This document shows, piece after piece, positions 1 through 64,000 of a DNA stretch of 64,000 nt. This DNA comes from Brevundimonas sp. G8 (GTDB lineage: Bacteria > Pseudomonadota > Alphaproteobacteria > Caulobacterales > Caulobacteraceae). The notes below the pieces were generated by a model. That model worked only from the letters and a program-made list of their open reading frames with translations. It was not told the origin of the DNA and made no database searches. Numbering within the stretch: the stretch's first letter is position 1; each line of letters starts with the position of its first letter. A program made the position numbers and the translations under genes. The DNA is taken from contig NZ_LR732816.1 in assembly GCF_902506205.1 (NCBI RefSeq), positions 2,241,604 through 2,305,603 on the forward strand, in the 5' to 3' direction.

Positions 1-1
1 C

Positions 2-187
2 GAACAGGCGCATATCACCATGACGCAGGGGATCTTCGTGGGAGAACGCTCCGACTCTGCGGACCAGATCGAGGGCTTGTGGGGCCGGATCGGCAGTCGG
101 GACAATGAGCGCGTGCCTGAAGCCGGATCCGCCCAGTACACCCATGAAGTCGCACAACGGACCCGCGCTCTAAACGAAATCGCCTGA
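2..187 (+). CDS. 3' end of an unidentified protein (partial)
   Basis: An open frame enters from the left edge and runs to a TGA at 185-187, giving 61 visible residues. They are polar and fairly acidic, with no membrane segment and no motif I recognise; the last residues read RTRALNEIA. The start codon lies outside the window, so the family cannot be named. The following 120 bp before the convergent poxB stop hold no clear terminator. The frame is plausible because codon usage resembles the neighbouring genes, but the call rests only on an uninterrupted frame at the edge. Confidence 0.4.
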   Translation, partial: EQAHITMTQGIFVGERSDSADQIEGLWGRIGSRDNERVPEAGSAQYTHEVAQRTRALNEIA

Positions 188-308
188 GCAGGCTGTCAGC
201 GCTGCTGCGTCAAATGCGGCTTACGGCTAGTTATCCAAGATGTCTTAGCTTGATGCGAAAGCTTGGATTCGGCCGCGGCGAAGCGTGTCGGCCGCCCGCA
301 CCAGCTTC

Positions 309-2027
309 CTAAAGGTTGGTGCGGGCCAGTTCGAGGACCTCGTCGCCGCGGCCGTTCATGATGGCCTTGAGCATGAAGAGGCTGAAGCCCTTGGCCTGTT
401 CCAGCTTGATCTTGGGCGGGATGACGAGTTCCTGGCTGGCGGTGACGACATCGACCAGGGCGGGGCCGGGGTGGGCCATAGCTTGGGCGATCGCGTCCTC
501 TAACTGGTCAGACTCCTCGACGCGGAAGGCCTTGACGTCCATGGCCGTCGCCATGGCGGCGAAGTCGGGGTTCTGAAGGTCGGTGCCGGTGTCCAGGAAG
601 CCGGCGGCCTTCATCTCCATGGCGACGAAGCCCAGCGAGCCGTTGTTGAAGACGATCACCTTCAACGGCAGACCCAACTGGGTCAGGCTGATGAAATCGC
701 CCATCATCATGGTGAAACCGCCGTCGCCCGACAGGGAGATCACTTGCCGATCCGGCGCGGCGGCCTGGGCGCCGATGCCTTGCAGCATCGCATTGGCCAT
801 GGAGCCGTGGTTGAACGACCCCAGCAACCGCCGCCGACCGTTCATCTTCAGATAGCGCGCCGCCCAGACGGTCGGGGTGCCAACGTCGGCGGTGAAGATC
901 GCATCGTCGGAGGCCAGGCGGCTGACGACCTCGGCCACATATTGCGGGTGGATGGGACGGCCTCTGGACGAGGGGCGGGCCAGGTCGTCCAGGCCTTTTC
1001 GCGCCTCGCCATAGTGTTTGCGCGCGGCGTCGAGGAAGCGCGACGACCGCTCAGGCTTCAGTTGCGGGAGAAGGGCGGCGACGGTTTCGGCCACGTCCCC
1101 GACCACCCCCTGGGCCAGGTGGGCGCGCTTGCCCAGGCTGGACGGGTCATGGTCGATCTGGATGATCTTGGCATAGGACGGATAGAAGTTGCGATAGGGG
1201 AAGTCAGTGCCCAGCATGACCAGGGCGTCGCAGTTTATCATGGCGTGATAGCCGGACGAGAAGCCGATCAGGCCGGTCATGCCGACGTCATAGGGATTGT
1301 CCCATTCGACATGCTCCTTGCCGCGCAGGGCGTGGACGACCGGGGCCTGAAGCGCCTCGGCCAGAGCCAGGACCTGATCGTGGGCGCCGGCGCAGCCGCT
1401 GCCGGCCAGGATGGTGACCTTGTCGGCGCCGTTCAGCAGTTCGGCCGCACGCGCCACATCGGCCAGAGCAGGGCTGATGCGGGGCTTGCCCGGCGGGCTC
1501 CAGTCGGGCGAGGCCCCGTCGGGCGCCTGGGCCAGGGCCACATCGCCGGGAAGGACGATCACCGCCACCCCGCCCTTGCCGACGGCGGTGTTGAGGGCGC
1601 GCGCCAGGACGCCCGGCATCTGGGCCGGATTGGACACCAGTTCGCAGAAGTCGCTGCACTCGCGGAACAGCTCCTGCGGATGGGTCTCCTGGAAATAGCC
1701 CAGGCCGATCTCGGAGGAGGGGATGTGGGCGGCGATGGCCAACACCGGAACCCGGTTGCGATGACAGTCGAACAGGCCGTTGATCAGATGCAGGTTTCCC
1801 GGCCCGCAACTGCCGGCGCAGACCGCCAGTTCGCCGGTGATCGCCGCCTCTGCGCCCGCAGCGAAGGCGGCCGTCTCCTCGTGGCGGACATGCATCCATT
1901 GGATGTCGTCGAAGCGGCGCAGGCTGTCGTTCAGCCCGTTCAGGCTGTCGCCCGTGACGCCCCATATCCGGCGCACGCCGGCCGAGGCCAGGGTCTTCGC
2001 CAGCAGGTCTGCGACGGTCATCGCCAT
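309..2027 (-). CDS. poxB: Pyruvate dehydrogenase (quinone), PoxB
   Basis: This is a thiamine-diphosphate flavoenzyme that oxidatively decarboxylates pyruvate to acetate and CO2 and passes electrons to membrane ubiquinone. The protein is 572 residues, the length of E. coli PoxB. Family landmarks are visible throughout: the early [10 protein letters not shown] segment, [13 protein letters not shown] near residue 90, the [20 protein letters not shown] stretch that is characteristic of PoxB, the GDGGF ThDP-binding motif in the C-terminal third, and a C-terminal tail ([20 protein letters not shown]) very like the E. coli membrane-association region. The start was placed at the ATG at 2027 because AAGGAG lies 6 bases upstream; 16 further in-frame codons upstream have no comparable site. 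It stands alone, divergent from the methyltransferase gene. A general acetolactate synthase-like enzyme is the alternative but fits less well. Confidence 0.93.
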
Positions 2028-2176
2028 GTTCGGCTCCTTGAAGGGTTTCACGCCACGATGCGCACACCAGCACACCGCGTCTTGTCTGGAAATGCGCCGA
2101 ACAGCATTCGGCTTCGTGCGGCCTCTCCCTGTCGCACGCGAAGCGGCTATGGTGGGGCGATGAGTCGGGCCGCGTC

Positions 2177-3217
2177 ATGATCAAATACATCGGCTCCAAG
2201 CGCGCCTTGCTGGGCCATGTGACGGGCGCCGTCGCCGGCGTCCTGCCCCAGGGCGGGCGGGTGTGCGACCTGTTCTCGGGCACGGCGAGGGTCGGTCATG
2301 CGTTGAAGAAGCAGGGGTTTCAGGTCTGGTCGAACGACTACAACGCCTATGCCCACGCCCTGGCGACCACCTATGTCCAAGTGGATCGAGAGCGGTGGAT
2401 CGACCGGGTCGAGATCGTGCTGGCCGAGTTGCGGACGGTGACGCCGCAGGCGGGATGGTTCACCCAGGCCTTTTGCCAGGACGCCCGCTACTTCCATCCT
2501 GACAACGGCGCACGCATCGACGCCATGCGCGACCGGATCGAGGCCATGGGGTTGGAGCCGGAGCTGAAGGCCATCGTCCTGGTCAGTCTGATGGAGGCGG
2601 CGGACCGGGTGGATTCCACGGCCGGGGTTCAGATGGCCTATATGAAACAGTGGGCGCCCCGGGCGTTGAAGACGCTGGAGCTGAGGACGCCGGACATGGT
2701 TCCGGCGATGAAAGGCGGGCCGTGCCGGGCGACGCAGGGCGATGCGATCGAGATCGCCGAACAGGTCGAGGCCGACCTCGTCTATCTGGACCCGCCCTAT
2801 AACCAGCATTCCTATCTGGCCAACTACCACTGCTGGGAGAGCCTGGTGCTGTGGGACCGGCCCGAGACCTATGGGATCGCCAACAAGCGGGTGGACGTCA
2901 GGACGCGCAAGAGCGCCTTCAACAGCCGGCCCGGGATCGGCCCGGCGCTGAGGACCGTGATCGAGCGGGTCAAGGCGCCCAATCTGATCGTCAGCTTCAA
3001 CGACGAAGGCTATCTGAGCCGGGCCGAGCTGGTCGAGATGCTGTCGGCGCGGGGCCATGTCCAGGTGCTGGAGGTGGCGCACCCGCGTTACGTCGGCGCC
3101 CGGATCGGCATTCACAATCCCAAGGGCGAGAAGGTCGGTCAGGTGGGGCGGCTGAGGAACGTCGAACACCTGTTCGTGGTCACGGATCGGCCGGTCGAGC
3201 TGCCTGTGGCCGCATAA
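2177..3217 (+). CDS. D12-class (Dam-like) DNA adenine N6-methyltransferase, orphan
   Basis: The protein (346 residues) has the hallmarks of D12-class adenine methyltransferases: an N-terminal YIGSKRALL segment at residues 4-12, the S-adenosylmethionine-binding motif FSGTARVG at 33-40, a central variable region expected to read the target sequence, and the catalytic DPPY at 205-208. It would transfer a methyl group to adenine N6 in DNA. No restriction endonuclease gene lies on either side, so it looks like an orphan methylase rather than half of a restriction-modification pair. It starts with ATG at 2177, overlapping the stop of a six-codon upstream frame (2160-2180). A small membrane protein follows 62 bp downstream, then rnhB and tag on the other strand. 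Target specificity cannot be read from sequence. Confidence 0.85.
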   Translation: MIKYIGSKRALLGHVTGAVAGVLPQGGRVCDLFSGTARVGHALKKQGFQVWSNDYNAYAHALATTYVQVDRERWIDRVEIVLAELRTVTPQAGWFTQAFCQDARYFHPDNGARIDAMRDRIEAMGLEPELKAIVLVSLMEAADRVDSTAGVQMAYMKQWAPRALKTLELRTPDMVPAMKGGPCRATQGDAIEIAEQVEADLVYLDPPYNQHSYLANYHCWESLVLWDRPETYGIANKRVDVRTRKSAFNSRPGIGPALRTVIERVKAPNLIVSFNDEGYLSRAELVEMLSARGHVQVLEVAHPRYVGARIGIHNPKGEKVGQVGRLRNVEHLFVVTDRPVELPVAA

Positions 3218-3279
3218 GCGCAGCGAAAACAACAGTCGCAAGTTGCGGAACGCGAATCGCGGCGTGTCGTTGTGGGACT

Positions 3280-3597
3280 ATGCAACCGCGCCCGCACACC
3301 TATCCGACCACTGATCGCACCGACGATTACCGCGTCCGGCCGGCGGTGGAACCGCGTTCGTGGGTGCCGCATGTCGCCGAGGCCGACTGGGGCCGGGACG
3401 CGCCGGCCGCCGATGCGCGGCCGACCTTCACTCACAACGCCGCCCGCTACAGCCGGCCGTCCGAGGCGACGCAGCCGGTCGAGCATGTCGATCTCGAACC
3501 CGAACTGAGCCCGCCGCCGCGCTGGATGATGGCGCTGGCCGGCGCCGCCGTGGCCGCCCTGATGGGCGCGCTGCTGGGCGGCTTCATGCACATCTGA
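3280..3597 (+). CDS. Small tail-anchored membrane protein, unknown function
   Basis: This 105-residue protein has a long hydrophilic, proline-rich N-terminal part and a single hydrophobic C-terminal segment (about residues 82-103, MMALAGAAVAALMGALLGGF) ending three residues from the stop. That layout suggests a tail-anchored inner-membrane protein with a cytoplasmic domain. The ATG at 3280 was chosen because the frame upstream of it runs antisense-like through the methyltransferase gene in a different frame. It follows the methyltransferase by 62 bp on the same strand and faces rnhB, whose stop is 8 bp away. I do not recognise a family. Confidence 0.6.
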   Translation: MQPRPHTYPTTDRTDDYRVRPAVEPRSWVPHVAEADWGRDAPAADARPTFTHNAARYSRPSEATQPVEHVDLEPELSPPPRWMMALAGAAVAALMGALLGGFMHI

Positions 3598-3604
3598 GGC
3601 GGCT

Positions 3605-4246
3605 TCAGGCGTCCTGAAGCAGGGCCTTGATCGGTGACCAGCTGCGCCGGTGGGCGGGGCAGGGGCCCAATGTTTTCAAGGCGTTCTGGTGGATCGGCGC
3701 GTTATAGCCCTTGTGGCTGGCGAAGCCGTAGCCGGGATATTGCGCGTCCAGATCGATCATCAGCCGATCCCGCGCCGTCTTGGCCAGGATTGAGGCCGCC
3801 GCGATCGACAGCGACAGGCCGTCGCCGCCGACCACCGTCTGGATCTCACACGGCAGTTTGAAGCGGTAGTTGCCATCGACCAGGGCCGCGACCGGCTGGA
3901 CCTGAAGCGCCTCGATGGCGCGGCACATGGCCAGGCCCGTAGCGTGCAGGATGTTGAGTTCCTCGATCTCCTCCACCGAAGCGAAGCCGACGCCCCAGGC
4001 GATGGCGCGCGCCTTGATCTCGGGCTCCAGTGCGGCGCGGCGCTTTTCCGTCAGGGCCTTGGAATCGTCTATGCCAAGGGGCAGGTCGTCAGGGTTCAGG
4101 ATGACCGCTCCGGCCGACACCGGGCCGGCCCACGGTCCGCGCCCCGCCTCGTCCACGCCGCAGACGTGCCCGTTGACGCGCTGGATCAGCACCGTCTCCA
4201 GCGCGAGGGTCGGGAAGGCCTTGGGGTTTGCAGGGGCTTTAGCCAT
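3605..4246 (-). CDS. rnhB: Ribonuclease HII
   Basis: Ribonuclease HII cleaves the RNA strand of RNA-DNA hybrids and starts removal of misincorporated ribonucleotides. The protein is 213 residues, normal for the family. The catalytic [11 protein letters not shown] motif is at residues 32-42, with [11 protein letters not shown], the VDGNYRF segment and [10 protein letters not shown] further on, all conserved in RNase HII. The start ATG at 4246 lies inside the last codons of tag (ATGGCTAA, an 8-bp overlap), so the two genes are probably translationally coupled. A perfect 8-bp hairpin (GCTTCAGG/CCTGAAGC, 3602-3620) covers the end of the gene. Confidence 0.95.
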
Positions 4247-4838
4247 GGCCCGCCATCGCACGAACCTGGGCGTGACGGAAGCAGGTCGTCTGGTGATCGT
4301 TGACCATGCCCACGGCCTGCATGAAGGCATAGACGATCACCGGGCCGCAGAAGTTGAAGCCGCGCTTCTTCAAGGTCTTGGCCATGGCGACGGATTGTTC
4401 GGTCTGGGTCGGGGCCTGGCGAAAGTCGGCGTGGGTGGTCTGGATCGGTTCGCCGTCAACGAAGGACCAGAGCCAAGCGGAGAAGTCTTCGCCATTGTCG
4501 CGCATTTCCAGCCAGATCTGGGCGCCCCGGATGGCCGCGTTGATCTTGGCGCGCGAGCGGATGATGCGGGCGTCCCCCAGCAGGCGCTGGATGTCGTCCT
4601 CGCCGTAGCGGGCGACGATCTCGGGGTCGAAACCGTCGAAGGCGTCGCGGATGCCCTCGCGCTTTCTCAGGATGGTGATCCAGGCGAGACCGGCCTGGAA
4701 GCCGTCGAGGACCAGCTTCTCCCACAGGGCGCGCGGGTCGCGTTCCGGCACGCCCCATTCGGTGTCGTGATAGGCGATGTAGAGCGGGTCTGTGGTCCCG
4801 CACCAGCCGCAGCGGCCTTCTGCGTGTGAGTCGGTCAT
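4239..4838 (-). CDS. tag: DNA-3-methyladenine glycosylase I
   Basis: Tag excises 3-methyladenine from alkylated DNA. The 199-residue protein begins [21 protein letters not shown], carrying the Cys residues and the HDTEWG segment typical of Tag, continues with [22 protein letters not shown], and ends with the zinc-ligand-bearing HQTTCFRH segment. The start at 4838 matches the usual Tag N-terminus; the frame remains open a further 80 codons upstream through the repeat-rich noncoding stretch, which I regard as chance. It overlaps rnhB by 8 bp and is the upstream gene of that pair, giving a small DNA-repair unit. Confidence 0.94.
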
Positions 4839-5178
4839 GGCGGGAGGTTGCCAGTCTGTTCTGGTGAGGGGAAGGGCGGGATTTGAGACTCGGCAGTGGA
4901 AAAAAGACCGTCTGAATAGTCTCAATTGTCTGAGTTCGGGCGGAGAGGTGAATTGCACTGCACCCGCGAAACGCGTGCAAAGTGCAAGACAGTGCAATTT
5001 GGCGGGGCGAAGTTGGACTGCGAAAAAACAGTCCAACGAGTCCAAGTTTTCGTCTCCTCCGGCCCTAAACCCGCGCATTGTAAGGGCGGTTGGAGGAGGG
5101 GTTGGTCGATTGACGCTGGTGGTTGGTAAGGCTCTGAAATCTGGACGAATGTCCTCAGAGAATAGGATGGAGACCGTC
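4839..5178. other. Gene-free stretch with three nested inverted repeats
   Basis: No convincing gene lies between tag and the SDR gene. The segment holds three inverted repeats in a row: TTGAGACT at 4883-4890 with AGTCTCAA at 4918-4925; AATTGCACTG at 4951-4960 with CAGTGCAATT at 4990-4999; and GTTGGACTG at 5012-5020 with CAGTCCAAC at 5029-5037 (8-base loop). The second encloses another hairpin around CGCGAAACGCG, and the half-sites recur as direct repeats: GTGCAA at 4975, 4982 and 4992, and GTCCAA at 5031 and 5040. It is clearly less GC-rich than its surroundings. It could be an operator array for tag, a structured RNA, or a degenerate dispersed repeat; the sequence alone does not decide. Confidence 0.55.
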
Positions 5179-5331
5179 TCCTTCCCATGAAATGGGGAGG
5201 AGGACCTCGAAGCGGTGGAGGGGCTCTTGAAGTCCCACGGGCGGCGGTGATGCGGTGAAGACCCCCTCCGTCACGGCGCTGAAGAAGCGCCGCGCCACCT
5301 CCCCACGAGGTGGGGAGGAGACCGGTCGTCA
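5171..5331. repeat. CTCCCC-type palindromic intergenic repeat, copy 1
   Basis: The element opens near ACCGTCTCCTTCCC and closes near GGGGAGGAGACCGGT, so its ends are approximate inverted repeats. Its right arm is itself a hairpin, CCTCCCCAC (5298-5306), loop GAG, GTGGGGAGG (5310-5318). It lies directly behind the stop of the SDR gene (5333). A related element with the same CTCCC..GGGGAGG ends is at 11499-11645. On the minus strand it could act as a transcription stop or 3' stabiliser for the ygfZ-SDR transcript. Confidence 0.6.
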
Positions 5332-5332
5332 T

Positions 5333-6091
5333 TCAGTCACGCACCAATCCGCCGTCCACCACCAGGTTCTGCCCCGTCACCGCACGGCTCCACGGAGAGG
5401 CGAAGAAGAGGACGGCGTCGGCGAATTCTTCGGGGGTGGTCACCGAGCGCAGCGGCGTCATGCCGGCGATGAAGTCGAAGACGGCCTCGGGGGTGGCGGC
5501 GCTGGCGTCGGTGGTGCGCAGAAGGCCGCCCGAGACCATGTTGACGGTGATCCCGTCGGGGCCGAGGTCGCCGGCGGCGGTGCGGGTCAGCGACAGCAGG
5601 GCGGCCTTGGCGGCGGTGTAGTCGTGATAGGGCACGACCGGATTCTGGAACAGGTTGGTGCCGATGTTGACGACGCGGCCGAACCGGGCCGCGGCCATGC
5701 CGGGGGCGGTCGCCTGGATGACGTTCAGGGCGCCGCGCACGACGGTCGAGAACTGGGCCGCCAGTTCGTCCCACCCGATGTCCGTCATCTGGGACCGGGC
5801 GTCGCCGTTGAAGCTGTAGTCCAGGGCGTTGTTGACCACGGTGGTGACGGGCGCGCCGAAATGGGCTTGCGCGGCGGCGACCATGGCGTCGACGGCGGCG
5901 CGGTCGGTCACGTCGGCCTGGAGGGCGACAGCGCGGTCGCCGATCTCGGCGGCCAGGGCTTTCGCCGCCTCGCCGCTGGCGCGCCAGTTGATGATCAGGC
6001 GGGCGCCTTCGTTGGCGAAGGCGCGAACGGCGGCCGCGCCGACGCCGCGCGCGCCGCCTGTGACGAGGACGATCTGGTCGGCGATCTTCAT
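5333..6091 (-). CDS. SDR family oxidoreductase (FabG-like)
   Basis: This 252-residue protein is a classical short-chain dehydrogenase/reductase. The NAD(P)-binding GGARGVG is near residue 12, the NNA segment follows the fourth strand (VVNNALDY, slightly different from the usual NNAG), the catalytic YTAAK lies near residue 157, and it ends GQNLVVDGG as FabG-type reductases do. The substrate cannot be deduced; 3-oxoacyl-ACP reductase is a common default annotation. It starts 7 bp after the stop of ygfZ and is probably co-transcribed with it. A palindromic repeat follows its stop. Confidence 0.88.
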   Translation of the reverse strand: MKIADQIVLVTGGARGVGAAAVRAFANEGARLIINWRASGEAAKALAAEIGDRAVALQADVTDRAAVDAMVAAAQAHFGAPVTTVVNNALDYSFNGDARSQMTDIGWDELAAQFSTVVRGALNVIQATAPGMAAARFGRVVNIGTNLFQNPVVPYHDYTAAKAALLSLTRTAAGDLGPDGITVNMVSGGLLRTTDASAATPEAVFDFIAGMTPLRSVTTPEEFADAVLFFASPWSRAVTGQNLVVDGGLVRD

Positions 6092-6098
6092 GGGGGAC

Positions 6099-6902
6099 TC
6101 AAGCGTTGGAGGAGGGGAGGACGTCCTCGCCCATCCAGGCGGGTTTGCGCAAGCGCACAGGGCGGCCGTCCACGGTCAGGTCGCCGTCGAGGCGGTCGAT
6201 CCGCAGCAGGGCCATGACCGATCCGTTTTGGCCGGACAGGATCTCGCCCGCGCGCAGTTCGCCCTTCAGCACCTCGGCGCCGAAGGCGGGGGGCGGGCCG
6301 TCGAAGTCCAGCGGCAGCATCCGGTTCTTGATCGTTCCCCGGCGTTTCATGCGCGAGGTCGTCTCCTGGCCGACGAAACAGCCCTTCTGGAAGTCGATGC
6401 CGTTCAGCAGGTCGAAGTCGGCCTCGATCGGATAGGTCTTGTCCTGGGGGGCGTCGGCGGTCGGGTCGGGCAGGCCGATGGAAAGGCGGTGGGCGTCGTA
6501 GTCGGCCTGAGCGGCGTCTGGCGTCGCCTCGCCATAGAGACGGCCGCCCATCAGCGGGGTGCGCGGGTCGGGGATGAAGCCGGCGACGACCTCCGGCCAG
6601 GCGGCGAAGATGGCGCGGTCGTCGGCGGCGACCTGGACCTTGGCGCGGAGCCTGTACATCGACAGGCGCTGAAGCAGGGCGTCGCGGCGCTCCGTCGCGA
6701 CATCCAGCAGGACGCCGTCGGCCTGACCCAGGATGAACATGTCGAACAGCAGCCGGCCGGGCGGCGACAACAGCGCGCCGAAGCGCAGTTCGCCTTCCGC
6801 CAGCGTCTCCACATCCTGGGTCAGCAGATTGTGCAGGAAGGGTTTCGCGTCCTCGCCCGTGATCGAGATGAGGGCGCGGCTGTCGAGACGGGCGATGGGC
6901 AT
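6099..6902 (-). CDS. ygfZ: Folate-binding Fe-S maintenance protein YgfZ
   Basis: YgfZ is a GcvT-related tetrahydrofolate-binding protein that supports assembly or repair of iron-sulfur enzymes. The signature KGCFVGQE is present about two-thirds along, followed by TSRMKRRG. The chosen product is 267 residues, starting with ATG at 6902 (MPIARLDSRAL); an upstream ATG-like extension of 24 codons lacks family similarity. The N-terminal part has the FLHNLLTQDV and SPPGRLLFD segments usual for the family. It heads a two-gene unit with the SDR. Confidence 0.9.
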   Translation of the reverse strand: MPIARLDSRALISITGEDAKPFLHNLLTQDVETLAEGELRFGALLSPPGRLLFDMFILGQADGVLLDVATERRDALLQRLSMYRLRAKVQVAADDRAIFAAWPEVVAGFIPDPRTPLMGGRLYGEATPDAAQADYDAHRLSIGLPDPTADAPQDKTYPIEADFDLLNGIDFQKGCFVGQETTSRMKRRGTIKNRMLPLDFDGPPPAFGAEVLKGELRAGEILSGQNGSVMALLRIDRLDGDLTVDGRPVRLRKPAWMGEDVLPSSNA

Positions 6903-7020
6903 GGGCGCAAGATAGGGCGCGGGCGGCGGCTTCAGAAGATGACAAATAAGAAAAGCGTGGGCTGACGTAATCAATCATGATGGTGCGGTCCTGACGGATC
7001 ATGCACCGGCCGGCGATCTG

Positions 7021-7056
7021 TTGTGGGGTCTCGGGTGAATATGCTACAATCTGGAC
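7021..7056 (+). promoter_or_regulatory. Putative promoter giving a leaderless mRNA
   Basis: TTGTGG at 7021-7026 and TACAAT at 7045-7050 are 18 bp apart. The usual start distance from such a -10 places transcription start on or next to the A of the ATG at 7057. No Shine-Dalgarno sequence precedes that ATG, which fits a leaderless transcript. The assignment is by consensus match only. Confidence 0.4.
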
Positions 7057-7248
7057 ATGAAAGTTCTGCTCGAAATTGCGCTGACGTTTGTCTTTGTTCT
7101 CGCTCTTCTGCTGGGAACAAAAGCCATGCAGATCGGCGGTCCAGATATTGTAAGGGTGTTGGTTTGCGGCGCAGTGGGGTCGGGTTTTGCCAGCCTCGTC
7201 TGCTGGTCTGTTGGTCGCCATTTGCGGCAAAGACCCGTTAAATCTTAG
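7057..7248 (+). CDS. Small two-helix membrane protein
   Basis: The 63-residue product has a hydrophobic N-terminal helix (about residues 3-22) and a second one (about 31-52), then a basic tail RHLRQRPVKS. This predicts a small inner-membrane protein with two passes. The local composition is visibly lower in GC than the flanking genes, which may mean a foreign or fast-evolving origin. It lies between divergent ygfZ and the end of the kinase-like gene, whose stop is 12 bp away. No family is recognised; the reading rests on the membrane pattern and on the promoter-like sequence immediately upstream. Confidence 0.55.
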   Translation: MKVLLEIALTFVFVLALLLGTKAMQIGGPDIVRVLVCGAVGSGFASLVCWSVGRHLRQRPVKS

Positions 7249-7259
7249 GCGATCTCGCC

Positions 7260-8669
7260 TCACGCCACGACGGCGGCGGCCTCAGGATTGAACAGGGGAT
7301 CGAAGTTGCGCCAGTCGCTGGCGCCCCAGGCCGAGACGCGGGTGACCAGATCGACGATGTTCATCGGCTTGGCGATACAGTCGTCCATGCCGGCCTCTTC
7401 GTACTGGATCAGCTGTTCCGGCAGGGTGTTGGCGGTCAGGGCCAGGATCGGCGTGCGGCCGACCGGACCCGGCAGGGCGCGGATGGCGCGGGTGGCATCG
7501 ACGCCGTCCATCACCGGCATCTGAATATCCATCAGGATCACGTCCCAGTCGCCGTCGCGGGCGGCATCGACCCCTTGCGCGCCGTCGTTAGCGGTGGCGC
7601 AGAGGATGCCCTGGGCGGACATGACGGCCATGACCAGGGCGCGGTTGCTGTCGTGATCGTCGACATAGAGAACGCGCAGGGCGGCGGCGTCTTCGTTGGC
7701 GGGCGCGGGTTCTTCGATGACTGTATCGGGCGTCGGCAGGGGAATGACGTTGTCGGCCGACAGGTCGATCATGTCGTTGACTACGGACAACAGACGCTGG
7801 CCCGCGCCATTGATGCGGGCGGCGTGGTCGGCGTGTTCCTTAACCAGGCCGGCCTTGGACAACAGGTCCGAGAAGCCGATGACGGCGTTCAGCGGTGTGC
7901 GCAGTTCGTGCGACATGTCGGTCAGGAACTTCTGCCGCGCCTCGGCCATGGCGGTCTTCTGCTCGGCGGCGACGCGGGCCTGTTCGGCCTCGACCCGTTC
8001 GGTCACGTCGATCTCGTTCAGCATGACGCCCAGCTGGCCCGTGACCGGATCGATGACCGGGCGGATGTCGAGGTGGTGCCAGCGCAGGCCCTCGCGGGTG
8101 ATGATCTCGCAGACGTCCGAGGACAGGTCGCCTGACAGGGCTGCGGCCAGCATGGGCTGTGCGCGCTCGGGTTCCGCGAACCGGGCCTCGAAGGGATGGG
8201 TGGTCGAGCCATAGGCCGCGAAGGCCGCGGGGTTGGAGAACAGCGGCCGGCCTTCGCTGTCGAACAGGGAGATCAGGGTGGAGGTGTGACGCAGGGCCTC
8301 GACCGCGCGACGCTCCTCGCTCTCGACCTCGATGGGGGCGGCCTCGAACAGCAGGACCGGTGTGCCGTCGTCCAGCCAATGGGTCGAGATGATCGCCGTC
8401 ACCGTCAACGGCCGGCCGTTGGGATAGAAGGTCCAGTGTTCGGACAGGGTCTCGCCGTTCGCCGTCTCGCGCGCCAGGCGTTCGGTGCGGGCCAGGACGG
8501 CGGGGGACATCTGGCTGAAGTCGCGGGCCAGCAGGGCGTCGAGGCTGTCGGAGCCCCACAGATCCAGGGCGGCGGCGTTCGCATAGACGCCTCGCATGGC
8601 GGACGGATCGAACATCCAGATCGGGCGTCGAAGCGCGTCCCAGGCCTGCATTTCCGGCGTGTCTCTCAA
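7260..8669 (-). CDS. PAS-HisKA-receiver protein lacking a HATPase domain
   Basis: This 469-residue protein looks like a hybrid sensor kinase with its engine missing. PAS-like domains cover about residues 10-110 and 125-225, followed by a coiled linker and a dimerisation/phosphoacceptor helix with [19 protein letters not shown] (His254). The second helix ends near residue 305, and after a short proline-rich linker the receiver domain begins at 331 (DD at 337-338, phosphoacceptor Asp381 in LMDIQMPVMDG, Lys434). The roughly 110-residue ATP-binding domain with N, G1 and G2 boxes expected between them is absent, without any frame disruption. It may relay phosphate from another kinase or act as a scaffold. 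A CtrA-like site lies 39-53 bp upstream of the start. Confidence 0.85.
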   Translation of the reverse strand: MRDTPEMQAWDALRRPIWMFDPSAMRGVYANAAALDLWGSDSLDALLARDFSQMSPAVLARTERLARETANGETLSEHWTFYPNGRPLTVTAIISTHWLDDGTPVLLFEAAPIEVESEERRAVEALRHTSTLISLFDSEGRPLFSNPAAFAAYGSTTHPFEARFAEPERAQPMLAAALSGDLSSDVCEIITREGLRWHHLDIRPVIDPVTGQLGVMLNEIDVTERVEAEQARVAAEQKTAMAEARQKFLTDMSHELRTPLNAVIGFSDLLSKAGLVKEHADHAARINGAGQRLLSVVNDMIDLSADNVIPLPTPDTVIEEPAPANEDAAALRVLYVDDHDSNRALVMAVMSAQGILCATANDGAQGVDAARDGDWDVILMDIQMPVMDGVDATRAIRALPGPVGRTPILALTANTLPEQLIQYEEAGMDDCIAKPMNIVDLVTRVSAWGASDWRNFDPLFNPEAAAVVA

Positions 8670-8707
8670 AGCGGCGACGTTACGGATTTCAGAATAGCCG
8701 CAAGGAC

Positions 8708-8722
8708 TTAAGCTTCAGCTAA
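8708..8722 (-). promoter_or_regulatory. CtrA-like site upstream of the kinase-like gene
   Basis: TTAA, seven bases, CTAA matches seven of the eight fixed bases of the CtrA box (TTAA-N7-TTAA) known from Caulobacterales cell-cycle promoters. It lies 39-53 bp upstream of the start codon at 8669, a position suited to CtrA control. It also covers the stop codon of the upstream YkgJ-type gene. A single near match in this much sequence can arise by chance. Confidence 0.35.
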
Positions 8723-9288
8723 GCTGTGGGATCATCCTGGGTTGTCACGGCGTATCGCGCGACGACGCCGTCTGGCTGAAAATCATGCTCGGCCAGCGTA
8801 TCGAGCGAGCGCAGGACGCGGGCCAGGAAGGCGGCAGGATCGCCGTCCTCGATCGCCGGGCGCAGCCATTCGGTGACGACGGCGCGGGCGGGATAGGCGC
8901 CGACCGGGCCGGGAATGCTGAGGGCGACCTCAATCCCCTCGGCGACCCAGCCGGCGACGGTCATGAAGAAGTCGGGCGAGGCCAGGAAATCCGAGCGGCG
9001 CAGGACATACAGGGTGATGATCCCGTCCTCGACCCCGTCGGGGCGGACGATGACGCCGCTGAGGTCCGGCCGCCAGTCGTCCGACAGCTCGACAACGCGC
9101 CACAGGCAGAACCAGATGCGGCAGGTGTTGGGCCGGATCGCGTGGACCGAACAGCCGGCGCCGTCGACGCAATAGGCGCACAGCTCGCCGGTCGGCTTGG
9201 CCAGTTCCGGCAGGTCCAGCGGAATGACCCGGCAGCATTCGACGCAACCGCCGCAGGTCCGGCCGGGGAGGAGGGGAAGTGAGGTCAT
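8719..9288 (-). CDS. YkgJ-family cysteine-cluster protein
   Basis: The N-terminus carries CGGCVECC (Cys12, 15, 18, 19), the CxxCxxCC pattern of YkgJ-type putative zinc/iron-chelating proteins, followed by CAYC, GCSVHAIRPNTCR and WFC, so eight or more cysteines could hold metal or an Fe-S cluster. The remaining half (to residue 189) is a plain alpha/beta region without known motifs. It starts 12 bp after the retropepsin-like gene and is probably in the same transcript. The cellular substrate is unknown for the family. Confidence 0.82.
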   Translation of the reverse strand: MTSLPLLPGRTCGGCVECCRVIPLDLPELAKPTGELCAYCVDGAGCSVHAIRPNTCRIWFCLWRVVELSDDWRPDLSGVIVRPDGVEDGIITLYVLRRSDFLASPDFFMTVAGWVAEGIEVALSIPGPVGAYPARAVVTEWLRPAIEDGDPAAFLARVLRSLDTLAEHDFQPDGVVARYAVTTQDDPTA

Positions 9289-9300
9289 CGCGCCGGATCG

Positions 9301-10149
9301 TCAGTCCGGCGTCTGCCAGACCTTTCGCGCTCCATAGTCGATGGCGAAGCCCCTGTCGCCCAGCCAGTCGATGCCGATGATGGCCAGGGGCGTGTCGGCT
9401 GAGCCCAGGCGGTCGAATACGGGCAGAGCGCCGACCTTGACCGGCGTCGTCGGCCAGCGCCATCGGCCGATCTCCACATCCTCGATCTGCGCCTGACCCA
9501 GATCCAGCGGTTCGCCGTCGATGCCGGTGATCTGACCGCCCGAGGGCAGGGCGTCCGCCTTGATGGCCAGGGCGGCGGCGAAGGCGGGGTTCAGGGTGGT
9601 GTGCTGGGCGCCGGTGTCCAGCAGGCCCCAGCCGGTCGTATCGCCGATGCGGACCGGCAGCAGGATGCGCCAGGGGCGCTGCCATTCCGTCTCGACCGGC
9701 GTCCAGCCCGCCTCGACGGCGCCGCTGGCGCGGACGGACACGCAGGCCTGCGCCGGCCGCCAGACGGCCATGGCCTCGCCGAACAGATCGACGCCGGCCA
9801 GGCCCGCGATGTCGTGGCTGTCGAAGCCCGGGGGCTCGATCTCGGGCGAGACGAAATCGCGCATCTGGATCGGTCCGGCCTCGAAGGCGGCAATGCGATA
9901 GAGATCGACCTGCACCGCGCCGCCCATGCCTTGGGCCTGATCCGGCGACGGCTCGCGCGGCGGAAGCAACAGGGCGATACGCGGGGCGTCCAGTGTGGTG
10001 CCGCTGGACGCCGTGTCCAGCACGAAGGCGAAAGGCCCCTGTCCGTTGACGCGCGCCTGGATGACCGGGCTGTCTCCATCGCCGCGCTCAAGCGCCAGGC
10101 AAGACGGTTCCGTGGCGGCGAGCATCAGGGCCGTGGCGAGTGCGAACAT
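9301..10149 (-). CDS. Secreted retropepsin-like aspartic protease
   Basis: The 282-residue protein starts with a signal-peptide-like helix (MFALATALMLAATEPSCLA). Two aspartyl protease half-motifs follow: VLDTASSGTTLD with Asp45 and LLDTGAQHTTLNP with Asp178, each ahead of a beta-rich lobe, as in two-lobed pepsin-like proteins built from retropepsin-type halves. It is probably periplasmic or outer-envelope located. The first site has Ala where the classic DTG/DSG has Gly, so activity is not assured. It is the first gene of a pair with the YkgJ-type gene. Confidence 0.8.
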   Translation of the reverse strand: MFALATALMLAATEPSCLALERGDGDSPVIQARVNGQGPFAFVLDTASSGTTLDAPRIALLLPPREPSPDQAQGMGGAVQVDLYRIAAFEAGPIQMRDFVSPEIEPPGFDSHDIAGLAGVDLFGEAMAVWRPAQACVSVRASGAVEAGWTPVETEWQRPWRILLPVRIGDTTGWGLLDTGAQHTTLNPAFAAALAIKADALPSGGQITGIDGEPLDLGQAQIEDVEIGRWRWPTTPVKVGALPVFDRLGSADTPLAIIGIDWLGDRGFAIDYGARKVWQTPD

Positions 10150-10220
10150 GGGCGTCCTCCGACCTCAAGGAGGGCCACGCCGCGACGCGGGCGGCAAGTT
10201 AAGCCTTGGTCATGTCGCGC

Positions 10221-10439
10221 TTATCCGAGCGCACGTTCGAGCTGAGCGATGCGGCGGTCCATGTCGGTGACGACGCCTTCGAGCCGGGCCTTTTCGGAGG
10301 CCATGTCGATGGGCGTGCCGTCCTCGTAGGAAATGGTCGCGCCCTTGGCGATCAGGTCCAGCCGATAGATGGCCGTGACGCGCTGGGCCTTGAAGCGTTC
10401 GAGGGCGGCGGAGGCGGCTGGATCGGGCGTCTGGATCAT
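10221..10439 (-). CDS. Small coiled-coil protein, conserved-looking hypothetical
   Basis: The 72-residue product consists of a short helical start, a small beta segment (GATISYEDGTPIDM) and a C-terminal charged helix with heptad-like hydrophobics (LEGVVTDMDRRIAQLERAL). The ATG at 10439 is the first that gives a compact protein; the frame extends upstream only through the start of the divergent glycosyltransferase. I do not recognise a family and there is no operon partner. Confidence 0.6.
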   Translation of the reverse strand: MIQTPDPAASAALERFKAQRVTAIYRLDLIAKGATISYEDGTPIDMASEKARLEGVVTDMDRRIAQLERALG

Positions 10440-10526
10440 GGGCGCGGCTTTTAGCCTATGGCGCCTGCCTGTGGAAACCTGCGTTTGACGCTGAACCCCC
10501 GATAGAATCCCTGTATCCGTTGACGG

Positions 10527-11492
10527 ATGATCGGGCGGTTTCCCATCCTGTATATCGCCGAGGCGGACGCCGAGGACGCCGTGCTGTCCTCGGGCGTGCT
10601 GGCGCATCTGGTCGAGAGCCTGCCGCATGCGACCTTCACCATCGTCGGCTCGGCCGCCAGCGCGCCGCTGTTCGCCGATACGCCGCGCCTGACCAGGCTG
10701 ATCGTGCTGGAGCGCGAGGGTCATTTCGAATGGATCGCCCTGTGGAACCAGGTGCGAGGGACCAAATGGGGTCTGGTCGTGGACATGCGCGGCTCGGACC
10801 TGTCGGGCAAGCTGAGGCGGCACAAGCGGGCGGTGCGGGGCAAGGATGCGCCGGGTCTGCACGCGGTCGAGGCGGCGGCGGCGGTGCTGAAGCTGGAGCC
10901 GGAGGAGATTCCGGGGCCGAAGCTGTTCGTGTCCGACGAGACGATGGCTCAGGTTCAGGCGCTGATGCCGACGATGGGCGGGGACGGACCCATCCTAGCG
11001 GTCGGGCCGGGGGTGGAATGGATGGGCAAGCGCTGGCCCGCCGAACGTTACGCCAAGGTGGCGGCCAAGCTGCTGGCCGACGACGGGCCGCTGGCCGGTG
11101 GCCGGCTGATGATCGTGGGCGAGGAGATCGACCGCGAGGCGGCGCACACCATCCGCTACGCCGTGCCGCGCGCGCGGGTGATCGAGCTGCAGGGTAAGCT
11201 GACACGGCTGCAGACGGCAGCGGCCCTGTCGAAATCGGCGCTGTATGTCGGGGCGGATTCGATCTGGACCCAGCTGGCGGTGGCCTCGGGCGTGCCGGTG
11301 GTGGCGGTGTTCGGCCCGTCGGACGAGGCCGTGCGCGGGCCGTGGAAGGGCGAGGCCGTGCGGGGGCCGCGCACCTATGAAGAGTTCAGGAAACTGGACC
11401 CGCGCCTGAACCAGGCGATCCAGCATATGATGGATCTGCCGTGGGAACGGGTGATGAAGGCGTCGATGCGTCTGTTGAAGGCGCGGGGCTGA
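10527..11492 (+). CDS. Glycosyltransferase family 9 (heptosyltransferase-like)
   Basis: This 321-residue protein has the GT9/heptosyltransferase fold pattern: ILYIAEADAEDAVLSSGVLAHL at the N-terminus, a central VDMRGSDLSG segment, and a C-terminal domain with VGPGVEWMGKRWPAERYAKVA and GADSIWTQLAVASGVPVVAVFGPSD, the last resembling the nucleotide-sugar-binding site of ADP-heptose LPS heptosyltransferases. It probably adds a sugar to the lipopolysaccharide core or another surface glycan. It stands alone and is not beside other LPS genes; the Kdo/lipid A cluster is 42 kb away in the window. Confidence 0.85.
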   Translation: MIGRFPILYIAEADAEDAVLSSGVLAHLVESLPHATFTIVGSAASAPLFADTPRLTRLIVLEREGHFEWIALWNQVRGTKWGLVVDMRGSDLSGKLRRHKRAVRGKDAPGLHAVEAAAAVLKLEPEEIPGPKLFVSDETMAQVQALMPTMGGDGPILAVGPGVEWMGKRWPAERYAKVAAKLLADDGPLAGGRLMIVGEEIDREAAHTIRYAVPRARVIELQGKLTRLQTAAALSKSALYVGADSIWTQLAVASGVPVVAVFGPSDEAVRGPWKGEAVRGPRTYEEFRKLDPRLNQAIQHMMDLPWERVMKASMRLLKARG

Positions 11493-11498
11493 ACCCGA

Positions 11499-11645
11499 TC
11501 TCCCTCCCCGTTCGGGGAGGGGGGCGCGAAGCGGCCGGGTGGGGGCGGCCGGTGATCGCGCGACAGACCTGTGCCGTATTGCCTGGCCCTCCCCACCCGG
11601 TCTCGCCTGCGGCTCGACCCCGCTCCCCGAATGGGGAGGGAGAAG
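11499..11645. repeat. CTCCC-type palindromic intergenic repeat, copy 2
   Basis: The element begins CTCCCTCCCCGTTCGGGGAG and ends with the mirror CTCCCCGAATGGGGAGGGAG, so each end is itself a hairpin and the ends are inverted copies of one another. It fills most of the space between the GT9 gene and the dihydroorotase-like gene. Interior GGCCGGGTGGGGGCGGCCGG and CCCACCCGG are also partly complementary. It belongs with the copy at 5171-5331. Confidence 0.65.
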
Positions 11646-11713
11646 CTTTAGCCGCTTTCGCGAAGGATGCTGCTTCCGCTAGAACCTCGGAAACGTTCGC
11701 AGGAGCCAGCCCC

Positions 11714-13045
11714 ATGACCCAGACCTATGACCTGATCGTCCGTGGCGGCGAGGTGGCCAATCATGCGGGGCGCGGCCTGGCCGACGTCGGGGTGATCGAC
11801 GGCAAGATCGCCTTCATCGGCGACCTGTCCCAGGCCTCGGCCGGCGAGACCTTCGACGCGACGGGCCTGACGGTTCTGCCCGGCGTGATCGACACCCAGG
11901 TCCATTTCCGCGAGCCGGGGCTGGAGTGGAAGGAAGACCTGGAGACCGGGTCGCGCGCGGCAGCCCTGGGCGGCGTCGTCGCCGTGTTCGAGATGCCGAA
12001 CACCAATCCCAACACCACCGACCCGGACACCATGGCAGACAAGCTGGCAAGGGCGAAGGACCGGATGTGGACCGACCACGCCTTCTACGTCGGCGGCACG
12101 CACGAGAACGCGGACTATCTGGGCGAGCTGGAGCGGTTGCCGGGCTGCTGCGGGGTCAAGGTCTTCATGGGCGCCTCGACCGGCGACCTGCTGATCGCCG
12201 ACGACGAGGGGGTGAGGAAGGTCCTGTCGAACGTGCGCCGCCGCGCCACCTTCCATTCCGAGGACGAATACCGGCTGGTCGAGCGGCGGGGCCTGGCCCG
12301 CACCGGCGACTGGACCAGCCACCCCGTGGTCCGCGACGCCGAGAGCGCCATCCGCTCGACCCGACGCCTGGTCGGCCTGGCCCAGGAGACCGGCGCGCGC
12401 ATCCATGTGCTGCACGTCACGACCCGGGACGAGATGGAATATCTGCGCTTGCACAAGGATGTCGCCACCGTCGAGATCACACCCCAGCACCTGACGCTGG
12501 TCGCGCCCGAGGCCTATGAGCGGCTGGGCAGCTACGCCCAGATGAACCCGCCGATCCGGTCGCAGGAGCATGTGGACGCCCTGTGGCTGTGGGGCATGCA
12601 GCAGGGCGTCGCCGACGTGCTGGGGTCCGACCACGCGCCGCATACCAAGGAAGAAAAGGCCAAACCCTATCCGGCCTCGCCGTCGGGGATGCCGGGGGTG
12701 CAGACCCTGGTGCCGCTGATGCTGACGCATGTGGCGAACGGGCGGTTGAGCCTGGAGCGGTTCATCGACCTGACCTCGGCGGGGGCGCAGCGGGTGTTCA
12801 GCACGGCCAACAAGGGGCGGATGGCCGTCAGCTATGACGCCGACCTGACCATCGTGGATCTCAAGGCCAAGAAGACCATCACGCATGACCAGCAGGCGAC
12901 GCGCTGCGGCTGGACCCCGTTCGACGGCGTCGAAGCGACCGGCTGGCCGATGGCGACCATCGTGCGGGGCCGGGTGGTGATGCAGGACGGCGAACTGATC
13001 GGATCGGCGCACGGGCGGCCGGTGCGGTTCATGGAGACGCTGTGA
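11714..13045 (+). CDS. Dihydroorotase-like amidohydrolase
   Basis: The 443-residue protein belongs to the dihydroorotase/hydantoinase amidohydrolases. Visible landmarks are DTQVHFREPG (60-69), GVKVFMGASTGD with the lysine expected to be carboxylated, FHSED, HVLHVTT and VLGSDHAPHTKEEK. The first metal motif reads QVH (Gln62, His64) where functional dihydroorotases have HxH. From memory, a related subgroup common in alphaproteobacteria also has Gln here, so its true reaction is uncertain; it is often annotated dihydroorotase. The ATG at 11714 follows AGGAG by 9 bases. The frame stays open upstream through the repeat, but that is not protein-like. Confidence 0.82.
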   Translation: MTQTYDLIVRGGEVANHAGRGLADVGVIDGKIAFIGDLSQASAGETFDATGLTVLPGVIDTQVHFREPGLEWKEDLETGSRAAALGGVVAVFEMPNTNPNTTDPDTMADKLARAKDRMWTDHAFYVGGTHENADYLGELERLPGCCGVKVFMGASTGDLLIADDEGVRKVLSNVRRRATFHSEDEYRLVERRGLARTGDWTSHPVVRDAESAIRSTRRLVGLAQETGARIHVLHVTTRDEMEYLRLHKDVATVEITPQHLTLVAPEAYERLGSYAQMNPPIRSQEHVDALWLWGMQQGVADVLGSDHAPHTKEEKAKPYPASPSGMPGVQTLVPLMLTHVANGRLSLERFIDLTSAGAQRVFSTANKGRMAVSYDADLTIVDLKAKKTITHDQQATRCGWTPFDGVEATGWPMATIVRGRVVMQDGELIGSAHGRPVRFMETL

Positions 13046-13074
13046 GGTCGCTTCGCTCCGTTCTCCACCTCCAC

Positions 13075-13186
13075 TCCGTCATCCTCGGGCTTGCCCCGAG
13101 GACCGGAAGGTCCGCCGCATTGCGTCGGCGGCGAACGCACAGCCCGATCCGCACCCGGTCCTCGGGTCAAGCCCGAGGATGACGGA
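13075..13186. repeat. GTCATCCTC-family palindromic repeat, copy 1
   Basis: The ends are perfect 19-bp inverted repeats: 13075-13093 (TCCGTCATCCTCGGGCTTG) and 13168-13186. Each arm also folds on itself (CCTCGGG..CCCGAGG). It sits between the dihydroorotase-like gene and the TyrA-type gene. Its last bases supply the ATGACGGAAG that opens a spurious upstream start of the TyrA-type frame. Five further copies with the same GTCATCC/GTCACCC ends occur in this window. Confidence 0.75.
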
Positions 13187-13208
13187 AGTTGGTGGGAAGG
13201 CGCCGGGT

Positions 13209-13946
13209 GTGACGGTGGTGAGGGAACAGCTCGGCCTGATCGGCTTCGGCGCCTTCGGGCGGCTGACGGCGCGACATTTGTCGCCCTGGTTCGACATCCT
13301 CGCCCATGATCCGGCGGCGACGCCTGGAGTCGGGGACGGCGAGGGCGTCGCGACCGTGACCGACCTGGCGACCGCCGCCGCCTGTCCCACGGTGGTGCTG
13401 GCCGTGCCGGTCGAGGCGCTGGAGGCGACGCTGACCGCCATCCGCCCGCACCTGGCGCCCGCTGCCCTGGTCATCGACGTGGGCTCGGTGAAGGTGAAGC
13501 CGGCGCAGGCTATGGCCGACCTCCTGCCGCCCGGCGTGCGGATCGTCGGAACCCACCCGCTTTTCGGTCCGCAGAGCGGCAAGGACGGCATCGCCGGCCT
13601 GCGCATCGCCGTCTGCGAAGTGCGAGGCGGAAAGGACGCCCGCCGCGTCGCCGCCTTCTGCCGCCGGGCGCTGGGGCTGAAGGTCTTTTCAGTCAGTCCC
13701 GAGGATCACGACCGCGAGGCCGCCACCGTCCAGGGCCTGACCCATTTGATCGCCCGCGTCCTGATGGCCATGGAGCCCCTGCCGACGCGCATGACCACCG
13801 CCAGCTTCGACCGGCTGATGCAGGCCGTCGACATGGTCCGCCACGACAGCCCCGCCGTCTTCCGCGCCATCGAACGCGAAAACCCGTTTGCGGCCGAGGT
13901 GCGGGAGCGGTTCTTCGCCCTGGCGGATGAGGCGCGGGGGAGGTAG
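13209..13946 (+). CDS. Prephenate/arogenate dehydrogenase family protein (TyrA-like)
   Basis: The protein has an N-terminal Rossmann motif GLIGFGAFGRL, then VVLAVPVEALE, DVGSVKVKPAQ and GTHPLFGPQSGKDG, which are typical of TyrA-type dehydrogenases that oxidise prephenate or arogenate on the way to tyrosine. The C-terminal helical part is present but short (245 residues in all), like other compact family members. The frame opens at an ATG at 13179 inside the palindromic repeat; I prefer the GTG at 13209 because GGAAGG lies about 9 bases upstream and the protein similarity begins there. GTG at 13215 or 13218 remains possible. Confidence 0.83.
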   Translation: MTVVREQLGLIGFGAFGRLTARHLSPWFDILAHDPAATPGVGDGEGVATVTDLATAAACPTVVLAVPVEALEATLTAIRPHLAPAALVIDVGSVKVKPAQAMADLLPPGVRIVGTHPLFGPQSGKDGIAGLRIAVCEVRGGKDARRVAAFCRRALGLKVFSVSPEDHDREAATVQGLTHLIARVLMAMEPLPTRMTTASFDRLMQAVDMVRHDSPAVFRAIERENPFAAEVRERFFALADEARGR

Positions 13947-13983
13947 GCGTTGCAGATTAAGCGACCATCGGTATGGTCAAGCC

Positions 13984-14484
13984 ATGGCTGCACTCATCAA
14001 ACGAAATACGAAACGTGCGCTGATCGTCACAGCAGCTTTGATCATTGTCGGCTTACTGACATTAAGTCTTACGATCACACGTCCCCCAAGCCGCGATTTA
14101 GCCGATGAGATTGATCGGGCGCTTGAACAAGACCCGTGCATCGGCTCGGTCGAACGCTGGCCGTCGCGATACTATGGTTGGCGGCCAACTTCCTGGTTCT
14201 GGGCGAATGACATTCGAGGGTTGCTTTGGATGGTGAGCGGCCCTTGGCTTGGGTCCGATACCTCCAAAGTCAGTGTTCGTCTCTATCGAGGTGCATCGAA
14301 TGAGGACTACCCTGCGGGGCGTCATTTGCTCCGTGCGGATCAGGATAAGTTTTCGCTCGATAGCTCAAAATTCCTATTCGCTTCTGGTCTATACGATGTG
14401 CGCGCACGCCAAGTGAGGGGTTGGACGTGCGGGACTAGTGACTACCCGGTCGTTGCTTCCATCACATCCCATTCGCGCGAATAA
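13984..14484 (+). CDS. Hypothetical protein with N-terminal membrane anchor, lower GC
   Basis: The 166-residue product begins with basic residues and one hydrophobic helix (about 12-31), followed by a soluble domain with several aromatic residues and two cysteines (CIGSVERWPSRYYGW, WTCGTSDYPV). It may be an exported domain held by a signal anchor. Base composition is distinctly less GC-rich than its neighbours, suggesting recent acquisition. Its 3' end overlaps the convergent alpha/beta hydrolase gene by 23 bp. No family is recognised. Confidence 0.6.
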   Translation: MAALIKRNTKRALIVTAALIIVGLLTLSLTITRPPSRDLADEIDRALEQDPCIGSVERWPSRYYGWRPTSWFWANDIRGLLWMVSGPWLGSDTSKVSVRLYRGASNEDYPAGRHLLRADQDKFSLDSSKFLFASGLYDVRARQVRGWTCGTSDYPVVASITSHSRE

Positions 14485-15400
14485 ACGCCCCCACATCCTC
14501 CCCGACGCCCGGCGCGAGCGGCAACGCCGGATCGGCATAGGTGGCCATGTTGGCGGCGCGGTCGGCGGAGGCGGTCTTGAGGAGGTGGTTGACGCCGTCC
14601 CAGAGTTTCAGCGTGGCCTTGGGGTCGGCGGCGGCGAGGGCTTGGGCGTCCGTGACGCCGATCTGGAGGTCGGTGGTTCCCTGGCCGATGAAGACCGGGC
14701 CGTCGCAGGCGGCGAGCAGAGCGGCGGGGTCCAGCGGCAGCCACGAGATCAGATAGGGCTGGACCGAGGGGCGGAACAGGGCCGCAAGCGCGGGCGGCGT
14801 GTCGGCGACGGTGCGGCCGGCCTCAAGCTCGGACAGAACCGCAAAGGCTTGGGCCTTCAGCGGATCGGGCAGGCCGTTTTCCAACTGTTCGCGGATCACC
14901 ACGCCCGCCGGGCGGCCGGCGCCGGCCAGCAGGATCAGGCCGCAAACCTTGTCGCCACCACCCTCGACCGCCTTCAGCGCGACAAGGGCGCCCTCGCTGT
15001 GGCCGATCAGCCAGGTGCAGGGAAGACCCGCGCGCGAGGCGGCCTCAGTCGCCCAGGCGCGGGCGTCGGCGGCATAGGCGTCGAAGCGCAGATCGGCCTC
15101 GGACGGCCCCGCCGCCGCGCTGGCGGCGATGCCGCGCTTGTCGATGCGGATGGTGGCGATGCCTTGTTCCGCCAGACCTTCGGCCAGCAGGCGATAGGTG
15201 GAGGCGGCGACGCCCAGCGGGCTGTTCCCATCCCGATCCGTCGGACCGGAGCCGGGCAGGATGACGGCGACGGCGGTGGGCGCGTCGGGCGCCAGCAGGG
15301 TTCCGTGCAGGGGCGCGGGAAGAGCGGGCAGGGCGATCTCGGTCGAGACGGGGCCGGCGAGCAGGGCGGCGGCGAGAAGCGCGGGGGTCAGCATCGACAT
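14462..15400 (-). CDS. Secreted alpha/beta hydrolase
   Basis: This is a 312-residue alpha/beta hydrolase with a signal peptide (SMLTPALLAAALLAGPVST). The nucleophile elbow GHSEGAL, the oxyanion-side segment LPGSGPTDRDGN near residue 48, and a late GVNHLL with the candidate catalytic histidine are visible. Proteins of this type are esterases or lipases of the serine aminopeptidase group; the substrate is unknown. The start at 15400 has AAGGAGA eight bases upstream. It lies 22 bp after the SdpI-like gene on the same strand and may be in that transcript. Confidence 0.82.
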   Translation of the reverse strand: MSMLTPALLAAALLAGPVSTEIALPALPAPLHGTLLAPDAPTAVAVILPGSGPTDRDGNSPLGVAASTYRLLAEGLAEQGIATIRIDKRGIAASAAAGPSEADLRFDAYAADARAWATEAASRAGLPCTWLIGHSEGALVALKAVEGGGDKVCGLILLAGAGRPAGVVIREQLENGLPDPLKAQAFAVLSELEAGRTVADTPPALAALFRPSVQPYLISWLPLDPAALLAACDGPVFIGQGTTDLQIGVTDAQALAAADPKATLKLWDGVNHLLKTASADRAANMATYADPALPLAPGVGEDVGAFIRANGM

Positions 15401-15422
15401 GGCGGTCTCCTTGGCGGCGAGG

Positions 15423-16103
15423 TCAGAAGGGTTGGCGGTCGGGATCGGCGCGCCAGACGCGCCAGCTTTCGAAGACCGAGAGGGCTGTAACGACAACGAC
15501 GGCGACGGTCAGGGCTGTGACGCCATAAGGCTGAGACGCGAAGGGCGAGGCGATCAGGCCGATCAGACCGACCAGGCTGAACAGCCGGCCGGCCAGCCGG
15601 TTGGAGCGATCCCAGGCCAGTCGGCTCTTGTAGTTCCAGGGCGTACGGACGCCGATCAGGGGATTGGGCGCGACCCGGCCAATGAAAGCGCCGGTGACCA
15701 GCAGGATCAGCGACAGGCCGCCCGTCATGACGGCGGGTCCGCTGTCGACGGTCGCGTGCCCCAGGCTGGCCCAGGCGATGGTCAGGCCGATGGCGGCGAC
15801 GGTGAACAGGGTCAGCCCCTGGCCGATCCGCATCGAGCGACGACGCGAGGCGTCGCCTTGGGCTTCGGCGCGCAGAGCGGCCAGGCCCAGGCCGGCGGCG
15901 GTGATGAAACCGATCAGGGTCAGGCCGCCGAAGAAGGTCGCGAACTCGACCCGGTCGCCCCAGCGATCGACCTGCCAGTTCGCGTTCCAGTGCATCGGCA
16001 TCGGCGTGGTTGGGCCGTTGAAGCCAATGTAGAGGGCGAAGGCCGCCTGGACGCTGAAGACGGCGACGGTCAGATAGTCCAGCAGAGACAGGCGGTCCTT
16101 CAT
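15423..16103 (-). CDS. SdpI-family membrane protein with DUF1648
   Basis: The 226-residue protein has about six hydrophobic segments. The first periplasmic loop carries PMHWNANWQVDRWG, the DUF1648 signature, and the later NPLIGVRTPWNYKSRLAWDRSNRLAG is the SdpI signature. In Bacillus SdpI protects against the SdpC toxin and signals to its repressor SdpR; relatives in proteobacteria lack sdpC and their role is unknown. The start overlaps the stop of the ArsR-type gene as ATGA, so the two are translationally coupled. Confidence 0.88.
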   Translation of the reverse strand: MKDRLSLLDYLTVAVFSVQAAFALYIGFNGPTTPMPMHWNANWQVDRWGDRVEFATFFGGLTLIGFITAAGLGLAALRAEAQGDASRRRSMRIGQGLTLFTVAAIGLTIAWASLGHATVDSGPAVMTGGLSLILLVTGAFIGRVAPNPLIGVRTPWNYKSRLAWDRSNRLAGRLFSLVGLIGLIASPFASQPYGVTALTVAVVVVTALSVFESWRVWRADPDRQPF

Positions 16104-16405
16104 CGACGGGGCTCCTTTTGCGCGTGGGGCAGGGCTTCGGTCGCTTCGCCGGTTCCGACGATGTCCATCAGGAAGGCCATGGCCTCCTCGACCGCCGAGA
16201 TTTCCAGCCGATAGCGGATGGTCTGGCCCTCGCGCTCGGGACTGACCAGGCCGGCCTCCTTTAGGCCGTTGAGGTGGCCTGTGATGGTGGGCCAGCTCAT
16301 GTCGAAGGCAGCGGCGATGTCGCCGGACGCCAGCGGACCGGCGCGCAGCATGGCGATGATACGACGACGCACCGGATGCGACAGAGCCTTGAATAGGGTG
16401 TTCAT
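16100..16405 (-). CDS. ArsR/SdpR-type autorepressor
   Basis: This 101-residue winged-helix protein reads ALSHPVRRRIIAMLRAGPLASGDIAAAFDMSWPTITGHLNGLKEAGLV, a full ArsR-type DNA-binding domain without the metal-binding cysteines of arsenic sensors. With SdpI immediately downstream (4-bp overlap) it matches the SdpR-SdpI arrangement in which the regulator represses its own operon and is sequestered by SdpI. A perfect 14-bp palindrome overlaps the start codon and is a natural operator. Confidence 0.88.
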   Translation of the reverse strand: MNTLFKALSHPVRRRIIAMLRAGPLASGDIAAAFDMSWPTITGHLNGLKEAGLVSPEREGQTIRYRLEISAVEEAMAFLMDIVGTGEATEALPHAQKEPRR

Positions 16406-16418
16406 AGGGATATCCCTA
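16405..16418. promoter_or_regulatory. Perfect palindrome TAGGGATATCCCTA, likely ArsR-type operator
   Basis: The 14-bp perfect palindrome begins on the first base of the regulator's start codon. Binding there would block translation initiation or the promoter just upstream. It lies in the divergent region facing the TonB-dependent receptor gene, whose start is about 120 bp away. Confidence 0.6.
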
Positions 16419-16540
16419 ATTAGGAGCATGGCTAAATGCAAGGTGGTATGCGGCGAAATCACGCCCGCCTCGATCCGCCGGCGCCATTGCAACTCTGTCG
16501 CAAACCCGCGTATGAGGCGCGATCTTCTGCACTTGAGAAT

Positions 16541-18700
16541 ATGTTGCAAACTATGGTTCGCTCTACCCGTCATTTCGTCTGCGCCGCCAGCCTTCTGGCT
16601 CTGACTGCGGCCACGCCGGCCTTGGCTCAGCAGGCGACGGAGCTGGGCGAGATCGTAGTGACGGGGTCGCAGGTGCGGTTGCCCGCGCCGGCGGCGGGCG
16701 GACAGGTGGCGCGCGGCGGTCGGGTCGGCCTGCTTGGAAACCTGGGCGTGATGGATACGCCGTTCTCGACCAGCAGCTATACCGAAGAGCTGATCCGCAA
16801 TCAGCAGGCGCGCAGCGTGTCGGAGGTGTTGCAAAACGATCCGTCGGTCCGGGTGTCCAAGGGATTCGGCAATTTCCAGGAGCTGTATGTCATCCGTGGC
16901 TTCCCGGTCTTCTCGGACGACATGACCTATAATGGTCTGTACGGCGTGCTGCCGCGTCAGTTCGTGGCGGCGGAACTGCTGGAGCGGGTCGAGGTCTTCC
17001 GTGGCGCGACCGCCTTCCTGAACGGCGCTGCGCCGGGCGGCAGCGGCGTGGGCGGGGCGGTGAACCTGGTGCCCAAGCGTGCGGGCGAGGCGCCCCTGAC
17101 GCGGCTGACGGCGGGTTGGGAAGGGCGCGACGAGATCTACGCCGCCGCCGACGTGTCGCGTCGCTTTGGTCAGGACGACGCCTGGGGCCTGCGCCTGAAT
17201 GTCGCCAGCCGCGATGGCGAGAGCGCGGTCGAGCACGAGCAGCGCGAGATGCGCGTCGTCGGCCTGGGGCTGGATCACCGCGGCGACCGCGCCCGGTTCT
17301 CGGCCGATCTGGGCTGGCAGTCGAACCGGCTGGACGATCCGCGTCCGCAGGTGACGCCGAACGGCGCCATCCCGACACCGCCCTCGGCGGACAGGAACTT
17401 CGCCCAGCCGTGGACCTATACGGACGAGGAACAGCTGTTCGGCGCGGTCCGGGGCGAGTTCGACGTGACCGACACCGTGTCCGTCTGGGCCGCATTCGGC
17501 GCGCGCGACGGCAAGGAACGCAACAGCCTGGCCAATCCGCGAGCAAATGCGGATGGCACGCTGAGCGGCAGCCGGTTCGACAACGGACGTCGCGATCAGG
17601 TCTTCTCGGCGGATGTCGGCGTGCGAGCGGACTTCGACACGGGGCCGGTCGGGCACCGGCTGGTGGCCTCGGCCGCCCAGGTGCAATCGCGCGAGAAGAA
17701 CGCCTTCGCCTTCTCCAGCGGCTATGCGGCCGGCACGCTGAACGATCCGCTGTATGTGCCAGCCCCGGCGGTCGCCGGTTCTGGCTCGCTAACCGATCCG
17801 GGCATCGTAGGGCGGGTCAAGACGACCAGCTTCGCCGTCGCCGACATGCTGTCCTTCCTGGACGACCGGCTGATCGCCACGGTCGGCGCGCGGTATCAGG
17901 AGATCGACACTCGGTCGTATGACTACAACACAAACGTCAGGAACGGCGGCTATGCCAGCGACGCGGTCACGCCGGTCTTCGCCGTGGTCTATCGACCGAT
18001 CGACGCGGTGTCGCTTTACGCCAACTATTCCGAGGCCCTGATCCCCGGCAAGACGGCGCCGACGGTGATCAATGGCGCCCCGGTGTCGAATGCGGGCGAG
18101 GTGCTGGAGCCGTTCCGAGGTGAACAGGCCGAAGTCGGGGTCAAATATGACGGCGGATCGTTCGGCGGCACGCTGAGCGTCTTCCGCACGACCCTGCCTA
18201 GCGAGTTGTTTGACGGCACGACCTATTCGGCCGGCGGCGAACAGGAGAACCGGGGCGTCGAGCTGTCGGTCTTCGGCGAGCCCGTCCAGGGTCTGCGCGT
18301 CCTGGGCGGCGCGACCTGGCTGGATGCGGAGATCACGCGTGCGCTGGATGCCTCGCTGGACGGCAAGTCCGCCATCGGCGTGCCGGACTTCCAGGCCAAT
18401 CTGAATGTCGAATGGGATGTGCGCGCCATCGATGGCCTCACGCTGGAAGGCCGGGTCGTTCATACCGGATCGCAGCCGGCGAACGGCGCCAATACGGTGG
18501 AACTGGAAAGCTGGACGCGGTTCGATGCGGGCGTTCGCTACGCCTTTGTCGCGGGCGACAAGCCGGTGACGCTGCGCGCGCGGGTCGAGAATGTCGCGGA
18601 CGAGGATCAGTGGGTCGCGGTCGGTGGTTTTCCGGGATCGAACTATCTGACGCTGGGCGCGCCGCGCACGTTCCGCCTGTCGGTCTCGACCGAGTTCTGA
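16541..18700 (+). CDS. TonB-dependent siderophore-type receptor
   Basis: The 719-residue protein is an outer-membrane beta-barrel that would import a ferric siderophore or similar ligand using TonB energy. It has a signal peptide (CAASLLALTAATPALA|QQ), a TonB-box-like ELGEIVVTGS, a plug domain with SVSEVLQNDPSVRV and ERVEVFRGATAFLNGAAPGGSGVGGAVNLVPKR, many alternating beta strands, and a C-terminal aromatic Phe (SVSTEF). The start is either ATG 16541 or ATG 16553; both leave an intact signal peptide. The PepSY protein gene follows 13 bp after, so the two form an iron-uptake unit. Ligand identity is not visible. Confidence 0.9.
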   Translation: MLQTMVRSTRHFVCAASLLALTAATPALAQQATELGEIVVTGSQVRLPAPAAGGQVARGGRVGLLGNLGVMDTPFSTSSYTEELIRNQQARSVSEVLQNDPSVRVSKGFGNFQELYVIRGFPVFSDDMTYNGLYGVLPRQFVAAELLERVEVFRGATAFLNGAAPGGSGVGGAVNLVPKRAGEAPLTRLTAGWEGRDEIYAAADVSRRFGQDDAWGLRLNVASRDGESAVEHEQREMRVVGLGLDHRGDRARFSADLGWQSNRLDDPRPQVTPNGAIPTPPSADRNFAQPWTYTDEEQLFGAVRGEFDVTDTVSVWAAFGARDGKERNSLANPRANADGTLSGSRFDNGRRDQVFSADVGVRADFDTGPVGHRLVASAAQVQSREKNAFAFSSGYAAGTLNDPLYVPAPAVAGSGSLTDPGIVGRVKTTSFAVADMLSFLDDRLIATVGARYQEIDTRSYDYNTNVRNGGYASDAVTPVFAVVYRPIDAVSLYANYSEALIPGKTAPTVINGAPVSNAGEVLEPFRGEQAEVGVKYDGGSFGGTLSVFRTTLPSELFDGTTYSAGGEQENRGVELSVFGEPVQGLRVLGGATWLDAEITRALDASLDGKSAIGVPDFQANLNVEWDVRAIDGLTLEGRVVHTGSQPANGANTVELESWTRFDAGVRYAFVAGDKPVTLRARVENVADEDQWVAVGGFPGSNYLTLGAPRTFRLSVSTEF

Positions 18701-18713
18701 TCCGCGCCGGCTG

Positions 18714-19802
18714 ATGCACGCCCGAACCATCCGCGCCTGGTCCTGGACGCACAAGTGGTCGAGCCTAATCTCGACCCTGTTCCTGCTGATGCTGTGCATC
18801 ACCGGCCTGCCGCTGGTGTTCAGCCATGAGCTGAACGAAGTGCTGCTGCACGAACCGTGGGAGCCGAAGAACACCTACGGCCGATTGCTGACCCTGGACG
18901 AGGTTCTGGCGGCCGGCCTGGCGCGACATCCGGGCGAGGTTCCGGCCTTCATGAGCTTCGACGAGGACCGGCCGGTGGTGAATGTCACCAGCCGCGGGCC
19001 TGACGCCCCGGCGGGAAAATACAGTTTCGAACCCATCGACCGGACCAGCGGCGAGGTGGCGCCTCTGGTCGCCGGCCATCCGGTGATGGAGTTCCTGCTA
19101 CAGCTTCACACCGACATGTTCCTGGGCCTGCCGGGAATGCTGTTCCTGGGCGCGATGGGCCTGCTGCTGGTCGTGGCGGTGGTGTCGGGGGTGGTGCTGT
19201 ATGCTCCCTTTATGCGGCGGCTGCCGTTCGGCACGGTGCGGGTGAAGAAGGCCGCGCGGACGCGGTGGTTGGACTATCACAACCTGCTGGGCGTGGTGAC
19301 CGTGGCCTGGCTGCTGGTGGTCGGGGTGACGGGCGTGGTCAACACCCTGGCGACGCCGATCCTGGCCTATTGGAAGGATACGGCGCTGAAGGAGCTGACG
19401 GTCGCCTATGACGCCCCGGCGCCGGCGGGCCAGAGAGCCTCGCTGGACGCGGCGGTGGAGCGGGCCAAGGCGGCTCTGCCGGGGATGCAGCTACAGTTCG
19501 TGGCGTTTCCAGGAACCGACTATTCGACCGATCATCACTATGCCGTCTTCTTCCACGGCGACACGCCGCTGACGACGCACATGACCACGCCGGCCCTGAT
19601 CGATGCGCGGACAGGAGAACTGGCGGCGGTGGCGCAGATGCCCTGGTACGTGAAGACGCTGTCGCTGTCGCAGCCGCTGCATTTCGGAGACTATGGCGGG
19701 CTGGCGCTGAAGATCCTGTGGGCGCTGCTGGACATCGCCACCATCGTGATCCTGGGATCGGGTCTCTACCTGTGGCTGGGCAAGGGGAGGCGGAAGTCGT
19801 GA
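18714..19802 (+). CDS. PepSY-associated transmembrane protein (PiuB-like)
   Basis: The 362-residue protein has the pattern of PepSY-TM proteins: an N-terminal WSWTHKWSSLISTLFLLMLCITGLP helix, a periplasmic PepSY-type domain, a second helix after LQLHTDMFLGLPGM, a third in LDYHNLLGVVTVAWLLVVGVTG, a second periplasmic domain, and a final helix near residues 330-352. Conserved histidines in HKW, LHTD and YHN suggest haem or metal electron transfer, as proposed for ferric-siderophore reduction. It lies directly behind the TonB receptor and overlaps the next small gene by 4 bp (GTGA). Confidence 0.87.
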   Translation: MHARTIRAWSWTHKWSSLISTLFLLMLCITGLPLVFSHELNEVLLHEPWEPKNTYGRLLTLDEVLAAGLARHPGEVPAFMSFDEDRPVVNVTSRGPDAPAGKYSFEPIDRTSGEVAPLVAGHPVMEFLLQLHTDMFLGLPGMLFLGAMGLLLVVAVVSGVVLYAPFMRRLPFGTVRVKKAARTRWLDYHNLLGVVTVAWLLVVGVTGVVNTLATPILAYWKDTALKELTVAYDAPAPAGQRASLDAAVERAKAALPGMQLQFVAFPGTDYSTDHHYAVFFHGDTPLTTHMTTPALIDARTGELAAVAQMPWYVKTLSLSQPLHFGDYGGLALKILWALLDIATIVILGSGLYLWLGKGRRKS

Positions 19803-19996
19803 GCCGCCATCATCACAATCGCAAGGACCTGAGCCTGTGGGGCATCTTCCGCGTGCCTGTCGTTCTGTTCGGCCTCAGTCTGATCGGCCTGATCGGCGCG
19901 CTGTTGCAGGACGGAGCTTGGGACGGGGTGTTCTCGGCCCTGCTGGCCTCGACCGTCGTCGTGACGGCCTGGGCGCTTATCCGATCGAGAAGCTGA
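19799..19996 (+). CDS. Small membrane protein of the iron-uptake unit
   Basis: The 65-residue product begins at a GTG that overlaps the preceding stop (GTGA), a strong sign of coupling. A histidine-rich N-terminus (SRHHHNRKD) precedes two hydrophobic helices (about 15-36 and 42-61). Its place as third gene behind receptor and PepSY protein suggests a role in the same uptake or reduction step. The 3' end overlaps the convergent erpA gene by 20 bp. No family name can be given. Confidence 0.75.
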   Translation: MSRHHHNRKDLSLWGIFRVPVVLFGLSLIGLIGALLQDGAWDGVFSALLASTVVVTAWALIRSRS

Positions 19997-20366
19997 CGCC
20001 GCAGCCGCAGCTGGAAGCGGCGTTGGGGTTCCTGACGACGAACTGGGCGCCGGCCAGCTCATCGACGTAGGCGATCTCGGAGTTTTTCAGGAACGGGACC
20101 GAGACGGGGTCGATCAGGGCGGCCTGGCCGTCGGCCTGGATGCGCAGGTCGTCGTCCTCGGCGGTCTCGACCAGTTCGAACCGATACTGGAAGCCCGAAC
20201 AGCCGCCGCCGTCCACCGCAACGCGCAGCATCAGGGTCTTGCCCTCGACCGCGCCCAGCTTGGCCAGGCGCTTGGCGGCGCTGGCGGCCAGGACGATGCC
20301 CTCCGGCGCGCGCGTGGCGACGCTGAAGGCGGGTGTGGACGGTTCTGTGGATTGGACGGTGGTCAC
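19977..20366 (-). CDS. erpA: Iron-sulfur cluster insertion protein ErpA
   Basis: This 129-residue A-type carrier holds and delivers Fe-S clusters to apoproteins. The three conserved cysteines are present: Cys56 in GGGCSGFQY and Cys120/Cys122 in SSCGCGVSF. The first 20 residues are a variable extension; the core starts at VLAASAAKRL. ErpA rather than IscA is favoured by its stand-alone location next to dgt, an arrangement common in alphaproteobacteria. Confidence 0.9.
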   Translation of the reverse strand: MTTVQSTEPSTPAFSVATRAPEGIVLAASAAKRLAKLGAVEGKTLMLRVAVDGGGCSGFQYRFELVETAEDDDLRIQADGQAALIDPVSVPFLKNSEIAYVDELAGAQFVVRNPNAASSCGCGVSFSIG

Positions 20367-20428
20367 GGCTGTCTATATGAGGCGCGCAAGGGCGTTCGCA
20401 AAGGCCCCGCCGCTTCAAAGTTGATGAC

Positions 20429-21619
20429 TTGAGCCACACAGACCTCGCCACCTACGCCGAACGCGCCGACCTGACCCTGGGCCGCCGCGTTCCCGAGCCG
20501 GCCAGCCGCACGCGGACGGCCTTTGCACGCGACCGCGACCGGATCATCCATGCGACGGCGTTTCGGCGGCTGAAGGAGAAGACCCAAGTCTTCGTGGCGC
20601 ACGAGGGCGATCATTATCGCACCCGGCTGACTCATTCGCTGGAGGTGGCGCAGATCGCGCGATCGCTGGCCCATGCGCTGAGGCTGGATGATGATCTGGC
20701 CGAGACCATCGCCCTGGCCCACGACCTGGGCCACCCGCCCTTCGCCCACGCGGGCGAGGACGAGCTGGTGGTGCAGATGGCCGGGCACGGCGGCTTCGAC
20801 CACAATGTCCAGAGCTTCCGGGTCGTGACCGAGCTGGAGAACCGGTATCCGCAGTTCGACGGGCTGAACCTGAGCTGGGAGACGGTCGAGGGGGTCATCA
20901 AGCACAATGGACCGGTGTCGCACCGGCTGGACGAACCCGCCTGGTCGGTGGTGCGGCCGTACCGGACGGGCGGGGAGGCGGGCTGGGACCTGCGTCTGGG
21001 CACGTTCGCCTCGCTGGAGGCCCAGTGCGCGGCCGTCGCCGACGACATCGCCTATAACAATCACGATGTGGACGACGGGGTGCAGGCGGGGTTGATCACC
21101 CTGCAGGACCTGGATCAGGTGCCGCTGATCGGGCCGATGCTGGCGCAGGTGCGCAGCGACTATCCCGATATCGACGACCGGATGCTGAGGATCGAGGCCG
21201 TGCGTCGGATGATCGGCGTCATGGTCGAGGACGTGCTGGCCGAGACGGCGCGGCGGCTGGAAGACGACCGGATCGTCACGACCGAGGACGTGCGCACGGC
21301 GAAACGGACGATGGTGGATTTCTCGTCTGAGATGCACGCCGACCTGGCCATCCTGAGGAAGTTCCTGTTCGAGCGGATGTATCGCCACTACCGGGTCAAC
21401 CGCACGCGCAGCCAGGCGCGGCGGGTGCTGTCGCAACTGTTCGAGCTGTTCATGGCCGAGCCGGAGGTGATGCCGCCGGAATGGAGCACGCCCGCCCTGA
21501 CCCGCGACCGGACGCAGCGGGCGCGGGCGGTCTGCGACTATATCGCCGGCATGACCGACCGTTACGCCATAGAAGTGCACCAGAAACTGTTCAGCCTCGA
21601 CCTCGCCCTCGATCTGTGA
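20429..21619 (+). CDS. dgt: dGTPase-like HD-domain triphosphohydrolase
   Basis: Dgt-type enzymes hydrolyse dNTPs to nucleoside and triphosphate. The 396-residue protein has the [20 protein letters not shown] start, the [11 protein letters not shown] segment, the metal-binding H in [11 protein letters not shown] in [16 protein letters not shown], and [10 protein letters not shown] later. The only workable start is TTG at 20429; an ATG at 20424 meets a stop within two codons. It is divergent from erpA. In many alphaproteobacteria argS follows dgt; here a SPOR protein gene does, and argS is elsewhere (42582). Confidence 0.92.
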
Positions 21620-21698
21620 TTCGAAAGATGCACGCGGGGGCGTAGAGTGATCGTTCGGCGCGCCGATTCGCGCGCCTGACAGACGGCGGAGCGCGACC

Positions 21699-22472
21699 AT
21701 GTCCTTTGAAGACGACAACAAGCCGGGCCGGGGCGCCTATACGCCCCCGACCGATGACGACCTGCCGTTCCGTCGCAATTCCTATGATCCGCGCAGCGGC
21801 CGCAATGTCGGCTCGGGCGGGGGCAAGGCGCCGCCGGTCACCCTGATCATCAGTGCGGTGGTCCTGCTGCTGCTGATCGTGGCCGTGATCTTCTTCTATC
21901 GCTCGGGCATGCGCGCCTCGACCGACGCGCCGCCCGCCGTGGGCCAGCCCGTAGGCGACATGAAGACCGCCCCGCCCATCGACGCCCAGCCGATCGATCC
22001 GGCGGCCGGCGTGCGCGTCTATCGCGACGAGGGCGAGACGACCGACGCGCCCGTGACCTTCACCCCGCCGCCCGAGACGCCCCAGCCGCGTCCGGCCGCG
22101 CCGCCGACCGCCGCCCCTACAGGCCAGGGTCTGCCGCCCGCCAAGGCCGCGACGCCCGCCGCGCCGACGCCGCGTCCGACGACCGCGCCGCCTGTCGCCG
22201 CTCCGGCGACCAAGGCTCCGGCCGCTGCGGGCGGATCGGCCTCGGTGCAGATCGGCGCCTTCTCCTCGACCGAGATCGCGGATCGCGAATACGCCGCCGT
22301 CGCCGGCCGGTTCGGGTCGTTCGCCTCCGGCGCCGAAAAGCGCGTGACCGAAGTGACCTCGTCCAGCGGTTCGACGCTGTACCGCACGGCCTTCTCGGGC
22401 TTGTCGCGCGAGCGGGCGGTCGCCTTCTGCAACGCGCTGAAGGCCGCCGGGCGGGACTGCATCGTTCGGTGA
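21699..22472 (+). CDS. SPOR-domain cell-envelope protein
   Basis: The 257-residue protein has a hydrophilic N-terminus, one membrane helix (about 47-68), a long proline/alanine-rich linker and a C-terminal SPOR domain (SVQIGAFSSTEIADREY to CNALKAAGRDCIV) that binds denuded peptidoglycan at division sites. The layout is like FtsN, but the gene location next to nagZ is that of the separate SPOR protein found in alphaproteobacteria. Its stop overlaps the GTG start of nagZ (GTGA). Confidence 0.87.
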   Translation: MSFEDDNKPGRGAYTPPTDDDLPFRRNSYDPRSGRNVGSGGGKAPPVTLIISAVVLLLLIVAVIFFYRSGMRASTDAPPAVGQPVGDMKTAPPIDAQPIDPAAGVRVYRDEGETTDAPVTFTPPPETPQPRPAAPPTAAPTGQGLPPAKAATPAAPTPRPTTAPPVAAPATKAPAAAGGSASVQIGAFSSTEIADREYAAVAGRFGSFASGAEKRVTEVTSSSGSTLYRTAFSGLSRERAVAFCNALKAAGRDCIVR

Positions 22473-23518
22473 CATCGGCCGCGATCTACGGCTGCGCCGG
22501 TCATCGGCTGACGGAGGACGAACGGGCCTTCTTCGCCGAGGCGCGGCCTTGGGGCTTCATCCTGTTCCGGCGCAACATCGACACGCCGGAGCAGGTGCGA
22601 GCGCTGACCGACGCGTTGCGGGCGTCGATTGGAGATCCTGAGGCGCCGATCCTGATCGACCAGGAGGGCGGTCGGGTCCAGCGGATGGGGCCGCCACACT
22701 GGCCCAAATATCCGCCGGGGAACGCCTATCTGAAGGCGACCGACGATCCGCTGGCGGCGCGCGAGCTGGCGCGGCTGGGCGCGCGGTTGATGGCGCACGA
22801 CCTGCGCGAGGTCGGGATCAACGTCGACCTGCTGCCGGTGCTGGACGTGCCGGTGCCCGGCGCCCACGACATCGTCGGCGACCGCGCCTATGGTCAGGAT
22901 CCGCAGACCGTGAGCCTGCTGGGGCGGGCGGCGGCGGAAGGGTTGCTGGCGGGCGGGGTGCTGCCCTGCATAAAACATATGCCAGGCCATGGCCGCGCCT
23001 TCGCCGACAGCCATGAGGACCTGCCGACGGTCCATGCCGATTTCGAGACCCTGGACGGCTGGGACTTCGCGCCGTTCAAGGCGATGTCGGACATGCCGTG
23101 GGCGATGACGGCGCATATCGTTTTCACCGCCATCGATCGGAAACGGCCGGCGACCCAGTCGAAGAAGGCCGTGAAGATGATGCGCGAGCATCTGGGCTTC
23201 TCCGGCCTGATCATGACCGACGACCTGTCGATGCAGGCGCTGAGCGGATCGCTGGGCGAGCGGGCGCATCTGTCGCTGAAGGCTGGCTGCGACGTGGTCC
23301 TGCACTGCAACGGCGACATGGCCGAGATGCAAGCGGTGGCCGAGGCGACCGGCAAGCTTAAGGGCAGGGCGAAGGCCCGGGCCGAGGCGGCGATGGCGCG
23401 GATCGTTCGCGTTCCCGAACCGCTGGATCCCGTGGCGGCCCATGCGCGGTTCTTCGAGGCCATGGGCGGCCGGCTGGATGTCGCCAAGGGGCCGGACGTG
23501 GGGGAGGCGCAGGCCTGA
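22469..23518 (+). CDS. nagZ: Beta-N-acetylhexosaminidase NagZ
   Basis: NagZ removes N-acetylglucosamine from anhydromuropeptides in cytoplasmic peptidoglycan recycling (glycoside hydrolase family 3). The 349-residue protein has GFILFRRNI, LIDQEGGRVQRM, the substrate-binding KHMPGHG and the D/H loop ADSHEDLP, and the nucleophile aspartate in LIMTDDLSMQAL. The start is a GTG overlapping the SPOR gene stop. scpA follows 6 bp after its stop. Confidence 0.94.
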   Translation: MTSAAIYGCAGHRLTEDERAFFAEARPWGFILFRRNIDTPEQVRALTDALRASIGDPEAPILIDQEGGRVQRMGPPHWPKYPPGNAYLKATDDPLAARELARLGARLMAHDLREVGINVDLLPVLDVPVPGAHDIVGDRAYGQDPQTVSLLGRAAAEGLLAGGVLPCIKHMPGHGRAFADSHEDLPTVHADFETLDGWDFAPFKAMSDMPWAMTAHIVFTAIDRKRPATQSKKAVKMMREHLGFSGLIMTDDLSMQALSGSLGERAHLSLKAGCDVVLHCNGDMAEMQAVAEATGKLKGRAKARAEAAMARIVRVPEPLDPVAAHARFFEAMGGRLDVAKGPDVGEAQA

Positions 23519-23524
23519 TCCCGT

Positions 23525-24346
23525 ATGAGCGAAGCTTTCCAGCCCAATCTTGATTTTACGGCCGTCGCCGAGGTCGAGGATCGCGAGGCGTTCGTGGTCG
23601 ATCTGGACGGGTATGAGGGGCCGCTGCATGTGTTGTTGGCGTTGGCGCGGAACCAGAAGGTCGATCTGCTGAAGCTGTCGATCACCCAGTTGGCGGAACA
23701 GTATCTGGCCTTCGTGCATGAGGCGCGGCGTCGGAACTTCGCCCTGGCGGCGGACTACCTCGTGATGGCGTCGTGGCTGGCCTATCTGAAGTCGCGGCTG
23801 CTGTTGCCGCGCACCGAGAAAGACAAGGGCGAGGAGCCGCCGGCCGAGCAGATGGCCGCCGCCCTGGCCTTCCGCCTGCAGAAGCTGGAAGCCATGCGCC
23901 GGTCGGTCGAGCAGTTGATGGCCCGGCCGCAGTTGAAGCGCGACGTCTTCACGCGCGGCGACCCCGAGGCGACGGTGATCGTGCCGTCCGACCGGATCGA
24001 CGCCAGCCTGTATGAACTGATGAGCGCCTATGTGGTGCAGCGGCGGCGCGAGGAGGCCAGGCGCTATGCGCCCGGCCAGCGGGTCGAGGCCTTTGCGTTG
24101 GAGGCCGCGCGCGACTGGCTGCGCGAGATCATGCCGAAGCTGGCCGACTGGACCCCGCTGGACCAGGTGGCGCCGCATCGCGAAGGCGAGCACGGACCCA
24201 GCCAAGCCAGCTTTACGGCCTCGACCCTGTCGGCCAGTCTGGAGCTGGTCAAGGAGGGGGCGATGGACATTCGACAGACGCAGGCGTTCGCCGAGCTGTT
24301 CCTGAAACGGCGCGGGCAGGGTCAGCCGCTGGAGCTGACGCCGTGA
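23525..24346 (+). CDS. scpA: Segregation and condensation protein A
   Basis: ScpA is the kleisin that bridges SMC heads in the bacterial condensin. The 273-residue protein shows the N-terminal FVVDLDGYEGPLHVLLALARNQKVDLLKLSI segment and YLAFVHEARRRNFALAADYLVMASWLAYLKSRLLLP, the signature of the family. Its stop overlaps the GTG of scpB (GTGA). The SMC protein itself is not in the window. Confidence 0.94.
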   Translation: MSEAFQPNLDFTAVAEVEDREAFVVDLDGYEGPLHVLLALARNQKVDLLKLSITQLAEQYLAFVHEARRRNFALAADYLVMASWLAYLKSRLLLPRTEKDKGEEPPAEQMAAALAFRLQKLEAMRRSVEQLMARPQLKRDVFTRGDPEATVIVPSDRIDASLYELMSAYVVQRRREEARRYAPGQRVEAFALEAARDWLREIMPKLADWTPLDQVAPHREGEHGPSQASFTASTLSASLELVKEGAMDIRQTQAFAELFLKRRGQGQPLELTP

Positions 24347-25014
24347 GCGACCTCGCTTTCCAACCCGACGAGGCCGAGATCGAGCGGCGGGTCGAAGCCC
24401 TGCTGTTCGCGGCCGCCGGGCCGCTGACCGCCGCCGAGATCGCCGCGCGCCTGCCCGAGAACTGCAATGTCGCGCGCGCCATATCGGGCCTGCGCGCCCG
24501 CTATGAGGGCCGCGGGGTGGAGCTGGAGTGCGTCGCCGACCGCTGGCGGTTCCGCACCGCGCCGGACCTGGCCTTCATGATGACGCAGGAGCGCGAGGAG
24601 CCGCGTCGCCTGTCCAAGGCCGCGCTGGAGACCCTGGCCATCATCGCCTACCACCAGCCCGTCACCCGCGCCGAGATCGAGAGCGTGCGCGGGGTGACCA
24701 TCTCAAAGGGGACGCTGGACCTGTTGCTCGAGATGGGGTTCGTGCGGTTGCGGGGGCGCCGGCGCACGCCGGGGCGGCCCGTCACCTATGCGACCACGGA
24801 TCGGTTCCTGGAGCATTTCGGCCTGGCGACCCTGTACGACCTGCCGGGCGTGCAGGAGATGAAGGCGGCGGGCCTGCTGGACCTGTCGCTGCCGGTCGGG
24901 TTCGAAGTCCCCGATCCCAGTCGCGCCTCGGAAGCCGACGACGAGGACGGCAGCCTGCCCATCGACGACGATGCGCCTGAGTTCGCCCAGGATTTCGTCG
25001 GCGAGACACGCTGA
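24343..25014 (+). CDS. scpB: Segregation and condensation protein B
   Basis: ScpB is the winged-helix (kite) partner of ScpA and SMC. The 223-residue protein reads RRVEALLFAAAGPLTAAEIAARLP, LSKAALETLAIIAYHQPVTRAEIESVRGV and GRRRTPGRPVTYATTDRFLEHFGL, all typical. It ends with an acidic tail (EADDEDGSLPIDDDAPE). It starts at the GTG inside the scpA stop overlap. A histidine kinase gene follows 51 bp on, where the tat genes often lie in related genomes. Confidence 0.93.
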   Translation: MSDLAFQPDEAEIERRVEALLFAAAGPLTAAEIAARLPENCNVARAISGLRARYEGRGVELECVADRWRFRTAPDLAFMMTQEREEPRRLSKAALETLAIIAYHQPVTRAEIESVRGVTISKGTLDLLLEMGFVRLRGRRRTPGRPVTYATTDRFLEHFGLATLYDLPGVQEMKAAGLLDLSLPVGFEVPDPSRASEADDEDGSLPIDDDAPEFAQDFVGETR

Positions 25015-25065
25015 CGTCGCGTCACGTTCACGCCGTCTTAGTCAGCGCCATCTAAGCTGGACTTT

Positions 25066-26661
25066 ATGAGTGGCGTGACATCGAAGACGGGTTGGCGGGC
25101 GTGGAGCACGTTCAGGATCGCGGTGATCCTGATGTTGTCGTCGATCATCGGCATGGCGGGCGTTCTGGGCACGGTCAGCCAGGGCATCGATGCGCACCAG
25201 GCGCGCAAGGAAGAGGCGTTGGTCAAGTTGCGGCTGACGCGGGCGCTGGAAATCATCGGCGAGAACCTGACCACGGCCTCGGTCTGGGACGAGGCCGTCG
25301 ATCACATGACGACCGGCGATGTGGCCTGGTACGATCGCACCATGGGCGCCTTCTACGCCGTCCAGCACAAACACCATTTCACCCTGGGCTATGACGCGAC
25401 GGGTCGGCTGTTCCGCATCAGCACCGAGACCCGACCGGCCAGCGCCGAAGCCGGCGATCCATTCGCGCGCGCTGCCCGACCCTTGGTCGATCGGTTGCGC
25501 GCCGAGGCGTTGGCGCGTGATCGTTCGGATGCCGCTGTCCGCCTGAGGTCGGCCTTCGTGCGTGTTGACGACACCATCTATGTCCTGGGCGCCTCAACCG
25601 TAGTTCGCCACACGGAAACGGGAGCGACGCCGGCGTCTGATCCAGTGGTCGCGTCGTTCAAACCCTTCCTGAGTGAGTTGGACATACTCCGCACGCGGCT
25701 GGCGTTGACCGAAGTGCATTTCCAGCCCGGTGAGGCCGCGCCGCCCCAGGGCATGATCGGCGTCGATGTGCGCGACGCTGGCAGCGCCCTTTTGGGCCGC
25801 GTTGTCTGGGCGCCGGAACGGCCGGGCTATCAGATCCTGACGCGGGCCGGGCCGCTGCTGCTGCTGCTGATGGTCGTGCTGATCGTCGGCACGGCGTTCC
25901 TGTTCTGGAACACGACCGCCGATGTGCGCCGTCTACGGGCGTCCGAAGTCGCCCTGTCGGCAGCGTTGGAGCGGGCCGAGGCGGCGAACCAGGCCAAGAC
26001 GCGGTTCCTGTCGAACGTCAGCCACGAACTGCGCACGCCGCTGAACGGGGTGCTGGGCATGGCCGAGGTGATCGGGGCGGACCTGGTCACGCCGCAGCAG
26101 CGCGACAGGCTGGAAATCCTGAAGGCGTCGGGGCGTCAGCAGCTGAGGCTGGTTGAGGAGTTGCTGGACGTGGTGCGGCTGCGCGACGGGGCGGTGACGC
26201 TGGAGGAACGGCCGTTCCGGCCTGACAATCTGCTGCGACGTGTCGCCAATGATCTCAGCGGCGCGGCGCAGGCCAAGGGCTTGAAGATCGACGTCGAGGC
26301 CGCCGAGGGCGAATGGCTGGGCGATCCGGTCCATGTCGAGAAGCTGATGGCGGCGCTGAGCGACAACGCCGTGCGCTTCACCCGGACGGGCCAGGTCATC
26401 CTGAGGGCCGTCGCTGGCGATCAACTGGTGCTGGAGGTGGAAGATACCGGCCCCGGCATGGAGCCAGAGGCGGCGACGCGCCTTTTCGACGCCTTCACCC
26501 AGGGCGACGAGAGCAGCACGCGCACCGCCGAGGGCCTGGGGCTGGGCCTGACGGCGGCGCACGGCCTGGCCGCGTTGATGGGCGGCAGGATCGAGGTCGT
26601 GACCGAACCCGGCGTCGGCAGCACTTTCCGTGTCGCCCTGCCGCTGGAAGCCGTGGTTTAG
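25066..26661 (+). CDS. CHASE4-type sensor histidine kinase
   Basis: The 531-residue kinase has an N-terminal membrane helix (about 17-37), a periplasmic sensor with [24 protein letters not shown] typical of CHASE4 domains, a second helix (about 262-280), a coiled linker, the phosphoacceptor [19 protein letters not shown] (His320), and a complete ATPase domain: the N-box LSDNAVRFT, the G1 box DTGPGM, and the G2 box GLGLGLT. No response regulator is adjacent. The ligand is unknown. Its stop overlaps the convergent ispH stop by 4 bp. Confidence 0.88.
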
Positions 26662-27629
26662 GCCGTCAGCAGGCGCGGCAGTTTGAAGGTCACGGTCTCG
26701 CGTGCGCCGCCGTCCTCGGTCACCGTGGCGTCGAATCGCGCGCGGATGGCGTCCACCAGAGCCTCGATCAAAGGCTCGGGCGCAGAGGCGCCGGCGGTGA
26801 CGCCGACCGTCTGGACCCCTTCGAACCAAGACCAGTCCACCTGAGACGCATCGTCCACGAGATAGGAAGCGCCGGCGCCGGCGCGCATCGCCACCTCGAC
26901 CAGCCGGACCGAGTTGGACGAGTTCTTGGACCCGACCACCAGCACCAGCTCGCAGCCCTCGCCCAGCACCTTGACCGCGTCCTGGCGGTTGGTGGTGGCG
27001 TAGCAGATGTCTTCCTTGTGCGGATCGGGCAGTTCGGGGAAGCGGCGCTTCAGCACCTTGAGGATACCGGCGGTGTCGTCGACCGACAGGGTGGTCTGGG
27101 TCGCATAGGCCAGGGGGGCGTCGCCGGGGCGTTGGAACGATTCGGCGTCGGCCTCGGTCTCGACCAGGCTGATGGCGCCCTGCGGCAACTGACCCATGGT
27201 GCCGATCACCTCGGGGTGGCCCGCATGGCCGATCAGGATGATGTGCTTGCCAGCGGCATGGTGACGCTCGGCCTCGACATGGACCTTGGACACCAGGGGG
27301 CAGGTGGCGTCCAGGAACACCAGCTCGCGCGCCCGGGCGGTGGCGGGCACCGACTTGGGCACCCCGTGGGCCGAGAAGACGACCGGCCGATCGTCGGGGC
27401 ATTCGTCCAGTTCCTTGACGAACACCGCGCCCATGGCCTTCAGCCGCTCGACGACATGGCGGTTATGGACGATTTCGTGGCGCACATAGACGGGCGCGCC
27501 GAACTTCTCGATGGCGCGCTCGACGATCTGGATCGCCCGGTCCACCCCGGCGCAAAAGCCGCGCGGCGTCGCCAACCGCACCGAAATCGGGCGAAGCGGA
27601 GCGGCGGGGGGAGGAACATGCGCATTCAT
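26658..27629 (-). CDS. ispH: 4-hydroxy-3-methylbut-2-enyl diphosphate reductase
   Basis: IspH makes IPP and DMAPP in the last step of the non-mevalonate isoprenoid route, using a [4Fe-4S] cluster. The three cluster cysteines are present: Cys26 in RGFCAGV, Cys110 in LDATCPLV and Cys209 in ICYATTN. The substrate-binding HEIVHN, FSAHGV, GHAGHPE and GSKNSSNS segments are also intact. Length (323) is normal. The divergent atp operon starts 250 bp upstream. Confidence 0.96.
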
Positions 27630-27879
27630 GGCCGTGAACCTAGTCGTTTGCGGCGCCGATCGCCATCTGACCCGTGTCGCGAGGGGCGGGATTCTGTCGC
27701 CGTGAACAGCGGCGCATCGTCACGGCTTGTCCACAGGCGACGAAAGTCTAGGCTCTACAACGGTTTAGAGCGTGATCACGACGCCTTGACCTATGGGCCG
27801 CTCACGATTAGTTTCCGCGCCGAATTCAGACCCGTTCGGACGCACCGTCTGGACGCTGAGCGCACAGGTCCTATCCCCC
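27630..27879. promoter_or_regulatory. ispH-atpI divergent promoter region
   Basis: This 250-bp stretch has no convincing gene. Reading toward atpI, TTGACC at 27786-27791 followed 16 bp later by TTAGTT is a weak promoter candidate, and TTGTCCACA at 27727-27735 resembles a DnaA box but is isolated. The true promoters cannot be fixed by eye. Confidence 0.3.
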
Positions 27880-28239
27880 ATGCCGGAATCGCGCGAAGAG
27901 GCGATCAAACGCCTCCAAGACAGCGCATCCGCATTGGAGGCGCGGACTACGGCGGAGAAATCCGCCGAGCTGACCGGCCATCAGGTGTCGGGACAGGCCT
28001 ACAAGATCATCGCCGAGCTTCTCGGCGGCGTCCTGGTGGGTCTGGCGTTCGGGGCGATCGCGGATTGGGTCCTTGGGATCCGTCCGTGGGGTTTGATCGG
28101 CGGGGTCCTTCTGGGCTTCGCCTTGTCGATTTACATGGCGCGTCGCACAGCCAACCGGCTGATGGCGCAGGCCAAGGCGTTGGGAACGTCGGCTCCGGCC
28201 GAACCCTACGTCGAGGCCGACGAAGACGGGGAACGATAG
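27880..28239 (+). CDS. atpI: ATP synthase accessory protein AtpI
   Basis: The 119-residue protein has a charged helical N-terminus (MPESREEAIKRLQDSASALEA) and two membrane helices (about 45-66 and 74-94) with GVLVGLAFGAIADWVLG, as in alphaproteobacterial AtpI, which helps assemble the c-ring. The ATG at 27880 was preferred over an in-frame start 29 codons earlier, whose extension is not family-like. atpB follows 6 bp after. Confidence 0.85.
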   Translation: MPESREEAIKRLQDSASALEARTTAEKSAELTGHQVSGQAYKIIAELLGGVLVGLAFGAIADWVLGIRPWGLIGGVLLGFALSIYMARRTANRLMAQAKALGTSAPAEPYVEADEDGER

Positions 28240-28245
28240 GGCTTC

Positions 28246-29031
28246 ATGGCCGATCCGATTCATCAGTTTCAGATTCAGAAGGTCATCGACCTTCCTGACG
28301 TGACCCTGCCTGTGCTGGGCACGGTCGATCTGGCGATCACCAACTCGCACATCGCCATGACGGCGGCCTTCGTCGTGATCGTCGGCTTCCTGGCCGCCGT
28401 GACGTCGAACGCCAAGATCGTGCCGGGCCGACTGCAGTCGGCGGGCGAGGGCATGTTCGGCCTGATCGACAACCTGGCCGATTCCATCATCGGTCACGAA
28501 GGCCGCAAGTATTTCCCGTTCGTCTTCACCCTGTTCATGCTGATCCTGGGCATGAACATCCTGGGTCTGTTCCTGACCTTCACGGCGACCTCGCAGCTGG
28601 CCATCACGGTCACCTTCGCCCTGATCACCTTCGGCCTGGTCCTGGTCGTCGGCTTCGCCAAGAACGGCCTGGGCTTCTTCAAGCTGTTCTGGCCCATGGG
28701 CGCGCCGCTGGCGCTGCGCCCGGTCGTCGGCCTGATCGAGTTCGTCTCCTTCCTGCTCCGCCCGGTCACTCTGGCGCTTCGTCTGTTCGGCAACATGCTG
28801 GGCGGTCACGTCGCGCTGAAGATCTTCGCCGGCTTCGTGGTGTCGCTGGGCCTTCTGGGCATGAGCGGCGGCATCGGTCTGCTGGCCTTCCCGGTCGCGG
28901 CCCTGTCGCTGGGCATGGTCGTCGCCCTGACCGCGCTGGAGTTTCTCGTGGCCTTCCTCCAGGCCTTCGTCTTCGCCGTTCTGGCCTGCATCTATCTGAA
29001 TGATGTGGTCAACCTGGACCACGCCCACTAA
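28246..29031 (+). CDS. atpB: F0F1 ATP synthase subunit a
   Basis: Subunit a forms the proton half-channels against the c-ring. The 261-residue membrane protein has five or six helices; the essential arginine is Arg179 in LALRLFGNMLGGHV, and RPVVGLIEFVSFLLRPV precedes it. It is the second gene of an F0 operon, separate from the F1 genes as is usual in alphaproteobacteria. Confidence 0.96.
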   Translation: MADPIHQFQIQKVIDLPDVTLPVLGTVDLAITNSHIAMTAAFVVIVGFLAAVTSNAKIVPGRLQSAGEGMFGLIDNLADSIIGHEGRKYFPFVFTLFMLILGMNILGLFLTFTATSQLAITVTFALITFGLVLVVGFAKNGLGFFKLFWPMGAPLALRPVVGLIEFVSFLLRPVTLALRLFGNMLGGHVALKIFAGFVVSLGLLGMSGGIGLLAFPVAALSLGMVVALTALEFLVAFLQAFVFAVLACIYLNDVVNLDHAH

Positions 29032-29088
29032 GGGCCGGACCAGTCTCTTCACCCCAACCACCAACGACTTTAATCTAGGAATACAATC

Positions 29089-29313
29089 ATGGACGCTGAA
29101 GCCGCAAAATACATCGGCGCCGGCCTTGCCACCCTCGGCATGATCGGTTCGGCTCTGGGCGTGGGCAACATCTTCGGTCAGTTCCTGGCCGGCGCCCTGC
29201 GCAACCCGTCTGCTGCCGCCGGCCAAGTCGGCAACCTGTTCGTGGGCGCCGCCCTTGCCGAAGCCCTGGGCATCTTGGCCTTCGTGCTCGGCATCCTGAT
29301 GATCTTCGGCTGA
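29089..29313 (+). CDS. atpE: F0F1 ATP synthase subunit c
   Basis: The 74-residue proteolipid has two membrane helices joined by the polar loop [10 protein letters not shown]. The proton-carrying residue is Glu58 in [12 protein letters not shown] clear AGGA precedes the ATG, and a 57-bp spacer separates it from atpB, which may allow the higher translation that subunit c needs. Ligand residues for sodium are not evident, so it is probably proton-coupled. Confidence 0.97.
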
Positions 29314-29381
29314 TATCAGCCGATTACGGCGCGCGGGGTTCGCCCGCGCGCCGCTTCATCTGATCCTGCAGTAGACGGTTC

Positions 29382-29954
29382 ATGGCCAGCACCCACACCA
29401 TCGACGCGGTCCCGCCTTCGGTCGAAGCGGACCTGCACGCCGAGACGGCGACCACCGCCGAGCACGGCTCGGGCGGCCTGCCGCAATTCCAGTTCGAGCA
29501 CTGGGCGGGCCAGATCGGCTATCTGCTGATCCTGTTCGTCGTCCTGTATCTGCTGGTCTCCAAGGTCTTCGCGCCGCGCCTTCGCAAGGTGATGGACGAA
29601 CGGGCCGACACCATTTCCACCGCCGTCGCCACCGCGCGTCAGGTCCAGGCCGAGGCCGCCGAACAGGCAGCCCTCGCTCAGGCCGAAGTCGCCAAGGCGC
29701 GCGCCGACGCCCGTTCAATGGCCGCCGCCGCCAAGGCTCGCGTGACCGAGGACGCCAACGCCCGCCAGGCCGCGGAAGAAGCGATCGTCAACGCCCGCAT
29801 CGCCGAGGCCGAGGCCTCGATCGGCAAGACGCGCGACGCCGCCATGGCCAATGTCTCCACCATCGCCTCCGACACGACCGCCGCCATGGTCGAGCGTCTG
29901 ACCGGCAAGGCCGCCACCGCAGCCGAGCTGGCCGCCGTCAAGGGAGCCGCCTGA
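29382..29954 (+). CDS. atpF': F0F1 ATP synthase subunit b'
   Basis: This 190-residue peripheral-stalk subunit has a polar N-terminus, one helix (about 43-62, IGYLLILFVVLYLLVSKVFA) and a long alanine/glutamate-rich coiled coil. Two different b-type genes in a row, b' then b, are typical of alphaproteobacteria and other photosynthetic-lineage groups. Its TGA stop shares one base with the ATG of the next gene (TGATG). Confidence 0.93.
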   Translation: MASTHTIDAVPPSVEADLHAETATTAEHGSGGLPQFQFEHWAGQIGYLLILFVVLYLLVSKVFAPRLRKVMDERADTISTAVATARQVQAEAAEQAALAQAEVAKARADARSMAAAAKARVTEDANARQAAEEAIVNARIAEAEASIGKTRDAAMANVSTIASDTTAAMVERLTGKAATAAELAAVKGAA

Positions 29955-30469
29955 TGAACCTGATCTTCGAACACGGCATCTGGAGCTTCGCCAATGCGGA
30001 GATCTGGGTCGGGATCGGCCTGATCCTGTTCTTCGGCATCCTGGTCGCCGCCGGCGTGCCCAGGATCGCCGCCAAGGCCCTGGACGCCAAGGCCGCCAAG
30101 ATCCAGGCGGACCTGGACGAGGCTGCTCGCCTGCGCGCCGAGGCCGAAGCCCTGCTGGCCCAGATCCGCAAGGAGAAGGCCGAGGCCGAGGCGCAGGCTG
30201 CCGAGATGATGGCCCAGGCGGAAGCCGACGCCCGTCGTCTGGAAGTCGAGACCAAGGCCAAGCTGGAAGAGACCCTGGCCCGTCGTCAGAAGATGGCCGA
30301 GACCCGCATCGCCCAGGCCGAGGCCCAGGCCTCGGCCGAGGTGAAGGCGGCCGCTGCAGATTTGGCCGCCAAGACCGCCGAACAGATCCTGACCGCCCGC
30401 ATCGCCAGCGGCGCCAAGGATCCGCTGCTGGACAGCGCCATCGCCCAGATCGGCGATCGCCTGAACTGA
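29954..30469 (+). CDS. atpF: F0F1 ATP synthase subunit b
   Basis: The 171-residue second stalk subunit has an N-terminal helix (about 15-34, IWVGIGLILFFGILVAAGVP) and a long charged coiled coil ending DSAIAQIGDRL. It is translationally coupled to the b' gene (TGATG). A strong terminator follows 22 bp after its stop, closing the operon. Confidence 0.94.
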   Translation: MNLIFEHGIWSFANAEIWVGIGLILFFGILVAAGVPRIAAKALDAKAAKIQADLDEAARLRAEAEALLAQIRKEKAEAEAQAAEMMAQAEADARRLEVETKAKLEETLARRQKMAETRIAQAEAQASAEVKAAAADLAAKTAEQILTARIASGAKDPLLDSAIAQIGDRLN

Positions 30470-30491
30470 TCGGCGTGACGCTGAATAAAAC

Positions 30492-30524
30492 AAGGCCCCC
30501 GACGTCGCCGTCGGGGGCCTTTTT
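30492..30524 (+). terminator. Intrinsic terminator of the atp F0 operon
   Basis: A 13-bp perfect stem AAGGCCCCCGACG (30492-30504), loop TCGC and its complement (30509-30521) run into TTTTT. This is the best intrinsic terminator in the window and lies 22 bp after the atpF stop. Confidence 0.93.
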
Positions 30525-30544
30525 CTTGGGCGATTAAGCCGTGG

Positions 30545-31015
30545 TCAGTGGGCGTGTGCGCCGCCGATCATTGGCGCTCCCATCCGCTTGTCGCGCGCCA
30601 CCAGCCGGGCATAGACATTGCCCAGCACGATGCCGAACACGGCGTGGGTGATCAGCAGCCAGGCGAAGGTGCCGAAGCCGGCGCCGGCCGTGAAGGTCCG
30701 GTAGTTTCCGAACATGACGATGGCGGCCATCATCAATACCCAGGCGCCGACGGCGAAGACGATGCCCTTGGTTTCAGGCGTATCGGTCGGCAGTCGGGGA
30801 CACAGGATGGCGAACAGCGGCCCCAGGATGAAGACGCCGCTGATGACGTGGACCACCCACCCGGCGGCCAGATTTCCCGGCATGCCCATCATGCTGGCGA
30901 TTACCCCCTGGAAGGGATCGAACCAGTTGAGGAACATATTGGGTATTTCGAGCAAGGATACGGCCATGGTCGCCGCAAACCCGGCGATCAGACCCTTTTG
31001 TACGCGTGACATCAT
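30545..31015 (-). CDS. DUF6789-like four-helix membrane protein
   Basis: The 156-residue protein has four hydrophobic segments and polar loops with PFQGVIASMMGMPGNLAAGWVVHVISG, which resembles the DUF6789 group of small membrane proteins. It ends with histidines (GGAHAH). The start at 31015 is preceded by GGAGG 10 bases upstream; a TTG six codons earlier is less likely. It is convergent with the atp operon, with the terminator between them. Function is unknown. Confidence 0.7.
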   Translation of the reverse strand: MMSRVQKGLIAGFAATMAVSLLEIPNMFLNWFDPFQGVIASMMGMPGNLAAGWVVHVISGVFILGPLFAILCPRLPTDTPETKGIVFAVGAWVLMMAAIVMFGNYRTFTAGAGFGTFAWLLITHAVFGIVLGNVYARLVARDKRMGAPMIGGAHAH

Positions 31016-31147
31016 GACCTTAGCGCCTCCCAACGCATGAGTGGTTCTCTGATAACGCGCAGACAGGATACGCCTGACTGGGAAGCGACGTGTTCACGTT
31101 CCTGTGGTTAGCGGTTGCAGCAACGCAACCGCAATAATGTCCGCTAA

Positions 31148-31552
31148 CTAGCGGAACAGCTTGCGGAAATAGCGCCGCACCTGTTTGCGGCCACGCGACA
31201 GGCGACGACCAGACCGTCTGGTCACGACCTTTTCGGCGCGGAGGGCCTGTTGCCAGAAGACCGGCGCGAACTCGGGCTTCTTCCGCATCAGGCGGCGGAA
31301 CGGATAGATCCATTTGGGTCGGGCATACTGCGCGCGGATGAACTGACGTTTGGCCCAGAACGAGCTCTTCAGGATCAGCATCAGGCCGACGGCGATCACT
31401 GGAATGCCGCCGGGCCCCGGCAGGGGCGCGATCAGGATGCCCAGCAGCACCACGAACAGGCCGCCGATCATCAGCGCCCAGCGTTTGACCACGCGCAGCA
31501 TGCGGCTACGCGGTTTCGAAGGCTGGACGAAGAGGACGGGGAGTGTGGTCAC
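31148..31552 (-). CDS. PGPGW-family small membrane protein
   Basis: The product has one or two membrane helices around residues 25-62 with the hallmark APLPGPGGIPVIAVGLMLIL, matching the family named for its PGPGW motif, followed by a strongly basic C-terminal tail (RRSGRRLSRGRKQVRRYFRKLFR). Such proteins are inner-membrane proteins of unknown role. The GTG at 31552 gives 134 residues; an ATG at 31501 would give 117 and neither has a clear ribosome site, so the start is uncertain. Confidence 0.75.
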   Translation of the reverse strand: MTTLPVLFVQPSKPRSRMLRVVKRWALMIGGLFVVLLGILIAPLPGPGGIPVIAVGLMLILKSSFWAKRQFIRAQYARPKWIYPFRRLMRKKPEFAPVFWQQALRAEKVVTRRSGRRLSRGRKQVRRYFRKLFR

Positions 31553-31755
31553 GGATGCGCCAGATGGGGAGGGGAGGCCGTCATGACAACGGTCGCCACG
31601 ACCGCCCGATCCCTCGTCGGGAAAGGAAAAGGCGACCGTGACGACCTTGCCACAACCCTTTTAAGGCTCTGCGTCGATGGCGGATCGGTGTCCGGCGAAT
31701 GAAGCTTTGGTCATGAACCCCAGTCGTTCGCCGGCTGTGGCCGACGCAACACGGA

Positions 31756-32685
31756 TCAGCCGTAGCGGACGCTGGTCAGCCGCTCGGATTCGGCCCAAAG
31801 CCGGCGCGCGACTTCGGCATCGTGGGCCTGAGGCTTGATCTCGGCAGGGCCGGGCGGTCCCTTCATCTCCATGACGCCCTGGGGCCCGTAGTAGTCGCCG
31901 CCCCTCACCTGGGGCAGGGTGGCGGCCATCACGGTCGGCAGGGCGCCGTCCGCGGCGGAATGGCTGATCCAGGGCTGAAGCAGCCGCCCCGCCGCCATCA
32001 TCAACCCACCGGCGCCCGACTGGGCCGGACCATTGGCGATCAGGTCGGTCCTTGCGAAGCCGGGGTGGGCCGCCGCGCTAGTCAGGTTCCACCCCTGAGC
32101 CTGGCTGCGCCGGTCCAGTTCGATGGCGAACATCAGCATGGCCAGTTTGGACTGCTGATAGACCGGCCACGGCTTGTAGGCCGTCTTTTCGTAGTTGAGG
32201 TCGTCCAGCAGGATACGACCACCGCGGTGGGCCATACTGGACAGTTGGACGACGCGTGCCTGGGCTTGGGTCAGCAGGGGCAGCAGGCGGCCCGTCAGGG
32301 CGAAATGCGACAGGTAGTTGGTGCCGAACTGCATCTCGAACCCATCGGCCGTGGTCTGCCGTGTCGGTAGGGCCATCACCCCGGCGTTGTTGATCAGGAT
32401 GTCGATGGGCCGTCCTGCCGTCAGCTGGCGATCTGCGAAGGCGGCCACGGACGCCAGGTCACCCAGGTCCAGAAGGTCGAACCGTACATCGGCGCCGGGA
32501 TGTCGTGCGCGGATCAACCGCTCGGCCTCGGCCCCCTTGGTCGGATTGCGGGCCGCCAGCACCACCTCGGCGCCCTTCGCGGCCAGCACCAGGGCGGTTT
32601 CCAGGCCCAGACCGCCGGTCGCGCCGGTGATGATGACCAGCTTGCCGCTCTGGTCGGGAATATCGGCTGTGGTCCAGGTCGTCAT
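31756..32685 (-). CDS. SDR oxidoreductase (retinol dehydrogenase-like)
   Basis: This 309-residue SDR has GATGGLGLETA for nucleotide binding, NNAGVM, a catalytic serine in VVQLSSMAHRGG and YQQSKLA as the Tyr/Lys pair. The extended C-terminus and the SSMAH segment resemble retinol dehydrogenase/protochlorophyllide-reductase-like SDRs. The substrate is unknown. It is divergent from a TetR regulator gene with a shared 70-bp region holding an inverted repeat, so it is probably that regulator's target. Confidence 0.87.
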   Translation of the reverse strand: MTTWTTADIPDQSGKLVIITGATGGLGLETALVLAAKGAEVVLAARNPTKGAEAERLIRARHPGADVRFDLLDLGDLASVAAFADRQLTAGRPIDILINNAGVMALPTRQTTADGFEMQFGTNYLSHFALTGRLLPLLTQAQARVVQLSSMAHRGGRILLDDLNYEKTAYKPWPVYQQSKLAMLMFAIELDRRSQAQGWNLTSAAAHPGFARTDLIANGPAQSGAGGLMMAAGRLLQPWISHSAADGALPTVMAATLPQVRGGDYYGPQGVMEMKGPPGPAEIKPQAHDAEVARRLWAESERLTSVRYG

Positions 32686-32730
32686 TTCGCTATCCTGTCG
32701 CTGAAATATGGTGTCTCGAAGGGTTCCGGC

Positions 32731-32761
32731 TTGCATATCTGCATCCGGTGCAAATATGCAA
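32731..32761. promoter_or_regulatory. Inverted repeat, likely TetR operator
   Basis: TTGCATAT (32731-32738) and ATATGCAA (32754-32761) are perfect inverted arms 15 bp apart, with TGCATCCGGTGCA inside. The right arm overlaps the regulator's start codon at 32756, and the whole lies between the divergent SDR and TetR genes. Confidence 0.6.
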
Positions 32762-33361
32762 GAAGTGCAAGAAAAGATTTCCGTCAACGATCAGGGACTG
32801 CGTGAGCGCAAACGGGTGGAGACGCATGCTCGTATCCAGGCCGAGGGCATGCGCCTGTTCCTCGACAGGGGGTTCGAGGCGACGACCCTGGACGAGGTGG
32901 CGCAGGCGGCGGACGTGTCGCGCCGAACCCTGCTGAACTATTTCGGGTCAAAGGAAGAGATCGTCTTTTCGGCCAAGGCGGGATTTCCGCAGATGGTCGC
33001 GGACGCCATCGCCGCACGGCCGGCAGACGAGCCGTTGCTGGATATGGTGGAGAACGCTTTCGTCGATCTGGCGCAGCAGCCCCAGTCCGAGGAGACCAAG
33101 GCGGTCGCCATCCTGATCCACGGCACCCCCTCGCTGAGGGCAGGCGACCAGGCGAAATACGAACAGGTCGAGCGGCTGCTGGCCGAAGCCCTGGCGGCGC
33201 GCAAGGGCCTGGCGTCCGACGACATCGCCTGCCGCGTCGTCGCCGGGACGGCGGTCAGCATCATGAAGCTGTCGCTGGACGCGTGGCTGGCCCATCCCGA
33301 CGCGCCGCCCGAGACGTTCGGACGCGCGGCCTTCGCGGCGCTGAGACGGGCGGCGGGCTAG
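32756..33361 (+). CDS. TetR-family transcriptional regulator
   Basis: The 201-residue protein has an N-terminal helix-turn-helix: RIQAEGMRLFLDRGFEATTLDEVAQAADVSRRTLLNYFGSKEEIV, the standard TetR pattern, and a C-terminal ligand/dimer domain of low similarity. It probably represses the divergent SDR gene and itself through the inverted repeat at 32731-32761. The ATG at 32756 is the nearest start that keeps the usual short N-terminus; an ATG at 32708 is possible. Confidence 0.88.
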   Translation: MQEVQEKISVNDQGLRERKRVETHARIQAEGMRLFLDRGFEATTLDEVAQAADVSRRTLLNYFGSKEEIVFSAKAGFPQMVADAIAARPADEPLLDMVENAFVDLAQQPQSEETKAVAILIHGTPSLRAGDQAKYEQVERLLAEALAARKGLASDDIACRVVAGTAVSIMKLSLDAWLAHPDAPPETFGRAAFAALRRAAG

Positions 33362-33377
33362 AGATCGCTGTTTAACC

Positions 33378-33489
33378 GCCGTCATCCTCGCCCTTGTGGC
33401 GAGGATCCAGACTCCCGATGCGTCCGCAGCGAACGCGCTGGTCGAACACCGGGAGTCTGGATCCTAGGGACAAGCCCTAGGATGACGGG
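33378..33489. repeat. GTCATCCTC-family palindromic repeat, copy 2
   Basis: The outer ends CCGTCATCCT and AGGATGACGG are inverted repeats, and inside them GGATCCAGACTCCCG on the left pairs with CGGGAGTCTGGATCC on the right. It lies between the convergent tetR and gcvPB genes, where it could serve both as terminator. Confidence 0.72.
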
Positions 33490-33497
33490 GCTTAGAT

Positions 33498-35066
33498 TTA
33501 CGCCGCCTGGTTCGATCCTGCCGGCGTCGACCAGCGCAGGACGGGCGAGCGGGCGGCGCGGGTTTCGTCCAGGCGTTTCAGCGGCGCGTGGAAGGGCGCG
33601 CCCTTGAAGCGGTCGACGTCGCCGGCCTTCGCCGCCTCGGCCAGCAAGCGCATGGCGTGGATGAAGCGGTCCAGTTCGGCCTTGGACTCGGTTTCCGTAG
33701 GCTCGATCAGCATGGCGCCGTGGACGACCAGCGGGAAATACATGGTCATTGGGTGGAAGCCCTCGTCGATCATCGCCTTGGCGAAGTCGAGCGTGGTGAT
33801 GTCCGTGCCCTTCAGCCATTCGTCGTCGAACAGGGCCTCGTGCATACAGGGGCCGTCGGGGAAGGCGGCCGACATCAGGTCCGACAGGCGAGCCTTGATG
33901 TAGTTGGCGTTCAGGACGGCGTCCTCGGCCACCTGACGCAGGCCGTCGGCGCCGTGCGACATCATGTAGGACAGGGCGCGCACATACATGCCCATCTGGC
34001 CCTGGAAGGCGCACAGGCGACCGAAGGCCTGAACGGCCTCGTCTTCTTCGCGCTCGATCAGGCGATAGCCATTGTTGTCATGCACGACCCAGGGGGCCGG
34101 GGCGAAGGCCGCCAGGGCTTCGGACAGCACCACCGGACCCGCGCCCGGACCGCCGCCGCCGTGCGGCGTGGAAAAGGTCTTGTGGAGGTTGATGTGCATG
34201 GCGTCGACGCCGAGGTCGCCCGGACGAACCCGGCCGACGATGGCGTTGAAGTTGGCGCCGTCACAGTAGAAGTATGCGCCGGCCTCGTGCGTCAGGCGGC
34301 TGATCTCCAGGATGTCGCGCTCGAACAGGCCGCAGGTGTTGGGGTTGGTCACCATGATGGCGGCGACGTCGTCACCCAGCTTGGACGCCAGGTCGGCGAC
34401 ATCCACGCGGCCGTCCTCGGTCTGGGCGACCTCTACGACGGTGTAGCCGACGAAGGCGGCCGTGGCCGGGTTGGTGCCATGGGCGCTGGTGGGCACCAGC
34501 ACCTTGCGGCGCTTCTCATGCTGACCCGAGGCCTCGTGCGCAGCGCGGATGGCCATCAGGCCGCACAGTTCGCCGTGCGCGCCCGCCTTGGGCGACAGGG
34601 CGACGGCGGGCATGCCGGTCAGGGTCTTCAGCCAGTGGGCCAAGGTGTCCATCAGTTCCAGCGCGCCCTGAACCGTCGAGATCGGCTGCAGCGGGTGGAT
34701 GTCCGAGAAGCCGGCCAGACGCGCCATCTTCTCGTTCAGGCGCGGGTTGTGCTTCATCGTGCACGAGCCCAGCGGATAGATGGCCAGGTCGATGGCGTGG
34801 TTCTTTTGGCTCAGGCGCACATAGTGACGCATGGTCTCCGGCTCCGACAGGCCAGGCAGGCCGATCGGATCCTTGCGGACCAGGTCGCCCAGGTCGGAGC
34901 CGTCCGTCTTGGGTTCCGGCAGATCGACGCCGGTCTTACCCCAGCCGTCGCCCTCGAAGATCAGGGCTTCGTTCTGCAACAGGCCCCGGCCGCCGGTCAG
35001 GGTGGCGGGCTTTGAAGCGACTTCGTTCGGGGCGGTCGGGCGGCCGACGGTGTTCATGGTGCTCAT
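33498..35066 (-). CDS. gcvPB: Glycine dehydrogenase (decarboxylating) subunit 2
   Basis: GcvPB carries the PLP site of the split P-protein of the glycine cleavage system. The 522-residue protein has the PLP lysine Lys296 in INLHKTFSTPHGGGGPG, and YPLGSCTMKHNPR near residue 97, as expected. With GcvPA it decarboxylates glycine and moves the aminomethyl group onto GcvH. It is the last gene of the gcv operon, 12 bp after gcvPA. Confidence 0.96.
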   Translation of the reverse strand: MSTMNTVGRPTAPNEVASKPATLTGGRGLLQNEALIFEGDGWGKTGVDLPEPKTDGSDLGDLVRKDPIGLPGLSEPETMRHYVRLSQKNHAIDLAIYPLGSCTMKHNPRLNEKMARLAGFSDIHPLQPISTVQGALELMDTLAHWLKTLTGMPAVALSPKAGAHGELCGLMAIRAAHEASGQHEKRRKVLVPTSAHGTNPATAAFVGYTVVEVAQTEDGRVDVADLASKLGDDVAAIMVTNPNTCGLFERDILEISRLTHEAGAYFYCDGANFNAIVGRVRPGDLGVDAMHINLHKTFSTPHGGGGPGAGPVVLSEALAAFAPAPWVVHDNNGYRLIEREEDEAVQAFGRLCAFQGQMGMYVRALSYMMSHGADGLRQVAEDAVLNANYIKARLSDLMSAAFPDGPCMHEALFDDEWLKGTDITTLDFAKAMIDEGFHPMTMYFPLVVHGAMLIEPTETESKAELDRFIHAMRLLAEAAKAGDVDRFKGAPFHAPLKRLDETRAARSPVLRWSTPAGSNQAA

Positions 35067-35078
35067 GGTCGTTATCCC

Positions 35079-36425
35079 TTACGCGCCGAGGACTTTGGAG
35101 AGCGACTTGGCGAGGATCTGGATGTCGGCATCCAGCGTCGTCTCGGTCGCGGCGACCAGCAGGACGTCGTCCATGCCGGCGTCGGGGGCGAGGCGGCTGT
35201 AGGGCACGCCGGCCAGGATGTGGTGACCGGCCAGCGCATCCACGACCTCGGCCGCATTCCTGGGCAGGCGCACCGCGAACTCGTTGAAGAAGCGGTCGGT
35301 CAGGATTTCGACGCCGGGGATGGCCGCCAGGGCGTCGCGGGTGGCGACGGCCTTTTCATGGTTCAGCAGGGCCAGTTTGCGCAGGCCCGTCTCGCCCAGC
35401 AGGCTCATGTGGATGGTGAAGGCCAGGGTGCAGAGGCCCGAGTTGGTGCAGATGTTCGAGGTCGCCTTGTCGCGGCGTATGTGCTGCTCGCGCGTCGACA
35501 GCGTCAGGACGAAGCCGCGCTCGCCGTCGGCGTCCACGGTCTCGCCGGTCAGGCGGCCGGGCATCTGACGGATCAGCTTCTCGCGCGTGGCGAACAGGCC
35601 GACATAGGGGCCGCCGAAGTTCAGGGCGTTGCCGATCGACTGGCCCTCGGCCGCGACGATGTCGGCGCCCATTTCGCCGGGCGATTTCAGCAGGCCCATG
35701 GACACGGCCTCGGTGACCACGACGATCAGCAGGGCGCCGGCGGCGTGGGCGGCCTCGGCGATCTTGGTCACGTCGGTGGCGGTGCCGAAGACGTTTGGGG
35801 TCTGGACGACGACGCAGGCGGTGTCAGGACCGATCTGGTCGATCACGGCGGCCTCGGCGTCGATTGCGGCGGGCAGGGCCAGGGTCTCGACGCCGACGGC
35901 GTGGACCACGGTCTCGGTCGCCTTGACGTAGTGGGGGTGAACGCCGCCGCTGATCACCGCCTTGTTGCGGCGGGTCACGCGGGTCGCCATCAGCACGCCT
36001 TCGGCCATGGCGGTCGAACCGTCGTACAGGCTGGCGTTGGCGACCGGCATGCCGGTCAGGTTCGCGACCTGGGTCTGGAACTCGTACAGATACTGCAGGG
36101 TCCCTTGGGCGATTTCCGGCTGATAGGGGGTGTAGCTGGTCAGGAACTCCGAGCGTTGGATCACGTGATCCACCGTCGCCGGAACGTGGTGCTTGTAGGC
36201 CCCTGCGCCGCAGAAGAAGGGCACGGCGCCGGCCGTGGCGTTCTTGGCCGCCATGGCGGACAGGGCGCGTTCGACCTCCAGCTCGCCGGCCACGCGGGGC
36301 AGGTCCACGGGGCCGTCCAGCCGCGCCGACTGAGGCACGTCCACGAACAGGTCGTCGATCGATTTCGCGCCGATGGCGGCGAGCATCGCCGTGCGGTCGT
36401 CGGGCGTCAGGGGGAGATAACGCAT
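35079..36425 (-). CDS. gcvPA: Glycine dehydrogenase (decarboxylating) subunit 1
   Basis: This 448-residue protein is the N-terminal half of the split P-protein. It begins [19 protein letters not shown], then has [20 protein letters not shown] and [18 protein letters not shown], all characteristic. The protein forms a heterotetramer with GcvPB. A palindromic repeat fills the gap to gcvH upstream. Confidence 0.96.
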
Positions 36426-36439
36426 TGCCGGTTTCCTTC

Positions 36440-36551
36440 ACCCTTCATCCTCGGGATTGACCCGAGGACCGGATGTTGTGCGGCTCGTGCGTCAAAGGCT
36501 TCGCACGAGTGGTTGATCGTCCGGCCCTCGGGTCAAGCCCGAGGGTGACGG
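36440..36551. repeat. GTCATCCTC-family palindromic repeat between gcvH and gcvPA
   Basis: Left end CTTCATCCTCGGGATTGACC and right end GGTCAAGCCCGAGGGTGACG are inverted, each arm also folding as CCTCGGG..CCCGAGG. By eye it differs from the copy at 36942-37051 at only about fifteen of 110 positions, including the interior, so the two are recent relatives. Confidence 0.75.
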
Positions 36552-36560
36552 AGGTTGAAA

Positions 36561-36926
36561 TTAAAGGGTGGCGAGGAAGGCGTCGTAGGCCGCCTGGTCC
36601 ATCAGGGCGTCCAGTTGCGAGGCGTCCGAGACCTTGATCTTGGCGAACCAGCCGTCGGCTTCGGCGGCCGAGTTGACGGTTTCCGGGGCGGTCGACAGGG
36701 CGTCGTTGGCCTCGACCACTTCGCCCGAGACGGGGGCGTAGACGTCGGAGGCGGCCTTGACGCTCTCGACGACGGCGAAGCTGTCGCCCTTGGCGACGGT
36801 CTTGCCGACCTCAGGCACCTCGACGAACACCACGTCACCCAAGGCGTCGGCGGCGTGTTTGGAGATGCCGACGGTGGCGATGTCGCCGTCCAGGCTGACC
36901 CACTCGTGATCCTTGGTGAACTTCAT
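36561..36926 (-). CDS. gcvH: Glycine cleavage system H protein
   Basis: GcvH is the lipoyl shuttle of the glycine cleavage system. The 121-residue protein carries the lipoylated lysine Lys57 in [19 protein letters not shown] and the usual DHEWV near the N-terminus. It is flanked on both sides by related palindromic repeats within the operon, which may change its mRNA level relative to its neighbours. Confidence 0.96.
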
Positions 36927-36941
36927 TTTGCTTCTCCTGTC

Positions 36942-37051
36942 TCGTCATCCTCGGGCTTGACCCGAGGATCGGATGTTGTGCGGTCCGTGCGCCGATGTCT
37001 TCGCACGAGCGGTTGATCGCCCGGCCCTCCGGTCAAGCCCGAGGGTGACGG
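36942..37051. repeat. GTCATCCTC-family palindromic repeat between gcvT and gcvH
   Basis: Left end CGTCATCCTCGGGCTTGACC and right end GGTCAAGCCCGAGGGTGACG are inverted repeats. The interior GGATGTTGTGCGG...CTTCGCACGAG...GGTTGATCG is shared with the copy on the other side of gcvH. Confidence 0.75.
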
Positions 37052-37060
37052 GAGTGAATG

Positions 37061-38173
37061 TTACGCCTTCGGCTTCCGGTAATAGCGTTGCGCCACGAAG
37101 GGCATGGCGACGACTTCGGCGGCGGCGGTCTTGCCGCGCACGATGACCTTCAGGTCCGCGCCCAACGCGAAAAACGCGGGGGGAACGAAGCCCATGGCGA
37201 CGTTCTTGCCCAGCGTAGGGGAGGGGCCGCCCGAGGTGACCTTGCCGATGACGTTACCGTCCATGTCGGCGATCTCGGCGCCTTCGCGGGCCGGGGCGCC
37301 TTCCTTGACGATCAGGCCGACGCGGACGCGCGTGGGGCCGTCGGCCAATTCGTGCATGATCCGCTCGGCGCCGGCGAAGTCGGCGCGTTCCTTGCGCGAC
37401 TTGGACAGGGCGAAGGTCAGCGCGCCTTCGACCGGGCTGGTCGTCGGGTCGATGTCATGGCCGTGCAGGGGCAGGCCGGCTTCCAGACGCAAGCTGTCGC
37501 GGGCGCCCAGGCCGATCGGCTTGACGCGGGCGTCTTCCAGGATGGTGTTCCAGACGCGCTCGGCCTGATCCGCCGGCACCGAGATCTCGTAGCCGTCCTC
37601 GCCGGTGTAGCCCGAGCGCGAGACATAGCAGTCGGCCCCGAACAGCATCAGGCGGGCGCATTCCATGAAGCCCATCTCGGCCAGGATCGGCTCGTGCGCG
37701 GCCATGACCTCGGCGGCTTCCGGGCCCTGAATGGCGATCAGGGCCCGGTCCAGCACGGTCAGTTTGGCGTCGCCTTCAAGGTTCGCCTCCCAGAAGGCGA
37801 AGTCCTCGTCCTTGTTGCCGGCGTTGACGACGACGAACAGGCCGTCGTGGTCGGGGCGGCCGGCCATCAGGTCGTCGATGATGCCGCCGTCCTTGTTCAG
37901 CAGCAGCGAATATTTCTGCTTGCCGGCCTTCAGGATCGCATAGTCGCCGGGCACGAAACGTTCGAACTGGGCGGTGGCGTCCTCGCCGGTGATCTTGCAC
38001 TGGCCCATGTGCGACACGTCGAACAGTCCGGCGTGTTCGCGGGTCCAGCGGTGTTCGGCCAGGACGCCCTCATACTGGACCGGCATGTCATAGCCGCCGA
38101 AACCCACCATGCGGGCCCCCAGCGCGCGGTGCGCGGCGTTCAGGGGCGTGGTCTTCAGGGCTTGATCGGTCAT
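37061..38173 (-). CDS. gcvT: Aminomethyltransferase (T protein)
   Basis: GcvT transfers the methylene group from GcvH to tetrahydrofolate and releases ammonia. The 370-residue protein shows PLNAAHRALGARMVGFGGYDMPVQY, LFDVSHMGQ, SRSGYTGEDGYEI and LGARDSLRLEAGLPLHGHD, all typical. It is the first gene after the glycine riboswitch. No strong ribosome site precedes the ATG, which leaves room for translational control. Confidence 0.96.
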   Translation of the reverse strand: MTDQALKTTPLNAAHRALGARMVGFGGYDMPVQYEGVLAEHRWTREHAGLFDVSHMGQCKITGEDATAQFERFVPGDYAILKAGKQKYSLLLNKDGGIIDDLMAGRPDHDGLFVVVNAGNKDEDFAFWEANLEGDAKLTVLDRALIAIQGPEAAEVMAAHEPILAEMGFMECARLMLFGADCYVSRSGYTGEDGYEISVPADQAERVWNTILEDARVKPIGLGARDSLRLEAGLPLHGHDIDPTTSPVEGALTFALSKSRKERADFAGAERIMHELADGPTRVRVGLIVKEGAPAREGAEIADMDGNVIGKVTSGGPSPTLGKNVAMGFVPPAFFALGADLKVIVRGKTAAAEVVAMPFVAQRYYRKPKA

Positions 38174-38201
38174 GGTTCAGGCTTTCACGGTCGCGTGTTG
38201 T

Positions 38202-38215
38202 GGCGGAGCTCCGCC
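38202..38215 (-). promoter_or_regulatory. Palindrome in the riboswitch expression platform
   Basis: GGCGGAGCTCCGCC is a perfect 14-bp palindrome lying between the second aptamer and gcvT. It folds with a 4-base loop. No run of T follows on the minus strand, so it is not a typical intrinsic terminator; pairing with the aptamer or with the start region is possible. Confidence 0.4.
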
Positions 38216-38221
38216 GTCCTC

Positions 38222-38420
38222 GCGCCCCCGCTGTCCTGAAGCCTGAGAGATTCCGGCGACCAAATCATGTCGCCTTGCTCCGTCGGCGCGCCCATCGAGA
38301 GCGACTTTCCAGCGTCCGTATGCTGTCGCGGTCCGTTTGCCTGAGCGTTTCCGGGGCGGTTGCGCCTTCGGCGTCGAGGCCTGTTTCCAGACTCCGAACT
38401 CTCCCGCGAGAGCGCTCGAC
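38222..38420 (-). ncRNA. Tandem glycine riboswitch
   Basis: Read on the minus strand, the first aptamer shows CGGGAGAG, GACGCCGAAGGCGCAA, and CGCTCAGGCAAACGGACCG. After a short linker (ACGCTGGAAAG) the second shows GCGCCGACGGAGCAA and TCTCTCAGGCTTCAGGACAG. These are the conserved bulges and joining regions of the two glycine-binding domains. The element ends about 48 bases before the gcvT start, and so controls gcvT-H-PA-PB; glycine is expected to turn the operon on. The boundaries are approximate. Confidence 0.93.
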
Positions 38421-38521
38421 CTAAGGCATCGACTCTGGCCCCAAGTCAAGCGGTCGGGGAACAAGGATGCGTGGGGCGGGTTGTCGTTAAGAACCCCCGT
38501 TCGAAACCCAGGAATTCTAAA
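38421..38521. promoter_or_regulatory. Divergent promoter region between the gcv riboswitch and hydrolase gene
   Basis: Roughly 100 bp separate the riboswitch from the divergent hydrolase gene, so both promoters should lie here. The stretch is less GC-rich toward the hydrolase (GGAATTCTAAA before its ATG). I cannot fix -35/-10 pairs with confidence. Confidence 0.3.
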
Positions 38522-39559
38522 ATGTCGATTATAGACAAGCTGTTCGGCGACAACGACAAGCCGCGTGACACCCCCGCCAAGGCCGACGGCCCGATGCAGA
38601 AGGTGCTGGACGAACTGGCGTCTCTCAGGGGCAAGCCGATCGAGACCCTGTCGCCGGCCGAGGCCCGTCAGCAACCGACCCCGACCGACGCCGTGAAATC
38701 CCTGCTTCGCAAGGACGGCAAGGACCCCAGCGACGACCTGGGGGTCAAGACGACCGACATCACCATTCCCGGCGCCGCCGGCCCGATCCAAGCCCGCATC
38801 TACAAGCCGCACGACCATTCCGAGGACAAGCTGCATCCGGTCGTGGTCTATTTCCACGGCGGCGGCTTCGTGATCGCCGATCTGGACGTCTATGACGGCG
38901 GCCCACGCGGCGTGTCCAAGATGGCCGATGTGATCGTCGTCTCGGTCCATTATCGCCAGGCCCCGGAACACCATTTCCCCGCCGCACACGACGACGCCCT
39001 GGCCGCCTATCGCTGGGTGCTGGACAACGCCCAGAGCTTTAACGGCGACCCGCAGAAGGTGGCGGTGATGGGCGAAAGCGCAGGCGGTAACCTGGCCATC
39101 GGCGTGTCGATGATGGCCCGCGACGCCGGCCTGCCGGCGCCGAAACATCAAGTGCTGGTCTATCCGGTCGCCGGGGTGGACATGGACAATGAGTCCTACG
39201 TCGAGAACGCCGACGCCAAGCCGCTGAACAAGCCGATGATGAAGTGGTTCGTGAAGAACATCTTCGCCAACGAGGCCGACGCCCAGGACCCGCGCATCAA
39301 TATCGTGGAGAAGGCGAACCTGGCCGGCCTGCCGTCCTCGACCGTCATCTGTGCCGAGATCGACCCCCTGCGCACCGAAGGCGAACTGCTGGCCGAGAAG
39401 TTGGAACAGGCGGGCGTGGACGTGCGTCACAAGACCTTCCACGGTTCGACGCACGAGTTCTTCGGTATGGCGACAGTCGTGCCGGACGCGGCTGCGGCCC
39501 AGACCTTCGCTGCGCATGAGCTGAAGCGCGCGTTCGGCACGGCGATCCTGCCGATCTGA
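38522..39559 (+). CDS. HSL-family alpha/beta hydrolase (esterase)
   Basis: The 345-residue protein belongs to the hormone-sensitive-lipase family: oxyanion-hole motif HGGGFVIADLD, nucleophile GESAGGN, an aspartate in AEIDPLR and a histidine in GSTHEFFGM. The N-terminal 50 or so residues form a cap. It should hydrolyse short-chain esters; the physiological substrate is unknown. The ATG at 38522 is chosen because the open frame upstream runs through the riboswitch. Confidence 0.88.
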   Translation: MSIIDKLFGDNDKPRDTPAKADGPMQKVLDELASLRGKPIETLSPAEARQQPTPTDAVKSLLRKDGKDPSDDLGVKTTDITIPGAAGPIQARIYKPHDHSEDKLHPVVVYFHGGGFVIADLDVYDGGPRGVSKMADVIVVSVHYRQAPEHHFPAAHDDALAAYRWVLDNAQSFNGDPQKVAVMGESAGGNLAIGVSMMARDAGLPAPKHQVLVYPVAGVDMDNESYVENADAKPLNKPMMKWFVKNIFANEADAQDPRINIVEKANLAGLPSSTVICAEIDPLRTEGELLAEKLEQAGVDVRHKTFHGSTHEFFGMATVVPDAAAAQTFAAHELKRAFGTAILPI

Positions 39560-39574
39560 TCCTCCAAAATCATT

Positions 39575-39684
39575 CCCGTCACCCTCGCCCTTGTGGCGAG
39601 GGTCCATACTCTCGGTGCTCGCCGGTGCGCCGCGTCGTCGACGGAGCGTATGGATCCCAGGCACAAGGCCTGGGATGACGGCGG
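39575..39684. repeat. GTCATCCTC-family palindromic repeat, copy 5
   Basis: The outer ends CCCGTCACCCTCGCCC and the mirrored TGGGATGACGGCGGG frame an inner pair GGTCCATACTC / GAGCGTATGGATCC. It is closest in layout to the copy at 33378-33489 (both contain CTCGCCCTTGTGGCGAGG). It lies between the hydrolase and fbp genes. Confidence 0.7.
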
Positions 39685-39766
39685 GAGGAGATGGAGAGGG
39701 TTTCTGTCTTGCGGTGGCGCGTCTCGCCCGCCAAGAACGGGCGACCTTCAGAACCGGATCGACCGC

Positions 39767-40732
39767 ATGACCCGCACCAGCCTCGACGCCCATATCGCCG
39801 CCCTGGATGTGGCCGAGGGTCTGAAGACGGTCCTGACCGTCGTCGCCGCGACCTGTTCAGAGATCAGCAAGGTCGTCGCCGGCGGCGCTCTCGCGGGGGC
39901 TCTGGGCGCCTCGGGCCAGATCAACGTCCAGGACGAGGAGCAGAAGAAGCTCGACGTCATGACCAACGACATGCTGACCGACCCCCTGCTGGCCAGCCCC
40001 GCCGTCGCCGGCGTCGCGTCGGAAGAGATGGACGAGGTTCAGCCGGCGTCCCATTCGACCGGCGCCTATCTGGTCCTGTTCGACCCGCTGGACGGCTCGT
40101 CCAACATCGACATCAACGCCCCCGTCGGCACCATCGTCTCGGTGTTGAAGTCCGCCACCGCGACGCCGACCGAGACCGACTTCCTGCAACCCGGCCGCAA
40201 TCAGGTCGCCGCCGTCTATGCCGTCTATGGGCCGCAGACGATGCTGGTCCTGACGACAGGCGCGGGCGTGAAGGGCTTCACCCTGTCGAACGACGGCGAC
40301 TGGATCCTGACCCACGACGACATCGCCATTTCGCCGGACACCAAGGAGTTCGCCATCAACATGTCGAACCTGCGCCACTGGGCCGAGCCGGTGCAGACCT
40401 ATGTCGGCGACCTGTTGAAGGGCGAGGACGGTCCGCGGGCTAAGAACTTCAACATGCGCTGGGTTGCGGCCATGGTCGCAGACGTTCACCGCATCCTGAT
40501 GCGCGGCGGGGTGTTTCTCTATCCGTGGGACAGGCGCGAACCGACCAAGCCCGGCAAGCTGCGCCTGATGTACGAAGGCAATCCGATGGCCTTCCTGGTC
40601 GAACAGGCTGGCGGCAAGGCGACGACGGACGGCGTGCAGGCGATCCTGGATGTGCAGCCGGAACATCTGCACCAGCGCATTCCGGTGGCGCTTGGCTCGG
40701 CCAACGAGATCGACGCCTACGCGGGCGTGTGA
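39767..40732 (+). CDS. fbp: Class I fructose-1,6-bisphosphatase
   Basis: FBPase removes the 1-phosphate of fructose 1,6-bisphosphate in gluconeogenesis. The 321-residue protein has the metal-binding [20 protein letters not shown], and the late [34 protein letters not shown], all class I signatures. Its TGA shares a base with the ATG of pncA (TGATG), so the two are coupled. Confidence 0.95.
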
Positions 40733-41364
40733 TGCAGATCGCGGCGACAGACGCCCTTCTGGTCATCGACCCGCAGAACGACTTCTGCGAGGGCGGCAGT
40801 CTGGCGGTCGCGGGCGGGGCGGGGATCATGCCGCTGATCAACCGGCTGGCGGACCGGTTCGGCCGGGTGATCCTGACACAGGACTGGCACACGCCGGACC
40901 AGATTTCGTTCGCCTCCAACCACCTCGGCGCGGCCCCCTTCACCGAGATCGAAGTCGCCTACGGTCGCCAGATGCTTTGGCCGGATCATTGCCTTCAAGG
41001 CACGCCCGGCGCCGACTTCCATCCCGACGTCGCACCGACGTTGCGCAAAGCCCTGGCCGTGATCCGCAAGGGCTACAATCCGGCGGTCGATTCCTATTCC
41101 GGCTTCTTCGAGAACGACCATCGCACGCCGACCGGCCTGGGCGGCCTGCTGCGTGAACTGGGCGTGACGCGTGTCTTCCTCGCGGGCCTCGCCTTCGACT
41201 ACTGCGTCCGCTTCACAGCCGAGGACGCGGTGCGCGAAGGCTTCGAGGCCGTGGTGATCTCCGACGCCAGCCGGGCCATTGCGCCACAGACCGAAGCGGC
41301 GGCGCGGGACAGTTTCCGGGCGCTGGGGGTGGTGGAGATCGAGGCGGATAGCCTGTTAGGCTGA
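40732..41364 (+). CDS. pncA: Nicotinamidase
   Basis: PncA deamidates nicotinamide to nicotinate for NAD salvage. The 210-residue protein holds the catalytic triad Asp13 (VIDPQNDF), Lys113 (IRKGYN) and Cys158 (FDYCVRFTA), and the metal ligands Asp51, His53 and His86. It follows fbp with a one-base overlap. The pairing of these two genes has no obvious metabolic logic beyond co-expression. Confidence 0.94.
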   Translation: MQIAATDALLVIDPQNDFCEGGSLAVAGGAGIMPLINRLADRFGRVILTQDWHTPDQISFASNHLGAAPFTEIEVAYGRQMLWPDHCLQGTPGADFHPDVAPTLRKALAVIRKGYNPAVDSYSGFFENDHRTPTGLGGLLRELGVTRVFLAGLAFDYCVRFTAEDAVREGFEAVVISDASRAIAPQTEAAARDSFRALGVVEIEADSLLG

Positions 41365-41371
41365 CCTCCCT

Positions 41372-41530
41372 TTTCGTCATCCTCCGGCGAGCGCAGCGAG
41401 ACCGGGGGATCTAGGGGCGCGCGTGAGCGCGAACGAGACGCTCCACACATCGTGCGGCGGACGCATCGCCTTCGGCGCCGCTGGCTCCGCCGGTCAGCGC
41501 CGCCGCGCGGCTTGCCGGAGGATGACGAAA
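41372..41530. repeat. GTCATCCTC-family palindromic repeat, copy 6 (longest)
   Basis: Perfect 17-bp ends: 41372-41388 (TTTCGTCATCCTCCGGC) and 41514-41530. The interior is also rich in short inverted repeats (GCGAGCGCAGCGAG, GCGCGCGTGAGCGCG). It occupies the gap between the convergent pncA and adenine deaminase genes. Confidence 0.75.
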
Positions 41531-41536
41531 GTAGAA

Positions 41537-42547
41537 TTAGTGGGCGGCAGCGTAGGCTTCCACCTCGGCGACCCGAGCAGCCTTCTCCGCCTCGCTCAGG
41601 AACGACCCCTCGAAACTGTTGCGCGCCAGCAGCGTCACCTGATCCTTCGTCAGGCCGACCGCCGCCGCCAGCCGGCTGTAGTTGTCGTTCACGTATCCGC
41701 CGAAATAGGACGGGTCGTCCGAGTTCAGGGTGACGTGCAGGCCCCGGCGCAGCATTTCGGGCACGGGGTGATCCTTCAGATCGTCGACGACACACAGTTT
41801 CAAATTCGACAGCGGGCAGACGGTCAGGGTCATCTGCTCGCGCGCCAGCCGCTCGACCAGGGCCTCGTCCTCCATAGACCGATTGCCGTGGTCCATCCGG
41901 TCGATGTTCAGCAGGTCCAGCGCCTCGTGGACATAGGCCGGCGGACCCTCCTCGCCGGCGTGGGCGCACAGTTTCAGGCCCAGGTCGCGGGCGGCGGCGA
42001 AGACGCGCTGGAACTTGGACGGCGGATGACCGACCTCCGACGAATCCAGCCCCACGCCGATGAAATGATGCAGATAGGGCTTGGCCGCCTCCAGCGTCGC
42101 GAAAGCCTCGTCCTCGGTCAGGTGACGCAGGAAGCTGAGAATCAGGCCTGAACTGACGCCCAGTTCCGCCTTGGCCCGGTCCATGCCCGCGATCAGCCCC
42201 TCGACCACGACGCCGAACGGCACGCCCCGGTCGGTATGGGTCTGGGGATCGAAGAAGATCTCGGCGTGCCGCACATTGTCGGCGGCCGCCCGCTGGAAAT
42301 AGGCGAAGGCCAGATCCTCGAAATCCTTGCGGGTCAGCAGGACGGCGGCCCCGGCGTAGTAGATGTCCAGGAAGTCTTGCAGGTTCGAGAAATCATAGGC
42401 GGCCCGGACCGCCTCGACGCTGTCGTAGGGGATGGACACACCGTTGCGCTGCGCCAGTTCGAACATCAGTTCCGGCTCCAGCGAGCCTTCGATGTGCAGG
42501 TGCAGTTCAGCCTTGGGCAGGCCGGCGATATAGGTGTCGAGCGACAT
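41537..42547 (-). CDS. Adenine deaminase (adenosine deaminase family)
   Basis: The 336-residue metal-dependent deaminase has the zinc motif AELHLHIEGSLEPEL, HAGEEGP with the catalytic glutamate, the third metal ligand in RMDHGNRS and the catalytic SDDPSYFGG. The GSLEPEL variant of the first motif is that of the adenine deaminase subfamily (yeast Aah1 and bacterial relatives) rather than adenosine deaminase, so adenine to hypoxanthine is the preferred call. GGAGAT lies six bases before the ATG at 42547. Confidence 0.87.
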   Translation of the reverse strand: MSLDTYIAGLPKAELHLHIEGSLEPELMFELAQRNGVSIPYDSVEAVRAAYDFSNLQDFLDIYYAGAAVLLTRKDFEDLAFAYFQRAAADNVRHAEIFFDPQTHTDRGVPFGVVVEGLIAGMDRAKAELGVSSGLILSFLRHLTEDEAFATLEAAKPYLHHFIGVGLDSSEVGHPPSKFQRVFAAARDLGLKLCAHAGEEGPPAYVHEALDLLNIDRMDHGNRSMEDEALVERLAREQMTLTVCPLSNLKLCVVDDLKDHPVPEMLRRGLHVTLNSDDPSYFGGYVNDNYSRLAAAVGLTKDQVTLLARNSFEGSFLSEAEKAARVAEVEAYAAAH

Positions 42548-42581
42548 GGGCGATCTCCGGGAGGACATCGCCCAGTCTAAC

Positions 42582-44384
42582 CTACATCCGCTCCGGCGTG
42601 TCGATTCCCAGTAGGTTCAGCGCGATTTCCAGCTGGCGCAGCGCCGCCGCCGACAGGGCCAGACGCGAACGTTTGGTCGCCTCGTCAGGCGCGATCAGGA
42701 CGGGGCAGGCGGCGTAGAATTTCGAGAACGACTGCGCCACGCGATAGGCGTGCTCGGCCACCAGGTGCGGCATCCGCTTGTCGTAGGCGTCGGACACGGC
42801 GGTGCTGAATGCGTCCAGCGTCAGGGCCAGGTCGCGTTCGGCCGGTTCGGCGATCACGATGGCGCCGGGCGTCAGTCCCTGTTCGGCGCCCTTGCGCAGC
42901 AGGGATTTGATGCGGACCGACTGGTACAGCAGATAGGGGCCGGTCTTGCCCTCGAAGCTCATGAACCGGTCGAGGTCGAAGACGTAGCTGGTGGTGCGCG
43001 CGTTCGACAGGTCGGCGAACTTGAGGGCGGCGATGGCCACCTTGTGCGCGATAGCTTCGAATTCTTGAGGCGACAGGTCGTCGCCAAGCTTGGCCTCGTG
43101 CAGACGCTCGCGCGCCTTGTCCGTCGCCTGATCGATCAGGTCGCGCAGTTTCAGCACCCCGCCCGCGCGGGTCTTGAAGGGTTTGCCGTCCTGGCCGTTC
43201 ATGGTGCCGAAGCCCAGATGCTCAAGCGCGCCCGGTTCGGCGTAGCCGGCCAGGTAAGCGGCGCGGAACACCTGTTCGAAATGCTCGGCCTGGCGTTCGT
43301 CGACGACATAGAGGGCCAGGTCGGGCGACAGAGCCTTCTTGCGGTCCAGGATCGTGGCCAGGTCGGTCGTGCCGTACATGGCCGAGCCTTCCGAGCTGAT
43401 GACCAGCAGAGGCGGAGGCGACGGCGCCTCGATCACCGAGCCGTCGGCCAGCTTCTTCTTGCGGGTTTCGCCCGGCTTGGCGACATGGACCACCTGGGCG
43501 CCGTCGTCCTCGACCAGCAGGCCGGTCGCCTTCAAATGCGCCAGCATTTCCGGCATCTGGGGGTCGGCGTCGCTCTCGCCGTTCCACAGGTCGAAATCGA
43601 CCGAAAGGTCGCCGTATTCACGCTTCAGCGCCTCGCGGCTGACGGCCACGAAATGCTGCCAAAGCGCGCGGTAGCCGGGACGCCCGTTCTGCAGCTCCGC
43701 CGTCGCCTTGCGGGCGCGGTCGCGGAAGGCGGGGTCTTCCTTGGCCTTGCCTGCCGCCAGCGGATACAGCCGGTCCAGGTCGGCCAGGGTCACGGGACTG
43801 TCGGCCGGGAAGGGACCGTCGCTCTCGGCCATGAAGCCTTCAGCCAGGCCTTCGTCGCCGCAGGCTGTGATCAGCAGGCCCATCTGGAAGCCCCAGTCGC
43901 CGAAGTGGGCGTCGCCGGTGACGTGGTCGCCCCGGAAGCGGAACAGCCGCTTCAGGCTCTCGCCAATGATGGCGCTGCGCAGGTGGCCGACGTGCATCGG
44001 CTTGGCCACGTTCGGACCGCCGAAATCAATCACCACCTTGCGCGGATCGGCGACGGCGGCGGCGCCGGCGTGCTCGGCGTCGGCCGAGACCTCGGCGGCG
44101 CGTTCGGACAGAAGCGCGTCAGAGAGCTTCAGATTGATGAAGCCTGGCCCCGCCACCTCGACCGAGGTGAAGCGCGGATCGGCCGTCAGGCGGTCGGCGA
44201 TCTTCGTCGCCAGTTCGCGCGGATTGGCCTTCAGCGCCTTGGCGGCGGCCAAGGCGCCGTTCGACTGGAAGTCGGCCAGGTCGGGGCGGTCCGACGGCGT
44301 GACGCGCGCCAGGGCCGCATCCACGCCTTCGGCGGCGAAGGCGGCGGCGACCGCTTCGCTGAGGACGGTCTTCAAATCAGCCAT
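42582..44384 (-). CDS. argS: Arginyl-tRNA synthetase
   Basis: This class I synthetase charges tRNA-Arg. The 600-residue protein has the HIGH-type motif in [20 protein letters not shown], a KMSKS-region counterpart around KPFKTRAGG (degenerate as in many ArgS), and the DALR anticodon-binding domain at the end ([19 protein letters not shown]). In many alphaproteobacteria argS sits between dgt and the SPOR gene; here it is 20 kb away, preceded with no gap by a secreted hypothetical gene. Confidence 0.97.
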
Positions 44385-45065
44385 TTATTCGCTCGGTGCG
44401 GCGGCGGGTGCGGGCGCGGCGGGCGTCGTGCCGGCGTTGACGCGGAAGCGGCTGCCCGAGCGGTTGAACTCGGCCATCTCCGGCGTCACGTCGAAACCGA
44501 CCAGGATCTCGAAGTTGCCGCCGCTGGTGTCCACGCCGGCGCGGGGGATGACGATGGTGCGTTCCTCGTTGACCGAGGCGGTGCGCTGACCGGCGAAGTT
44601 CACCGGCAGGTCGAAATATTCCTTGGACAGGATGGCGCTGTTGCGCTCGGTCACGGCGACCCAGTAGCGATAGGTGCGCTGGTCGCTGGTCGCCTGAGGC
44701 CCGCGGCCCAGTTGGAACAGCATGCCAATGTCCACGCGAATCGGATCGGCCTCGCGATATTCGCAGTCCGACGAAATGCCTTCGATCTCGCCGGTGTAGC
44801 CGACGTTGGAAATGGCGGCGCGGCCGCCCTCCAGCTCGACGTAGCGGGCGGCGTCGTAGAGGATCTTCACATAGGGGCAGGGGCCGGCGTTGGCGCGGCG
44901 ACGCAAGGGGGCGATGCGCGGCGCGCGGCTGGGAGCGGCTTGCTCGCCCGAGGCCGGCTGTTGTTGTCCGCCGCGCTGGCGTTGAGACGTTTGAGCCTCG
45001 GCGGCGACAGGCAGGACGGAGGCCGCAATCGAGAGGGCGGCCAGGGCGGTGAACACGCGACGCAT
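44385..45065 (-). CDS. Secreted hypothetical protein upstream of argS
   Basis: The 226-residue product has a signal peptide (RRVFTALAALSIAASVLPVAAEA|Q), a Gln/Arg/Ala-rich linker, and a folded domain with CPYVKILYDAARYVELEG and SSDCEYREADPI, whose two cysteines may form a disulphide, then a Pro/Ala-rich tail. Similar proteins in Caulobacteraceae are usually annotated only as signal-sequence-containing. Its stop codon directly abuts the argS start codon, so both are in one transcript. Confidence 0.78.
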   Translation of the reverse strand: MRRVFTALAALSIAASVLPVAAEAQTSQRQRGGQQQPASGEQAAPSRAPRIAPLRRRANAGPCPYVKILYDAARYVELEGGRAAISNVGYTGEIEGISSDCEYREADPIRVDIGMLFQLGRGPQATSDQRTYRYWVAVTERNSAILSKEYFDLPVNFAGQRTASVNEERTIVIPRAGVDTSGGNFEILVGFDVTPEMAEFNRSGSRFRVNAGTTPAAPAPAAAPSE

Positions 45066-45175
45066 CAGCTTATTTTTCCGACAGCGAGAGAGGGCGCACG
45101 ATGATCGGCGGCCGATCATCAACGCTCGCCGCTGATAGCGGCTAAAGCGAGGCGCGGCAAACGCTTGCTGGCCTG

Positions 45176-45619
45176 TCAGCGCTCCATCACCAGACAGGTC
45201 GAGGTCGCGGTGGCGTACAGCTTGCCATCCAGCCCGCGCAGATCGGCCTCGGCGAAGGCGGCGCGGCGGCCGGCCTGAACGATCCGCCCCTCGGCCCGAA
45301 CGGGCGTGCCTGCGCTCAGCGCCTTGTGAAAGACGGTCTTCAGCTCAAGCGTCGTATAGGTCTGGCCTGGCCGCAGCGTCGAATGGACCACGCAGCCGCA
45401 GGCCGAATCCAGCACGGTGGCGATCCAGCCGCCGTGCACGCTGCCCAGCGGATTATAGACGGCCGTGGTGGGGATGGCCTCGAAGACGACACGGCCTTCC
45501 TCGACCTCGGTCAGTTCGAAACCGACGGTGCGGGCGATGGGCGCGATGAAGCCGCCGGTCAGGCCCAGGCGAAGCTGCTCGACCCCGGACATGGCGGCGA
45601 TATCGAGCGTGTCGGTCAT
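45176..45619 (-). CDS. PaaI-family hotdog thioesterase
   Basis: The 147-residue protein is a hotdog-fold thioesterase of the PaaI type: PLGSVHGGWIATVLDSACGCVVHSTL contains the usual HGG and the active-site acid, and TYTTLELKTVFHKAL follows. It should hydrolyse acyl-CoA thioesters. A good AGGAG precedes the ATG. It is separated from the BamF-like gene by a hairpin. Confidence 0.87.
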   Translation of the reverse strand: MTDTLDIAAMSGVEQLRLGLTGGFIAPIARTVGFELTEVEEGRVVFEAIPTTAVYNPLGSVHGGWIATVLDSACGCVVHSTLRPGQTYTTLELKTVFHKALSAGTPVRAEGRIVQAGRRAAFAEADLRGLDGKLYATATSTCLVMER

Positions 45620-45654
45620 GCAAACGGCTCCTGATCAGGTCCGTTTACAATAAG

Positions 45655-45683
45655 GACGGACGCTGCTGTGGCAAGCGTCCGTC
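45655..45683 (-). terminator. Hairpin behind the BamF-like gene
   Basis: GACGGACGC (45655-45663) and GCGTCCGTC (45675-45683) form a 9-bp stem with an 11-base loop, 11 bp after the stop of the BamF-like gene. On the minus strand CTTATTGT follows, a weak U-rich tail. Confidence 0.5.
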
Positions 45684-45693
45684 GTCTGCGGTC

Positions 45694-46260
45694 TTACAGG
45701 CCGGGCAGTTTGAAGCCGCCGCTGCGGCGCGGCTGGATCGTGATGGCCTGCTGGCCGCCGGTCAGGGCCTGGAGGCGGGCGGCCTCGGTCGTGGCGTCGA
45801 TAGTCTTCTGGCCTTCGGCGGTCTGACGCGTGGTGGGGGCTTGGGTCGAGGCGTCGTCCTTGCGCCAGAACATCAGGCGGTTGGCGAAGCTTTCGTCCTT
45901 GTGCGCCAGGTCGCCGAACTCGTCGTCGACGACATAGCGGGCCAGGGGATCGGCCTGTTCGCCGCCGGCCTGGGCCACCAGAACCTGCTCGCCCGGCGTG
46001 CGGGTGACGGCCTGGCGCTGACCCAGAAGGATCTGACGCGCGGCGCTTTCCGGGGCCAGTTCCTGCGGGCGCGGCTGGCCGGGTGCGGGCGGACGCAGGC
46101 CGTACTCGGGCGGGATGCTGAGCGGGGCGGTGGAGACGGTGACGAACTCGTCCGGCACGACCTTGGTCAGGCCGATGCCCTGTTTCAGGCTGCCGCAGGC
46201 CGAGACGGCCAGGGCGGAGGAGGCGACGAGGGTCAGGACGGCGACACTGCGGATACGCAT
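45694..46260 (-). CDS. DUF3035 lipoprotein, BamF-like outer-membrane assembly subunit
   Basis: The 188-residue protein has a lipoprotein signal with lipobox (LAVSACGSLKQ), so it is lipid-anchored at Cys22. The following VVPDEFVTVSTAPLSIPPEYGLRPPAPG is the DUF3035 signature. In alphaproteobacteria this family includes BamF, described as a lipoprotein subunit of the beta-barrel assembly machine carrying a BamC-like motif. It lies downstream of lspA, whose product would process its signal. Own promoter likely, since terminator-like hairpins separate it from lspA. Confidence 0.78.
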   Translation of the reverse strand: MRIRSVAVLTLVASSALAVSACGSLKQGIGLTKVVPDEFVTVSTAPLSIPPEYGLRPPAPGQPRPQELAPESAARQILLGQRQAVTRTPGEQVLVAQAGGEQADPLARYVVDDEFGDLAHKDESFANRLMFWRKDDASTQAPTTRQTAEGQKTIDATTEAARLQALTGGQQAITIQPRRSGGFKLPGL

Positions 46261-46362
46261 GGTTTCAGGCTCTGGTCGGCTGATGCACGAAACGCCGCAA
46301 CGGCGTTGTTGGCATAGTGAAGACGGGGTGATTACGACTTTTCAGGGGCTACGCCAACCTCG

Positions 46363-46412
46363 GAGCCTGATCGGCCGAGGCGGCGATCCCGCCGAGGCCG
46401 TGAATCAGGCTC
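46363..46412. other. Long imperfect hairpin between lspA and the BamF-like gene
   Basis: GAGCCTGAT (46363-46371) pairs with ATCAGGCTC (46404-46412); inside, CGGCC pairs with GGCCG and GGCGG with CCGCC, giving one long stem of about 20 pairs. It lies in the 170-bp gap and may be a second stop signal or a leader structure for the BamF-like mRNA. Confidence 0.5.
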
Positions 46413-46440
46413 GAAAAATGGAAAGCCGGTTCAGGCTTTC
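46413..46440 (-). terminator. Intrinsic terminator at the end of lspA
   Basis: GAAAGCC (46421-46427) and GGCTTTC (46434-46440) form a 7-bp stem that includes the lspA stop codon; on the minus strand it is followed by CATTTTTC, a short U-run. Confidence 0.6.
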
Positions 46441-46916
46441 GCGGGCTTGTCTGACAGCAGGCTGTCCAGAATCAACAGGACCACGCCGATGGTGATGGCG
46501 CTGTCGGCGACGTTGAACACCCAAGGGAAGACGCCCGTGCCCGAGAAGTCGATGAAGTCGACGACATAGCCGAAGCGGATACGGTCGATCACATTGCCCA
46601 GCGCCCCGCCCATGACGAAGCCGATGGCGGTGATCAGCAGGCGACGGTTCGACTGCGTAGCCCACCAGGCCAGGCCTGCCGAGACGACGATGGAAAAGAT
46701 CGCCAGGCCCCAGCGCGCTTCGCCCCCGCCGAACAGGCCAAAGCTGACGCCGGTGTTCTCGACCCAGCTGAAGTTCAGGATCGGCGGCAGGACGGGGACG
46801 CGCCCGACCTCGTGCAGCATCACGCCGCTGATGATCCAGGCCTTGGTCAACTGATCCAGGACGATGATCAGGAGGGCGAACACATAGGCGGTGACGGCGA
46901 GGCGCGTGATCTTCAT
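46431..46916 (-). CDS. lspA: Lipoprotein signal peptidase (signal peptidase II)
   Basis: LspA cleaves the signal of prolipoproteins in the inner membrane. The 161-residue protein has four helices and the two catalytic aspartates in GNVIDRIRFGYVVDFI and WVFNVADSAITIG. DQLTKAWI near the N-terminus and VENTGVSFGLF are also family landmarks. Upstream is xseA, 52 bp away and on the same strand. Confidence 0.95.
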   Translation of the reverse strand: MKITRLAVTAYVFALLIIVLDQLTKAWIISGVMLHEVGRVPVLPPILNFSWVENTGVSFGLFGGGEARWGLAIFSIVVSAGLAWWATQSNRRLLITAIGFVMGGALGNVIDRIRFGYVVDFIDFSGTGVFPWVFNVADSAITIGVVLLILDSLLSDKPAKA

Positions 46917-46968
46917 GGGGCGCGGTTAGCAGGAAGCGGCGCCGGGGCGAAGCGGAAAACGGCGCGCT

Positions 46969-48564
46969 TCAGAACAGACTGCCCTGACCGGCCGCCGGCG
47001 GCTTTGGCTTGACGATCGGACGCGGCGACGCCGGGCGGGGTTCGCCGCCGTCGATGGTTGCGGGTTGAGACCCGTCGCCGAACACCAGCCGGACGGCCTG
47101 ACCCGCCTCCAGCGCCCGGGCCGAGGTGATCCAGCCGCCGTCCGAATCCTCGACGCGGGCGAAGCCGGGCTTGGGCCGGCCGGGATCCAGCGTCGTCAGC
47201 GCCCGCGACAGAGCCGCCAGACGGTCGGCGTCCCGCTCCAGCCGACGCGGCATGACGCCGTCAAGCCGCGCGCCGACGGCCGCAAGCCGAGCCTCGCGCT
47301 GATCCAGCCGCCGGTGCAGCGGTTCGGGCGACAGGCGGGCGGAGACCTGAAGCAGCCGCCGCTCGCCCCTTGCCACGCCGGCTTGAAGGGCCGCTCCCAG
47401 CCTATCGCCCGCGCCGCGCAACCGATCCTGACCCCGCTCGATCCGTGTGCGCAGCAGGGCCGGGCTCAGTTTGCCGCCCGTCACCGCCAGATGCCGCTCG
47501 TGCAAGGCGACGTTGCGTTGCAGGCCCGATCCGAGGCGGCTGGCCGCGTGATCCAGCCGCTGCTGCGCCAGGGCCAGCAGATCCTCCGGCCGCGCCGGCA
47601 GGCCGCGCGCCACGGCCCGCAGGCGCGTGCGCCGATCCTCGATCAGCCGACCGCCTGCCTGAACCATGCGCCGGTCCATGTCGGCGACGGCGTAGCGCAG
47701 GTCCGCCAGAACCGGCGTCGCCATTTCCGCCGCGCCGGTCGGCGTCGGCGCCCTGCGATCCGAGACGAAGTCGATCAGGGTCGTGTCCGTCTCGTGCCCC
47801 ACGGCCGAGATGATGGGGATGCGCGCCGCCGCCACCGTGCGGGCCAGGCCTTCGTCGTTGAAACACCACAGGTCCTCGACCGACCCGCCGCCCCGCGCGA
47901 CGATCAGCAGGTCCGGGCGCGGGATCGGCCCGTCCGGCGTCATTGCGTCGAAGCCGCGAATGGCGTTCGACACCTGGCCGCACGCCGCCTCGCCCTGGAC
48001 CACCGCCGGCCAGACGATCACGCGGCAGGGCCAGCGTTCGGCGATCCGGTGCAGCACGTCGCGGATCACGGCGCCGGTCGGGCTGGTAATCACGCCGATG
48101 ACGGCGGGGAAGGCGGGCAGGGCCTTCTTGCGGCCCGGCTCGAACAGGCCTTCTTCGCGTAGCCGAAGCTTCAGCCGCTCCAACTGGGCCAGCAGGGCGC
48201 CGGCGCCGGCCGCCTCCATGCTCTCGATCACGATCTGATAGGACGACCGCGCCGGATAGGAAGTGATCTTGCCGGTGACGATGACCTCCAGCCCGGCCTC
48301 GGGCTGCACGCCCAGGCCCCGCGCCGATCCCTTCCACACCACGCCGTCGATGGCGGACTTGTCGTCCTTCAGCGTCAGATAGATGTGGCCCGAGGCGTGG
48401 CGGTTGACCTTGGAGATCTCGCCGCGCAGCCGCACATGGCCGAACCGGTCCTCCAGCGTGCGCTTCAGCGCAAAGGACAGCTCCGAGATCGACAGGGGCG
48501 GATTGTTGTCGCGCGGGGCAGGGGCCTCTGCCGGTCCCTCGAACACATAGGAGTCGTCGCTCAT
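46969..48564 (-). CDS. xseA: Exodeoxyribonuclease VII large subunit
   Basis: XseA is the large subunit of exonuclease VII, which degrades single-stranded DNA. The 531-residue protein starts with an OB-fold domain ([45 protein letters not shown]), then has [22 protein letters not shown] and [57 protein letters not shown], and a long arginine-rich coiled coil. All are typical. The small subunit gene is not nearby. Confidence 0.95.
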
Positions 48565-48628
48565 GGGTTCACCTTAGCCTGCGTCGATCCGCGCGGGAAC
48601 GCCGTGCGCGCCGCGCCGTTCGACTTTC

Positions 48629-48790
48629 ATGGCCGCCGACCCGCAAGGAACCGATCCGTCCGACCAGGACCCGCATGAGCGCGATCTCTCGCGCCGTGCC
48701 GGAGGCGGCGGCGCCATGAGCCCGTGGTTGATCATCGGCTGCATCATTCTGTTGGGTCTGGGCGTCTATGTCCTCTCGGCCCTGCTCTAG
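48629..48790 (+). CDS. 53-residue single-helix membrane protein
   Basis: A short frame encodes a polar, acidic/arginine-rich N-terminal half (AADPQGTDPSDQDPHERDLS) and one clean C-terminal membrane helix (SPWLIIGCIILLGLGVYVLSALL). It is likely a small inner-membrane protein. It reads divergently from xseA and lies 15 bp ahead of the PRC-type lipoprotein gene, so the two could share a transcript. Evidence is the amphipathic layout, the compact spacing and typical codon use. Confidence 0.6.
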   Translation: MAADPQGTDPSDQDPHERDLSRRAGGGGAMSPWLIIGCIILLGLGVYVLSALL

Positions 48791-48805
48791 TTCGTCAGGA
48801 AACGT

Positions 48806-49234
48806 ATGAACCGTCTTGTCTCCCTTGCCACCGTCCTCTGCCTGGGCGCCGTCGCCGCCTGTTCGGATCGCGACGACGATTTCGTTCAGGCCCCCGCGCC
48901 GGGCGCGGCCCCGGTCGCCCTGCCGGAACAGCAGGCCGACACGGCGGCGACGAACGCCGCCCTGGCCTTCAACATGAACCGCGACCAGTTGGAGGACGCG
49001 GACCTGTATTCGCACGCCAACGCCGATCTGGGCGATGTCGAAACCCTGGTGCTGGACGCCTCTGGCGCCCTGACCCATCTTGTGGTCGAGCTTGAGGGGC
49101 CGGGCGACATGAAGGTGCTGGTGCCGGTCGCCGACGTGGCCCCTATCGACCGTAACGGCGACAGGGATCTGGTCACCGATCTGACGCCGGGCCAGCTTCA
49201 GGCCCTGCCGGCCTGGACCCCACCCGCACGTTGA
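48806..49234 (+). CDS. PRC-barrel-type lipoprotein
   Basis: The 142-residue product starts with a lipoprotein signal (MNRLVSLATVLCLGAVAACSD, lipid on Cys19). After an acidic/Pro linker it has a beta-rich domain DLYSHANADLGDVETLVLDASGALTHLVVELEG...VPVADVAPIDRNGD that resembles a PRC-barrel. It is probably envelope-anchored; function unknown. purD follows 62 bp on. Confidence 0.75.
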   Translation: MNRLVSLATVLCLGAVAACSDRDDDFVQAPAPGAAPVALPEQQADTAATNAALAFNMNRDQLEDADLYSHANADLGDVETLVLDASGALTHLVVELEGPGDMKVLVPVADVAPIDRNGDRDLVTDLTPGQLQALPAWTPPAR

Positions 49235-49261
49235 ATGCAGCGTTAAATCTGACGGGTGCTT

Positions 49262-49283
49262 GACCGGCCGGCGACGGCCGGTC
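49262..49283 (+). terminator. GC-rich hairpin between the PRC lipoprotein gene and purD
   Basis: GACCGGCCG (49262-49270), loop GCGA, CGGCCGGTC (49275-49283) is a perfect 9-bp stem. No T-run follows and the purD ATG is 13 bases away. It may stop transcription by another route or shape the purD leader. Confidence 0.45.
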
Positions 49284-49296
49284 ATTGCCCGGTCTC

Positions 49297-50571
49297 ATGA
49301 ACATTCTTCTCGTCGGATCGGGCGGCCGCGAACACGCCCTGGCCTGGAAGATCGCCCAGTCGCCGCTCGTCACGCGCCTGGTCGCCGCGCCCGGCAACCC
49401 CGGCATCGAGAAGCTGTGCGAGCTTCGCGCCATCAAGGTCGATGACGCCGACGGCCTGGCGGCACTGGCGCGTGAGATCAAGGCCGACCTGGTCGTGGTC
49501 GGACCCGAGGTGGCGCTGGCCGCTGGTCTGGCTGACCGTCTGGCCTCGGCGAGCATCCCCTGCTTCGGCCCCACGGCCAAGGCGGCGCAGCTGGAAACCT
49601 CCAAGGCCTTCTCCAAGGCCTTCCTCGAACGCCACGAAATCCCCACCGCCGGTTACGGCGTCTATGACACCGTCAAGGACGCCAAGGCCGCGCTGGACGT
49701 GTTCAAGCCGCCCTATGTCATCAAGGCCGACGGCCTGGCCGCCGGCAAGGGTGTGGCCATCAGCCCCGACCGCCCCGACGCCGAGGCCGAGATCGAGCGC
49801 ATGCTGGGCGGCCGTTTCGGCGCGGCCGGCGCCCCCGTCGTGATCGAGGAGTTCATGGACGGCGAGGAGGGGTCGCTGTTCGCCCTGTGCGACGGTCAGC
49901 GCGCCCTGCTGTTCGGCGGCGCTCAGGACCACAAGCGCGCCTTCGACGGCGATCTGGGGCCGAACACCGGCGGCATGGGCGCCTATTCGCCCGCTCCCGT
50001 CTTCACGCCCGACCTGGTGCAGCAGGCCGACGACCTGATCGTCCAGCCGACCATCCGCAAGATGGCCGAGGAGGGCGCGCCCTATCGCGGCGTCCTCTAT
50101 GCCGGTCTGATGGCGACCGACGAAGGCCCCAAGGTGGTCGAGTTCAACGCCCGTTTCGGCGACCCGGAATGCCAGGTGCTGATGATGCGGATGGCGGGCG
50201 ACATCGTCCCCTATCTGCTGGGCTGCGCGCGCGGCGATGTCGCTGGCCTGGCCTCGCCGGCCTTCAAGCCTCAAACGGTGATCTGCGTGGTCATGGCCGC
50301 CAAGGGCTATCCCGACAGCCCGCTGGAAGGTTCGATCATCCGCGGCGCCGATCAGGATTTCGGCCCTCACGTCCAGGTCTTCCACGCCGGGACCAAGCGT
50401 CGCGACGACGGGCTTCTGGCCGCCTCGGGCGGTCGCGTCCTGAACGTCTGCGCCGAGGGCGACGACATCGCCCAGGCCCGCGAGCGCGCCTATGACGCGA
50501 TCCGCAAGATCGACTGGCCCGGCGGCTTCAACCGCTCCGACATCGGCTGGCGCGCGCTGGAGCGGGGCTGA
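49297..50571 (+). CDS. purD: Phosphoribosylamine-glycine ligase
   Basis: PurD joins phosphoribosylamine and glycine in purine synthesis. The 424-residue ATP-grasp enzyme begins MNILLVGSGGREHALAWKIAQSP, has FSKAFLERHEIPTAGY, KADGLAAGKGV, EEGSLFALCDG, GPNTGGMGAYSPAP and EFNARFGDPECQ. The ATG at 49297 is preferred to a TTG four codons upstream because it matches the family start. Confidence 0.96.
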   Translation: MNILLVGSGGREHALAWKIAQSPLVTRLVAAPGNPGIEKLCELRAIKVDDADGLAALAREIKADLVVVGPEVALAAGLADRLASASIPCFGPTAKAAQLETSKAFSKAFLERHEIPTAGYGVYDTVKDAKAALDVFKPPYVIKADGLAAGKGVAISPDRPDAEAEIERMLGGRFGAAGAPVVIEEFMDGEEGSLFALCDGQRALLFGGAQDHKRAFDGDLGPNTGGMGAYSPAPVFTPDLVQQADDLIVQPTIRKMAEEGAPYRGVLYAGLMATDEGPKVVEFNARFGDPECQVLMMRMAGDIVPYLLGCARGDVAGLASPAFKPQTVICVVMAAKGYPDSPLEGSIIRGADQDFGPHVQVFHAGTKRRDDGLLAASGGRVLNVCAEGDDIAQARERAYDAIRKIDWPGGFNRSDIGWRALERG

Positions 50572-50603
50572 CCGTATCGGCGGGGTGTGGTAGGAGTTAA
50601 TCC

Positions 50604-50795
50604 ATGGCTGATCCTGCAATCGATCACGACGACGAAGACCTGTTCTCGACGCCTGATGACGCGGCGGACGAGGCCGCAACCTTGCGGGGTCTGGCGGACG
50701 CAGCGGCAGGACGGGTCGTCGACAACGAAACCGTCATGCGTTGGGTCGAGTCATGGTCGACGGCCAATCCGCTGCCCCGGCCGAAATGCGGCTAG
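50604..50795 (+). CDS. Antitoxin of a RelB/ParD-like type II module
   Basis: The 63-residue acidic protein ends AAGRVVDNETVMRWVESWSTANPLPRPK, the tail common in small antitoxins that pair with ParE/RelE toxins. It has GGAG eight bases before the ATG. The next gene overlaps its 3' end by 10 bp and encodes the toxin. DNA-binding and autoregulation are expected but no operator is evident by eye. Confidence 0.8.
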   Translation: MADPAIDHDDEDLFSTPDDAADEAATLRGLADAAAGRVVDNETVMRWVESWSTANPLPRPKCG

Positions 50796-51061
50796 TCGTC
50801 TGGACGGACCAGGCGCTGAGCGATCTTGAGGACATCAGCCTCTATATCGCCGACTTCAACCCCGCCGCCGCAGCGCGTTTTTTCATTCGATTGAAGGCCG
50901 CTGCCGAGAGCCTGGCGCATTTTGCAGACAGAGGGCGGCCCGCCATTCATGGAACGCGCGAGCTGACCCTCGTGAAGCCTTACCTGATCCGCTACGCAAT
51001 CCTGCCGGATCGGGTGGAGGTCGTCACCATCCGCCATTCAGCCCGACGGCCTGAGCGTTAA
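50786..51061 (+). CDS. ParE/RelE-family toxin
   Basis: The 91-residue protein reads MRLVVWTDQALSDLEDISLYIADFNPAAAARFFIRLKAAAESLAHFADRGRPAIHGTRELTLVKPYLIRYAILPDRVEVVTIRHSARRPE, the ParE/RelE fold with its C-terminal basic active-site strand. ParE inhibits gyrase while RelE cuts mRNA on ribosomes; the length and N-terminus favour ParE. The ATG at 50786 gives the family length; an ATG at 50753 is less likely. Confidence 0.85.
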   Translation: MRLVVWTDQALSDLEDISLYIADFNPAAAARFFIRLKAAAESLAHFADRGRPAIHGTRELTLVKPYLIRYAILPDRVEVVTIRHSARRPER

Positions 51062-51064
51062 ACT

Positions 51065-51757
51065 TTACGCCGCCGCGAACAGCAGCCGGCCTTCGCCCAT
51101 GCGTTCGCGCAAGCCTGGCAGGTCGGTGTGGGCGACCGAGAAGCATCCGTAGCTGCGGCCCAGCTTGCCTTCGCGCGCAAGGAAGTCCGGGTCGGCATAG
51201 TCAGCGCCGTGGATGATGATGGCCCGCTCGCGCGCCTTGTCGTTGGAGTATTCCAGTCCGTCCAGCAGGACGTTCGGCCCCTGCTGTGAACCCCAGTTGG
51301 CGCCGGCGGTGGCGTAGGCGCCGACCGAGGACATGTTGGAATCCGGCGTGTTCGAGAATCGCTGGGCAAAGCCGGTGTGGGCCGGATCGGACCCGCGACC
51401 GTGGCAGGTGCGCAGGACCTTGACCTCGCCGGCGACCAGATCGACTTCGTACAGGCGTTCCTCGCCCGAGAATTTCTTGAAATCGACCAGATACATCCGG
51501 TCGCGCAGCGGCAGGTGGCGGTGATGGGTGTCCAGCGCGGTCATGGCGCGCTCCATCAGTTCCTTGCGCACGTGACCGCGGGGATCCAGCGGCGGAGGCG
51601 TCAGGGCAGCGGTCTGGATCGTCGGCAATCCGACCTGCGGCATCGCGATTGGGGCTCCGGTCTGAGCCGTGGTCAGCGGCGCCGTGGCGCTTGCGCTGGC
51701 GCATCCCGCCAGCATGGCCGATCCACCCAGAATTAGCCCTCGTCTCGATAGCCGCAT
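51065..51757 (-). CDS. L,D-transpeptidase-like lipoprotein (YkuD_2 type)
   Basis: The 230-residue protein opens with a twin-arginine and lipobox signal in one: MRLSRRGLILGGSAMLAGCAS, so it may be exported folded and then lipidated. The C-terminal domain contains IHGADYADPDFLAREGKLGRSYGCFSV, with the His and Cys pattern HGxxY...GRSxGC of the YkuD_2 family of murein L,D-transpeptidase-like enzymes. It should act on the peptidoglycan. The toxin gene converges on its 3' end with only 3 bp between the two. Confidence 0.8.
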   Translation of the reverse strand: MRLSRRGLILGGSAMLAGCASASATAPLTTAQTGAPIAMPQVGLPTIQTAALTPPPLDPRGHVRKELMERAMTALDTHHRHLPLRDRMYLVDFKKFSGEERLYEVDLVAGEVKVLRTCHGRGSDPAHTGFAQRFSNTPDSNMSSVGAYATAGANWGSQQGPNVLLDGLEYSNDKARERAIIIHGADYADPDFLAREGKLGRSYGCFSVAHTDLPGLRERMGEGRLLFAAA

Positions 51758-51871
51758 GCGACGCCCTCGTTGCGGTTGGTCTTGAGGCGTGTTTGTTTCA
51801 GTTGGTTACGGGCGAGGCAACCTGAGCCTTGTGGGGCATTTTTGCGGCCAACGTGTCGCGGGGAGAAAACG

Positions 51872-53197
51872 ATGAAGCGTTTCGGAATCGCATTGGCGGC
51901 GCTGATGGCGTCGGCCATGAGCGCTGAGGCCCAGCAAAGCCCCACAGGCGTTGGGGTTTCGTCCGAACCCACGACAACGTTCGTCGAGGCCGGAAGGTTG
52001 CTGGCCGACCCGTCGAACGGCGTTGTGCAGCGCGATAAAACTCTCGTGATCAGAGGGAACCAGGTCGTCGAAGTGCGCGACGGCTTCGTCGGCGACGCAT
52101 CTCAGGGCACTATCGTTGACCTGCGACAGGCCTTCGTACTGCCGGGACTGATCGACAGCCACGTCCATCTGACCAGCCAGCAGAATCCGAATGGGCGGCT
52201 GGAACAGGTCACCCTGTCCGATGCGGACAAGGCCATGGTCGGCGCTCGCTACGCCCGCCGCACCCTGATGGCCGGCTTCACGACCGTGGCCGACCTGGGC
52301 GCCTCGAACGAAGCGATTTTCGCTCTCAGAAATGCGGTGAAGACCGGCGACGTGCCCGGACCGCGCATCATTGCGGCGGGATCGTCGGTCTCGATCCACG
52401 GCGGTCATGGCGACATCAACGGCTATCGCGAAGACGTCATGCATCTGCTCTCGTCCGAGAGCATCTGTTCGGGGCCAGAGGACTGCATGCGCGCCGTCCG
52501 CACCCAGGTTCGCGCGGGCGCCGACATCATCAAGATCACCGCGACGGGCGGCGTCCTGTCCAACACCGCCGCCGGCCTGAACCAGCAGTTCAGCGATCCC
52601 GAACTGACCGCCATCGTCGAGAGCGCCCACCGCATGGGTCGTCAGGTGACGGCGCATGCCCACGGCGTCGACGGCATCAACGCCTTCCTGCGGGCGGGCG
52701 GCGATTCCATCGAGCACGGCACCTATCTGGACGACCAGTCGATCCGCCTGTTCAAGTCGAACGGCGCCTGGCTGATCCCGACGCTGCTGGCTGGCGATTT
52801 CGTCGCCCGCGTCGCCTCCGGTCCGGACAACTTCTTCACCCCCGCCCAGACGGCCAAGGCGCTGGAGGCCGGTCCCAAGATGCTAGATATGGCGCGTCGC
52901 GCGCATGAGGGCGGAGTGAAGATCGCCTTCGGCACCGACTCGGGCGTCTCGGCCCACGGCGACAACGCTCAGGAGTTCGCGCTTCTGGTCCGCGCCGGCC
53001 TGACGCCACTGGAAGCCATCCAGGCCGCCACGGTCGGCGCCGCCGAACACCTGAGGATTTCGAACGAGGCCGGCAAGATCGCACCGGGCATGCCCGCCGA
53101 CATCGTCGCCGTGACGGGCGATCCGCTGTCGGACGTGACCGAGCTGGAGCGGATGAAGTTCGTGATGAAGTCCGGCGTGGTCTATCGCGCCGACTGA
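51872..53197 (+). CDS. Secreted imidazolonepropionase/prolidase-like amidohydrolase
   Basis: The 441-residue enzyme has a signal peptide (MKRFGIALAALMASAMSAEAQ), a first metal motif DSHVHLTSQ, a lysine in IIKITATGG, histidines in TAHAHGVDG and SIEHGTY, and an aspartate in AFGTDSGVSAHG. It therefore retains all metal ligands of the Xaa-Pro dipeptidase/imidazolonepropionase-like amidohydrolases. It is periplasmic; the substrate may be a dipeptide or a modified amino acid. GGGAG precedes the ATG by 7 bases. Its end overlaps convergent lpxK by 16 bp. Confidence 0.88.
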   Translation: MKRFGIALAALMASAMSAEAQQSPTGVGVSSEPTTTFVEAGRLLADPSNGVVQRDKTLVIRGNQVVEVRDGFVGDASQGTIVDLRQAFVLPGLIDSHVHLTSQQNPNGRLEQVTLSDADKAMVGARYARRTLMAGFTTVADLGASNEAIFALRNAVKTGDVPGPRIIAAGSSVSIHGGHGDINGYREDVMHLLSSESICSGPEDCMRAVRTQVRAGADIIKITATGGVLSNTAAGLNQQFSDPELTAIVESAHRMGRQVTAHAHGVDGINAFLRAGGDSIEHGTYLDDQSIRLFKSNGAWLIPTLLAGDFVARVASGPDNFFTPAQTAKALEAGPKMLDMARRAHEGGVKIAFGTDSGVSAHGDNAQEFALLVRAGLTPLEAIQAATVGAAEHLRISNEAGKIAPGMPADIVAVTGDPLSDVTELERMKFVMKSGVVYRAD

Positions 53198-54198
53198 ATC
53201 CTAGAGGTCAGGAATGCGGCGAAAGCCGCCTCATCCTCAAACCGGGCGACGACCGGCCAGGCCGTGACATGCGCGCGCTGGCCGGGCGTCAACCGGACCC
53301 AATCCTTTTCCGTGGTGACTAGGCCGGCATCAAAAACGGCAGCGCGTTCGGTTAGGAACTTCATGTCTCCCGCGCTGTAGGCCGCATGGTCGGGGAAGGG
53401 GACGAAATCCGCTAGGTCGCAACCCGCCGCCTTCAACGACCGCTCGACCTTCCACGGCTTGGCGATACCGGCGAACCCGACCTGAGGCCCCGACGGCGGC
53501 GAACCCTCGGGCGTCAGGCGCGCGACGAAGATGGGCAGGGCGTCGAACACCGCCAGCAGTTCGGGATCGGCGTCCTCGACATCGGTCGGCAGCATGACCA
53601 CCACGGCGTCGGCGCGCGCCAGCCCCGCCTTCAACGGCTCGCGCATCGGGCCTGAGGGGAAGACCGATCCGTCCCCGAACGGCCATTCGTCGCCGCGCGT
53701 CTCGCCGTCCACGACGATCAGGCTGACGGTTTTCTTCAGGGCCGGGTTCTGATGGCCGTCGTCCAGCACCAGAGCCTGCGCCCCGCCCGCGACCGCAGAC
53801 CGGGCGCCCGCCACGCGATCCCGCGCGATCCAGACCGGCGACGCCTGCGCCAGCATCAGCGGCTCGTCCCCGACATCCTCGGCCGTATGGATTTGAGAAT
53901 CGACCCGCACGGGACCTTCCAGCCGCCCGCCATAGCCGCGCGACAGGCCTTGCGCCTCAACCCCCGCTGCGCGCAGCAGCCGCAGGGTCTCGCGCGCCAC
54001 CGGCGTCTTGCCCGATCCACCCACCGTCAGATTGCCGACCGAGATCACCGCACAGCCGGGATCGACCGGAACCGTCCGCGTGATCCGGCGCGCCGTCACG
54101 GCGGCCCAGATCCAGCCCAGCGGTTTCAACGCCGTGCGCGTCATCCGGGCGTGATTGCTGTCGCGGATGTACCACCAGCGCGGGGTGTTCAGCTTCAT
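53182..54198 (-). CDS. lpxK: Tetraacyldisaccharide 4'-kinase
   Basis: LpxK phosphorylates the 4' position of the lipid A disaccharide precursor. The 338-residue protein has the P-loop VGNLTVGGSGKTP, LSRGYGG, DEPLMLA, and LVLDDGHQNPALKK, all characteristic. The start overlaps the waaA stop (ATGA). It is the last gene of a four-gene operon. Confidence 0.94.
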   Translation of the reverse strand: MKLNTPRWWYIRDSNHARMTRTALKPLGWIWAAVTARRITRTVPVDPGCAVISVGNLTVGGSGKTPVARETLRLLRAAGVEAQGLSRGYGGRLEGPVRVDSQIHTAEDVGDEPLMLAQASPVWIARDRVAGARSAVAGGAQALVLDDGHQNPALKKTVSLIVVDGETRGDEWPFGDGSVFPSGPMREPLKAGLARADAVVVMLPTDVEDADPELLAVFDALPIFVARLTPEGSPPSGPQVGFAGIAKPWKVERSLKAAGCDLADFVPFPDHAAYSAGDMKFLTERAAVFDAGLVTTEKDWVRLTPGQRAHVTAWPVVARFEDEAAFAAFLTSRIQSAR

Positions 54199-55487
54199 CC
54201 CCGGGCCTGCCTCTGCGGCGTCAGCGGGGACAGCAGCGCCCACAGCCGCTCCAGCCCGCCCCCGGCCTCGACCGCCGCACGGCGTCCGCGCTCGCCCATG
54301 GCCTTGGCCACGTTCAGGTCCGCCAGCAGCGGCTCGATCACGCCCGGCAGGTCCGACGGCGCTTGAACCAGCACCAGCCCGCCCGCTTCGGACAGTGCGG
54401 AGGTCACCGGAGCCCAGTTCGACGCATCCGGCCCTGTGATCGTTGGTCGTCCCAGTCGCGCCGGCTCCAGCGGATTGTGCCCCCCGACCGGCGGCAGGCC
54501 GATGGCGGGCGCAAACGAGCCGCCCATCACGACCACGTCCGCCAGCCGTAGGAACAGGCCCATCTCGTTCAGCGTATCGGCCAGATAGATGTCGGTGTCC
54601 GGCCCGATGGTCTCGCCGCGCGAGCGCATGGCGAAGGCGTATCCCTCGCGCTGCAGGGCCTGGGCGATGTGCGGCCCCCGCTCGGGATGGCGCGGCGTCA
54701 GGATCAGACAGACGCGGTCGCCCAGCCGGTCCAGCGCCCGCACGATGGCGACTTCCTCGCCCTCATGGGTGCTGGCGGCGACGATCACCGGCCGGTCGCC
54801 GATGGCGGCGGACACGCGGCTGAAGGCCGCCGGGTCATGCGGCAAAGGCTCGCCCGACAGCTTCAGGTTCACCAGGCCGTCGATGCGCGCGCCCATGCTC
54901 TCCAACCGTTGGGCCGAGGCCCCATCCTGGGGCAGGACCAGATCGAAGGCGCCGGTCAGCGCCCGCGCCGAGGCCGGAAACCGCGCCCAGCCCTCGACCG
55001 TCTTCTCGGTGATCCGCGCGCTGACCAGAGCCAGTTTCACGCCGCGCCGCTGCGCCTCCAGCAACAGATTGGGCCACAGCTCGCTCTCGACGAACACCGC
55101 AAGACTTGGCCGCCAGTGATCCAGAAACCGTGCGACCACGCCCGGCGCATCGACCGGCGCATACTGATGGATCACCCCCACCGGCAGTCGCTCGGCCAGG
55201 ATGTGCGCCGAGGTCACGGTGCTGGAGGTGACCAGCACGGTCAGGTCCGGCCGCGCCTTCACGAACCGCTCGACCACAGGCAGCAGCGACAGGCTCTCGC
55301 CCACGCTGACGCCGTGCAGCCAGACCAGATCGCCGGCCGGTCGTTCGGCGCGGGTGAAGCCCATCCTTTCGTCCACGCGCACCGGGTCTTCCTTGCCCCG
55401 CCGCGCGCGCGCGTCCAGCAGGCGGGGCGCCAGCGGCTCCAGCGCGCGGGTCGCGAGCCGATAGGCGATCAGCGGCAAAGGCGTCAC
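54195..55487 (-). CDS. waaA: 3-deoxy-D-manno-octulosonic acid transferase
   Basis: WaaA (KdtA) adds Kdo to lipid A precursor. The 430-residue GT-B transferase has WLHGVSVGESLSLLPVV, VTSSTVTSAHI, VFVESELWPNLL, LVSARITEKT, VAASTHEGEE and MGGSFAPAIGLPPVGGHNPLEPA. The start is a GTG overlapping the stop of the acyltransferase gene (GTGA), and the stop overlaps lpxK (ATGA). Confidence 0.94.
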   Translation of the reverse strand: MTPLPLIAYRLATRALEPLAPRLLDARARRGKEDPVRVDERMGFTRAERPAGDLVWLHGVSVGESLSLLPVVERFVKARPDLTVLVTSSTVTSAHILAERLPVGVIHQYAPVDAPGVVARFLDHWRPSLAVFVESELWPNLLLEAQRRGVKLALVSARITEKTVEGWARFPASARALTGAFDLVLPQDGASAQRLESMGARIDGLVNLKLSGEPLPHDPAAFSRVSAAIGDRPVIVAASTHEGEEVAIVRALDRLGDRVCLILTPRHPERGPHIAQALQREGYAFAMRSRGETIGPDTDIYLADTLNEMGLFLRLADVVVMGGSFAPAIGLPPVGGHNPLEPARLGRPTITGPDASNWAPVTSALSEAGGLVLVQAPSDLPGVIEPLLADLNVAKAMGERGRRAAVEAGGGLERLWALLSPLTPQRQARG

Positions 55488-56167
55488 GGTTTCAGGCCCG
55501 TGATCGCATCGGCCCGCGCCTCGACGGCGTTCAGTCGCGCGGTCCAGTCGGCGAGGACGGCGGCCATGTCGGCACCCTCGGGATAGTCGGCGCGGTCCCA
55601 GACGACGGCGCCCTTGCCGAACGGGAGAGGCAGCAAAGCCCGATCCCAGCTCTTCAGCCGGATCGCCGGGCTGCACGACATGCCGATGAACAGCGCCGGC
55701 GCCTTGGACAGTTTCGCCATCAGCGGCAGGCCCTCGGCCATGACGTTCACGGGGCCGCGCGGCCCATCGGGCGTGATGGCCAGGGCGCCGACCTTCAACT
55801 GTTTCAGCCCGTCCCGCAGGGCCTGCGCTCCGCCCTTGGCCGCAGCGGCCTTGTCCTTGTTGGCGGACGACCCGCGCACCGCGGGGAAACCCTGACGCGC
55901 CACGGCCTTGGCGATGAACTCGCCGTCTGCGGACAGGGAGATCAGGGCCTTGGCCGGTTGCGCCCTAACCAGCGGCCAGCACGCCGGGGCCAGGGCGATG
56001 CGCGAATGCCAGAAGACGCACAGAACGCCGCCCCCCTGATCCCACACCTTTTCTGCGACCGGTTGGTTCTCGTGCGTCCAACGGATGGTCTTGATGCAGA
56101 ACCGCATCCACTGCGCCAGGGTCCAGGCCAAGGCGGACTGGACGACGGGATTGCGAAACGGCCTCAC
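55484..56167 (-). CDS. DUF374 lysophospholipid acyltransferase-family protein
   Basis: The 227-residue protein resembles DUF374, an acyltransferase-like family usually found beside waaA in alphaproteobacteria. Visible are CVFWHSRIALAPA, ISLSADGEFIAKAVARQGFPAVRGSS and ITPDGPRGPVNVMAEGLPLMAKLS, the last matching the acyltransferase substrate loop. A HxxxxD-type core is reduced to HSRIA, so the chemistry is uncertain. The operon position points to a lipid A or Kdo-lipid A modification. Overlaps of 4 bp with both neighbours. Confidence 0.85.
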   Translation of the reverse strand: MRPFRNPVVQSALAWTLAQWMRFCIKTIRWTHENQPVAEKVWDQGGGVLCVFWHSRIALAPACWPLVRAQPAKALISLSADGEFIAKAVARQGFPAVRGSSANKDKAAAAKGGAQALRDGLKQLKVGALAITPDGPRGPVNVMAEGLPLMAKLSKAPALFIGMSCSPAIRLKSWDRALLPLPFGKGAVVWDRADYPEGADMAAVLADWTARLNAVEARADAITGLKP

Positions 56168-57993
56168 GCGACGGTCTCGACCGTGGGCGAGGCGCCGTCC
56201 AGCGACTGCTGGCGGGCCAGGCGGGAATAGAGGCCGCCCTTGGCGACCAGGGCGTCGTGCGACCCTTCCTCGACCACGCGGCCGGCCTCGATCACATAGA
56301 TGCGGTCGGCGTTGCGAACGGTCGACAGACGGTGGGCGATCATCAGGGTGGCGCGGCCCTGCATCAGCCGCTCCAGCGCCGCCTGGACCAGGGCCTCGCT
56401 CTCGGTGTCGAGCGCGCTGGTCGCCTCGTCCAGCAACAGGATGGGCGCGTCCTTGACGAAGGCGCGGGCGATGGCGATCCGCTGGCGCTGACCGCCCGAC
56501 AGGCGCAGGCCCGCCTCGCCGGCGCGGGTATCGTAGCCTTGCGGCAAGGCGGTGATGAAGTCGTGGGCGGCGGCGGACCTTGCGGCCTCTTCGATCTGGG
56601 CTTGAGTCGCGCCCGGCCGGCCATAGGCGATGTTGGCGGCGATGGTGTCGTCGAACAGGAAGGGCTCCTGCGTCACCAGGGCGATATGGTCGCGCAGGTC
56701 GTGGATGCGCAGGCTTCGCACGTCGGCGCCGTTGATCGTCACCGCCCCGCCCGTCACATCATAGAAGCGCGGCAGCAGGCTCAGGATCGTGCTCTTGCCC
56801 CCGCCCGACGGCCCGACCAGGGCCACCGTCTCGCCCGGCGCGACACGAAGCGACACGGCGCTCAGCGTCGGCTCCCCGCCGGGGGCGTAGGCGAACGACA
56901 CCTGATCCAGCACCACCTCGACCGGCCCGGCGGCTAGGGGCGCAGCGTCGGGGGCTTCACGGATCTCGGCCTCTATGTCCAGGGCGCCGAACAGGCGACG
57001 CGCGGCGGTTAAGCCCTCGCTCATCACCGTCGCCAGATTGGTCACCTGGCGCAGGGCTTGCCCCGCGGCCAGCAGCATGCCGATGAAGGCGGCGAACCCG
57101 CCCACGGTCATCTCGTCCGACTGTGCGCGCCATCCGGCATAGGCCATGACGGCGGCGACGACGACATAGGCGACCATATCGCTGGACGGACCGGCGAAGG
57201 CGCGGGCGTTGGCGCCCTTGATCACATGGCGCTGGCGTCGCGCCACCACCTCGGCGACACGGTCCTGTTCGGCCGCCTCGCGGTTCTCGATCTTGATCAG
57301 GCGAACCCCGTCCAGGTTCTCCATCAGGGCGGTGGACAGGTTCTCAGTCTCGGCCATGGCGCCCACCGCGGCCTTGCGTGTCTTGCGACCGAACCGGCGC
57401 AGCACCAGCGCCACCAGCGGCACCCCCAGCAGCACGACCATGGTCAGCTGCCAGTCGATGAAGACCATAAAGGTCAGCACCGCGATCAGGGTCAGCAGGT
57501 TCTGGGTGTAGTTGACCAAGCCCGAGGTGAAGGCCTCGCGCACCATATTAGCGTCGAACAGCACAGACGAAACGAAGCCGCCGGAATGCTGGCTGCGCAG
57601 CCGGGCCAAGTCGGCGCGGATCATGGCCCCGAACAGCCGGATCTGGATGTCGCCGACGATGCTGTGGCCCAAACGGTTGACCAAGGCGGCCTGCCCCAAG
57701 GCCGCCAGCGTGCGCACCAGGGCCACCGTCAGAATCGCGGCGGGGATCCAGATCAGCGCCTTGTCCGGCGAAAAGCTGACGACGCCGAACAGGCTGATCG
57801 GCTCAGTCCCGTTGAGGAACAGCCCATTGATCGCCGGCTGCAGCAGCTTCAACAAGGCCGCCGTCAGCAGGCCGGTCGCCGCCGCGCACAGCACCGACAG
57901 GATCAGCGATCCCTTGTGCTTGGACAGATAGTCGCGCCAGATCCGCGCCAGCAGGGCGCGCAGGGGCATGGTCTCTGAGGCGGCGACGGTCAT
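56164..57993 (-). CDS. ABC transporter, lipid A flippase-like (MsbA type)
   Basis: The 609-residue half-transporter fuses six membrane helices with an ATPase domain. Walker A GPSGGGKST is at about 394-402, the signature is LSGGQRQRIA, Walker B is ILLLDEATSALD and the H-loop is IAHRLSTVR. Because it leads the operon with DUF374, waaA and lpxK, a lipid A flippase role is likely. The ATG at 57993 has a GAG-rich site before it; a TTG ten codons earlier is possible. Confidence 0.87.
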   Translation of the reverse strand: MTVAASETMPLRALLARIWRDYLSKHKGSLILSVLCAAATGLLTAALLKLLQPAINGLFLNGTEPISLFGVVSFSPDKALIWIPAAILTVALVRTLAALGQAALVNRLGHSIVGDIQIRLFGAMIRADLARLRSQHSGGFVSSVLFDANMVREAFTSGLVNYTQNLLTLIAVLTFMVFIDWQLTMVVLLGVPLVALVLRRFGRKTRKAAVGAMAETENLSTALMENLDGVRLIKIENREAAEQDRVAEVVARRQRHVIKGANARAFAGPSSDMVAYVVVAAVMAYAGWRAQSDEMTVGGFAAFIGMLLAAGQALRQVTNLATVMSEGLTAARRLFGALDIEAEIREAPDAAPLAAGPVEVVLDQVSFAYAPGGEPTLSAVSLRVAPGETVALVGPSGGGKSTILSLLPRFYDVTGGAVTINGADVRSLRIHDLRDHIALVTQEPFLFDDTIAANIAYGRPGATQAQIEEAARSAAAHDFITALPQGYDTRAGEAGLRLSGGQRQRIAIARAFVKDAPILLLDEATSALDTESEALVQAALERLMQGRATLMIAHRLSTVRNADRIYVIEAGRVVEEGSHDALVAKGGLYSRLARQQSLDGASPTVETVA

Positions 57994-58073
57994 CGGCTCT
58001 CGGTCGGACGGCTTGCGGTTCAAGTCAAGCCGGGACAGGTGACGCGGCGGCTCAGGATCGCTATCTGGCGGGC

Positions 58074-58739
58074 ATGGCGCGCTTCGACCTCTCGACCGCG
58101 ATGGGCCGTTTTCGGGCGCATTGGCATTATTTCTGGGCCGACCACGCGTTTCTGCGCCTGGCGTTTTCCAATGCCCACTGGCTGGGGCCGGACCTTGTGC
58201 GCACCAACCAGCCCTCGCCGCGCCAGCTGGCCTACTGGAAATCCAGGGGCGTCAAGACGGTCATCAACCTGCGCGGCGAGCGGGATGAGGGCTATTACTG
58301 GCTGGAGCGCGAGGCCTGCGAACGGCTGGGCCTGACCCTGATCGACGCCCCGCTCGATTCGCGCGATCCGCCCGAGACGGTGCGCATCCACCGCGCGCGT
58401 GAGCTGTTCAAGACGATCCAGTATCCGGTGTTGATCCACTGCAAGTCCGGGGCGGATCGGGCCGGGATGATGGCGGTCTTTTATCGCCACTTCCACCTGG
58501 GCGAGCCGATCTCCATCGCCATGAAACAGCTGTCCAAGAAATACCTCCACTCGCGCGAAGGTCTGACTGGCGTGCTCGACTATACGCTGGAGAAATACGT
58601 CGCCGAGATCGAACCTCGAGGCATCAGCTTCATCGACTGGGTCGACAGCCCCGACTACGACCCCAAGGCCATCCGCGCCGAGTTCAAGGCCGGCTGGTGG
58701 GGCACGCTGCTGACTGACAAGCTGCTGCGGCGGGAGTAG
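58074..58739 (+). CDS. Tyrosine phosphatase-like protein (CtpA-like)
   Basis: The 221-residue protein has the cysteine phosphatase loop HCKSGADRAG with Cys123 and Arg129, an upstream VINLRGERDEGYYW segment with the acid-loop candidate DAPLDSRDPP, and a long C-terminal tail. This resembles the dual-specificity-type tyrosine phosphatases, and Caulobacter CtpA, which is essential for envelope integrity and linked to lipid A, is the probable relative. It faces the ABC transporter gene divergently (80 bp). Confidence 0.78.
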   Translation: MARFDLSTAMGRFRAHWHYFWADHAFLRLAFSNAHWLGPDLVRTNQPSPRQLAYWKSRGVKTVINLRGERDEGYYWLEREACERLGLTLIDAPLDSRDPPETVRIHRARELFKTIQYPVLIHCKSGADRAGMMAVFYRHFHLGEPISIAMKQLSKKYLHSREGLTGVLDYTLEKYVAEIEPRGISFIDWVDSPDYDPKAIRAEFKAGWWGTLLTDKLLRRE

Positions 58740-58744
58740 GGAGC

Positions 58745-58957
58745 TCAGCCCCAGGGGCCAGCCTTAGGTTCCTCGCCGCCTTCGCCGTTCGCGCGCGCCT
58801 CGGCCGCCAGTTCGGCGTCGCGCCGCGCCTTGCGATCAGCCTCCCAACGCTTGAACCACCGCGCATAGTTCATCTTGTCGCGCAGCGAAAAGCAGAACAG
58901 CCCCAGCACCGCCAGCAGGCTGACCAGTTGAAAGGTCTGTTGCGGTTCCAGGTTCAT
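58745..58957 (-). CDS. Small single-helix membrane protein
   Basis: The 70-residue product has a membrane helix early (about 9-25, FQLVSLLAVLGLFCFSL) and a basic/acidic tail (ARWFKRWEADRKARRDAELAAEARANGEGG). GAGGA lies eight bases before the ATG at 58957, which is preferred over an ATG six codons upstream. It converges on the phosphatase gene (5 bp apart). No family is recognised. Confidence 0.65.
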   Translation of the reverse strand: MNLEPQQTFQLVSLLAVLGLFCFSLRDKMNYARWFKRWEADRKARRDAELAAEARANGEGGEEPKAGPWG

Positions 58958-58988
58958 GATCGTCCTCGCATCCACGCCTAACGTCTGG

Positions 58989-59015
58989 ATCGGGGAGCCG
59001 GTTCGGCTCCCCGAT
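58989..59015. terminator. Strong hairpin downstream of the DUF4170 gene
   Basis: ATCGGGGAGCCG (58989-59000) and CGGCTCCCCGAT (59004-59015) form a 12-bp stem with a 3-base loop. It lies 20 bp beyond the DUF4170 stop. On the minus strand no long U-run follows, so termination may be partial. Confidence 0.5.
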
Positions 59016-59035
59016 GTCGCACTCAGGCCCGATTT

Positions 59036-59281
59036 TTAGGCCGCGTCGCCGCGCGGATCGATCAGCTTGTGGGCGTGCAGGATGAAATAGCGCATGTGGG
59101 CATTGTCCACGGTCGCCTGGGCGCGGGCCTTCCAGGCCTTCTTGGCCTCGTCATAGCTGCCGAAGGCGCCGACGAATTCGACTTGCGACAGATCGCGGAA
59201 CGTCGGCTCGCCCAGGTGACGAAGCTCGCCGCCGATGACGATGTGCAGAAGTTGCGGCGGGACGGCGTTCTGATCGGTCAT
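59036..59281 (-). CDS. DUF4170 domain protein
   Basis: The 81-residue protein reads LLHIVIGGELRHLGEPTFRDLSQVEFVGAFGSYDEAKKAWKARAQATVDNAHMRYFILHAHKL, the DUF4170 pattern. The family is widespread in alphaproteobacteria, usually close to Kdo/lipid A genes, with unknown role. Here it lies downstream of the CysQ-type gene (107 bp) and on the same strand. Confidence 0.85.
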   Translation of the reverse strand: MTDQNAVPPQLLHIVIGGELRHLGEPTFRDLSQVEFVGAFGSYDEAKKAWKARAQATVDNAHMRYFILHAHKLIDPRGDAA

Positions 59282-59388
59282 CGAAAATCCTGAAGGCTGG
59301 GCCCGAAGGCAGGGGGAGGAGGTTTGCGCGCGGCATAGGCCGAGAACGCCCTCGGATCAATGTGGGTCGGGGTTTTTCCGCCCTCGCC

Positions 59389-60186
59389 TTAGGTCGATAA
59401 AGGCACGTTTTTACACCGCCGCACGATCATCGGCTGGATCAGCGGGGCCGCGCAGACCAGGCTGGCCTGACGTGGATCCGGCCGGTTGAACGCCCACGGC
59501 CGCCCGTGGTGATCGCTGACCTTGGCGCCCGCCTCCTGCGCGATCAGGCAGCCGGCGGCGACATCCCAGTCCCACTTCGGCGTCAGGGCCAGGGCGGCGT
59601 CGAAGGCGCCGGCGGCGACCAGCGCCATCCGATAGGCCAGGGCGTTGCGCTTGGAGAACCGCATCGGCGGCCAGGGCTCGTCGTCGAAATAGGGCGCTTC
59701 GATCAGTCGCGCATCGCCCAGGATGGAGGCGTCCTCCAGGGTATCGACATCCGAGGCGTGGATCGGCCGGCCGTTGCGTCGCGCCCCGCCGCCGCGCACA
59801 GCCACATAGGTCTCCTCGACTTCGGGCGCATGGATGACGGCGGCGACGACCTCGCCGTCCTCGACTACGGCGATGGGCACGCACCACCACGGCGTCCGCT
59901 TCATATAGGCGACCGTCCCGTCGATGGGGTCGACGATGAAGATGCGCCGCTTCGACAGCCGCTCGGGCGAATCCGCCGTCTCCTCCGACAGCCAGCCATA
60001 GTCCGGCCGCGCCGACAGCAGCCGGTCCTTCAGCATGGCGTCCACCTTCAGGTCGCCGCTGGTGACGGGCGAGCCGCCGACCTTGGATTCGATCTTCAGC
60101 CCCGCCTCGCGTTCGGCGATAGCCAACGTCCCGGCGTCGATGGCCGCCTGGCGGATCAGGTCGAGGTCGGCGTCCAGATCCATCAT
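59389..60186 (-). CDS. Inositol monophosphatase-family / CysQ-type phosphatase
   Basis: This 265-residue metal-dependent phosphatase has DPIDGTVAYMKR and LSEETADS, the metal-binding motifs of the IMPase/CysQ superfamily, and WDVAAGCLIAQEAGAKVSD near the end. CysQ hydrolyses 3'-phosphoadenosine 5'-phosphate; inositol monophosphatase is the alternative. The start overlaps the PmbA stop as ATGATG, so the pair is coupled. Confidence 0.87.
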   Translation of the reverse strand: MMDLDADLDLIRQAAIDAGTLAIAEREAGLKIESKVGGSPVTSGDLKVDAMLKDRLLSARPDYGWLSEETADSPERLSKRRIFIVDPIDGTVAYMKRTPWWCVPIAVVEDGEVVAAVIHAPEVEETYVAVRGGGARRNGRPIHASDVDTLEDASILGDARLIEAPYFDDEPWPPMRFSKRNALAYRMALVAAGAFDAALALTPKWDWDVAAGCLIAQEAGAKVSDHHGRPWAFNRPDPRQASLVCAAPLIQPMIVRRCKNVPLST

Positions 60187-61538
60187 TTTCCCGCGATGGC
60201 CACCGCGTCGAACATCAGGCTGGGCACGTTGAACCCGCCCCGGAACTCCAGGTCCGATCCGCGCTGAATGCGCAGATACAGGTCGGTCAGCTTGCCCGCC
60301 ACCGTGACCTCGCTGACCGGATAGGCGATCACGCCGTTTTCGAACCAGAAGCCGGACACACCGGCGGACCAGTCGCCGGTATTTCCGTTCAGCGACGGCC
60401 CGAACATGGAGGTGACCAGCAGGCCGGTCCCGGCGTCCGCCATCAGGCCCGCCAGATCCCGCTCGCCCGGCTCCATGTGCAGATTGTGGGTCGAGACGCC
60501 GGACGGCCCGGCCAGACCGCGCGCCGCATGGCCGGTCGATTCCAGACCCAACTGGCGAGCGGCGGCGCTGTTCAACAGCCAGGTGTTCAGCACCCCATCC
60601 TCGAACAGGGCGCGCTTCTCGACCGCCACGCCCTCGTCGTCGAACGGGGTGGATCCCATGCCGCGCGGGCGGAATGGATCGTCGATCAGGGTTACGCCCT
60701 CGGCGAACACCCGCTGGCCCAGCCGCTCCTTCAGGAAGGAGGTGCCGCGCGCGATGGATGGGCCGGAAATGGCGCCGATGGCCGGCGACACGATCTGGCC
60801 CGACATGCGGTTGTCGAAGATGACCGGGGCCGTGGTCGAGGCGATCTTGCGCGGCCCCACGCGGGCGACCGCGCGCTCGCCCGCCGTGCGCCCTATCAGC
60901 TCGGGGGCCGGCAGGTCGGACAGGTGACGGGTCGAACGGCTCTCGCCGCCGCGCTCCATCGCGCCGTCCTTTTCCGCGATGACGCCGACGCCCAGCGAGA
61001 AGGCCGAACCTTCATAGGCGCCATCGAACCCGTGCGAGGTCACCAGACGCCAGCGGGTGGAGGACCAGCCGGCATGGCCGCCCTCCGACCGCGCCACGCC
61101 CGTCACGGCCAAGGCCGCCGCTTCGGCTTCGGCCGAGACCTGTTCCAGGACTTGAGCGCTGCGCTCGCTGGGATCGAACAGGTCTAGATCGACGAACGGC
61201 CCGCGCGCCAACCGATCCTCGGGGGCGAAACCGGCATGGGGATCTTCCGGCGCCAGACGCGCCATGGCCACGGCCCGTTCGACCAGTCGCGCCTGGGTCG
61301 CGGGCGAAAGATCGGAGGCCGAGACCGACGCCTGGCGCTGGCCCACGAAGACCCTCAGGCCCAGGTCGCGCGATTCCTCACGTTCGACGTCTTCCAGCTT
61401 GCCGTTGCGCACCCCGACCGACAGGGACCGGCGATCGGCGCTGACCGCCTCGGCGGCGTCGGCGCCGGCCCTTAAGGCCGCCTGGACGATGTCGTTGAGA
61501 AGATCGGTGGAAACGGGCGCAGCCAGGGTTTCAGTCAT
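60183..61538 (-). CDS. pmbA: TldD/PmbA-family metallopeptidase subunit
   Basis: PmbA (TldE) forms a peptidase with TldD that degrades small peptides and matures some modified peptides. The 451-residue protein has AADAAEAVSADRRSLSVGVRNGKLEDVEREES near the start and MFGPSLNGNTGDWSAGVSGFWFENG near the end, typical of PmbA. The TldD metal motif HExxxH is not expected and is absent. tldD is not in the window. Confidence 0.9.
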   Translation of the reverse strand: MTETLAAPVSTDLLNDIVQAALRAGADAAEAVSADRRSLSVGVRNGKLEDVEREESRDLGLRVFVGQRQASVSASDLSPATQARLVERAVAMARLAPEDPHAGFAPEDRLARGPFVDLDLFDPSERSAQVLEQVSAEAEAAALAVTGVARSEGGHAGWSSTRWRLVTSHGFDGAYEGSAFSLGVGVIAEKDGAMERGGESRSTRHLSDLPAPELIGRTAGERAVARVGPRKIASTTAPVIFDNRMSGQIVSPAIGAISGPSIARGTSFLKERLGQRVFAEGVTLIDDPFRPRGMGSTPFDDEGVAVEKRALFEDGVLNTWLLNSAAARQLGLESTGHAARGLAGPSGVSTHNLHMEPGERDLAGLMADAGTGLLVTSMFGPSLNGNTGDWSAGVSGFWFENGVIAYPVSEVTVAGKLTDLYLRIQRGSDLEFRGGFNVPSLMFDAVAIAGK

Positions 61539-61577
61539 GCCCCGATATGGCGGACGGCTTGCTGCACCGCAACCGCG

Positions 61578-61985
61578 TCAGACGACGGCGAAGGCGATCA
61601 GGCCCACGGCCGCCGTCAGTAAGGCCACCCAGGTCAGCAACATGCCGATCACCCGACCCAGCGACGGCCCGGTCTGGAACAGCAGGCCCAGGGCATGGAC
61701 AATCCGTCCGACCAGCAGGGTCGCGCCAACGCCGTGAACCATCCAGGCGGGCGCGCCGACGGCGGCCAGCAGCAGCATGGCGATCATGCCCGGCGTCGCA
61801 TATTCCACCAGATTGCCGAAGGCCCGGCTGGCGGCCATCAGGTCCGAGTTTCCGCCGTCCCCGAACGACACCATGTGCTTGCGCCGTCCGCTGACCACGA
61901 TGCCCGACAGCACCAGCATCATCAGGATCAGCAGGCCGCTCCACAGGGCGGCGGCCTGGACGGCGTACATCAGCGGTGTGGTCAT
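61578..61985 (-). CDS. MAPEG-family membrane protein
   Basis: The 135-residue protein has four hydrophobic segments and the MAPEG-like features AASRAFGNLVEYATPGMIAMLLLAA and RIVHALGLLFQTG. Eukaryotic members handle glutathione and eicosanoids; bacterial relatives (glutathione-dependent membrane transferases) are poorly known. It starts 3 bp after the M14 peptidase stop and is probably in the same transcript. Confidence 0.87.
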   Translation of the reverse strand: MTTPLMYAVQAAALWSGLLILMMLVLSGIVVSGRRKHMVSFGDGGNSDLMAASRAFGNLVEYATPGMIAMLLLAAVGAPAWMVHGVGATLLVGRIVHALGLLFQTGPSLGRVIGMLLTWVALLTAAVGLIAFAVV

Positions 61986-61988
61986 GGA

Positions 61989-63821
61989 TCAGTTCTCGCG
62001 CCCGACGGGGTAGAGCAGATAGTGGTCGTCGTAGAAGGGCGTGCGTTCGTAGAACCAGGCCAGACGCGCCTGCGGATCGGCCGCGAACGCCGCATCGCCA
62101 GCGACCTTAGCCTCGAACTCGGCCTTCAGCGCGGGGTCGGCCGTCATCATCTTGTCCGCCAGCGGCGCGATGGCGTAGGCCTCGATATATTCGACCCGGC
62201 TCATGACCTCGGGGAACATGCCCCAGGCGAAGAAGCTCTCGCTGGACTGCGGCTCAAGCAACAAGACGACGATGTCGCCCAGCGGCTGATCCGTCGGCAC
62301 CCGGACCGAACCGGTGGGGAAGGTCCAGTCGCGCTTCTCGACCTCGACCGCTTTCACCGAGGCCTGGACGTGACCCTCGTTGGTCCGGGTCGCCAGCTTG
62401 GGCTCGACCAGCCGCAACATCGACAAATTGACTGTGCGCGGCGCCTCGACCGTCTCCATCGCGATCCCGTGCGTCTTCAGCCGTTCGATGATGTCGGTGC
62501 GATAGCCCGGCACCCAATAGGCGGTCGGCCGCGTCAGTGTCAGGGTCGGCTTTGAGCCATAGAAAGGCATCTGCCACAGCTCGGGATCCGGTTGTCCCAG
62601 CCAGCGGATTTCTTTCCGGCCCGAGGCGGGGCTGTCGTACATCTCGTACAGGATGCCCTTGAACGGCCGGGTGGAGGACGGCGTCTCGTCGGCCTCGAAG
62701 TTGGCGGGGATCTGCGCGGGGCGCAGGGCCTCGTCCTGATCGGTCGCGGCCCTCAGATCCGCCCCCTGATCGGCCAGCAACCGCATCGCCTCCTCGATGA
62801 AGACATAGGTGCCCAGCACCCGCTGCTCGTGCGGCTTCAGGCTGTGGTTCTCGATCAGAATGGTCGGCACATGCGCCGCCGAGCCCCAGCCGTTCGAGAA
62901 CCGCTCGCCCAGGCCGCCGTCCGACAGACCCTTCCTGGGCTCGTCGTCATCCATGCCGAACACCAGTTCGCCGGGGATATGGCCCTCGCGCTCCAGCGCC
63001 GTGTTCATCGCCGGCTTGAAGATCGAATCCAGCCAGGCCGAGCCGTTGGGCGAGCGGCTGAACGCCCCGTCCTCGCCGTTGAAGCCGTAGGTGACGTCGT
63101 ACTGGTAATCCATGCCGTCGGTGACGTGGACGTCCACATACAGGTCCGGCCGGTATTTCAGGATCAGGCCGCGAACCGCCCGCATCTCGGGCTGGTCCAG
63201 TTTCAGATAGTCGCGGTTCAGGTTCTGGTTGGTCGCCGTGTTACGCCAGCCCTGGATACGCGGCCCGCGCTGGTTGGGGCGGGAATAGGCGCTGGCCCGC
63301 TCATGGCCATCAACGCTCAGGATCGGGATTAGGATCAGGTTGACCCGGTCCAGCAGGGCGTCCTTGCCGTAAAAGGCGATGTCGCGCAGCAGCATCATGC
63401 CCGCGTCCTTGCCGTCGATCTCGCCGGGATGGATGCCGGCCTGGATCATCAGCACCGGCTTGGCCGGATCGAACGCAGCGCCGTCCTTGGAGGCGATTAC
63501 CGCATAGATGGGCCGCCCCTCGGGCGAGACGCCGAACTGCTCGATGCGGATCAGGTCGCTGGCCTGATCCAGACGGTCGAACCAGGCGCGGGTATCGACG
63601 TAGTCGGGGCTGAAATCATGCGCCGGATCGGCCTCGAACGCTGTGACCCACGGGTCGCTCGCGTCGCGCAACAGGGCCTTGGACGCCCCATCCCAGGCCG
63701 GCGCGGGCGGCAGGAAGGCCTGGTCCCAGGGGGCGGTGTTGGGAAGCGTCTGGGACATGGCGGGGCTCACGCTACAGGCAAGGGCGGCAAGGAAGGCCGA
63801 AACCAGAAGAGGGGACTGCAT
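61989..63821 (-). CDS. Secreted M14-family zinc carboxypeptidase
   Basis: The 610-residue protein has a signal peptide (LLVSAFLAALACSVSPAMSQ) and an M14 peptidase domain: the first zinc pair His131 and Glu134 in AGIHPGEIDGKDAG, then NLNRDYLKLDQPEMRAVRGLI and the third zinc histidine in DLYVDVHVTDG. The C-terminal third is an extra beta-rich domain. It should trim carboxy-terminal residues in the periplasm. The ATG at 63821 is chosen because the 47 in-frame codons upstream are not protein-like. Confidence 0.9.
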   Translation of the reverse strand: MQSPLLVSAFLAALACSVSPAMSQTLPNTAPWDQAFLPPAPAWDGASKALLRDASDPWVTAFEADPAHDFSPDYVDTRAWFDRLDQASDLIRIEQFGVSPEGRPIYAVIASKDGAAFDPAKPVLMIQAGIHPGEIDGKDAGMMLLRDIAFYGKDALLDRVNLILIPILSVDGHERASAYSRPNQRGPRIQGWRNTATNQNLNRDYLKLDQPEMRAVRGLILKYRPDLYVDVHVTDGMDYQYDVTYGFNGEDGAFSRSPNGSAWLDSIFKPAMNTALEREGHIPGELVFGMDDDEPRKGLSDGGLGERFSNGWGSAAHVPTILIENHSLKPHEQRVLGTYVFIEEAMRLLADQGADLRAATDQDEALRPAQIPANFEADETPSSTRPFKGILYEMYDSPASGRKEIRWLGQPDPELWQMPFYGSKPTLTLTRPTAYWVPGYRTDIIERLKTHGIAMETVEAPRTVNLSMLRLVEPKLATRTNEGHVQASVKAVEVEKRDWTFPTGSVRVPTDQPLGDIVVLLLEPQSSESFFAWGMFPEVMSRVEYIEAYAIAPLADKMMTADPALKAEFEAKVAGDAAFAADPQARLAWFYERTPFYDDHYLLYPVGREN

Positions 63822-63886
63822 GGCCTTTCGTGAGCCGATTGCGCCCGGCTTACAAGAAGGCGGCTGACAAGGGGCTGGGCAAGGTT

Positions 63887-64000
63887 TCAACCGCCGCCGC
63901 CCAGCGCGGGCGCCCACCCACCGGCCTTGAGCAGCAGCGCCGCCGAGTTCCCCATCTGCCAAAGGCTGTAGAGCAGCACGACGGCCAGAGCTCCGACAGC
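63887..64000 (-). CDS. C-terminus of a membrane protein (partial)
   Basis: A frame entering from the right edge gives the last 37 residues of a protein, ending at a stop at 63887-63889. It has one hydrophobic stretch (AVGALAVVLLYSLWQMG) and a glycine-rich end. The start and most of the gene lie outside the window; the family cannot be named. Confidence 0.5.
   Translation of the reverse strand, partial: AVGALAVVLLYSLWQMGNSAALLLKAGGWAPALGGGG

Follow-up and report, generated by a model that had tools for sequence, protein, structure and literature searches.

The window, a 64,000-nucleotide stretch of the Brevundimonas sp. G8 genome, carries on its reverse strand a gene for a protein with two PAS domains, a HisKA (DHp) domain and a receiver (REC) but no HATPase domain, laid out as follows:

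7260..8669, (-): gene of the PAS-PAS-HisKA-REC protein without HATPase; 469 amino acids (aa) from TTG, 463 aa from the ATG at 8651
8340..8642, (-): first PAS domain, residues ~10-110; the PAS_8 hit falls short of its cut-off, and the structure model has PAS-like strands and helices here
7992..8297, (-): second PAS domain (PAS_4), residues ~125-226; Pfam and model
7758..7940, (-): HisKA (DHp) domain, residues 244-304, with the HExxT motif at H254/E255/T258; Pfam, model and alignment
7908..7910, (-): codon of His254, the phospho-acceptor; invariant in 48/48 short and 17/17 full orthologues
7680..7751, (-): variable Pro/Ala-rich linker, residues 307-330; site of the ATPase domain (179-192 aa) in full orthologues
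7335..7673, (-): receiver, residues 333-445, with the acidic pair D337/D338, the phospho-acceptor Asp381, T412 and Lys434; Pfam, model and alignment
7527..7529, (-): codon of Asp381; invariant in 65/65 orthologues examined

The frame is open, without an internal stop, and the initial annotation, which had reported an intact H-box at His254, a receiver with Asp381 and Lys434 and no frameshift, gave coordinates and numbering that hold for a TTG start at 8669. Judging from sequence, the ATG at 8651-8649 (residue 7) appears the likelier start, because Met stands at about the same place in three orthologues (L009, L016 and L042). Beside the gene lies a small open reading frame at 7057-7248 (+), membrane-protein-like by eye and without a tblastn match in the other loci compared. 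Just upstream, 8719-9288 (-) encodes a Cys-rich protein, YkgJ-like by eye, which had no Pfam match at E≤1 and is retained as its neighbour in the close clade.

Pfam assigned HisKA (PF00512, 58 bits, profile positions 1-61 of 66) and Response_reg (PF00072, 82 bits) to the protein and returned no HATPase family at E≤10, so that the claimed lack of an ATPase domain withstood a sensitive profile search; the G1 and G2 patterns were likewise found in 0/48 short family members. The Hpt domain (PF01627) is absent from its Pfam matches, and the four Hpt places in the G8 genome all lie away from the gene. NCBIfam gave 120 matches at E≤1, and among the 25 listed none reached its cut-off and nearly all reflected the HisKA or receiver parts of other kinases and regulators. 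By domain membership the protein is neither a histidine kinase (the catalytic (CA, HATPase) domain was tested for and is absent) nor an Hpt protein. It does carry the phosphatase-type HE/DxxN/T motif, here HELRT, whose H, E and T are kept in 48/48 short forms. The initial annotation had described the CHASE4 protein at 25066-26661 (+) as having the opposite make-up; HisKA and HATPase without a receiver were indeed found there, but this is an ordinary classical layout rather than an opposite, and no link between that kinase and the gene at 7260-8669 was found.

An AlphaFold2 model, based on 40 aligned short orthologues out of the 48, had a mean pLDDT of 86 and a pTM of 0.47, the latter leaving the relative placing of the domains undefined. 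It comprises two PAS-like domains, a DHp hairpin made of a long first helix and a second one (pLDDT about 79-92), a linker (about 41) and the receiver. PAS-containing sensors were the first PDB matches to the whole model, and the receiver resembles solved receivers, among them the one in hybrid kinase PA1611 (TM-score 0.90, normalised by target length). Because the HisKA match is nearly complete and both helices are present in the model, the excision of the ATPase domain is clean.

Searching 390 Caulobacteraceae genomes from 22 genera at E≤1e-60, we found family members in 64 genomes of 5 genera. These comprise 65 orthologues: 48 short ones without the ATPase domain, in 47 genomes, and 17 full ones with it. 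Within the genus, 40 of 131 genomes have a member, which lacks the ATPase domain in 39 and includes it in one (G001); the other 91 had no family match at this threshold. The short form occurs in Brevundimonas intermedia, vesicularis, huaxiensis, mediterranea, poindexterae, halotolerans, fluminis and aveniformis, in Phenylobacterium deserti and in a lichen genome named Caulobacter sp. S45; the full form occurs in B. abyssalis TAR-001, Caulobacter sp. Root343 and 602-1, and others. One short orthologue (L049) ends at residue 381 with its contig, and one genome of the genus (G046) holds two diverged short copies (L027 and L041), both without HATPase.

With the domain missing from 48 of 65 orthologues in 47 genomes, a deletion confined to one strain or its assembly, which the initial annotation had named as a possible artefact, was rejected. 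A hidden or divergent HATPase was rejected too: besides the empty Pfam search at E≤10, a HATPase model built from the full members matched, among the family, those members only, and the B. abyssalis orthologue has a clear HATPase (89 bits, Pfam). Three open frames of 870-906 aa (L018, L027 and L045) had suggested fused upstream domains, which by eye are non-coding or antisense extensions. A search for plasmid carriage gave no match at E≤1e-40. Among 22 more distant relatives, eight were scanned for the domains attached to the double-PAS region, which was joined to GGDEF (four), GGDEF-EAL (one), STAS (one) or HisKA-HATPase (one); the remaining protein (L180) had PAS and GAF domains only. With this variety of output domains, the double PAS is a movable sensor. 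Proteins that pair it with GGDEF, GGDEF-EAL or STAS (L177, L178, L182, L184, L185 and L193) were seen in Ancylobacter, Azospirillum, Nostoc, Marinobacter and Plesiocystis.

Across the alignment, H254, E255, T258, P259, D337, D338 and D381 are invariant in 65/65 family proteins, as is K434 in the 64/64 that reach that position. Both T412 and K434 are kept in all 47 short forms long enough to show them; position 412 is Thr in 47/47 short forms and Thr (13) or Ser (4) in full forms. The linker measures 21-48 aa in short forms versus 179-192 aa in full forms, and no remnant or degenerate CA domain was found within those 21-48 aa. In 14 chosen short-form pairs, dN/dS was 0.06-0.21 for HisKA, 0-0.28 for PAS, 0.03-0.35 for REC and 0.24-1.6 for the linker, compared with 0, 0.10 and 0.24 for HisKA in three full-form pairs; single ratios are rough, since dS is often high or rests on a short stretch. 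For these 14 pairs, the ratios place the short-form HisKA under purifying selection comparable to that on PAS and REC, with a drifting linker. The receiver has Cys (C431) at the switch position, and Tyr or Phe occurs there in 0/64 family receivers; a variable aromatic switch residue is described for the intermediary receiver of CckA in the available part of one study (PMC9981736). As an argument about function this is weak, because the receivers of three other hybrid kinases in the G8 genome also lack Tyr/Phe at that position.

On a tree of 443 columns, from which the ATPase part was excluded, three changes between short and full forms are needed and well-supported branches force at least two. 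Such a count does not by itself distinguish loss from gain; the presence of HATPase in hybrid kinases and in the Caulobacter outgroup makes loss the natural reading. Without that outgroup (51 rows), the tree again required three changes, two to three over bootstraps, with at least two forced. AU tests disfavoured a single clade of all short forms (p 0.023) and gave p 0.048 for the main 43 short forms joined with L048; joining the main 43 with the four aveniformis members (p 0.081), or aveniformis with B. abyssalis as one clade (p 0.289), was not rejected. The tested groups were named after inspection of the tree, and the tree program warned of long branches. Gene neighbourhoods also connect the two forms: B. 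abyssalis (L150, full) and the aveniformis-group members L170 and L174 (short) have three neighbour gene families in common, two of which lie upstream in matching order, and L173 and L176 of the aveniformis group have one in common with B. abyssalis. All three short-form groups on the tree retain the same phosphotransfer residues. Two losses of the ATPase domain are therefore fairly well supported and three are the best single estimate; most likely, the protein at 7260-8669 descends from a full hybrid kinase by such a loss, a change that is old and conserved and has probably happened more than once. Regain of HATPase by recombination in the nested full members is disfavoured: the CA domains of these three members match family members best, which weakens that reading, even though for one (L040) the margin is small (119 bits vs 106 for an unrelated kinase).

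We also searched 385 genomes of the class with a HisKA-linker-REC profile, scoring up to seven places per genome, so that weaker cases may have escaped. Among the matches listed, at least four proteins aligned near end-to-end: three family members and a protein from another Caulobacteraceae genus (G184, L200:3395-4660). The latter is 421 aa long, with HisKA and receiver and no HATPase match, an unrelated N-terminus, differing HisKA and REC sequences and the H-box HELRDH instead of HELRTP; its HisKA (59% over 58 aa) and receiver (47% over 118 aa) resemble those of the L079-type hybrid kinase described below. On these sequence grounds it may have lost its catalytic domain independently, as a second case. 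Two weaker candidates (G515 and G710) were rejected, as HATPase is present in both. It is tentatively suggested that within a single orthologous kinase family of the Caulobacteraceae the CA domain was excised two or three times with the phosphotransfer residues fixed, and that the G184 protein, a differently equipped hybrid kinase, arose likewise. If true, CA removal would be a repeatable evolutionary path from a sensor kinase to a sensor-gated phosphate shuttle, and would point to a PAS-DHp-REC signalling class without ATPase for which we found no experimental description in the literature.

We consider it moderately probable that the protein at 7260-8669, a former hybrid histidine kinase, is now a sensor-gated His-Asp phosphotransfer or phosphatase protein fed by other kinases. 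Its domain make-up, ancestry, lack of CA, kept phosphotransfer residues and purifying selection are the observed basis of this reading. The PAS domains and the DHp hairpin have been retained and CA lost, and with CA gone the protein should not be able to use ATP; a histidine kinase without this domain does not autophosphorylate. Another kinase or an Hpt protein would place phosphate on Asp381 or on a partner receiver, and His254 of the DHp domain would exchange it both with this receiver and with another response regulator. Dephosphorylation of the latter regulator may be possible too, through the HExxT motif, and a PAS signal would set the direction or rate of transfer. We infer the dimer, the phosphate flow, the signal and the partners in this scheme, including the feeding by another kinase that the initial annotation had suggested. 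The phosphate sites and HExxT are fixed in all short forms, whereas the linker drifts; this is most simply explained by continued movement of phosphate via DHp and receiver. His254 and Asp381 could also be kept for structure, and in a laboratory-evolved ChrS pseudokinase the His is not involved, according to the accessible portion of that report (PMC9491836).

The main rival reading, a split kinase, is conceivable, though rather unlikely: the CA domain of a complete histidine kinase might phosphorylate His254 in trans, in a heterodimer or transient complex, from which phosphate would pass to the protein's own receiver or to another regulator. Residues of the E255 type assist phosphorylation by a CA domain, and E255 is kept in 48/48 short forms; DHp domains, however, homodimerise as a rule. 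The G8 genome has 48 HisKA and 58 HATPase_c (PF02518) matches at E≤0.001, and HATPase lies within 600 bases downstream on the same strand for 47 of the 48 HisKA places, the gene at 7260-8669 being the sole exception. Conversely, 11 HATPase places have no HisKA match, and the eight that were scanned yielded no catalytic-only partner, which argues against use in trans: seven have another acceptor or dimer domain (two CheA and five HisKA_2; Pfam), and L205, considered as a free-standing HATPase, was rejected because an H-box is visible on reading. The other three (L206, L207 and L212) are gyrase/topoisomerase- or MutL-like by their first residues. No conserved operon partner was seen, and neighbour genes are shared only within clades. 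Seven genomes, all from one clade (L009-L015), nevertheless have a full PAS-HisKA-HATPase-REC kinase convergent with and adjoining the short form, 73-76% identical to the G8 kinase at G000:C1:642865-644433. This L079-type kinase, the sole one put to a co-occurrence test, was commoner in genomes with the short form (33/39 vs 53/92 at E≤1e-120; Fisher p 0.0027, kinship ignored). It lies ~1.6 Mb from the gene in G8, and as an obligate partner it was rejected, having no match at this threshold in six of the 39 short-form genomes (four of the aveniformis clade, G048 and G105). In the available part of one paper, trans use is suggested for HE/DxxN/T HisKA proteins without HATPase, which number 711 of 42417 in SMART (PMC3591291).

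Less probable again is an allosteric pseudokinase or scaffold like DivL, which would bind a response regulator or kinase and alter its activity, phosphorylation of His254 being unused. DivL has lost its phospho-acceptor His, whereas no short form departs from His254 or Asp381, and this constancy makes such a role less likely. Among the 30 of 48 HisKA and 30 of 58 HATPase places of the G8 genome that were compared, the nearest DHp belongs to a DivJ-like kinase (48% over 79 aa; score against the DivJ model 426 bits, short of the cut-off of 1000), so that DivK-type partners are conceivable. Both the L079-type kinase and the DivJ-like DHp are weak partner leads. DivL and the frameshift form of ChrS work without a phosphorylation site of their own, as the accessible portion of the ChrS report has it (PMC9491836). 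Finally, a functionless, decaying remnant or an assembly deletion is very improbable: it would suit the missing catalytic domain and the 91 genomes of the genus without a match, but the 48 copies have no internal stops, several lie in single-contig genomes and dN/dS is low. The initial annotation had offered two readings, a phosphotransfer or scaffold protein and the product of an internal deletion, and each fits at a level of its own. Descent from a full kinase is most likely, and a strain or assembly deletion does not stand, because the loss is ancestral and the remainder is kept by selection.

By analogy, the protein most likely works like a DHp phosphotransferase, of which PhyT, Spo0B and ChpT are examples derived from kinases, as described in the available text of one paper (PMC5898713). 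PhyT (formerly PhyP) of Sphingomonas melonis, also an alphaproteobacterium, is alike in being kinase-derived and in having a DHp His that moves phosphate between receivers (PMC5898713); it is membrane-anchored, with a degenerate ATPase domain still present and an HRxxN motif, whereas the protein described here has PAS domains, HExxT, its own receiver and no ATPase domain. CheA3 and CheA4 of Rhodobacter sphaeroides also include a phospho-acceptor protein without a catalytic domain that is loaded by another protein, CheA4 phosphorylating CheA3 as a split kinase (PMC3591291, in part). They differ in belonging to the CheA family, with a P1 acceptor and a known partner, rather than combining HisKA with a receiver. 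Archaeal REC-PAS/GAF-HisKA proteins of the AF_1472 type and the RHH-HisKA-REC proteins of Lokiarchaeum likewise unite HisKA with sensors, some with a receiver, and no HATPase. In contrast to the present family, they are archaeal, have other domain combinations and, in the sections of the survey available, stand without a full-length orthologue alongside; those sections describe their whole REC/HisKA class without HATPase as unstudied (PMC5847659).

HisKA without HATPase is a catalogued class, recorded in the available parts of P2CS (PMC2716373), the archaeal survey (PMC5847659) and SMART, where it makes up 3.66% (1556 of 42417; PMC3591291). Our literature search found no paper characterising a PAS-PAS-HisKA-REC protein without HATPase or describing this family. 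As far as these searches go, three things are new: an orthologous family that includes both forms, evidence that the loss recurred, and the test of whether the residues are retained. The closest comparison is with the full hybrid kinases of B. abyssalis and Caulobacter sp. Root343 and 602-1, which have orthologous PAS-PAS-HisKA and receiver parts and differ in the HATPase between HisKA and receiver. Related species, several of them represented by named isolates, carry full and CA-less orthologues, in one case with shared neighbours, so that the function of CA-less proteins can be tested against an ancestor-like control.
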